Source: Spirochaetaceae bacterium (lineage in GTDB: Bacteria; Spirochaetota; Spirochaetia; Treponematales; Breznakiellaceae). Taken from it: DNA of 32,497 bases. The stretch covers positions 1 to 32,497 of the forward strand of contig JAIRPY010000006.1 of the NCBI GenBank assembly GCA_031256905.1, given 5' to 3'. Position numbers and translations under genes: made by a program. Every line of letters begins with the position of its first letter. Positions within the stretch are counted from its first letter, which is position 1. Positions 1-32,497 of the stretch are shown here, piece after piece. The notes under the pieces are model-generated. The model saw only the letters and a program-made list of their open reading frames with translations, was not told where the DNA came from and did no database searches.

Positions 1-138
1 GATATCGAGGAAGAGCAGGGACAGGAACTGCCCCTCGGCATCGACGACCCCGCGCTCGTCAGCGAAGCCGACCTGCACCCCATCAGAAAACGCCAGGACC
101 CGCCTTTCCCGGAAACCCCCGGCATGGAGCAAGCATAG
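1..138 (+). CDS. C-terminal end of unidentified protein (partial)
   Basis: An open frame enters from the left edge and stops at TAG (136-138), giving the last 45 residues. They are acidic at first (DIEEEQGQ) and then rich in Pro, ending PFPETPGMEQA. No domain is recognisable in this fragment. The last codons and the stop lie in sequence resembling the edge of the repeat block at 1479-1903 (CCCCCGGCATGG-GCAAGCATA), so the gene end may have been formed or replaced by a repeat copy. It is convergent with the coiled-coil gene at 186-1457. The frame is open throughout, but 138 bp is little support. Confidence 0.4.
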   Translation, partial: DIEEEQGQELPLGIDDPALVSEADLHPIRKRQDPPFPETPGMEQA

Positions 139-185
139 AAAAACTGTAAACCTGGCGGTCTGAAACGCAAGCCTGCCTGGGAGGG

Positions 186-1457
186 CTAATACTCGGTGGG
201 ACCCGAGGGCGGAGCGGTAAGGATGACATCTTCTCCCGAAGGTTCAACCAAGTACAAGCCCTGCTGGAGAACGTAATTCCGCAACGCGACATCCAAAACC
301 ACCATGCCGGCAATTGCTCCGTAGAGCTTTCGGCGGTCCTTTTGCAAATCGAGGTAACGCCGAACCTTTTCCAGCCGCCGGATAAATATCCTAATATCGT
401 CTTTACTTGGTTTGAGCTTTGCTTCTACGGCAATACAACTTTCGCCGTTTTGCATGAATCCGTCCATTTCTATGGCAATGTCATGTTTGGGAGCGTTAAA
501 GAAAGTGTTCTGCGAAATTTGGGTGAAAGCGTACCCAAAGGCTTGGAATTTTTCCGGAAGATTTGGGATTAACGTGCATTGCACCCATTCGCCGATACGG
601 TTGCCAAGTTTCCCCAAAGCCTTGTCCAGAGCGGCGTGACGTTTTTCGCTTTCCGCGGATCGGGCTTTTAGCTCGGCTTCCCATTGTTCCCGATGCGCTT
701 TTGCCTCGGCTTCCCATTGTTCCCGATGCGCTTTTGCCTCGGCTTCCCGTTCTTTCCGGGCTTTTGCCTCGGCTTCTCGTTCTTTGGCGGCTTCGGCTTC
801 TCGGGCTTTTGCTTCGGCTTCCCGGGCTTTTGCGGCTTCGGCTTCTCGCTCTTCCCGGGCTTTTGCGGCTTCGGCTTCTCGCTCTTCCCGGGCTTTTGCC
901 TCGGCTTCCCGGGCTTTTGCCTCGGCTTCTCGGGCTTTTGCGGCTTCGGCTTCCCGCTCTTTCCGGGCTTTTGCCTCGGCTTCTCGGGCTTTTGCGGCTT
1001 CGGCTTGCCATTTGGCTTCTCGCTCTTTTAGCTCGGTCTGCCATTGTTCGTGCCGGGCCTTTAGATCGGCTTGCCATTGTTCTCGTTCTTTGGCGGCTTC
1101 GGCTTGCCATTTGGCTTCTCGCTCTTTTAGCTCGGTCTGCCATTGTTCGTGCCGGGCCTTTAGATCGGCTTGCCATTGTTCGTGCTCTTGGGCGGCTTTG
1201 GCTTCTCGTTGGGCTTGCCGGGCCTTTAGATCGGCTTGCCATTGTTCGTGCTCTTTGGCGGCTTCGGCTTGCCATTTGGCTTCTCGCTCTTTTAACTCGG
1301 TCTGCCATTGTTCTTGCCGGGCCTTTAGCTCGGCTTGCCATTGTTCGTGCTCTTTGGCGGTTTTGGCTTCTCGTTCTTTTAGCTCGGCTTGCCATTGTTC
1401 CCGTTCCCGAGCGGCTTTGGCGCGCCAGACAGAAGAACGGCGGGTGATTCTGCTCAT
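186..1457 (-). CDS. Long coiled-coil protein with PD-(D/E)XK nuclease-like C-terminal domain
   Basis: Predicted 423 residues. Residues about 10-270 are a highly charged coiled coil made of near-identical units (EQWQAELKAR, EREAKWQAEAAKE, then REAEAKARE), with no Pro or Gly. The last ~140 residues are globular. They contain HDIAIEMDGF followed by CIAVEAKLK, which fits the D...ExK core of the PD-(D/E)XK nuclease fold and resembles the coiled-coil plus nuclease-like architecture of the DUF3782 type. Nuclease activity is inference. I chose the ATG at 1457 (MSRITRRS) because a promoter-like TATACT lies 6 nt upstream; an in-frame ATG at 1511 lies inside repeat sequence upstream of that promoter. 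There is no Shine-Dalgarno site. The DNA repeats at the nucleotide level, so length variation between strains is likely. Confidence 0.75.
   Translation of the reverse strand: MSRITRRSSVWRAKAAREREQWQAELKEREAKTAKEHEQWQAELKARQEQWQTELKEREAKWQAEAAKEHEQWQADLKARQAQREAKAAQEHEQWQADLKARHEQWQTELKEREAKWQAEAAKEREQWQADLKARHEQWQTELKEREAKWQAEAAKAREAEAKARKEREAEAAKAREAEAKAREAEAKAREEREAEAAKAREEREAEAAKAREAEAKAREAEAAKEREAEAKARKEREAEAKAHREQWEAEAKAHREQWEAELKARSAESEKRHAALDKALGKLGNRIGEWVQCTLIPNLPEKFQAFGYAFTQISQNTFFNAPKHDIAIEMDGFMQNGESCIAVEAKLKPSKDDIRIFIRRLEKVRRYLDLQKDRRKLYGAIAGMVVLDVALRNYVLQQGLYLVEPSGEDVILTAPPSGPTEY
640..1430 (-). repeat. In-frame coding repeats of the coiled coil (99-bp and shorter units)
   Basis: The coil-encoding DNA repeats almost exactly. 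An 89-bp stretch at 994-1082 recurs at 1093-1181, a 99-bp (33-codon) period, and a slightly diverged copy begins near 1258 (165 bp further, 55 codons). Between 640 and 990 the repeats shorten to 15-33 bp units reading (R/K)EAEAKA. All steps appear to be multiples of three, so expansion or contraction would keep the frame. Confidence 0.8.
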
Positions 1458-1463
1458 GGTAAC

Positions 1464-1493
1464 AGTATACTCTAGCCGGCCGGCATGGGGCAA
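1464..1493 (-). promoter_or_regulatory. Putative leaderless promoter of the coiled-coil gene
   Basis: Read leftward: TTGCCC (1488-1493), an 18-nt spacer, TATACT (1464-1469), six nucleotides, then the ATG at 1457. Transcription would start at or next to the start codon. The -35 box overlaps a repeat copy (GGCATGGGGCAAGCATA). Confidence 0.5.
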
Positions 1494-1496
1494 GCA

Positions 1497-1525
1497 TAAA
1501 AAAAGGGGCATCTTCCCGATGCCCT
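1497..1525 (-). terminator. Third, diverged terminator hairpin next to the coiled-coil promoter
   Basis: GGGCATC (1506-1512) pairs with GATGCCC (1518-1524) around TTCCC, with a T-run on the minus strand. It sits directly upstream of the coiled-coil gene's promoter and would insulate that gene from leftward read-through. Confidence 0.6.
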
Positions 1526-1657
1526 GCGCCGGCTTCCGGGCCGGGCATTACCCGATGCCCTGCGCCGGCTTTCACCCCGGGCATCTTCCCGATGCCCTGC
1601 GCCGGCTTCCGGGCCGGGCATTACCCCGATGGCAAGAACCCCCGGCATGGGCAAGCA

Positions 1658-1687
1658 TAAAAAAAGGGGCATCGGAAAGATGCCCCT
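1658..1687 (-). terminator. Second copy of the same terminator hairpin in the repeat block
   Basis: Identical stem (1665-1673 with 1679-1687), loop and T-run, 209 bp from the first copy and inside the exact 97-bp duplication. It would back up the first terminator. Confidence 0.7.
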
Positions 1688-1866
1688 TGCGCCGGCTTCC
1701 GGGCCGGGCATTACCCCGATGCCCCCCCTTGCGCCGGCTTCCACCCCGGGCATCTTCCCGATGTCCCTTGCGCCGGCTTTCACCCCGGCATTATCCCGAT
1801 GCCCCTTGCGCCGGCTTCCGGGCCGGGCATTACCCCGATGGCAAGAACCCCCGGCATGGGCAAGCA

Positions 1867-1896
1867 TAAAAAAAGGGGCATCGGAAAGATGCCCCT
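1867..1896 (-). terminator. Intrinsic terminator downstream of the outer-membrane protein gene
   Basis: On the minus strand AGGGGCATC / TTTCC loop / GATGCCCCT forms a 9-bp stem followed by seven T residues. It lies about 50 bp after the stop codon of the beta-barrel gene and reads in that gene's direction. Confidence 0.85.
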
Positions 1897-1944
1897 TGCG
1901 CCGAGGTGAAACCCAGGCTTACCCCGGGCTACCCCGATGACAGG

Positions 1945-3981
1945 CTAGAAGGTCCACCGGAAGGTGCAACGAAGACCGTTAAGCCAGTTGGTGGTCTTGT
2001 TGAAAATGGGTTCAACATGGTCGCCGGGATTGTTGGTTATTTTATCTTGGGTTTCTTCTTGGTTATACTGACCGAAAGCCCAGCCGACGTAGTACCGCAG
2101 GACAATACCGCAGGACGGGTCATCCGTGGCCGCATCGCCTTTGAGATTCCAGTAAAGGGCCGGAGCCAGCCACAAGTACATGCCCTTGTTCCCCGCATAG
2201 TAGTAACCGCGCTCGCTATCCAACATGGGATTGGAACCCGTATCAACATCGAATAAGTCTTTTTTGTCTTTTGTTCCGTTCAAGCTGACCGCGAAATTGA
2301 TGGGGAGGTGAACCTGCAGGGTTTTGGGGATGATGTCGTATTTGACGTACGGGGAAAATTGCAGGAAGGTATCCCGAACAGCCGCTACGTTTTTGTCAAA
2401 CCAGATACCGCCGTCGCCATCGCCGAAAGCGTTATACCCGAAGTTGTCATCCACTGTACCAGGATCGCCCCGCAACTTAATCTGAAGACCTGCATGAAGA
2501 GGCTCTGCGTCATAGTTCACCTGGGCCCCAAGCATCAAGTGGGCCATAGTAAAGGCCTTCCCATCCTGGAGGGGTACATCACTAATGTTTTCTTTTAATC
2601 CCTTTGCGGCGGTATACAGTGAACCGGGGATATAGACTTTTTGGGAGAGACCGGAAAGCTGGACGTCCAGACCCGCGGAAAGGCCTTCCATAATGGTGTA
2701 CTTCCCGCCTAAATAAACCGCATCAACCCCAGGACTTTTGTTCAATTCAATGCTACCTATATCCCCATCTCCATAGGGAACCCCCGTATCGGGATTGCTA
2801 TAATTTGTTAGGAGGTTATTTAGAAAGCTAAACATATACTGCCCGCCGTGCCCCTTTATGCCTTGTAAAGAAGAACCGGTGATATTTGCATCGGCGGCAT
2901 TCCATTTGTAGGTATCGAGTTGCTGGCGGTTTGCCCGGAAGCCGGCCGCGGCGGAAATGGGACCATTGTCGTACTTCACCCCAAAGGCAAAACTACCTAA
3001 AATGTCCGCCACCGTGGGATTGTAGTTATCGCTAAACCAATGCTGATCCCCAGACCAGGATTTGGTTATGGAAGGGTTATCTGCATCGGGATAATACTTC
3101 CCGCCCCTTATCTTCCCAGGGGTGCCGCTGGGAACGCTGGGGGCGGCTAGGTTGATGCCTAATGGAGTATTATTACTATCTTGGGCTATCCATCCCACAG
3201 GACTAGCAGTACTATCCCACACAATATCATAACCCTTTCCATAGTCTGGCACTCTGTTTTGGATACCGGCGTTACCGTTGTGGAAGGCGAAGCCGACTCG
3301 GAGGCCTTCGACGGCTTTGGGGTTGAAGGTTACCCGGATGCCGGCGCGGTTATCCATGTTATCGTAGTTGGTATCCCCGACGAGGTCGACGGGTTCGCTT
3401 AGGAGGGATTCGTCGTTACCCCGCCAGGCGGCTTCCAGTTTGAGCTGGCGGTCGAAGAGGAGGTAATACCCCCAGGTCCGGCGAAGGACTTCTCCGAAAC
3501 TGTCGGGCTTGACTATGCTGACCCCGGCGGAGTTGAAGATCCGGAATTGGCTTTGAAGTTTCCAGTTAGATTCGGTGCCGTTAACGCCGTCGCCGTATAT
3601 AACTTTGGCTTGAAGGGTCGCATCTGCATCCCCGGCCCCCTTCAGGGTGTTAAACCCGGTAGCTTTCCCGTAATTCGCTTCGATGGTGGAGCTGACTTCC
3701 ATCGCTCCTTTGGTGTATTTTACGGTAACGTCCCCTTGGTTCCAGTCCCCGTGGAGGCCCGTTACGCCCTTGTCAAAGGATCGGGCCGCCAGTGGATCAG
3801 TGCTATCTTCTCCCTTCTCCGGAGCATTAGTTCTTGTACCAGGGCCGTTCCAGACGGTATCGACTCCTAGTTTTACGCTTCCGGACCAAGAAAATTTTCC
3901 CTTATCGGCGTCGGCTTCTTGGGCGGCCAATCCTCCCGCGGCCGTAGCGAGAGCCAAAAGACCTGCACAAAATCGTTTCAT
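1945..3981 (-). CDS. Treponemal-type outer-membrane beta-barrel protein
   Basis: Predicted 678 residues. The N-terminus is a classical signal peptide (MKRFCAGLLALATAAGGLAA, cleavage before QEAD). The mature part has alternating amphipathic strands rich in Gly, Asn, Tyr and Trp, and ends RCTFRWTF with the terminal Phe typical of proteins inserted by BamA. This length and pattern fit the large porin-like outer-membrane proteins of treponemes; substrate and function are unknown. The start is fixed by AGGAGA eight nucleotides before ATG (3981). The gene is monocistronic, with a consensus sigma-70 promoter and a long (~180 nt) leader upstream and strong terminators downstream. High expression is inferred from the promoter. 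Confidence 0.85.
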   Translation of the reverse strand: MKRFCAGLLALATAAGGLAAQEADADKGKFSWSGSVKLGVDTVWNGPGTRTNAPEKGEDSTDPLAARSFDKGVTGLHGDWNQGDVTVKYTKGAMEVSSTIEANYGKATGFNTLKGAGDADATLQAKVIYGDGVNGTESNWKLQSQFRIFNSAGVSIVKPDSFGEVLRRTWGYYLLFDRQLKLEAAWRGNDESLLSEPVDLVGDTNYDNMDNRAGIRVTFNPKAVEGLRVGFAFHNGNAGIQNRVPDYGKGYDIVWDSTASPVGWIAQDSNNTPLGINLAAPSVPSGTPGKIRGGKYYPDADNPSITKSWSGDQHWFSDNYNPTVADILGSFAFGVKYDNGPISAAAGFRANRQQLDTYKWNAADANITGSSLQGIKGHGGQYMFSFLNNLLTNYSNPDTGVPYGDGDIGSIELNKSPGVDAVYLGGKYTIMEGLSAGLDVQLSGLSQKVYIPGSLYTAAKGLKENISDVPLQDGKAFTMAHLMLGAQVNYDAEPLHAGLQIKLRGDPGTVDDNFGYNAFGDGDGGIWFDKNVAAVRDTFLQFSPYVKYDIIPKTLQVHLPINFAVSLNGTKDKKDLFDVDTGSNPMLDSERGYYYAGNKGMYLWLAPALYWNLKGDAATDDPSCGIVLRYYVGWAFGQYNQEETQDKITNNPGDHVEPIFNKTTNWLNGLRCTFRWTF

Positions 3982-4168
3982 ATATATTCTCCTAAAAAAT
4001 ATTTGGGGGGGAAAGCTACGCTTCCCGTCGATCCCCTTTGTTTTCCTGCCACTTTTTTAGAACCCGGTATCGGTATTCTGTTTTTTGTCCTGGGCACCTC
4101 CTCCGTAATGGTATTTAGGGCTTCCTGAAATTGCGTAATTCGGCCCGGGGTATTCTTTTATGTATCAA

Positions 4169-4197
4169 AATATAGCGCAAAAGATTTTTTATGTCAA
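4169..4197 (-). promoter_or_regulatory. Near-consensus sigma-70 promoter of the outer-membrane protein gene
   Basis: Leftward TTGACA (4192-4197), exact 17-nt spacer, TATATT (4169-4174), with an A/T-rich run upstream (4198-4232) that could act as an UP element. Start of transcription would be near 4162, leaving a ~180-nt untranslated leader (3982-4162). No riboswitch was recognised in the leader. The rest of the 338-bp gap (4198-4319) holds the promoter and RBS region of the divergent EF-G-like gene. Confidence 0.8.
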
Positions 4198-4262
4198 CCA
4201 TTATAACAAAATATAACAAAAATATTTTTGTTTTTTTCCCCTCCGGCCGGGGCGGTTTTTTC

Positions 4263-4296
4263 TTGACAATCCCCGGAAAAAAGCACATCCTACCAT
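4263..4296 (+). promoter_or_regulatory. Possible promoter of the EF-G-like gene
   Basis: TTGACA at 4263-4268. The -10 is weak: CATCCT at 17-nt spacing, or TACCAT at 22 nt. A strong Shine-Dalgarno AAGGAGGG (4306-4313) follows, six nucleotides before the ATG. Confidence 0.4.
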
Positions 4297-4319
4297 AAAA
4301 CCCCCAAGGAGGGCCCTGC

Positions 4320-6419
4320 ATGAGCCACACAACGGAATGTATTAAAAACGTTACCCTTACCGGTCACGGCGGAACCGGCAAAACCACCCTTTTTGAACAT
4401 CTCCTCTTTGCCGGGGGAGCCATCCCCAAGGCCGAAACCATCGAGTCCGGCAAAACGGTAAGCGATGCCGCCCCGGAAGAAATCGAACGGAAAATATCGA
4501 TTCATGCCGCCCTGGGCCATATCGAACGCCGGGGCCTGAAAATCAACCTCTTCGATACCCCGGGTTCCTCGGACTTCACCGGAGATGTCATCCTCACCTT
4601 CCGATGCGCCGAACTGGTCCTCCTCGTCCTCGACGCCCGCACAGGACCCCAAATCGAAACCCTGAAACTCTGGCGGACCCTCGAAAACCGGGCCAAAGAA
4701 TCCCCCCCGGTAATCAAACCCCGGGCCTTCTTCGCCGCCAAAATGGACGACGACCGGGCCGACTTCCCCAAGGTCCTCGAGGATATTAAAGAAAAATTCA
4801 AAATTAACCCGGTCATCGCTTCTTTTCCCATGGGCCAAGGCCCAACCTTCCAGGGAGTCATCGATGTAATCCAAAATAAGGCCTTCTTCATCCAAAAAGA
4901 CGCCCCGGAAAAAGAAGGCCCCATCCCCCCGGAATACCAATCCCAAACCGCCGCCGCCCAAGAACGCCTCCTGGAAGCCGCCGCCGAAGGGGACGAAATC
5001 CTCCTGGAACATTACATCCTTTTAGGAACCCTCGAACCCGAAGAAATTAAACGAGGCCTCCGCCAGGGCCTGGCCCGGAATAAATTCGTCCCGGTCTTCG
5101 CCGGAGCCGGATTAAAAAATTCCGGCCTGATTCCCTTCCTAGACTTCCTAGCCGACCTCGCCCCAAACCCGAAGACCGCCCAAGATATAGCCCAAGACCC
5201 AAAAGGCGGAAACCAGGGAATCCCCCTGGACCCAAATAAACCCCTCGCCGCCCTGGTCGTCAAAACCGTCTACGACCAGTTTTCCGGGAAACTTTCTTGG
5301 ATTAAAATTATCCAGGGAAAACTAAGCCCGGACTCCGAAGGTTTTAACATCTCGGAAAATAAAAAGGAACGAATCGGCAAACTCTACCTTTGTCAGGGCA
5401 AAAAACTCGAAGAAACCCGGGAACTCCAGGCCGGAGACGTGGGCCTCATCGCCAAATCCGGCCTGAAAACCAACGATACCCTCGCCGGAGGCCCCGGAAC
5501 CCTGCCCTTCCTCCCCCTCCGGCTCCCCGAACCGGTCCATGCCGTAGCCGTAACCGCCGGCGCAAAAAAAGACGACGATAAACTCGGCGAAGCCCTCCTC
5601 AAGGCCGCAGAAGAAGATAAAACCTTCCGCTACCTCTTCAACGAAGAAACCAAAGAACGAGTCCTCTCCGGCATGGGCGAATTGCACGTCACCAGCATCC
5701 TCGAAAAAATCAAACAAACCCAAAAAATCGAAATCGAAACCCGAATCCCCCGGGTGCCCTACCGGGAAACCATCGCAAAAAAAGCCTCCGCCGAGTACAC
5801 CCACAAAAAACAAACCGGGGGCCACGGCCAATACGGCCGAGTAGCCATCGAAATCGCCCCCCTTCCCCGGGGCGCCCAATACAAATTCATCAACGCCATC
5901 TTCGGCGGAGCCATCTCCAAAAGCTACATCCCCGGCGTCGAAAAGGGCCTCCTCGAAGGCATGGCCTCGGGAACCCTAGCCGGCTACCCAGTCGTCGACG
6001 TAGAAATCAAAATCGTCGACGGCAAAGAACACCCGGTAGACTCCTCCGAACTAGCCTTCAAATTAGCCGCCCGAAACGCCTTCCGAGAAGCCATGAGACA
6101 AGCAGGCCCCACCCTCCTCGAACCCATCATGAACCTTACGGTCTTCGCCGAATCCAAATACTTAGGCGACGTAATGAGCGACCTCTCCAGCAAACGGGGC
6201 AAAATCTTAGGCCAAGATTCCGTCGGGGGCATCGAAGAAATCCGCGCCCAAGTCCCCCAAGCCGAACTCCTCCGGTATTCCATCGACCTCCGATCCCTCA
6301 CCAGCGGAACCGGCTCTTTCAACGTAGACTTCGACCATTACGCTCCTATCGCAGGAAAAATCGCAGAAGAAGTCATCAAAGCCGCCCAGAGCTTCAAAAC
6401 TCAGGAAACCGACGACTAA
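4320..6419 (+). CDS. EF-G-like translational GTPase paralogue with altered catalytic motifs
   Basis: Predicted 699 residues, the usual EF-G length, with G domain, domain II, and domains III-V (VPYRETI, GGHGQYGRV, GVEKGL and GTLAGYPVVDV are EF-G domain IV/V signatures). The P-loop is GHGGTGKTT (15-23). Two canonical residues are changed: switch II reads DTPGSSDF (79-86), with Ser where catalytic His sits in DTPGH, and the G4 motif reads AKMD (140-143) instead of NKxD. It therefore belongs with the EF-G-like or EF-G2 paralogues rather than the housekeeping translocase, and its GTPase behaviour is probably different. SD AAGGAGGG supports the ATG. It is monocistronic and strongly C-rich on the coding strand. 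Confidence 0.85.
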   Translation: MSHTTECIKNVTLTGHGGTGKTTLFEHLLFAGGAIPKAETIESGKTVSDAAPEEIERKISIHAALGHIERRGLKINLFDTPGSSDFTGDVILTFRCAELVLLVLDARTGPQIETLKLWRTLENRAKESPPVIKPRAFFAAKMDDDRADFPKVLEDIKEKFKINPVIASFPMGQGPTFQGVIDVIQNKAFFIQKDAPEKEGPIPPEYQSQTAAAQERLLEAAAEGDEILLEHYILLGTLEPEEIKRGLRQGLARNKFVPVFAGAGLKNSGLIPFLDFLADLAPNPKTAQDIAQDPKGGNQGIPLDPNKPLAALVVKTVYDQFSGKLSWIKIIQGKLSPDSEGFNISENKKERIGKLYLCQGKKLEETRELQAGDVGLIAKSGLKTNDTLAGGPGTLPFLPLRLPEPVHAVAVTAGAKKDDDKLGEALLKAAEEDKTFRYLFNEETKERVLSGMGELHVTSILEKIKQTQKIEIETRIPRVPYRETIAKKASAEYTHKKQTGGHGQYGRVAIEIAPLPRGAQYKFINAIFGGAISKSYIPGVEKGLLEGMASGTLAGYPVVDVEIKIVDGKEHPVDSSELAFKLAARNAFREAMRQAGPTLLEPIMNLTVFAESKYLGDVMSDLSSKRGKILGQDSVGGIEEIRAQVPQAELLRYSIDLRSLTSGTGSFNVDFDHYAPIAGKIAEEVIKAAQSFKTQETDD

Positions 6420-6428
6420 AGCCCCGGA

Positions 6429-6620
6429 ACTTTCTTGGGATGTCCCAAAACTTTCTTGGGATACCCCAAAACTTTCTTGGGATACCCCGGAAATTTCTTG
6501 GGATACCCCAAAACCTTCTTGGGATACCCCGGAAAGTTCTTGGGATACCCCGGAACCTTCTTGGGATGTCCCGGAAAGTTCTTGGGAGGTCCCGGAAATT
6601 TCTTGGGATGTCCCCCGGGC
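6429..6620. repeat. Nine-unit tandem array, exact 21-bp period
   Basis: TTCTTGGGA starts at 6432, 6453, 6474, 6495, 6516, 6537, 6558, 6579 and 6600, every step exactly 21 bp. The consensus unit is TTCTTGGGATACCCCGGAAA, one base short of the period. Each unit holds an imperfect palindrome (TTGGG-ATAC-CCCAA in the best units). The array lies between the convergent stop codons of the EF-G-like and beta-helix genes. It could be a 3'-end structure shared by both transcripts, or a binding array on one face of the helix. A frame through it reads FLGYPGN repeats but has no ribosome-binding site. Confidence 0.9.
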
Positions 6621-6628
6621 TTGCCGGC

Positions 6629-8485
6629 TTAAAACTCCTCGGTTTCCGCCGGGGGGTTTTCTTCTATAATAAGATCCTCCGGGATGTTGCCTTCGAGGAC
6701 GCCCCCCCGGCGGGAAAGGTCTCCGCCGGGGGCTACGTACACGCCTCCTCCGGCGGCCGCTTCGTTTCCCGAAATAAGGCCTCCTTCAGGTTTAAGAAGA
6801 TTCGAATTCCACATATTAAATACCCCCTGGGGCCCCACATGAAGGCCTCCGCCTTTTTCCGCCCGGTTTCCCCGGAAAACCGCGCCGGTCATGGTGACAA
6901 TAGTATAGGCCCGAATATCAAAGCCTCCCCCTTCTTTGGCGGAGCGGTTCCCGGATACAGCTCCCCCGGAAATCAAAACGTTGCAGTACCCCCCGGCATA
7001 CACGCCCCCTCCGGTATTCCGGGCGATGTTATCCCGAATTTCCCCGCCGAAGATCTCAAAGGTGCCATTCCCGACATACACGCCCCCGCCAGACCCCCCG
7101 GCGGTATTGCCGATTATCCCCCCGGTCCCCCTAAGGGTAAAGGCCGAATCCGCCGCGCTGACCCCGCCGCCGTAGAGGCCCGCGTTTTCCGCAATCTCCC
7201 CGCCCTGAAGGTCCAGGGCCCCGGAGGCCACCGAAATCCCGCCGCCCCGGCCGTTCCCGGAAAGAACATTGCCTTTGATAAGCCCGCCTTTCATCGCTAA
7301 AGAACTGTTTTCCGCGCCGATGCCCCCGCCGGAGAGCGCAGTATTGCCGGAAATTTCGGCCTCCCCGGTTAGTTCGAGAGTTCCATTCAGAATGAAGAGG
7401 CCCCCCCCGGTTTCCTTGGCCTGATTGTGATGAATCACCCCCCCGGAAATGGCAATATCCAAGGGCCTATCGCTATCCGTGGCGTTAATGCAAAGCCCCC
7501 CGCCGTACTCCGCCCGATTCCGGGCAATCTCCCCGCCGGAAATGGCGCACGCGCTTTGCAAAGCAAAAAGGCCGCCGCCGGAGTTATCCGCCAGGTTGTC
7601 GGTAATTTTGCCGCCGGTCATAACAAAATCGCTCAGAAACAAGGCCAGCCCCCCGGCATTATAGGTCACCCGGTTGTCTTGAATCGTGCCGTTTTTCAAA
7701 GTAAAAAGACTGGAAACGATGTAAGCCCCCCCGCCGACGTTGCTGTTGATAGTCCCGCCGGTCATTTCCAGGGATCCGTCTTTGAGAAAAATCCCGCCGC
7801 CATTATCGTCCATCGCGGTATTGCCGGTAATTTCGCCGTCTATAATCTTGGCTACGCAGTTCCGGAGGTACAATCCGCCCCCGGCCTCCCCGATGGAACC
7901 TTCCGCAAAATTGTCCCCGATCCGCCCGCCGGCCAAAGTCACCCGGGCCGAAACAGCATAAACCCCGCCGCCCTGGATGCCTCGGTTTCCCTCCACTTCC
8001 GCGCCGGGACCCAGGGTAATCGACCCGGTCTCCGCATAAATTCCGCCCCCATTCCCCGGGGTCTCCAGGCCCCTAAAGCCCCCGGTAAGGCCGATATGTT
8101 CAAAGCGGATCGCCGCTCTTCCTTCTATTTTGATAACCCGCTTCCCGGTTCCCGCCGCCCCCAGTTCCCCCTGGTTTAGGCCCCGGATAAGAATTTCGGT
8201 CCGCCCGGAATCTTTAATAAAAAATACGCTCTCCGGGTCTCGGGCAAAGGCCGTCTTTTGTTCGCTGGCCTCCGTAAGAATCCCCACGACCGTAATGCGC
8301 TTAATCTTATTCCGCCGGGCCATGTCCACCGCCTTTCCCAAGGTCTGAAAAGGCGTCTCCCGGGACAGCCCATCGTTTTTATCGTTCCCCCGGGCCTCCA
8401 CGTAATACGTGCCGGTTTCGGCATTTCCTCCGGCGTACAGCCCCGGCAGAGCCAGGAGACTCAAGATTAGCCAGATATATTTCAT
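6629..8485 (-). CDS. Secreted right-handed beta-helix (Pmp/adhesin-like) protein
   Basis: Predicted 618 residues. The signal peptide is MKYIWLILSLLALPGLYA, followed by a segment TYYVEARGNDKNDGLS-ETPFQTL that resembles the DUF1565 entry module of pectin-lyase-fold proteins. From about residue 130 to 590 there are some 20 short coils with GGGIY, GGGLY or GGGVY alternating with GxITGN-like turns, as in polymorphic outer-membrane proteins and other parallel beta-helices. It ends with a short acidic tail (PPAETEEF) and shows no autotransporter barrel, lipobox or anchor. The ATG at 8485 is chosen because AGGAGA lies just upstream and the signal peptide begins there. Role (adhesion or polysaccharide contact) is inference. 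Confidence 0.8.
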   Translation of the reverse strand: MKYIWLILSLLALPGLYAGGNAETGTYYVEARGNDKNDGLSRETPFQTLGKAVDMARRNKIKRITVVGILTEASEQKTAFARDPESVFFIKDSGRTEILIRGLNQGELGAAGTGKRVIKIEGRAAIRFEHIGLTGGFRGLETPGNGGGIYAETGSITLGPGAEVEGNRGIQGGGVYAVSARVTLAGGRIGDNFAEGSIGEAGGGLYLRNCVAKIIDGEITGNTAMDDNGGGIFLKDGSLEMTGGTINSNVGGGAYIVSSLFTLKNGTIQDNRVTYNAGGLALFLSDFVMTGGKITDNLADNSGGGLFALQSACAISGGEIARNRAEYGGGLCINATDSDRPLDIAISGGVIHHNQAKETGGGLFILNGTLELTGEAEISGNTALSGGGIGAENSSLAMKGGLIKGNVLSGNGRGGGISVASGALDLQGGEIAENAGLYGGGVSAADSAFTLRGTGGIIGNTAGGSGGGVYVGNGTFEIFGGEIRDNIARNTGGGVYAGGYCNVLISGGAVSGNRSAKEGGGFDIRAYTIVTMTGAVFRGNRAEKGGGLHVGPQGVFNMWNSNLLKPEGGLISGNEAAAGGGVYVAPGGDLSRRGGVLEGNIPEDLIIEENPPAETEEF

Positions 8486-8555
8486 TTTTTCTCCTAAATA
8501 TTTCTTTTTTTTAGAAAAATACCATATTCCTCCCGCCCCGGCAAGCCTCGCCGGG

Positions 8556-8582
8556 TTGACAAAACCCCCGGATTTGTATAGC
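8556..8582 (+). promoter_or_regulatory. Possible promoter of the TAXI-TRAP operon
   Basis: TTGACA (8556-8561) with TATAGC (8577-8582) at a short 15-nt spacing, or TAGCTT at 17 nt. It lies in the 118-bp divergent gap shared with the beta-helix gene. Confidence 0.35.
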
Positions 8583-8603
8583 TTTCTGCCCAGGAGGAAT
8601 TCA

Positions 8604-9575
8604 TTGAAAACAAAAAGCATCGCCGGCCTCGCGGCGGCCCTGACAATCCTAGCCGCCGCCCCAGGATACGCCAACGGCTCCAGCCAAAATAAAGGCCCGG
8701 CCCGAATCCGAATGGCCACCGGAGGCAATACCGGAACATACTACGCCTACGGCTCCGCGGTAGGACAAATCTTAACGGATAAAACCAAAACTCCCATTAC
8801 CGTCCAATCTACCGGAGCATCCAAAGCAAACATTCAGCTCATCGCGGCCGGAGAAGTGGAACTTGCGATTGTGCAAAACGACGTAATGGATTACGCCTAT
8901 CGGGGAGTAGAGCTTTTTAACGGCGAGAAAATAAGCAACTTTTCGGCCGTCGCCGGGCTGTACGCCGAAGTCTGTCAGATTATCGTGAATGCCGCTTCCG
9001 GCATCGTCAGCGTCGCAGACCTTAAAGGCAAAAACGTATCGGTTGGGGATGCCGGAAGCGGCGTGGAATTCAACGCCCGGCAGATTCTGGAAGCCTACGG
9101 CATCACCTTTACCGACATCGGCAAACAAAACCTGAGCTTCGGGGCCTCCGCGGACGCCCTCCGGGATAACAAAATCGACGCATTTTTCTGCGTAGCCGGC
9201 GCGCCTACCACCGCGGTACTGGACCTCGCCACGAATAAAGACATCGCGGTTCTCTCTATCGACCGGGACCGGGCCGACCAGATTATAAAAAAATATCCCT
9301 TTTATACCGACTTTTCTATCCCGGCCGGGACTTATCGGGGAGTAACCCAGGAGGTCCCGACCTTAGCGGTAAAAGCTACCCTCATTGCCAGCAACAAACT
9401 CCCGGAAGATACGGTATATCAGCTTGTAAAGGCCCTCTTCGAGCATAAAGGCGAAATCGCCCAAGCCCACGCCAAAGGCGCGGAACTGGCTCCAACCTAC
9501 GCCGTGGGCGGAATTTCCGTACCCTTTCACAAAGGCGCGGAACGGTATCTAAAAGAAATCAAAGCCCTCAAATAA
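8604..9575 (+). CDS. TAXI-family TRAP transporter substrate-binding protein
   Basis: Predicted 323 residues. It has a signal peptide (KTKSIAGLAAALTILAAAPGYA) and then the TAXI-TRAP signature RMATGGNTGTYYAYGSAVGQIL, with VQSTGAS-ANIQLIAAGEVELAIVQNDV. It would capture a substrate (glutamate or another carboxylate in known members; not predictable here) in the periplasm and deliver it to the permease encoded two genes on. I place the start at TTG 8604: a perfect AGGAGG (8592-8597) lies six nucleotides upstream and the signal peptide begins there; no in-frame ATG fits. Its TAA shares its last A with the ATG of the next gene, indicating translational coupling. Confidence 0.9.
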   Translation: MKTKSIAGLAAALTILAAAPGYANGSSQNKGPARIRMATGGNTGTYYAYGSAVGQILTDKTKTPITVQSTGASKANIQLIAAGEVELAIVQNDVMDYAYRGVELFNGEKISNFSAVAGLYAEVCQIIVNAASGIVSVADLKGKNVSVGDAGSGVEFNARQILEAYGITFTDIGKQNLSFGASADALRDNKIDAFFCVAGAPTTAVLDLATNKDIAVLSIDRDRADQIIKKYPFYTDFSIPAGTYRGVTQEVPTLAVKATLIASNKLPEDTVYQLVKALFEHKGEIAQAHAKGAELAPTYAVGGISVPFHKGAERYLKEIKALK

Positions 9576-10033
9576 TGCTCCGGCTCTTCCTTGCCCTGGC
9601 GGTTTTGGCTTTGACTTATCAGTTCGTCCCCCGGGGGCTTGCCATCGGGGATGCGGATTCCGGAAAAGTCTACCTCCGCCGGCCCCTCCAGAAGGGCGAA
9701 ACCTTTGCCATCGAATTCATCCATTCGGTAAATAACAGCCCGGTCCGGGAAACCTTCACGGCAGACCAGGGAAGGATTCGCCCGGTGTCCAGCCGGTTCG
9801 CGAGTTTCGGCGCCGGCATCCAAAGCGACCTCGCCGAAGGGCAGACCTTATCCCGAGAAGGCGGCTTTCTTGTCATCTCGGGATTCCAAACCTCTTACAA
9901 GGAACTGCTCTATATCGTAGGCACTGTTTCGGACCACATCCTGTACCTGAGGGATGAACGAATCAGTCTCCGGGATCTCTGCGGCCGAAACGCCCACATC
10001 CGGATTTGGACCCATAAAGGAATTTTTTTATGA
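9575..10033 (+). CDS. DUF1850 protein of the TAXI-TRAP operon
   Basis: Predicted 152 residues with one N-terminal hydrophobic segment (LFLALAVLALTYQFVP) serving as signal or anchor. The body contains FAIEFIHSVNNSPVRETF and FGAGIQSDL, typical of DUF1850 proteins, which are commonly encoded between TAXI-type binding proteins and fused TRAP permeases. Biochemical function is unknown; an accessory role in the transporter is inferred from context. It overlaps its neighbours by 1 bp upstream and 4 bp (ATGA) downstream. Confidence 0.85.
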   Translation: MLRLFLALAVLALTYQFVPRGLAIGDADSGKVYLRRPLQKGETFAIEFIHSVNNSPVRETFTADQGRIRPVSSRFASFGAGIQSDLAEGQTLSREGGFLVISGFQTSYKELLYIVGTVSDHILYLRDERISLRDLCGRNAHIRIWTHKGIFL

Positions 10034-11955
10034 AAACAGAAAAAATGCAGACAGAAAAAATGCAGGAAGAAACCCTCCAAACCGAAGACCTGATCGCCCA
10101 ATTCGACCGGGAGTCGGCGGTTCGGCGGTTTTCCGGAATTTCCGAGCATATTATAAAAGGCTTGCTCCTGCTTTTTACCGCCTATGTGTTTTGGGTGACT
10201 CTTTTTGCGGCCCTCCCGGAACAGATCCGCCGATGCGCGTTTCTGGGGATCCTGGTATTCATCGGGTATATCCTGTACCCTCTGCGGAAGGGCCTGACAA
10301 AACGAAAAAATTATGTGCCCTGGTACGATATTCTGCTGGGAGCCTTGGGAGCGGCTTCTTTTTTTTATTTCGTAGCGAATTTTGAAGCGATTATCAACCG
10401 GGCGGTGATGCTCAAGCCCTGGGACATTGGAATGGCGGTCCTGGGAATGATCCTGCTGGGGGAACTCTGCCGCCGGGTCGTCGGGATTCCGATTCTCGTG
10501 GTGGGGACTGGGTTTATTACCTATGCGGTTCTTTCGGGCTATTCCCTCCGCCGGATTGTTCACCAGCTTTTCTACACCACCGACGGGATCATCGGCACGC
10601 CTATCGGGGTATGTTCTACTTTTATCGTCCTGTTTATCTTTTTGGCGTCCTTTTTGGAGAAATCCGGCATTGCGTCCTTTTTCATAGACCTGGCGAATTC
10701 CGCGGCCGGCTTCGCCTCCGGGGGACCCGCTAAGGTCGCGGTCATCGCCAGCGCATTGAGCGGGATGTATTCCGGGAGTTCCGTAGCGAATACCGTCGGA
10801 TCCGGAAGCGTCACCATTCCGGTCATGAAAAAAACCGGCTATAAACCGGAATTCGCCGCGGCGGTAGAAGCTTCCGCGTCTACCGGAGGACAGATCATGC
10901 CTCCGATTATGGGCGCCGCGGCCTTTCTCATGGCGGAACTTACCGGTATTGCCTATTCGGTTATCGCGGTATCCGCAATTCTGCCGGCCGGGTTGTATTT
11001 CACCGGCATTTTCCTGATGATTCACTTCGAGGCGAAAAAACTGGGCCTTAAAGGTCTGCCCAAGGAATCGATTCCGCCTTTCGGGAAACTTTTTCTGGCA
11101 AAAGGCTATCTTCTTCTGCCGATTGCAGTCCTGGTTTTTTTCATGACCCGGGGCAATACTCCGGCGGCGGCGGCGTGTTACGCGATTCTGACCGCGATTA
11201 TCGTAAGTATGTTCCGGAAAGAGACCCGATTCACCCCAAAAACGTTTATCGAAGCCCTCACAAACGGCGCGAAAAACACCATCGGAGTGGCCCTGGCCTG
11301 CGCGGTGGCCGGAGTGGTGGTGGGCATCGTTTCTCTGACCGGTTTGGGACAGATTTTAATTGGAATGCTCCTTTCGGTAGCTCAAAGCAATCTTTTGCTT
11401 GCCCTGTTTCTAACGATGATTGCCTGCCTCATCCTCGGCATGGGTATTCCGACTACCGCGAATTACGTCATCATGGCGACCATTACCGCGCCGATAGTAA
11501 TCGGCATGGGCGTGCCGATTCTGGCGGCCCATATGTTTGTCTTTTATTTTGGAATTATGGCTGACATTACCCCGCCGGTGGCCCTGGCCGCGTATGCCGG
11601 TTCGGCTATTGCCAAATCGAATCCCATCAAAACCGGCATTACCGCTACCCGCCTAGCGATTACGGCCTTTATCATCCCCTATATTTTTGTATACAGTCCA
11701 TCCATGTTATTCATTGACACGACGCCCCTCGATGTGGTGCGGATCGTGATTACCTCCTGTATCGGGATGTTTGGACTTGCAATAGGCCTCGAGGGATATA
11801 TGCTGAGAAAACTGAAGTTCTTCGAACGGATTCCCGCGATAGCCAGCGGCTTACTGCTGATTCATCCAGGGCTTGGGACCGATATTATCGGCTTTGGGCT
11901 GGTGAGTATTGTGGTGATCCTGCAAATTCTCGGCCGGCCCAGAATCCCGGTATAG
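10030..11955 (+). CDS. TRAP transporter fused permease (DctQ-DctM type)
   Basis: Predicted 641 residues. A short charged N-terminus with a KMQTEKMQ repeat precedes many membrane segments. ASASTGGQIMPPIMGAAAF and LGMGIPTTANYVIMATITAP are DctM-family motifs of the fused permeases that partner TAXI proteins. It should form the ion-coupled inner-membrane channel of the uptake system encoded from 8604. The start ATG overlaps the DUF1850 stop codon (ATGA). No terminator was seen before the next promoter at 11961. Confidence 0.9.
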   Translation: MKTEKMQTEKMQEETLQTEDLIAQFDRESAVRRFSGISEHIIKGLLLLFTAYVFWVTLFAALPEQIRRCAFLGILVFIGYILYPLRKGLTKRKNYVPWYDILLGALGAASFFYFVANFEAIINRAVMLKPWDIGMAVLGMILLGELCRRVVGIPILVVGTGFITYAVLSGYSLRRIVHQLFYTTDGIIGTPIGVCSTFIVLFIFLASFLEKSGIASFFIDLANSAAGFASGGPAKVAVIASALSGMYSGSSVANTVGSGSVTIPVMKKTGYKPEFAAAVEASASTGGQIMPPIMGAAAFLMAELTGIAYSVIAVSAILPAGLYFTGIFLMIHFEAKKLGLKGLPKESIPPFGKLFLAKGYLLLPIAVLVFFMTRGNTPAAAACYAILTAIIVSMFRKETRFTPKTFIEALTNGAKNTIGVALACAVAGVVVGIVSLTGLGQILIGMLLSVAQSNLLLALFLTMIACLILGMGIPTTANYVIMATITAPIVIGMGVPILAAHMFVFYFGIMADITPPVALAAYAGSAIAKSNPIKTGITATRLAITAFIIPYIFVYSPSMLFIDTTPLDVVRIVITSCIGMFGLAIGLEGYMLRKLKFFERIPAIASGLLLIHPGLGTDIIGFGLVSIVVILQILGRPRIPV

Positions 11956-11960
11956 GTCCG

Positions 11961-11989
11961 TTGACAACCTGCTTTTCTTATAGTATGCT
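11961..11989 (+). promoter_or_regulatory. Promoter of the beta-CASP/GrpE-like/Hsp70 operon, leaderless type
   Basis: TTGACA (11961-11966), exact 17-nt spacer, TATGCT (11984-11989), then nine nucleotides to the ATG at 11999. There is no Shine-Dalgarno site. The promoter begins five bases after the TRAP permease stop, so the operon is separately expressed. Confidence 0.7.
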
Positions 11990-11998
11990 GGCAAAATC

Positions 11999-13162
11999 AT
12001 GAAAAGGCGGGGAAAAAAATCTTATCTGCGTTTTGTCGCCCTGGGAGGCGGGCAGGAAGTCGGAGCCAGCTGTTACTTTCTTCAAATTAATGACGCCTAT
12101 ATTCTGCTGGATTGCGGAAAATCCCCAAATGGGGCCTACTTTCCAGATTTTTCGACTATTTTAAAACCCCCTTTTTTAGAATCCCTTAATCAGATCACCC
12201 AAATTTTTATATCCCACAGTCATTTTGATCACATCGGGGCCTTTCGGTATCTTTCGTCCCAATGCCGGAACGCCGGGGTTTACGCGACGCCGATAACTAA
12301 AGCGTTGTTATTTCACATTCTCTGGAATCTCAATGAATGGCAGACTTCCCCGCCGGAGGACCGCCGGGAGGAAGAAGAAATCCGCTCGGAGGCCGCGATT
12401 CGGTCTATTATTGAAATCGGCTACTGCCAGGAAATTTTTCTGCCCGAGTACACAGTTACGTTTTTTGAGGCCGGGCATATTCCGGGCGCGGCCATGGTGT
12501 ACCTTCAAACCGAGGATAGACGGATTCTCTATACCGGGGATTTCTCCTGCCATGCCGGGGTTTTGACCTCTTCGTACATTCTGCCCGATTCGATACAATT
12601 TGATACGATGATTATCTGCGGCCTGCACGCCAAACATCCTCATCTTCGGCGGGGGCGGAATCCCCAGTCCCAGTTTGCCTTTGTGAAGGGCGCGTTGGAA
12701 CGGGGCTGTTCGGTGCTTTTAGAGACCGTCCAGCTCACCAAAGGCTGGGAAGTCCTGCACAGCCTGAACAAAGCGATGGAGAATCGCAGGCTCCCCCGGA
12801 TTCCGGTATACATCGATCAGAAGTTGAGTCTCCTGGCGGAAGAAATGGAACGAATGCACATACCGGTACGCCGGGCTTGGAATTACGTGGGGATTCCGCC
12901 CCGGGGAGAGCAGGCCGCGCTTATCGGGCGGTTTGCTCCGGCCCATTTTCTGCCGGTGAAGGTTGATTTTTCTTTGCATCCGACGTATCGTGAATTGGCG
13001 GATTTTATTGAAAAATATCATCCGAAAACGGTGGTGCTGGTGCATACCGGCTCGGCGGAACCCCGGATTGAAGCGAATTGTCTTGAAATAGAACTTATGA
13101 CCCGGACGTCCTGGACAGGTCATTTTATTTACGCCGAAACCGGCGAAATATATTCTCTTTAA
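11999..13162 (+). CDS. Metallo-beta-lactamase-fold hydrolase, beta-CASP-like
   Basis: Predicted 387 residues. Metal motifs are intact: LLDCG (D38), HSHFDH (H73, H75, D77, H78), AGHIPG (H160) and YTGDF (D181). After D181 comes a beta-CASP-like insert (GCSVLLETVQLTKGWEVLHSL, then PVYID). The end SLHPTYRELADF...KTVVLVHTG resembles motifs B and C of RNase J/CPSF-type nucleases. The usual ES-T/Y-G motif after YTGDF is replaced by IICGLHAK, so catalysis may differ. An RNA- or DNA-directed nuclease is the leading guess, not proven. It is first in a three-gene unit, 22 bp before the GrpE-like gene. Confidence 0.8.
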   Translation: MKRRGKKSYLRFVALGGGQEVGASCYFLQINDAYILLDCGKSPNGAYFPDFSTILKPPFLESLNQITQIFISHSHFDHIGAFRYLSSQCRNAGVYATPITKALLFHILWNLNEWQTSPPEDRREEEEIRSEAAIRSIIEIGYCQEIFLPEYTVTFFEAGHIPGAAMVYLQTEDRRILYTGDFSCHAGVLTSSYILPDSIQFDTMIICGLHAKHPHLRRGRNPQSQFAFVKGALERGCSVLLETVQLTKGWEVLHSLNKAMENRRLPRIPVYIDQKLSLLAEEMERMHIPVRRAWNYVGIPPRGEQAALIGRFAPAHFLPVKVDFSLHPTYRELADFIEKYHPKTVVLVHTGSAEPRIEANCLEIELMTRTSWTGHFIYAETGEIYSL

Positions 13163-13184
13163 AAAGGAGTTGGAACAGGGCAGT

Positions 13185-14213
13185 ATGATAGCAAAAGAGG
13201 CGCTAGACAAAATCGATGAAGTCATCGAGATGCGGAGAAAAGTAGGCATGGATAAAATTTGCGTGGATGAAAATCGGGTAATCAGCGAATTCTGTCTGGA
13301 TCCCGACTTGGATCCCAAAGAAGCCGCCCGCCGGCTCAACGCAAAAAACAAGAAAAAAGACGACCCCGACTACACCCTGGATCGGGTGATCAAAATTCTG
13401 CGGATCCTGAAATTATCCAACCGCACCGAACGTCCGCAGATTATAAGAGACGCCCTGAAAATGGCGCAATGCGTTCGCGACTGCTTCGACGGGGATATTA
13501 TGGCCTATAAACGCTTTCGGGAGTACGAAAAAAAATCCGAAGAAGCCCTCACGAACGACATTCACTGCTCCCGGATGAGGTGCGTCCTCATCGCTCTGTT
13601 CACCACCATTCCCGAATTTCAAAAACTGCGTTTCGCCGGCGACATCTTCTTCCGGGGAAGCGCGAGATCCCGAGCCTGCCTCAACGACATCCTGCATCAG
13701 GCCGTTAAAACCATGAGCAAAAATAAACAGCTCGACGAAGAAGATCTCCCGGATCAAAAGGACGATTCAATCCGCCGACTCAACGATATGCTCGAAGAAA
13801 CCCAGAACGAATTCGAACTCAAACTTGAGGAAAGCAAAAATCAGGAAATTACCGGCTTCTTCTCCGCCCTGAATTCCGAAAAATACGGCTGTATTCTGGA
13901 CGAACTTTTTTCCGCAAAAGCCGGCCTCGAATCCCTGCGGAAACAAAACTACGAACTCCCCATCGAGATAAACGGCCTCACCATTCTAGTCCGGAAACTC
14001 ATCCAATTCGTAAAAGACAGCGGCATCAATCCCATAATCCGCACCGGCGAAACCCTAACCGTAAAAAGTCAGGACATCGAAAATTACAACTATCTCGGCT
14101 CTCCCTTCGAACACGAAGGAGAAGAAAAACAAGTAATCGTAGTTTCCCCAGGTTGGGTATACAAAAAAAAAGATACCCAAATATCCAGACCAACCATCAA
14201 AGAAATTCTTTAA
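13185..14213 (+). CDS. Protein with GrpE-like C-terminal domain and unknown N-terminal domain
   Basis: Predicted 342 residues, no signal peptide or membrane segment. Residues 1-185 are helical and charged, match no family I recognise, and include DPKEAARRLNAKNKKKDD near residue 45. Residues ~190-235 form a coiled coil. The C-terminus (INGLTILVRKLIQFV, SGINPIIRTGE, QVIVVSPGWVYKK, ISRPTIKEIL) follows the GrpE order of helix bundle then beta-wing ending VxxxGY..RVLRPAxVxV. With an Hsp70 gene next door, a dedicated nucleotide-exchange factor is a reasonable inference. ATG 13185 is preferred; AAGGAG at 13164-13169 is 15 nt away, rather far, while a TTG at 13170 abuts it directly. Confidence 0.65.
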   Translation: MIAKEALDKIDEVIEMRRKVGMDKICVDENRVISEFCLDPDLDPKEAARRLNAKNKKKDDPDYTLDRVIKILRILKLSNRTERPQIIRDALKMAQCVRDCFDGDIMAYKRFREYEKKSEEALTNDIHCSRMRCVLIALFTTIPEFQKLRFAGDIFFRGSARSRACLNDILHQAVKTMSKNKQLDEEDLPDQKDDSIRRLNDMLEETQNEFELKLEESKNQEITGFFSALNSEKYGCILDELFSAKAGLESLRKQNYELPIEINGLTILVRKLIQFVKDSGINPIIRTGETLTVKSQDIENYNYLGSPFEHEGEEKQVIVVSPGWVYKKKDTQISRPTIKEIL

Positions 14214-14270
14214 AGTTTTCTCTTTAAAAAAGTTTTAAAAATTTTGTAAAATTTAGAAAAGGAAAAAAAT

Positions 14271-16997
14271 ATGACCGAAGATCACGATGAGCTATGCGTC
14301 GGCATCGATTTAGGCACTACGAATTCGGTACTGGCTATAACCAACGTCACCCCCGGAGGAACGATAGTCAGTAAAGTCGTAGACATAGCCCGATACGAAG
14401 ATATTTATTCCAGCGCGTCCGCGGATGACATCAAGGGAAGTACCACAAAAAAACCTCTGCTTCCATCCTGCGTGTATTACCGGCAAAATCGCAACGGAGA
14501 ACTCAAACCCTTAGTCGGAGACCTGGCGAAACGGCTCTACAGTATGCGCCCCCAGCTTGTGGCAAAATCCATCAAAAGCCAAATGGGACAAACCGGGGTT
14601 TCCGGTCTCAGCCCGGACGTGCCGGACAAAACGCCGGAAGCGGTATCCGCGCAGATTCTCAAACATCTGTTAAGCGAAGTAAAGCGAGTCTACCACAAAG
14701 AACTTACCGACGCGATCATCACCGTGCCGGCGAGTTTCGACAGCGCCATGTGCCAAGCAACCCTTAAAGCCGCGGAAATCGCCGGAATAAAGATGACTAA
14801 CCGGGACGGCACAAAACGGCAAATTCTCCTTTCCGAACCCAACGCGGTAATGTACGATCTGCTCAACCAAATTCAAAAAGGAGAAATCCCCGCCCATATT
14901 CTGGACACAAGCAAAAAGCAAAAAGTGATGGTGTTCGATATAGGAGGCGGAACCCTGGACATCACCCTCCATGAGATAAGCAGAAACGAAACAAATAAAG
15001 AATTAATGCAGATGGACGAAATCGCCACAAACCGTTACACCCGGCTTGGAGGAGATGATTTCGATCTGCTCATCGCTCAAGCGATGTTTGAGCGGTATCG
15101 CAAACAATACCGCAATACCCAAGAAATCGTGCAGAAAATCGACGCCGGCCGAGATGAAGTTATAGCCCAGCTCATCGTGTACGCGGAGAACATGAAAATC
15201 GATATTAACGAACAAGTTTCCAATACCCAAGACGATAACTGGGGAACCGACATCCTCAGTTCCACCGGCGGACGAATGCACAACGGATACGCGTATGACG
15301 ACGAATTCACCAAAGCCGAATTCGAACAGATCATCGCGCCTTTGCTGGGCCCCGGACTAAACTACGACGATTATAAACAACTCGACAAAATGCAGGATAA
15401 CGGACAGATTAAAACGATTATCTATCCTGTTTTAGACGTCCTCCAGAAAGCCGCAAAAAAATTGCGCTTGGAAGACGTCCAAGTCGATGCAGTGGTGTTA
15501 AACGGAGGTATGTCAAAGCTGTATCTGATACAGGAACGGCTTGAACAGTTTTTTGGATTTAAGCCTATTCTCGCGCTGGATCCGGATCAAGCAGTCGCCC
15601 GGGGCGCGGCGGTGTACCATTACTACTTGCACAAGTACGGCGAAACCGACGCCGCTCTGCCGGTAAATCCTCGGAGCGCGGAAACAGAAGACAGTATTAC
15701 TGTTCAGGATGCCCCAGGCATTCAGCTTCGGAAAACGGTTCTGAACGAACCCCTGTACCTCGGCATGAGCGGCGGCGCGCACGAACTTTTGGTCGACGCG
15801 GGAGCGGATCTGCCTTTCACGTCAGATCGTAAAGACGGATTTTCCATCGCCCCGGGACAGACGAAAATTAAAATTCCCATTCGGAAAAAAGAGGAAAAAG
15901 ATACCTATACCACCATCGCTTCGGGAGAAATATCCTTTGAAAAAACCTACCAAGACGCCGCGGCCGTATCAATTCGCTTTAGTTTAAGCCGGAATAAGAT
16001 ACTTTCCTTTGAAGCGTACACAGAACGTGAAAAGGGATCCGTTATTATTTCTATCGATAAAAGCGGCTATACCGCCGCGCGTTCCGCAGTGATACCGAAA
16101 CAGGGAACTCCGCTGGTTCCGAAAAATGAAATTTCCCGTCTCTCTGATCTGTGTAATCAGCGGCGGAAAAATTTCAACAAAGGAAGCAATAAAAATACGA
16201 ATAAAACCATCAAATTATGCATCAACATGATTTCTCACTGCGGAAACCCTGAAGAATTTGCGATTCCGATTATCCTAGAATTACGGAAACAAATACAACA
16301 GCAAAAACGGGACGAATTTTTTATTCAACGGCTTTTAGTGCTGTCCCGAAAACTCGCGCTCCGATGGAACCAAAACCATCGGGAAACCTTGGTGGACTGT
16401 TGCATCGATATTGTTTCTGTCGTTAAACACGCCATCATCGGCGTAACCGGAGAACGAGTCGCCACCATAAACGAAGCCATCCGCAACATCGGACTCCTCG
16501 GCGCCCCGGCCCAGAAAGACTCTCTCCTCGCATACCACAATAGAGATAAACGGTACGAAGAAGCGTTAATCTACGCCCATGCGGTTTCTCAAACCGAAAT
16601 CCCCTGGATTTTTAAACAGATGCAGGAAACCGCCTCCGGCGCAAGCCTCTGGGGAATCGGCGTAGCCCTACAGCGCAACGGAAAAGTCCCCCAATCCTTC
16701 AACCCCAGAAAACCCGCAGAAAGCCTCATAACCTTGCTGGAATCCTATACTTTAAACGCTAATAACCAATCCGCCGCCCTCCTTTCCTTAGGACTGATCT
16801 GCGATCAGCGCGGCGCCGCCATTGATCCGGTCGATAAAATTTTCGCCCAAAGTATATACGAACGCATCGAGCGCATCCTGGAATATTACGAACCCACCAA
16901 ACAGTTCCGCATCGCGCTCCAGCTCATCAACGGCGGTCTTTTAAGCGAAGAAGATGAAGCCTTTCTGCTCCAAAAAATTACCGAACTGGAAGAATGA
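14271..16997 (+). CDS. Non-canonical Hsp70 (DnaK-superfamily) with long helical C-terminus
   Basis: Predicted 908 residues, far longer than DnaK (~640). The ATPase motifs are clear: GIDLGTTNS (11-19), ITVPASFDS, FDIGGGTLDI, a divergent adenosine motif VVLNGGMSKLYLI, and DPDQAVARGAA. A shortened beta region (GQTKIKIPIRKKEE...ISFEKTY) stands where the substrate-binding domain should be. The last ~300 residues are alpha-helical and HEAT/TPR-like (FAIPIILELRKQI, IPWIFKQMQETASG). There is no DnaK-type lid or EEVD-like tail. The SD AAAAGGA lies seven nucleotides before ATG. No DnaJ gene is adjacent. It is probably a specialised chaperone or ATP-dependent scaffold serving the two preceding gene products. 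Confidence 0.85.
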   Translation: MTEDHDELCVGIDLGTTNSVLAITNVTPGGTIVSKVVDIARYEDIYSSASADDIKGSTTKKPLLPSCVYYRQNRNGELKPLVGDLAKRLYSMRPQLVAKSIKSQMGQTGVSGLSPDVPDKTPEAVSAQILKHLLSEVKRVYHKELTDAIITVPASFDSAMCQATLKAAEIAGIKMTNRDGTKRQILLSEPNAVMYDLLNQIQKGEIPAHILDTSKKQKVMVFDIGGGTLDITLHEISRNETNKELMQMDEIATNRYTRLGGDDFDLLIAQAMFERYRKQYRNTQEIVQKIDAGRDEVIAQLIVYAENMKIDINEQVSNTQDDNWGTDILSSTGGRMHNGYAYDDEFTKAEFEQIIAPLLGPGLNYDDYKQLDKMQDNGQIKTIIYPVLDVLQKAAKKLRLEDVQVDAVVLNGGMSKLYLIQERLEQFFGFKPILALDPDQAVARGAAVYHYYLHKYGETDAALPVNPRSAETEDSITVQDAPGIQLRKTVLNEPLYLGMSGGAHELLVDAGADLPFTSDRKDGFSIAPGQTKIKIPIRKKEEKDTYTTIASGEISFEKTYQDAAAVSIRFSLSRNKILSFEAYTEREKGSVIISIDKSGYTAARSAVIPKQGTPLVPKNEISRLSDLCNQRRKNFNKGSNKNTNKTIKLCINMISHCGNPEEFAIPIILELRKQIQQQKRDEFFIQRLLVLSRKLALRWNQNHRETLVDCCIDIVSVVKHAIIGVTGERVATINEAIRNIGLLGAPAQKDSLLAYHNRDKRYEEALIYAHAVSQTEIPWIFKQMQETASGASLWGIGVALQRNGKVPQSFNPRKPAESLITLLESYTLNANNQSAALLSLGLICDQRGAAIDPVDKIFAQSIYERIERILEYYEPTKQFRIALQLINGGLLSEEDEAFLLQKITELEE

Positions 16998-17011
16998 GAC
17001 TACCACGCCCA

Positions 17012-17046
17012 GCGGGGAAAGACGGTTTTCATTCGTCTAACCCCGC
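17012..17046. terminator. Hairpin between convergent Hsp70 and GNAT genes
   Basis: GCGGGG (17012-17017) pairs with CCCCGC (17041-17046), enclosing AGACG/CGTCT with symmetric AA internal loops and a nine-base loop. It fills most of the 51-bp gap between the two stop codons. There is no T-run on either side, so it may be an RNA-end stabiliser rather than an efficient intrinsic terminator. Confidence 0.5.
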
Positions 17047-17048
17047 CG

Positions 17049-18206
17049 TTAAATATGATCCGGGGATTCAAAAAAAAGCGGCAGAGGCAGTAAACTGCGG
17101 AGAAAAAGATTTTCCCGAATCTCCGGAAATACAGACTCTCCCGAAAAAGAACACAAAAACTGCAGAGCTTCATTCGCAGACATAACCCGGGAAACATTTT
17201 TTCTTTCGATTTTCTCCTCCGCGAAAGCTCTGCCATTCTGCACGGACAACTCAAGCAGAGGACCTCCTTCAATCTGAAACGAAAAAGAACCATCCTGCAG
17301 GGTCCGCATCTGGGATTTAAGCCGCAGAAAAGGGGTCAAAAATGTCGGATAATCAAAAACCGCAAAATGGTAAGCCGGACTTATTCGGTACGTTTCGGCG
17401 AAACAAGAAAGGCCCGCAATTTTTTCGGTTTCATGAGAAGCGACGGAAACCTGCGCCTCGGTTTCATGCCGATCCCGTAAAAAAAGCCCGATCACATCCG
17501 GCAAGCGGGAGTAATCCCTAAGGTTTATCTCGGAAATATTACCCCGGCAGGCGACCATATAGCCCTGAAACTCTCCGCCCCGGAGAACTCCCAAGACCTG
17601 CGCTTTCCATGACGAAAGTATGTCGAAAAGCCGTTCCCGGCTCCGCCGAATCCTGATACTTTTAGCCTCGTGCAGAGCCTGAATCTTATCCAGCAATACC
17701 TCATCCCCAGAGTCAAGTCTCTGGAGCGAAAAATCTCCGCCCCAGTCTTCTTTTCGATGCCCCAGGGAATGCCGGATATTGGCTTCGCCGCAGGTAAACG
17801 TATACCCGCTCCCAGCCGGAGTAAAGCCAAAGTATTCATACCGCTGACGTTGCCCTCCAAGACAACTGAAGGCCACCCGGTCCCGGCGCATATCCGCCAA
17901 AGCCAGGTTCATCAGGGTTTTCATGTGATTCCGGGACCGGCAATAGGGATGCACCGATACCATCCCGATGCCCCGCCCCGGCGCCGAGCCTTCAGGAAAA
18001 TCCAGTACCAGAGGATAAGCCCCAACCGCCGCTTTTATCCGCCCATCCTCCCGAGCGATGTAATGCGTTGCATCCATAAAATACTCGGGTTTGTAGAGTT
18101 TCGGCAGGAGCGATGGAAAATCCGTCGGACCGTGGGCCTGACTGAACACATAATTCGCAAAATCTATCAATTCATCATAATCTTCCTGCCCGGCAATACA
18201 ATACAT
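17049..18206 (-). CDS. Eis-like GNAT-family N-acetyltransferase
   Basis: Predicted 385 residues. An N-terminal GNAT fold (REDGRIKAAVGAYPL, GRGIGMVSVHPYCRSRNHMKTLMNLAL, a variant of the acetyl-CoA loop; YEYFGFTPAG) is followed by a second GNAT-like region and a C-terminal domain with the Eis/SCP2-type order (FSFQIEGGPLLELSVQNGRAF). Such proteins acetylate amine substrates; the target here is unknown. AGGAGGGATAA precedes the ATG, and that TAA is the FemAB stop, so stop and start are directly adjacent. It is the last gene of the metG operon. Confidence 0.8.
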   Translation of the reverse strand: MYCIAGQEDYDELIDFANYVFSQAHGPTDFPSLLPKLYKPEYFMDATHYIAREDGRIKAAVGAYPLVLDFPEGSAPGRGIGMVSVHPYCRSRNHMKTLMNLALADMRRDRVAFSCLGGQRQRYEYFGFTPAGSGYTFTCGEANIRHSLGHRKEDWGGDFSLQRLDSGDEVLLDKIQALHEAKSIRIRRSRERLFDILSSWKAQVLGVLRGGEFQGYMVACRGNISEINLRDYSRLPDVIGLFLRDRHETEAQVSVASHETEKIAGLSCFAETYRISPAYHFAVFDYPTFLTPFLRLKSQMRTLQDGSFSFQIEGGPLLELSVQNGRAFAEEKIERKNVSRVMSANEALQFLCSFSGESVFPEIRENLFLRSLLPLPLFFESPDHI

Positions 18207-19289
18207 TTATCCCTCCTGCGCCGCCGGCCTGGGGTTTTTGCTTCTTTTTTTTCTTTTTTTTAGGTTCCGCAATTCTTTTCGTACATATTCAGCGGCGACA
18301 AAAATACCTTTCGATAGCGGACGATACGCGTAATCCCAACTGCCCGGCCGATGGATAATACGGCCGCCGAAACCGGTTTTAAAACGGTACAACCCAGCCA
18401 TTGGATGATCCGGATCGTCTTTTGGGGGAATGCCGAATAAATCGTAAACCTCACAGCCTTTAGCCTTTGCATCCCGCATGGCAAGCCACTGAAGCGCATA
18501 AGGTCCCATGAGGTTTCGCTTTACATCCGAAGAAGCTCCGTAAAGATATACCGCTTCCTTCCCCCGAAATAACGTAATAATCCCCGCCAATAGATCGCCC
18601 TCATGCTCCGCAAAATACAAGGCCGCCTCCTGCCCGGGATGAGGATACTCCCGGGTATGCGAAAATAACGTCTGATAGTATTCAAAACTGTGGATAGATA
18701 TACCATCCCGAAGAGCAGTTTCTTGCAGAAGCGTGTAAAATCGATTCAGTTCAGTTTCCTGCCCCGGCCGCACAATCACTCCCTTTTTTTGCGCCAGCCC
18801 GATGTTGTACCGCCACTTGCTTTTCATACCCTGAAGAATAGCATCTTCCGAGGGAGTAAGATCGAGAAGAACCGTGTCCGGCGGCTGAACATCCGCTCCA
18901 GACTGGGTAAAGGGCTTTCCAACAACCGGAGGCGGAACGTTATGCCCCTCGGTGTACCACGGAGGATCAAAGCGAATAAACGCGATGTTTTTAGGCAGAA
19001 GGGGACGCAGAGCCAGAGCAAGTTCCTCCAGAGCGGTCTTTCGGGCCTCCTCAGGAAAGGCTTGGGGAAATTCCGGTCCCCAGGGAAGGTACGCAAAAGA
19101 TACCCCCAGCCCCAAGGGCCGGCGGATCACCAGCAAGGGCTTCGGGTCCCAATTTCCCCAATGAACCAAAAAGGACCGGGCGTTCCATCCAAACCGAGCC
19201 TTAAAACTTCCCCAAAAACCGGACTGCAAAAATGACTCTGCCTGATTACACACAGAAAGCTCCGCCGGTACTATGTCCGTGAGGTACAT
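18207..19289 (-). CDS. FemAB-family aminoacyltransferase (peptidoglycan cross-bridge type)
   Basis: Predicted 360 residues with the two GNAT-like lobes of FemABX proteins: LGVSFAYLPWGPEF, IAFIRFDPPW, MKSKWRYNIGLAQKKGV, LYGASSDVKRNLMGPYALQWLAMRDAK, YDLFGIPP...MAGLYRFKTGFGG. It is expected to transfer an amino acid from aminoacyl-tRNA to a peptidoglycan precursor. The gene follows metG by three bases, with GGAGG overlapping the metG end. A lysine/arginine-rich tail (NLKKRKKRSKNPRP) may help contact tRNA or membrane; that is inference. Which amino acid it uses cannot be told. Confidence 0.85.
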   Translation of the reverse strand: MYLTDIVPAELSVCNQAESFLQSGFWGSFKARFGWNARSFLVHWGNWDPKPLLVIRRPLGLGVSFAYLPWGPEFPQAFPEEARKTALEELALALRPLLPKNIAFIRFDPPWYTEGHNVPPPVVGKPFTQSGADVQPPDTVLLDLTPSEDAILQGMKSKWRYNIGLAQKKGVIVRPGQETELNRFYTLLQETALRDGISIHSFEYYQTLFSHTREYPHPGQEAALYFAEHEGDLLAGIITLFRGKEAVYLYGASSDVKRNLMGPYALQWLAMRDAKAKGCEVYDLFGIPPKDDPDHPMAGLYRFKTGFGGRIIHRPGSWDYAYRPLSKGIFVAAEYVRKELRNLKKRKKRSKNPRPAAQEG

Positions 19290-19292
19290 CGC

Positions 19293-21536
19293 TTAATGCA
19301 CCTCCCCGGATAAGATCCGGCGGGTCCGGATTTTTTCGCCCTGAACAGTAAGGGCCAGGCCGTCCTGCTCGACGATGCCGTCCCGGACCCGCAGGGGAAT
19401 CGAAAAAAAGGCGTCGATGTCAATTTCCGGCAAAGCGGATTCGTCCTGCCCGCCCTCGATGCCGACCCGGGTACCTGTCGGAGCGTTTCCGGGGTCCAGT
19501 ACTTCTACCCGTTCCTGGCCTTCCGGGTCGGTATCGCCGGCGGCGAGGAGCATCCCCCGGCTGGCGATGCCCCGAAGTTTCGCGGGCTTCAAGTTATAGG
19601 CCACCACGATGCGTTTTCCCAGTAACTCTTCTTCTGTATAAAACGGCACAAGACCGGACACAATAATTCGTTCCTCTCCGGCGATTTCCAACGTTTCGAT
19701 GTACAGCTTGTCTGCTTTGGGATGCCGCTCGATCTTGATAATCCGGGCGACTCGCAGATCCAGGGTCCGCATAAAGCGGGCCTGCGGGTTTTCAGATAAA
19801 GAAGCCTTCGCCGGTTCCGGAGGAGGAATATTTTTGCTTCGCTCTTGCTGGCTTCCGGCGTAGCGGGCGCGCAAGGTTTCGGTTTGTTCGTTTTCCAGTT
19901 TTGTGAATATCACTTCGCTGGAAAATATTTTGGAAAGCCCCTGATCTGTTCCGAGGTCTTTCCAAGAGATACCCTCCGGATTTTGAGGAGAGCCGAGGGA
20001 CAGTCCGAAAAAGGAAAGAATCTTCTCCGCGGAGCCGGGAATGTAGGGGTGTAACATCACCGCGGCATCCCGAATCAGGTAGCACAAATCCCGAATCAGT
20101 CCCGCCGCGGCCCGGGGGTTTTCTTTGCGGGTTCGCCAGGGTTCTCCTTCCTGAAAGGTCTTGTTTCCAAAAGAACACAGGTCGAAGATCCGCCTAAACG
20201 CATCCCGAAGCTCTACGCGTTCAAGTTTTTCGGCGATTTCGGTTTTGTAGTTCCCTAAAATTTCCCGAAATGCCGGATTTCCCGGTTCCTGGGGGATTAT
20301 TCCGGCGTAATATCGGTTCACAAACGAAACCGTACGATTTACTAAATTTCCCAAATTTCCGATAAGTTCGCTGTTTACCCGTTCCTGAAAATCCTTCCAG
20401 GTGAACAGCGCGTCAGCTTTCTCCGGGCGGTTGTAAAAAATATAAAACCGCCATACATCCGGCTGAATGCCTGTTTCCATCGCGTCGGTTCCAAACACGC
20501 CAACCCCTTTTGACTTGGAAAATTTGCCGCTTTCATAATTCAGGTACTCGGTGCTGGATATATGATGAAGCATGGTCCAGGCTTCGCCGGTTCCCAGCAG
20601 ACTCGATGGGAAAATAACTGTATGAAAGGGAATGTTGTCTTTCCCAATAAATTGAAATAATTCCACATTCTTAGGATTTTTCCACCAGGAATCGGTGAAA
20701 CTCTGCCAGTTCGGGGAACTTTTCGCTCCCAGGGCGCCGGTAATCGAAATGTAGCCTATGGGCGCGTCAAACCAGACGTAAAAAACCTTGGTTTCGTAGC
20801 CTGGTTTGGGGACTGGAATTCCCCATTTGAGGTCCCGGGTAATAGCCCGTTCTCTCAACCCATCCCTAAGCCAGGCCTGGGTCATCTGAATCGCATTGTA
20901 GGACCAAAAACCTTCCCGAGAAGCGTTTTTCAGCCAGGGGTCAAGCCGGTCCCGAATCTTCGGCAAATCGATGTACAGATGCTTCGTCGATTCAAGAGAC
21001 GGCGAGGACCCGCAACTCGCGCACCGAGGCTCCTGGAGATCCGTGGGGTCCAGCAACTTCCCGCAAGCTTCGCATTGATCCCCCCGGGCATCCCTATACC
21101 CGCACTGAGGACACACGCCCCGTACATACCGGTCCGCAAGAAATCTCCGGCACTGTCCGCAATAAAGCTGTTCTATTGTATGCTCGGTCACAAATCCTTG
21201 GGCGTCCAGGTTTTGAAAGATGCCCTGTACGACTTCGGTTTGAATCGGCGCAGACGTCCGTCCGAACTCATCAAAGGCGATATTAAACCATTGGTAGACA
21301 GTCCTATGCAACCCATGATACCGGTCGCAAAGCTCCCGAGGACTTATCCCTTCTTCCGCCGCCCGGTTTTCCGTAGCAGTACCGTATTCATCGGTCCCGC
21401 ACACATAGAGCGTATCGTACCCCCGAAGCCGGCAAAACCGCGCAAAGGCATCCGCCGACAATACCTGAATCAAATTGCCCAAATGCGGAACATTATTGAC
21501 ATAGGGAAGCGCGGATGTAATCAGTCTTCGTTTCAT
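19293..21536 (-). CDS. metG: Methionyl-tRNA synthetase
   Basis: Predicted 747 residues. It charges tRNA-Met in the cytoplasm. Visible are the HIGH-type motif PHLGN (17-21), the zinc region with paired CxxC knuckles (CGQC, CPQCG, CEACG, CASCG), the KMSKS-type loop KFSKSKG (338-344), the anticodon-binding helical domain, and a C-terminal OB-fold tRNA-binding domain (LRVARIIKIERHPKADKLYIETLEIAGEERIIVSGL) with about 60 further residues. ATG 21536 (MKRRLITSALPYVNN) is chosen over one 30 nt upstream because it starts at the conserved N-terminus and follows a leaderless promoter. It heads the metG-femAB-eis-like operon. Confidence 0.97.
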   Translation of the reverse strand: MKRRLITSALPYVNNVPHLGNLIQVLSADAFARFCRLRGYDTLYVCGTDEYGTATENRAAEEGISPRELCDRYHGLHRTVYQWFNIAFDEFGRTSAPIQTEVVQGIFQNLDAQGFVTEHTIEQLYCGQCRRFLADRYVRGVCPQCGYRDARGDQCEACGKLLDPTDLQEPRCASCGSSPSLESTKHLYIDLPKIRDRLDPWLKNASREGFWSYNAIQMTQAWLRDGLRERAITRDLKWGIPVPKPGYETKVFYVWFDAPIGYISITGALGAKSSPNWQSFTDSWWKNPKNVELFQFIGKDNIPFHTVIFPSSLLGTGEAWTMLHHISSTEYLNYESGKFSKSKGVGVFGTDAMETGIQPDVWRFYIFYNRPEKADALFTWKDFQERVNSELIGNLGNLVNRTVSFVNRYYAGIIPQEPGNPAFREILGNYKTEIAEKLERVELRDAFRRIFDLCSFGNKTFQEGEPWRTRKENPRAAAGLIRDLCYLIRDAAVMLHPYIPGSAEKILSFFGLSLGSPQNPEGISWKDLGTDQGLSKIFSSEVIFTKLENEQTETLRARYAGSQQERSKNIPPPEPAKASLSENPQARFMRTLDLRVARIIKIERHPKADKLYIETLEIAGEERIIVSGLVPFYTEEELLGKRIVVAYNLKPAKLRGIASRGMLLAAGDTDPEGQERVEVLDPGNAPTGTRVGIEGGQDESALPEIDIDAFFSIPLRVRDGIVEQDGLALTVQGEKIRTRRILSGEVH

Positions 21537-21542
21537 GCTTGC

Positions 21543-21571
21543 AGTATAGAAAATATCCACCAACAATTCAA
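21543..21571 (-). promoter_or_regulatory. Leaderless promoter of metG
   Basis: Leftward TTGAAT (21566-21571), exact 17-nt spacer, TATACT (21543-21548), then six nucleotides (GCAAGC) to the ATG at 21536. There is no Shine-Dalgarno sequence. Confidence 0.7.
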
Positions 21572-21574
21572 GAT

Positions 21575-21615
21575 AACCGGGTCAGCCATAGACCTTAGGT
21601 CGGACCCGGTTTTTT
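21575..21615 (+). terminator. Rightward intrinsic-terminator-like hairpin upstream of metG
   Basis: AACCGGGTC (21575-21583) pairs with GACCCGGTT (21603-21611) and is followed by T residues. The 19-nt loop holds a smaller GACC-TTA-GGTC hairpin. It points rightward, away from metG, where no rightward gene precedes it. It could end antisense transcripts from metG, or be a cruciform operator next to the metG -35 box. Confidence 0.55.
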
Positions 21616-21680
21616 CTCTCCCTTGACTTGGGTGAATTTTTCAAAAGCCTTTCTGAACTGTTTTCCCAAATTTTTCAACT

Positions 21681-21713
21681 TGGTATATAAAAGTATACAC
21701 TGGAAGTATACCA
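21681..21713. promoter_or_regulatory. Inverted repeat with GTATAC core
   Basis: TGGTATA (21681-21687) and TATACCA (21707-21713) flank a central GTATAC (21693-21698). On the minus strand it contains two TATACT boxes (21692-21697, 21705-21710), so it may be an operator or an additional upstream leftward promoter. Confidence 0.4.
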
Positions 21714-21717
21714 GGTA

Positions 21718-21811
21718 GAACGAGTTCTGTTTCGGATAGAACCGGTTCCCTGCGGACTAGAACGAGTTCTGTTTTGGATAGAACCGGTTCCCTGCGGACT
21801 AGAACGAGTTC
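21718..21811. promoter_or_regulatory. Five GAACnnGTTC palindromes at exact 21-bp spacing (operator-like array)
   Basis: Sites start at 21718, 21739, 21760, 21781 and 21802. They alternate GAACGAGTTC and GAACCGGTTC, joined by alternating 11-bp spacers, giving 42-bp double units. Constant 21-bp phasing puts all sites on one helical face. The array lies between metG and the Crp-like regulator/recA genes. The remaining 21812-22018 holds nothing I recognise. Confidence 0.75.
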
Positions 21812-22018
21812 TCTAGGTCTGCCGAGTTGTTTTTCCTCCGGGTCCTTTCTTCCGTATTTCTTCGTATATTCTGTATAGCGGTTTACTCTGGGACCATTAA
21901 AGAAATCGATGGTAAAAGGATGCGGCCCCCCATCCGGATTCCCCCAGGAGATTAGGGGATAAATCCGTACATCCGGGGTCCTCGTCAGGGCCGGACTGTT
22001 CCCCGGAGTTTCGGAGGG

Positions 22019-22048
22019 TTGACAAAGGGAGGAGGTACTCGCTATGCT
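22019..22048 (+). promoter_or_regulatory. Promoter-like match overlapping the regulator's start
   Basis: TTGACA (22019-22024), 18-nt spacer, TATGCT (22043-22048). If used, transcription would begin after the ATG at 22044, and translation would have to start at ATG 22080 (GAGGA four nucleotides upstream). A competing perfect AGGAGGT lies in the spacer and serves ATG 22044. Confidence 0.35.
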
Positions 22049-23366
22049 TTCGGTACAACTTAGGGAAAAAGAGGAATCCATGGCGCAATCTCGGTTGGAA
22101 TGCCTGAATTTTAAAAAAGACGCCTTCATTATCGTGGAGGGAGACCAAAAAGCGGACCGTTTTTTCATTATCCGGCAGGGTAAGGTCAGAATCGTAAAAG
22201 ACGTCGGCACCATTGAAGGCGAAAAGGACCTGCTGGTCCCGGGGGATTTCTTCGGAGAAGTCGCCGCGATGTCATCCCACAGCCGCATCGAAACCGCCCA
22301 AGCTCTCACCGACGCGTCCCTTATTGTCATCAAAACAGACCAATACGGCGAAGTTATTCAGCATAATACCAGCATCGCCTTAAAAATTATCCAGCAATTC
22401 TCAAAACGGATGCGGAACCTCAACGAATCCCTCACCAAACTCACCTTGAAAAAAACCGGGGCCGAAGACGCATCCCACCTTTTCGAGGTAGCCGAATATT
22501 ATAAATCCCAAAAACGTTACGACCTCGCTTTCTACGCCTACTCGAAATATATGGAATACTGCCCCGAAGGAGCCCATGTCAACGACGCCCAAGAACAAAA
22601 ATCCAGCATCGCCCTGAAGGTCAACGAAGAAAACCTGCAATACAAAACCCAGGGCCCGGTCCGGATCTACCCGAAAGACGCTCCCTTCTTTTCAGAAAGC
22701 GAACCGGGAGAAGAACTTTTCATAATTCAAAAAGGATCGGTGAAGATAACCAAAATCGTGGAAGGCAACGAGGTCCTGCTGGCGATTCTCAAACCCGGGG
22801 ACATTTTCGGAGAAATGGCCATCCTCGAGAACAAACCCCGAAGCGCCTCGGCCATCGCGTACGACGGGGACTGCACCGCTTTCTCGGTGAACCGGGCAAA
22901 TTTTGAAACTATGGCGAAAAGCCAGCCCCAGATTATCGCCCGGCTGACCACGCTCCTGGCGGAACGCATCTGGGGCCTGTACCGGCAATTGGCCAGCACC
23001 CTCATCACCGAACCTATCGGGCGGCTTTACGATGCTCTGCTCCTGGACCTCGAAAAAAAACGGGTCGATTTGGAATCCAAAGAACCCTACACTTTCAATT
23101 TCGGCCGGGAGGAGCTTATTAAAATGGTCGGTTTTTCCCTCGATGAAGGGATGACCGCGGTTCGGAAAATGCTCGAAGAGCCGAAAAAAATACAGCTTCG
23201 GGATGAAAAACTCTACTGCCCGGATTTACGAAACATCCGGAAAGAGGTCCAATACTACCTCCACATGACGGACCGAAAACAGCATCTCGAAGAATACGCG
23301 GCCCAGGAAAAAGAAAAGGACCGCAAAGCCGCGGCCCTGCGAAACGTTTCTAAGCCGGCAACCTAA
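22044..23366 (+). CDS. Regulator with two cyclic-nucleotide-binding domains and a Crp-like DNA-binding end
   Basis: Predicted 440 residues. CNB domain 1 is at about 20-120 (DAFIIVEGDQKADRFFIIRQGKVRIV, VPGDFFGEVAAM). A TPR-like helical linker is at 145-185 (SQKRYDLAFYAYSKYMEYCP). CNB domain 2 is at about 205-305 (GEELFIIQKGSVKI, LKPGDIFGEMAILENKPRSASA, close to the cNMP phosphate-binding cassette). A C-terminal winged-helix-like part follows (REELIKMVGFSLDEGMTAVRKMLEE) and then a charged tail. It probably binds DNA in response to a nucleotide; ligand and targets are unknown. Perfect AGGAGGT, eight nucleotides before ATG 22044, decides this start; ATG 22080 is an alternative. It lies 65 bp before recA and may be co-transcribed. 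Confidence 0.85.
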   Translation: MLSVQLREKEESMAQSRLECLNFKKDAFIIVEGDQKADRFFIIRQGKVRIVKDVGTIEGEKDLLVPGDFFGEVAAMSSHSRIETAQALTDASLIVIKTDQYGEVIQHNTSIALKIIQQFSKRMRNLNESLTKLTLKKTGAEDASHLFEVAEYYKSQKRYDLAFYAYSKYMEYCPEGAHVNDAQEQKSSIALKVNEENLQYKTQGPVRIYPKDAPFFSESEPGEELFIIQKGSVKITKIVEGNEVLLAILKPGDIFGEMAILENKPRSASAIAYDGDCTAFSVNRANFETMAKSQPQIIARLTTLLAERIWGLYRQLASTLITEPIGRLYDALLLDLEKKRVDLESKEPYTFNFGREELIKMVGFSLDEGMTAVRKMLEEPKKIQLRDEKLYCPDLRNIRKEVQYYLHMTDRKQHLEEYAAQEKEKDRKAAALRNVSKPAT

Positions 23367-23431
23367 CCTATGAAAAAAAATTTAGATAAAGCAAATCCCA
23401 CCCAACTGCCTTATAAGGTAAAGGAGGTACA

Positions 23432-24658
23432 GTGGCAAAAATGAATGACAAAAGCCCAAGTACAGAAAAGACCCGGGCAAATCCCCAGGCTACCAGCGAA
23501 GAAAAAGAACGGGCCCTGGAAATTGCCCGTTTGCAGATCGAAAAACAGTTTGGTTCCGGGTCTCTTATGAAACTCGGAAGCCATAGCGCGGCCGCGGGCA
23601 TCGAGGCGATTCCTTCCGGATCCATCCTGCTCGACGAAGCCCTGGGTATCGGCGGGTATCCCCGGGGACGGATCATCGAGATTTACGGTCCCGAATCGTC
23701 CGGCAAGACGACCCTCGCTCTGCACGCGGTCGCGGAAGCCCAAAAGCTCGGAGGCATCGCGGCCTTTATCGACGCGGAACACGCCCTCGACCCGGGATAC
23801 GCCAAAAATCTTGGGGTGAATATCGACGACCTGTGGGTGTCTCAGCCCGATACCGGAGAACAGGGCCTCGAAATCGCGGAAAGCCTGGTCCGATCCGGGG
23901 CCGTGGACGTAATTGTCGTGGATTCCGTCGCCGCCCTCACTCCCCAAGCCGAAATCGAAGGCGATATGGGCGCGGCTCACATGGGCCTCCAGGCCCGCCT
24001 CATGAGCCAAGCTCTGCGAAAACTCACCGCCACCATCGGCAAATCCCGAACATTACTCATCTTCATCAACCAAATCCGCATGAAAATCGGAGTAATGTTC
24101 GGCAATCCCGAAACCACCACCGGAGGCAACGCCCTAAAATTTTACGCCTCGGTCCGGCTGGACGTCCGCAAAACCGAAACCATCGAACGGGGCGACGCCG
24201 ACGCAGTAGGTAACAAAATTCGAGTCCGGGTAGTGAAAAATAAAGTCGCCCCCCCATTCCGCCGGGCAGAAATGGAAATTATGTACGGTAAAGGTATTTC
24301 ACCCATCGGAAGCCTCCTGGACGCCGCCGCAAAATACGATGTCATCAGTAAAAAGGGCGCGTGGTACGCCTACGGAGAAGAACGAATCGGCCAAGGCCGG
24401 GATAACGCCGTAGCCTTTCTGGAAAATAATCCCGAAATCGCCCGGGACGTGGAAACCAGGGTGCGGAAAATTATCTTCCCGGACCGCCAGCCGGCCGAAG
24501 CCGGGCCTCCGCCGGCCGGCGGCGCGCCGGAAAACCCTCCGGACGAACCGCCGCCGGCTTTCCCTCCGCCGGCCGATGAAGCCAGCCCCGCCGAGCAAGC
24601 AGAAGAGACCGGCGATGCCGGTTCAGCCCGCCGGGGACGCCCCAAGAAAAACGACTAG
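23432..24658 (+). CDS. recA: RecA recombinase
   Basis: Predicted 408 residues. An ATP-dependent strand-exchange protein for recombination and repair. Walker [10 protein letters not shown] is at 86-94; [22 protein letters not shown], the L1/L2 region ([47 protein letters not shown]) and RERIGQG-type core are intact. The C-terminal ~65 residues are an unusual Pro/Ala/Glu-rich tail ending [10 protein letters not shown]-like. GTG 23432 follows AAGGAGG by four nucleotides; ATG 23441 is a possible alternative at 13 nt. A terminator follows the stop. There is no recognisable firmicute LexA box (GAACN4GTTC) in the 65-bp upstream gap. Confidence 0.97.
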
Positions 24659-24663
24659 CCGGA

Positions 24664-24690
24664 AAAAGCCGCCTAAGGCGGCTTTTCTTC
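24664..24690 (+). terminator. Intrinsic terminator of recA
   Basis: AAAAGCCGCC-TAA-GGCGGCTTTTCTTC: a 10-bp stem with a three-base loop and T-rich tail, starting six bases after the recA stop codon. Confidence 0.9.
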
Positions 24691-24733
24691 TCCGCCGATC
24701 CTCCCAAACTTTTTAAAAAACTTCCGGCTAACA

Positions 24734-24762
24734 TTGCATCCTGCTGAAAAAGAATGTACACT
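24734..24762 (+). promoter_or_regulatory. Promoter of the LRR protein gene
   Basis: TTGCAT (24734-24739), exact 17-nt spacer, TACACT (24757-24762). A normal leader follows, with GGAGGT four nucleotides before ATG 24791, so this gene is not leaderless. Confidence 0.6.
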
Positions 24763-24790
24763 GATAACAATAACGGAAATGGAGGTCCCC

Positions 24791-26032
24791 ATGGAATACA
24801 AGGCCATCGAATTTCTTGTTTCCCGCCTGCCGCCTTATCACGCCCGCTCAAAGGGGATAGCTTTTCAGCCCGCCTATCCTGTGGGCTATGTGTATGAGAA
24901 ATCGGTAGTAGATGTGGGACCTAATCCTTACGACCCCTACGAAACCGAAATAGAAGGGGATTTCACCGCATCCCAAAACGATAAGGTTTTCGTAAATGTC
25001 GAAGTTAAGAAGTATCGGACCTTCAAAGAAGCCCGGAATCAGTTTTTAGAGCGATGCCGGCTCGCGGAGGATGACCAGATCTCTCTGGGACTTGAGCGGG
25101 GCCTTCAGATCGGGGACATTTCCGCCGGGGATGCGATGTTTCTGGATTTTGTACGGGCCAATATTCTCGTGCGGATCGAGGCGGTTCACGCGGAACACGC
25201 CGAAGCCTACGCCATCCTGCCCATGGCGGAAGAACTGGACCGGCAGATTATCGCTTCCCTGGGCTTAACCCCGGAAACCTTAGAGGCCGGCTACGCCAAA
25301 CCTCCCAATAGGGACATCCGCAACGTCGTGCCGGGATCCGGCGGCTTCGCGGCTACCGTCACCGGGAAATCCGTCAGGATAAGCGGGTATTTCGGCACAT
25401 CTCCCCAGGTAATAATACCGGATCAGATCAACACCCTGCCGGTATCCAGCATCGGAGATTGGGCTTTTTACGAAAAGGGCCTGCGGAAGGTCCTCATCCC
25501 CCGAAACCTTAGAGTCATCGGCGACTGGGCTTTCATGGGAAATTATCTGCGGCAGATCCAGATCCCGCCAAAACTTGAAGCTATCGGCGGAATGGCGTTC
25601 TACAACAACTACCTCACCGAAATAGCCATCCCGGACAGCGTAAGCGTCATCGGCAAAGAGGCCTTCTGCGGCAATAAGCTGACCCAGGCCCTCCTCCCGA
25701 ACCGCATCCTCCGGCTTGAATCGGGAGTCTTCGCAGAAAACAGCCTTACCAAAATTGATATTCCCGCCAGCGTAACGGAAATTGGAATTTCCGCGTTCGC
25801 AGGCAACCGCTTAAACCGAATAAGCCTCCCCCGGGGAGTTACGCTAATCGAGAACCGGGCCTTTCAAGACAACCCTCTGACGAATATCGACATCCCCGGC
25901 GATGTAAAACTGCCGGAAAATTCGGATGCTCCGGCCTTCGGTAACGGCTTCGACGTATACTACCTCGAAAAAGGCAGTCTTTCCGGCACATATCGTTTCG
26001 CAAACCAACGCTGGTCCCGCCAGGGAGAATAA
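24791..26032 (+). CDS. BspA-type leucine-rich-repeat (LRR_5) protein without signal peptide
   Basis: Predicted 413 residues. The N-terminal ~190 residues form an unrecognised domain (FTASQNDKVFVNVEVKKYRTFKEA). From about 215 to 390 there are seven or eight ~23-residue LRR_5 repeats of the form IGxxAFxxNxLxxIxIPxxVxx (e.g. VIGDWAFMGNYLRQIQIP, EIGISAFAGNRLNRISLP). BspA-like repeats usually sit on secreted surface proteins of oral and gut bacteria; here no signal peptide, lipobox or membrane segment is seen, so a cytoplasmic or otherwise exported role is open. The ATG at 24791 is fixed by GGAGGT. Monocistronic; convergent with recO 12 bp away. Confidence 0.8.
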   Translation: MEYKAIEFLVSRLPPYHARSKGIAFQPAYPVGYVYEKSVVDVGPNPYDPYETEIEGDFTASQNDKVFVNVEVKKYRTFKEARNQFLERCRLAEDDQISLGLERGLQIGDISAGDAMFLDFVRANILVRIEAVHAEHAEAYAILPMAEELDRQIIASLGLTPETLEAGYAKPPNRDIRNVVPGSGGFAATVTGKSVRISGYFGTSPQVIIPDQINTLPVSSIGDWAFYEKGLRKVLIPRNLRVIGDWAFMGNYLRQIQIPPKLEAIGGMAFYNNYLTEIAIPDSVSVIGKEAFCGNKLTQALLPNRILRLESGVFAENSLTKIDIPASVTEIGISAFAGNRLNRISLPRGVTLIENRAFQDNPLTNIDIPGDVKLPENSDAPAFGNGFDVYYLEKGSLSGTYRFANQRWSRQGE

Positions 26033-26044
26033 CGCCAGGAAGTC

Positions 26045-26794
26045 TCAAGCCCAGGGAGAGCCGCTGGTATCCCAGCTTTCAAGCCGTCGGCCGAGGGCGA
26101 TAGCCATGAGACCGGTCGTCAAGGTTTTAACCTGAGTCAAAGATGATTCGTCAAGGGTAAAACGGAAGAGTTGGTCCGGCGGGAGGCCCTCCGCTAAAGC
26201 CAGCCACCGCCGGGCTCCAAGACCTATCCGGGCGTCTTCGGAATCTTTTGCGCAGAAAGGGCATCCCAGAATCCCTTCATATTGATTGAAAAACAGCTCT
26301 TCCAGAGATTCCCGGCCGCAGACTCCGCAGTGAAACACATCTTGTCCTAATCCCAGAATATCGAGCCAGTTCCACAGGAAATGGGCAAGAATTCGGGCGC
26401 AACAGCCGGCCTCCGCCGAGGCTAAGGCGTCGAGGGCTTGTTCGGTAAGGCGCAGCGCTTCTTGCCAGGTCCCGCCGCCGGCATGGGAAGCCAGGAGAGT
26501 TTCGAGGATGGAACTTCCGGTTTTTGTCCGTTCGTACTGTTCCCGGATGCCGGGCCGCCAGTTTTGCACGTCGAAATCGGTCACTTTACGGGTATCTCGG
26601 ACCGGATCGTGATAAAGCCAAAGGGTCCCCTGATGAAACGGCGCGACCTGGGACCGAAGCCTGCTTTTTGGTCCTCCAAAAACCGTAGCTTTGAGAATTC
26701 CTTCTTTTGGGGTGAGGAACCAGGCTTCCCGATGGGATTCTCCCACGGACCGCGCTCGGAGAACCAGGGCCGGATAGGTAAAATTTCGGAGCAT
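26045..26794 (-). CDS. recO: DNA repair protein RecO
   Basis: Predicted 249 residues. It works in the RecFOR pathway, loading RecA on gapped DNA. An N-terminal OB-like region (TYPALVLRARSVGESHREAWFLTPKEGILKATVFGGPKS) is followed by a helical domain with a zinc site HCGVCG...LGCPFCAK (about 155-184). The family is divergent, but this order and length are typical. It follows uvrD by one base (TAAAATG), so it is the third gene of the acyltransferase-uvrD-recO operon and probably translationally coupled. Confidence 0.9.
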   Translation of the reverse strand: MLRNFTYPALVLRARSVGESHREAWFLTPKEGILKATVFGGPKSRLRSQVAPFHQGTLWLYHDPVRDTRKVTDFDVQNWRPGIREQYERTKTGSSILETLLASHAGGGTWQEALRLTEQALDALASAEAGCCARILAHFLWNWLDILGLGQDVFHCGVCGRESLEELFFNQYEGILGCPFCAKDSEDARIGLGARRWLALAEGLPPDQLFRFTLDESSLTQVKTLTTGLMAIALGRRLESWDTSGSPWA

Positions 26795-26795
26795 T

Positions 26796-29051
26796 TTATT
26801 CTTCGTTTATCCGGGTGAGCCGCCGGTCCTGTCCGGAAAAACGCATCTCTTTGCCGGTATCGAACCTCACCCGCAGAACCGCGTCGGCTTCCTGTATATC
26901 GATGACACTGCCGTAGCCTTGTTCTTCATGGAACAGCCGGTTTCCGATTTCCCAACCTACATCAAAATCTTCAGGATCCTGTGGCTCATCGCCTATGGTT
27001 CGGAGATAATTCCTATTTATTTCATAGAAAAACTGAGAAGGTTGCATAGGTTCAGTTCGGCCGTACAACCGTCTCAATGCGGTGGAACAAAGATATAACT
27101 CGTCCATCGCTCTAGTCGCTCCTACATAGAACAATCGTCGTTCATCTTCCAGTTCCTCTCCGATTTCCTCTTTTCGGGGAAACACGCCTTGCTCAAGGCC
27201 GGTCATAATAACTCGTTTGAATTCAAGTCCTTTGGTGTTATGAAAGGTAATCAGCGTAACCGCGTCTCTGGCTTCATCTGTGTTTTTATCATCATCGAGA
27301 GATCTATCTAGCTCGATATGTTCGAGAAATAGCGTAAGCCCGGTCTCGCTTGCTGGATAGAGGCTTGCGGCGTTGGCTAATTCTTGTAGGTTGTTAAACC
27401 GCTGGTTTCCAGCGATTTCATCGTGATCCAGATGATATTCCGCAATTCCCGTATTCTCTATAAGCGTGATGACGCATCCTGAAAGTCCTTCTCCGGACTG
27501 GAGATGTTCTCTTTTTTGATTTTCCGTACTTGTATTTTTCGGTTTTCTCTCCTGCTTTTTTGGTTTTTTTTCGGTTTGTTCTAAAGCTTCCGCTGTAAGT
27601 TCTATAACAAGCTGAGTGGAAACAGAAATCCCCAAAAAGGCCTGTCCGCTTTTGATGGCTTTGAGGAAGTTGGTCAATCCAGATTTGGCTTTGGCGGACA
27701 ACTCTGGAGCCAGCCGCCGAGCGGCAGTCAGCAGATTGCCGTCAGAGGCCTGGGCTTCCGAGACGATACGAGCCGCCGCCGCCGGACCAACGCCCCGGGC
27801 CGGTTTATTCACGACCCGCCGGAATGCGACTTCGTCTTTCGGATTCGCCACAATCGCCAGCAAGGCCAGGGCGTCTTTTATTTCTTCTCGTTCGTAAAAT
27901 TTCAGGGATCCCACTACCCGATACGGAATACGGCGTCGGAGAAATTCGGTCTCGAATCCCAAAGATTGGGCGTTTGTTCGGTACAAAACCGCCCAATCCG
28001 CATATTTGGGATCAGAAGATTTTTCAGTATGAGAAAAATTTTTCTTAACCGAAGATTCGATAAGTTCGGCGCAGAAATTGACTTCTTCTTCCTGATTTGG
28101 CAGAAATGTCCAGACCGGTTGTTTACCCTTTCCTCGTTCCGGGATGAGGGTTTTGCCGAGGCGTCCGCGGTTCCGGGCAATTACCGAGGATGCCACCCCC
28201 AGAATCGGCGCGACGGACCGGTAATTCCGCTCCAGCCGGATGACCTCCGTTCCGGCAAAGCGATCCGGAAATTCCAGAATATTCCGTACCTCCGCGCCCC
28301 GGAATCGGTAAATTGACTGATCATCATCCCCAACTACGCACAAATAGGTTTCGGGTCCGCACAATTCCCGCAAAAGCTCGAACTGGGCTATATTCGCATC
28401 CTGATACTCATCAACCAGGACCGCCCGAAACCGTTCCCGAAACCGTTCCGCAAACTTCGGGTTATTCCGCAGAACTTCCACCGGTTTTTTTATCAGATCC
28501 CCGAAATCCACATTTCCAATTTGGCCGAGCCGTTCCTCGTACTCTTGGTACACGCGCCGAAAATCCTTTCGATAGTCAATAAGCGATAAGTCCGAATCTT
28601 CCGGGTTGAGAAAATAATCCTTCGCCCGGGCGATATTGTGGGCGTAGCTTTTGATTTCGCCCCGGGATCCCTTTTCCCGAATCAGCGAAAGCAGAGCCAG
28701 AGTATCGGCATCGTCATAAATCGTAAATCCCGATTCCAGCCCGGCAAGATCGCTGTAGCGCCGCAAAAACCACGCCCCAAAAGAATGAAAGGTCCTAAGC
28801 ATGGCGAATTGGGCCCGGCCGTCGATGAGCCGGGCCCGTTCCGCCATTTCCCGGGCCGCTTTGTTGGTAAAAGTCACCGCCAAAATCGACCGCGGATCAA
28901 GCCCCTGTTCCCGAATAAGGTACGCAATCTTCGTGGTAATAACCCGAGTCTTCCCAGACCCCGCCCCAGCGAGAATAAGCAGAGGCTTTCCGGTATGCAG
29001 AACCGCTTCGCGCTGTTCCGGATTCAGGGGTTTGAGGTATGCATCATCCAT
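26796..29051 (-). CDS. uvrD: UvrD/PcrA/Rep-family superfamily 1A DNA helicase
   Basis: Predicted 751 residues. A 3'-5' ATP-dependent helicase for repair and replication restart. Motifs in order: LNPEQREAV (Q motif), AGAGSGKT (28-35, Walker A), FTNKAAREM, TFHSFGAWFLRRY, VDEYQD (Walker B), GDDDQSIYRFRGA, LERNYRS, VLYRTNAQS, TLITFHNTKGLEF, EERRLFYVGATRA-like ELEDERRLFYVGATRAMD. A lysine-rich stretch (EQTEKKPKKQERKPKN, about 495-515) is inserted in the 2B region and looks unlike the family core. UvrD versus PcrA versus Rep cannot be decided by eye. The SD is weak (GGGGAAGAG); the gene lies 21 bp after the acyltransferase. Confidence 0.93.
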   Translation of the reverse strand: MDDAYLKPLNPEQREAVLHTGKPLLILAGAGSGKTRVITTKIAYLIREQGLDPRSILAVTFTNKAAREMAERARLIDGRAQFAMLRTFHSFGAWFLRRYSDLAGLESGFTIYDDADTLALLSLIREKGSRGEIKSYAHNIARAKDYFLNPEDSDLSLIDYRKDFRRVYQEYEERLGQIGNVDFGDLIKKPVEVLRNNPKFAERFRERFRAVLVDEYQDANIAQFELLRELCGPETYLCVVGDDDQSIYRFRGAEVRNILEFPDRFAGTEVIRLERNYRSVAPILGVASSVIARNRGRLGKTLIPERGKGKQPVWTFLPNQEEEVNFCAELIESSVKKNFSHTEKSSDPKYADWAVLYRTNAQSLGFETEFLRRRIPYRVVGSLKFYEREEIKDALALLAIVANPKDEVAFRRVVNKPARGVGPAAAARIVSEAQASDGNLLTAARRLAPELSAKAKSGLTNFLKAIKSGQAFLGISVSTQLVIELTAEALEQTEKKPKKQERKPKNTSTENQKREHLQSGEGLSGCVITLIENTGIAEYHLDHDEIAGNQRFNNLQELANAASLYPASETGLTLFLEHIELDRSLDDDKNTDEARDAVTLITFHNTKGLEFKRVIMTGLEQGVFPRKEEIGEELEDERRLFYVGATRAMDELYLCSTALRRLYGRTEPMQPSQFFYEINRNYLRTIGDEPQDPEDFDVGWEIGNRLFHEEQGYGSVIDIQEADAVLRVRFDTGKEMRFSGQDRRLTRINEE

Positions 29052-29072
29052 ATTTTTCTCTTCCCCGGGTTT

Positions 29073-29966
29073 TTAGTTCGGAGATAAAGCGAAAAACTGC
29101 TGACGTTCCGCTTCGGCTTCCCGATGGAGGACCTCAAGCCGGGCCATAATGCTGTCTGCAACGGCTTGTTTTTTGTCTTCTAGGCCGGCGGCTTCGGCTT
29201 GGGTTCGGGCTTCGTTTCGGAAATCCGGGCAGGAAATTACCGGACTCGCGGTGCATCGCACCACATCCCGGCTGATGTAATCATCCAGCATACTTCCCTC
29301 CCGCACATGGAGGACTTCGCCGTTTATGGCCACGAAACACATATAGTCAAAGGATTTGATGTAGGAATCGATTTCCCGGACTCCTTTTTTCGTATCCGGG
29401 TCCCAGGGGCGGTATCGGGTCCCGGAAGGAAACACGAGAATCAGTTTGCCCTGCCGTTTCACCTCAATGAGGGCTTTCATGGCCCCCCGGTTTATGGCGT
29501 TACTTCGGATTATTTCCGCCCGATCTTTTTCGGCGTCCAAGCCCTGAAGGGACCGGCTGGGATAAATCACAATCCGAGTATAGGCCCCGCTGAAAGCCGC
29601 CACCGCGGGACTAGCTTCGTTGAGCTTCATGCCTGCAATCGCCACAATCGCGTCAGATAGGCCCTGCCCTTGGGGATCTTTCCGCAAAAGGTACGAAAAA
29701 ATCGGCATATCCAAATTACTATAATGCTCAAGCAGTAACAGACAAGCCTTCCCGGTCTGGGCAAACCTCAAAAGTTCCAAGAGATGCGCCAGACCCCCGA
29801 CGCCCGAACCAGGCAGGAGGAGGGTCTCGATGATTTTATCTATCATAGGTACAATTTCCGCCTGCCCGGGCTGATATACATTATGTTCCGTTACCAAGGT
29901 CGATGTGGTTGAACGCGCCGACACCTCTTTAATGACATCCTGAAATACGGCGCTTAAAGGTTTCAT
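29073..29966 (-). CDS. Glycerolipid acyltransferase (PlsB/PlsC-type HX4D family)
   Basis: Predicted 297 residues. The acyltransferase block I is EHYSNLD (H81-x4-D86) and block III is VFPSGTRYRP (180-184 PSGTR). Downstream are KSFDYMCFVAINGE and a helical C-terminus. It likely transfers an acyl chain to glycerol-3-phosphate or lysophosphatidate in membrane lipid synthesis. The PSGTRYRP form recalls glycerol-3-phosphate acyltransferases more than classical PlsC, but this is not certain. No membrane segment is evident. ATG 29966 is chosen because the reading frame upstream is antisense to uppP and the gene has a leaderless promoter directly before this ATG. Confidence 0.82.
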   Translation of the reverse strand: MKPLSAVFQDVIKEVSARSTTSTLVTEHNVYQPGQAEIVPMIDKIIETLLLPGSGVGGLAHLLELLRFAQTGKACLLLLEHYSNLDMPIFSYLLRKDPQGQGLSDAIVAIAGMKLNEASPAVAAFSGAYTRIVIYPSRSLQGLDAEKDRAEIIRSNAINRGAMKALIEVKRQGKLILVFPSGTRYRPWDPDTKKGVREIDSYIKSFDYMCFVAINGEVLHVREGSMLDDYISRDVVRCTASPVISCPDFRNEARTQAEAAGLEDKKQAVADSIMARLEVLHREAEAERQQFFALSPN

Positions 29967-29972
29967 GGTTTC

Positions 29973-30002
29973 AGTATACCTGCCTTTGCAAGGAGCTGTC
30001 AA
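29973..30002 (-). promoter_or_regulatory. Leaderless promoter of the acyltransferase-uvrD-recO operon
   Basis: Leftward TTGACA (29997-30002), 18-nt spacer, TATACT (29973-29978), six nucleotides (GAAACC), ATG 29966. It interlocks with the rightward uppP promoter. Confidence 0.7.
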
Positions 30003-30014
30003 ATACGGTATGCT
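29986..30014 (+). promoter_or_regulatory. Leaderless promoter of uppP
   Basis: TTGCAA (29986-29991), exact 17-nt spacer, TATGCT (30009-30014), six nucleotides (GAACGT), ATG 30021. There is no Shine-Dalgarno site close enough to use (an AGGAG at 29991-29995 is inside the spacer). Confidence 0.7.
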
Positions 30015-30020
30015 GAACGT

Positions 30021-30818
30021 ATGACTATATATGAAGCGGTTGTCCTCGGCGCGGTACAGGGGCTTACCGAGTTTCTGCCGGTAAGCAGTTCCGGGCATCT
30101 GGTGTTGTTGCAAAAAATATTCCGTATCGAAGAACCCGTGCTTTTGTTTGATACGTTTCTGCATCTGGGCACTCTGGTTGCGGTATGTACTGTTTTGGGG
30201 CCGGATCTTTGGCGGCTGATCCGCAAACCGATTCAGCGGCTTACGGGGCTTCTCATTTTGGGGACCCTGCCGATGGTCGCGGCCGCTCTGCTCTGCAAGG
30301 ATAAAATCGAGGAAATTTTTTCGTCCGCCGAGTATTTGGGTTTTGCCTTTCTTTTTACCGGGCTTTTGCTGTTTATTGCGGAATGTTGGGCCCCCAGATC
30401 CGGCAGACCCAAGGACGAATACACTCTGACGGGGCTGAATGCCTTGGTTATCGGGATCTTTCAGGCTGTCGCTATTATTCCGGGGGTTTCGCGTTCCGGG
30501 GCGACCTTGTCCGGGGCTTTGGTTAGCCGGCTTCAACGGGAGTTTGGGGCGAAATTTTCGTTTTTGCTGTCGATTCCCGCGATTTTGGGCGCCTTGGTCC
30601 TGCAAATACGGGACCTTTTCGAGATCGATTCCGGCCGAGGGATAGACCTGGCACCCTATGCTGTCGGGACTGTCGTCGCCGGGGCGGTGGGATTTTTTTC
30701 GGTAAAACTGATGCTGGCAATTATCCGGAAACATGGGCTGTGGGGATTCGCCCTGTACGCCGGACTTTTAGGCGCCTTGATCTTAACGGATCAGTATGGG
30801 AGTCATATTTTCTTTTAA
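30021..30818 (+). CDS. uppP: Undecaprenyl-diphosphatase (UppP/BacA)
   Basis: Predicted 265 residues, usual length. An inner-membrane enzyme that dephosphorylates undecaprenyl pyrophosphate to recycle the lipid carrier of peptidoglycan and other wall polymers; it often confers bacitracin tolerance. Signature motifs are GLTEFLPVSSSGHL (14-27) and AIIPGVSRSGAT (about 150-162), with eight or so membrane helices. Divergent from the acyltransferase gene with overlapping promoters. It is convergent with the chain-length-factor gene 29 bp downstream, with no obvious terminator between. Confidence 0.96.
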   Translation: MTIYEAVVLGAVQGLTEFLPVSSSGHLVLLQKIFRIEEPVLLFDTFLHLGTLVAVCTVLGPDLWRLIRKPIQRLTGLLILGTLPMVAAALLCKDKIEEIFSSAEYLGFAFLFTGLLLFIAECWAPRSGRPKDEYTLTGLNALVIGIFQAVAIIPGVSRSGATLSGALVSRLQREFGAKFSFLLSIPAILGALVLQIRDLFEIDSGRGIDLAPYAVGTVVAGAVGFFSVKLMLAIIRKHGLWGFALYAGLLGALILTDQYGSHIFF

Positions 30819-30847
30819 CATCGCAAAAATTCCGGTTCAGGGCTGTA

Positions 30848-31570
30848 TTACGGGACCTGATCCTTTCCGATGCGGCCTATCGGCGGGCCGAATCTCAAAA
30901 GATATTTTAGAAAGCTCTGGGGAGAGGCCAATTCCGGGAGCCTTACAGGCACCGGTATTGAAAGCCCTTCCGGAGAACGAGACAGGACCAGCCCAAAGGC
31001 CAAAGGCTCGCCGCTGTAGAGGCCTGCGTATTCGGAGGGGCCTTGTTCGTCGGCGTAGGCGATTATGATTTCTTCTTCGGCGCCGCACAAAACCGGCGCC
31101 GCCGCCGCCTGAAATCCTCCGGCAAAGTCCTCCGGACTGGGATAAAGTGCGGTATATCCGGCGGTCAGATGCAATCCTATCGATGCCGCGGCCGGGGGCG
31201 TGTTGAAGACCGAGACCGGAAATACCGAAGGGCTTATCTCGCCTTCGGTAATTATCATCTTATTGATTTTAAATTGTTGCGTCAGCTCTCCCCAAAAAGA
31301 TAGGAATACTATTTTTATTTTTTCTTTCGCGTCTTCCTTCGCGTCTTCCTTCGCGTCTTCTTTGAGAAGAAGAAATAAATTCTGCAATACCTGAATCGTC
31401 ATGCGGGATGTTTGACTCAAACGTCGGCGGAATCGGGGGTCGATGAAATTCAGTTCCGGGCTTTCATCGTTGCGTCTAATTTGCCGTTGGCCCTGGGCCC
31501 ATTCCTGCCAATCCTGGGGGCAGGTCAGGCCCGGCGCCCAAGGGGTAAAACGGGTTGTGAAAAGAGTCAT
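30848..31570 (-). CDS. Beta-ketoacyl synthase-like chain length factor (aryl-polyene type)
   Basis: Predicted 240 residues. The pattern FTTRFTPWAPGL, a central RFRRRLSQTSRMTIQVL, then IVFLSFWGELTQQF, ISPSVFPVSVFNTPPAAASIGL, and IIIAYADEQ follows the ketoacyl-synt_2 family (chain-length factors of aryl polyene clusters). The position of the ketosynthase active-site Cys reads VFNTPPAAAS, so it is likely a non-catalytic partner of a true ketosynthase encoded outside the window. Residues ~70-83 are a KEDA repeat absent from the family pattern. Its ATG overlaps the methyltransferase stop (ATGA), so the two are coupled. Confidence 0.75.
   Translation of the reverse strand: MTLFTTRFTPWAPGLTCPQDWQEWAQGQRQIRRNDESPELNFIDPRFRRRLSQTSRMTIQVLQNLFLLLKEDAKEDAKEDAKEKIKIVFLSFWGELTQQFKINKMIITEGEISPSVFPVSVFNTPPAAASIGLHLTAGYTALYPSPEDFAGGFQAAAAPVLCGAEEEIIIAYADEQGPSEYAGLYSGEPLAFGLVLSRSPEGLSIPVPVRLPELASPQSFLKYLLRFGPPIGRIGKDQVP
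31325..31363. repeat. 12-bp tandem repeat inside the chain-length-factor gene
   Basis: About three to three and a half copies of CGCGTCTTCCTT, encoding (KEDA)n on the minus strand. The period is a multiple of three, so copy-number change would add or remove four residues without shifting frame. Confidence 0.75.
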
Positions 31571-32436
31571 GTTTTCCGAAACCTCAAAAGCGAGTAGCCC
31601 TGGGGTCCGAGGCCGTGATGCGCGGTTTTCAGTTCAAAGCCTCCGGCTTCAACCGCGGAAAGGAGTTCCCCGAAACGGTACATCTTACTGTTTCCGTTAG
31701 CCAAGCAGGTAAAATACAGGGACGTCGCGGTAAGGGAATACGCGGAGGCTTCGAACTTTTGCAGATCCCAAAAAGGTTCAAGCACGAAAACATCGGTTTC
31801 ATGCCCGAGGGCCCCGCGGATTTTGGTTAAAATCCCGGTAATTTCCGTTAAGGAAAAACAGTCGAGAAATTGACTCATCCAGATGGCCTGCGCGCCTTGG
31901 GGAAAGGCCGTTTCGGGATCGAGGATGTTGCCGGGATAGGTTGTAATCCGGTCGCTGAAACCGGCCCGGCCGATGTTTTGTTCCGCTTCGGCGGTTTGTC
32001 CGGGAAGATCGATAAGGGTTACGGTTACTTTTGGGTCGTATTTGCAACATTGGATGGCCCATTCCGCGGTATTTCCGCCTATATCGAAGAGCGTGCGGGG
32101 TTTTTGAGCGAAGACGATCGGCAGAGCTTCGGGGAAGGCGGCCTCTGAATAAAAGTGATCGAAGGCGTACCAGCTTTTCCGGGCCTGTTCGGGCAGGGAA
32201 GCTAGGGCTTCGTAGATGGTGTTCCAGGCTGTTCCGAATACGGATAATCCGGCGGGTTTTCCGGTTTTGACGGATTCCAAGAGCCGAGCCGCGCCCTGGT
32301 AGCAGATGTCGTTTACGAAGTTGAGGTTGATGCGTCCCATATCGTCTTCCAGCAGGAACCAGCCGATTTTTCCCAAGACGAAACTTTCTTTTCCGGGAAG
32401 GGGGGGGGGGGGGGGGGGGTTGTTTAATCGGCCCAC
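31567..32436 (-). CDS. Class I SAM O-methyltransferase of an aryl-polyene-like cluster (5' end uncertain)
   Basis: Predicted 289 residues from GTG 32436; the frame stays open to the window edge. The SAM motif is TLFDIGGNTAEWAIQC, with VTVTLIDLPGQ (acidic motif II) and a C-terminal O-methyltransferase core (AIWMSQFLDCFSLTEITGILTKI). The lead-in VLGKIGWFLLEDD-MGRINLNFV..CYQG and AGLSVFG, YAFDHFYSEAAFPEALP resembles methyltransferases of aryl polyene clusters. The usual N-terminal dimerisation segment is missing or replaced by six prolines encoded by a G20 run. No good Shine-Dalgarno site is seen before GTG 32436. The real start may lie upstream of the window, or the gene may be switched by the run. 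Confidence 0.72.
   Translation of the reverse strand: MGRLNNPPPPPPLPGKESFVLGKIGWFLLEDDMGRINLNFVNDICYQGAARLLESVKTGKPAGLSVFGTAWNTIYEALASLPEQARKSWYAFDHFYSEAAFPEALPIVFAQKPRTLFDIGGNTAEWAIQCCKYDPKVTVTLIDLPGQTAEAEQNIGRAGFSDRITTYPGNILDPETAFPQGAQAIWMSQFLDCFSLTEITGILTKIRGALGHETDVFVLEPFWDLQKFEASAYSLTATSLYFTCLANGNSKMYRFGELLSAVEAGGFELKTAHHGLGPQGYSLLRFRKT
32400..32419. repeat. Homopolymer run of 20 G near the methyltransferase start
   Basis: Twenty consecutive G on the plus strand (C on the coding strand), encoding most of a Pro6 stretch. Long poly-G/C runs are prone to slippage; in frame here at this length, a change of one or two bases would break the link between any upstream start and the methyltransferase. 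An assembly or sequencing artefact cannot be excluded. Confidence 0.85.
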
Positions 32437-32497
32437 AGTGGTTGGACCCGCCGGTGGTGGGCCATTTCCAGGATAACCGGCGCGCCGTAATTTTATA

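Follow-up and report, generated by a model that had tools for sequence, protein, structure and literature searches.

A 20-base poly-G tract in the inter-domain linker of a spirochaete aryl-polyene methyltransferase gene, in a bacterial family where long G tracts recur

Results

Close to one end of the 32,497-nucleotide stretch of DNA analysed here (the window), a homopolymer of 20 G lies in a gene for an ApeB/FlxJ-type methyltransferase, in the part that encodes the linker from the N-terminal to the catalytic domain. Long poly-G tracts of this class recur in the same bacterial family and, at one orthologous locus, differ in length between two genera. We consider the tract itself probably real, and give an even chance to its being a genuine contingency-type poly-G tract in a methyltransferase gene that is presently off or damaged; that it forms a working switch in this particular gene seems possible, if on the whole doubtful. 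The window comprises the whole of contig C57 from a draft MAG (G000; 2.09 Mb in 137 contigs, 73% complete), probably from a termite-gut treponeme or spirochaete, and the nearest named homologue comes from the Spirochaetaceae MAG Cf509_bin31.

The catalytic part of the methyltransferase, which is SAM-dependent, occupies positions 31567-32388 of the minus strand, from the motif FVLGKIGW to the stop codon. It matches Pfam PF00891 and the NCBIfam profile FlxJ_fam_MTase (NF053543; E 1e-110, profile positions 84-351 of 352) with a score of 370 bits, under the curated cut-off of 560 bits, which the full-length homologue L175 also fails to reach (455.6 bits). The nearest solved structure is PDB 3dp7 (residues 86-353 matched), and identity to spirochaete homologues runs from 63 to 78%, the nearest of them being at 78%; the catalytic part contains no stops. 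Directly downstream lies a gene for an ApeC-like beta-ketoacyl synthase N-terminal domain protein (30848-31570, minus strand; PF13723, 6e-23), whose ATG overlaps the methyltransferase stop codon; these two are the only genes of the cluster on C57. In a relative (L187) the methyltransferase gene is followed by that for the PF13723 protein and then by one for an acyltransferase, an order that matches apeB-C-D of E. coli (PMC8253772). Family profiles, structure, neighbour and gene order together support the original prediction in calling this a methyltransferase of a polyene cluster. The role proposed for ApeB is methylation of the aromatic head group, and aryl polyenes are molecules attached in the outer membrane (PMC8253772), which places the gene among those of the cell envelope; by analogy, head-group methylation is the proposed function of the enzyme described here. 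The gene resembles E. coli apeB and the flexirubin gene for FlxJ in its catalytic family and in the neighbour order B-C (PMC8253772), but differs in that its linker is interrupted by a C20 tract and a break in the frame, and in having its N-terminal domain cut by the contig end.

The length of the homopolymer was correctly predicted: on the plus strand, GGGAA is followed by exactly 20 G (32400-32419; C20 on the coding strand) and then by TTGTTTAATC, and no other homopolymer in the 32,497-nucleotide window exceeds 8 bases. Across 240 kb of G000, taken from contigs picked for carrying tracts, whose tally of long runs does not represent the genome average, G/C runs of 5 to 9 bases number 355, 65, 18, 2 and 0, a drop of about five-fold per extra base. 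Beyond this gap at length 9, which is informative despite the choice of contigs, there is a separate second set of G/C runs of 10-66 bases, whereas A/T runs in the same 240 kb reach no further than 10 and lack a second set. The bimodal distribution implies that the G20, far longer than expected by chance, is not a chance run.

When the gene was compared with 79 homologues, none was found to share the run: no G/C run longer than 9 bases occurs in any of the 79, and the sole run of 9 lies in the catalytic part. This rules out a tract conserved across methyltransferase homologues and makes the run private to the G000 MAG. Comparison of upstream sequences, which had been proposed as a check, showed that in the homologues the open frame extends for about 90-130 residues before the conserved VLGKIGW block.

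Between the run and the end of C57 there are 78 bases, and these hold part of the same domain. A 22-codon remnant (NYGAPVILEMAHHRRVQPLWAD; 32424-32492, minus strand) resembles AYGAGTLLEMALALRVVRLRPD of L012 and is read in a frame different from that of the catalytic part; it closes with a TAA at 32424-32426, just before the run, and a second in-frame TAA stands at 32493-32495, at the very end of the contig. At the DNA level the tail agrees with L175 at 23 of 30 bases, a value reached by none of 300 shuffled tails (best 21). In a profile search the remnant frame matched positions 75-93 and ranked 2 among about 900 translated frames, most of them shuffled, a result that is modest when taken alone. 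The distance from the start of the matching block to the VLGK block is about 110 bases, close to the 71-106 bases found in the best-matching homologues. A match to L175 at near-right spacing means that the tail is very probably a genuine part of the same gene, which locates the run in the linker between the N-terminal and catalytic domains. This linker, whose remainder between run and catalytic domain is placed by alignment at 32389-32399 (minus strand), is a length-variable place in the homologue alignment. The first bases of the tail are unlike those of the homologues, and put a stop beside a conserved place.

These data change how the reading frames are to be understood. An open frame (31567-32496, minus strand) does pass through the G20, and the original prediction, which described the gene as in frame now, had relied on a 289-aa open frame beginning at a GTG (32434-32436) upstream of the run. 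Homologues give no support to this GTG as a start, and the frame upstream of the run is another open frame, without family similarity; the upstream frame that does match the family, that of NYGAPVILEMAHHRRVQPLWAD, is not the catalytic one and ends in the TAA at 32424-32426. The N-terminal segment, likewise, is not missing, as had been thought, but truncated by the contig end, with a 22-codon part still present. The run therefore separates the N-terminal and catalytic frames, which are not joined in a single frame in this allele as assembled; and, with a TAA on both sides of the remnant, a change in run length alone could not restore a full-length protein, although the tail may hold errors. The proposal that the run may switch the gene accordingly finds no support in the sequence as assembled, the N-terminal frame stopping before the run is reached. 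A search for the missing N-terminus on the other contigs of G000 gave no match, an empty answer that carries little weight there.

We also catalogued the long G tracts of G000. Runs of at least 12 G number 17, four of which are artefactual poly-G contig ends (three on C53 and one on C86). Eight of the remaining 13 are no more than 250 bases away from a contig end, in stretches that make up about 3% of the genome, from which it follows that tracts break the G000 assembly; others lie kilobases inside contigs. Examples include a G17 in the middle of a continuous 664-aa membrane-protein frame without a Pfam match, and in frame with it (C29; L162 1067-1083), an out-of-frame G14 in a membrane protein (C82), and a G16 upstream of a BspA-type leucine-rich-repeat lipoprotein gene (C16). 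A shorter run, of 10 G, stands in frame five codons past the ATG of a lipoprotein-like gene (C60). On C99, an out-of-frame G20 separates a signal anchor from a GDPD domain (PF03009; L254 207-226), and the corresponding site of a second genus in the family, at 92% protein identity, holds a G18 (L255 551-568), again out of frame. In the sequences compared, this is the one direct sign that a conserved tract differs in length. The C82 membrane protein has a homologue in G015 with a C15 tract of its own near the N-terminus.

Of 11 distinct G000 tracts tallied on contigs other than C57 (the contigs include C6, C16, C29, C33, C67, C75, C82, C99, C118, C130 and C137), 9 have TA as the two bases next after the G; the methyltransferase tract, followed by TT, departs from this pattern. 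On C16 and C75 (L161/L167) about 150 bases around the tract are duplicated, with G16 and G15. We rejected the idea that this is one locus seen twice, as the flanks agree for 73-74 bases only and then differ, which indicates a duplicated stretch.

We then turned to relatives of G000, 99 of which were surveyed. Within the same family, runs of at least 12 G number 271 in G079, 142 in G015 and 74 in G018, while a few members have none; in other families of the order there are mostly 0-5 per genome. Poly-G read artefacts certainly occur in these assemblies, so that counts from MAGs are upper estimates. In the contigs sampled from G079 and G015 the length distribution is again bimodal, with a mode at 14-15 and a scarcity of runs of 8-11 bases; roughly two runs in three are separated from contig ends by more than 150 bases. 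Two family members assembled into single contigs, G066 (4,059,867 bp) and G033 (3,855,671 bp), both bear tracts, in intergenic and coding positions alike. In these two genomes lipoprotein signals, scored by a simple pattern in stretches picked for their tracts, were found in 10 of 26 tract-adjacent genes as against 3 of 48 other genes (p = 0.001); no significant enrichment of this kind was seen in the MAGs G000, G079 and G015.

An apparently uniform size of 456-476 aa for genes beside tracts in G066 and G033 proved to be the length of the fetched stretches rather than a gene family. The idea that tract abundance stems from a loss of mismatch repair was rejected, the MutS1 family being found in 98 of the 99 relatives, including the tract-rich G079 and G015. 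A Fibrobacter MAG (G099) with contig names that suggest the pipeline used for G000 has no tracts, but it was rejected as a clean negative control because some members of its family have many, artefact ends being mixed with tracts flanked on both sides. Long poly-G runs with sequence on both sides were seen in such relatives of G099 at L301, L307, L308, L310, L311 and L316.

Discussion

In the phasomes of Campylobacter and Neisseria, a mononucleotide repeat in coding sequence sets the reading frame, and envelope genes are favoured. The run described here likewise lies within the coding sequence of an envelope-related gene, but it is long, it sits about a quarter of the way into the gene at a domain linker, and its length alone cannot restore the frame in this assembly. 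A second comparison is with Treponema pallidum, where slippage in poly-G alters promoter spacing, the tp0126 tract setting the distance between -35 and -10, and where tprE/G/J need eight or fewer G (PMC7864442). Both cases involve guanosine homopolymers in or near treponeme envelope genes (tprE/G/J, tprL and tp0126), and in T. pallidum their length controls expression (PMC7864442). The tprL tract measured in that study, however, has 7-11 G, and promoters are where the tested tracts exert their effect (PMC7864442), whereas here 12-21 G are usual and the run is inside a coding linker. The mechanism would be of a known kind, that of T. pallidum poly-G, extended by analogy to the methyltransferase of the window. 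An earlier count of treponeme homopolymers (PMC8049484) covered runs of at least 7 in other host-associated species, outside the family of the window, and we found no report in the open-licence literature of tracts of this kind in termite treponemes.

If the tract is a contingency locus, it would gain or lose G during replication, and the reading frame or the promoter spacing would shift as a result. The poly-G class found upstream of and inside envelope-protein genes would most likely act in this way, and the G20, placed in a tolerant linker between the N-terminal and catalytic domains, would be a slippage-prone site. In the off state, the aryl-polyene pigment would probably be made without head-group methylation, judging from the function proposed for ApeB. 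Slippage as the cause of the length differences, switching and any benefit are what we infer from these patterns. The linker position and the membership of a class favour a contingency tract, whereas the two flanking stops favour damage, or errors in a thinly covered tail. As a description of its kind, the predicted term contingency-like run is borne out by tracts in and near envelope genes, throughout the genome and the family, and by G20 versus G18 at an orthologous locus; as a claim of switching in the methyltransferase it is not.

Decay of the gene, and error in the thinly covered tail, are serious rivals to the reading of the run as a contingency tract. In the first, the tract would have grown by mutation without any role, and the methyltransferase would be a pseudogene in this strain, as could be expected from a run that is private to G000, from the stops on both sides of the N-terminal remnant, and from tract numbers that, among genera of the family, run from 0 to 271. 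Such neutral expansion fits poorly with a catalytic part that is intact, free of stops and 78% identical to its nearest homologue, and with tracts that recur in envelope genes, one of them kept between genera; we hold it to be unlikely.

Rather improbable, too, in our estimation, is an assembly or sequencing error, in which few poor reads would have passed through the homopolymer at a dying contig end and the true gene would be continuous, with a shorter run or another tail. The original prediction had raised an assembly problem, and was right in part: the contig ends just 78 bases past the run, and two other contigs of G000, C53 and C86, have ends that are clear poly-G artefacts. The eight of 13 G000 tracts found within 250 bases of a contig end, and a tail whose first bases mismatch the homologues and put a stop beside the conserved place, point the same way. 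Yet a read that collapses into artefactual G never returns to genuine sequence, whereas here the sequence past the run is that of the same gene, correctly spaced, and other tracts lie kilobases within contigs or in relatives assembled as single contigs. A fixed linker of about six prolines in a functional enzyme, starting at the GTG at 32436 or further upstream in a frame that stays open across the run as far as the contig end, is very improbable, since the upstream part of that frame has no family match while another frame has one, and since a GTG start would drop the entire N-terminal domain present in homologues.

Contig ends were also considered as a sign of mixed run lengths, because the sum of tail, run and one base is 99 on C57 and 119 on C67, values that we take to be MEGAHIT k values. 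Among about 40 near-end tracts in related MAGs there was no peak at such values, so that the match was due to chance, and the idea was rejected.

Returning to the contingency tract, the G20 is of moderate interest by itself, and of more interest if it signals an extensive poly-G system among gut treponemes. We put forward only tentatively, as a rather unlikely proposition, that the treponemes of termite guts have a poly-G contingency system of unusual size, which varies surface lipoproteins, envelope enzymes and, in the present gene, head-group methylation of an outer-membrane pigment, perhaps with more than 100 tracts of at least 12 G in some genomes. If real, poly-G phase variation, an envelope-switching device in the syphilis treponemes, would be widespread in gut-symbiont treponemes whose hosts lack adaptive immunity, and these genomes would offer a test case for why such switches evolve. 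There is also a warning for the use of draft genomes, many of whose contigs break at tracts, in that a gene that can be switched may readily be taken for one that is truncated or lost. In G000, the end of contig C82 and the start of C3 (L256 and L258) encode the same 39 residues, so that the two contigs probably overlap and are adjacent.

Several arrangements around tracts were seen in the relatives. Tracts of 12-45 G lie about 70-190 bases upstream of apparent starts of lipoprotein genes, several of them with repeat domains, at L139, L142, L147, L149, L150 and L158 in G066 and at L111, L117, L129 and L134 in G033. Many tracts in G066 (L149, L150, L143 and L147) lie within a dispersed sequence of the form tatatcctagtaaacctatc-Gn-taattcattataatacaaggaattac that has inverted ends (GTAATTCCT / AGGAATTAC), and that is perhaps a small mobile or regulatory element. 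At L109 (G032, ~1490-1520), TTGACA is followed by 7 bases, G13 and TATAAT, so that the tract makes up most of a promoter-like spacer, an arrangement that resembles tp0126 of T. pallidum, where the tract is likewise in the spacer.
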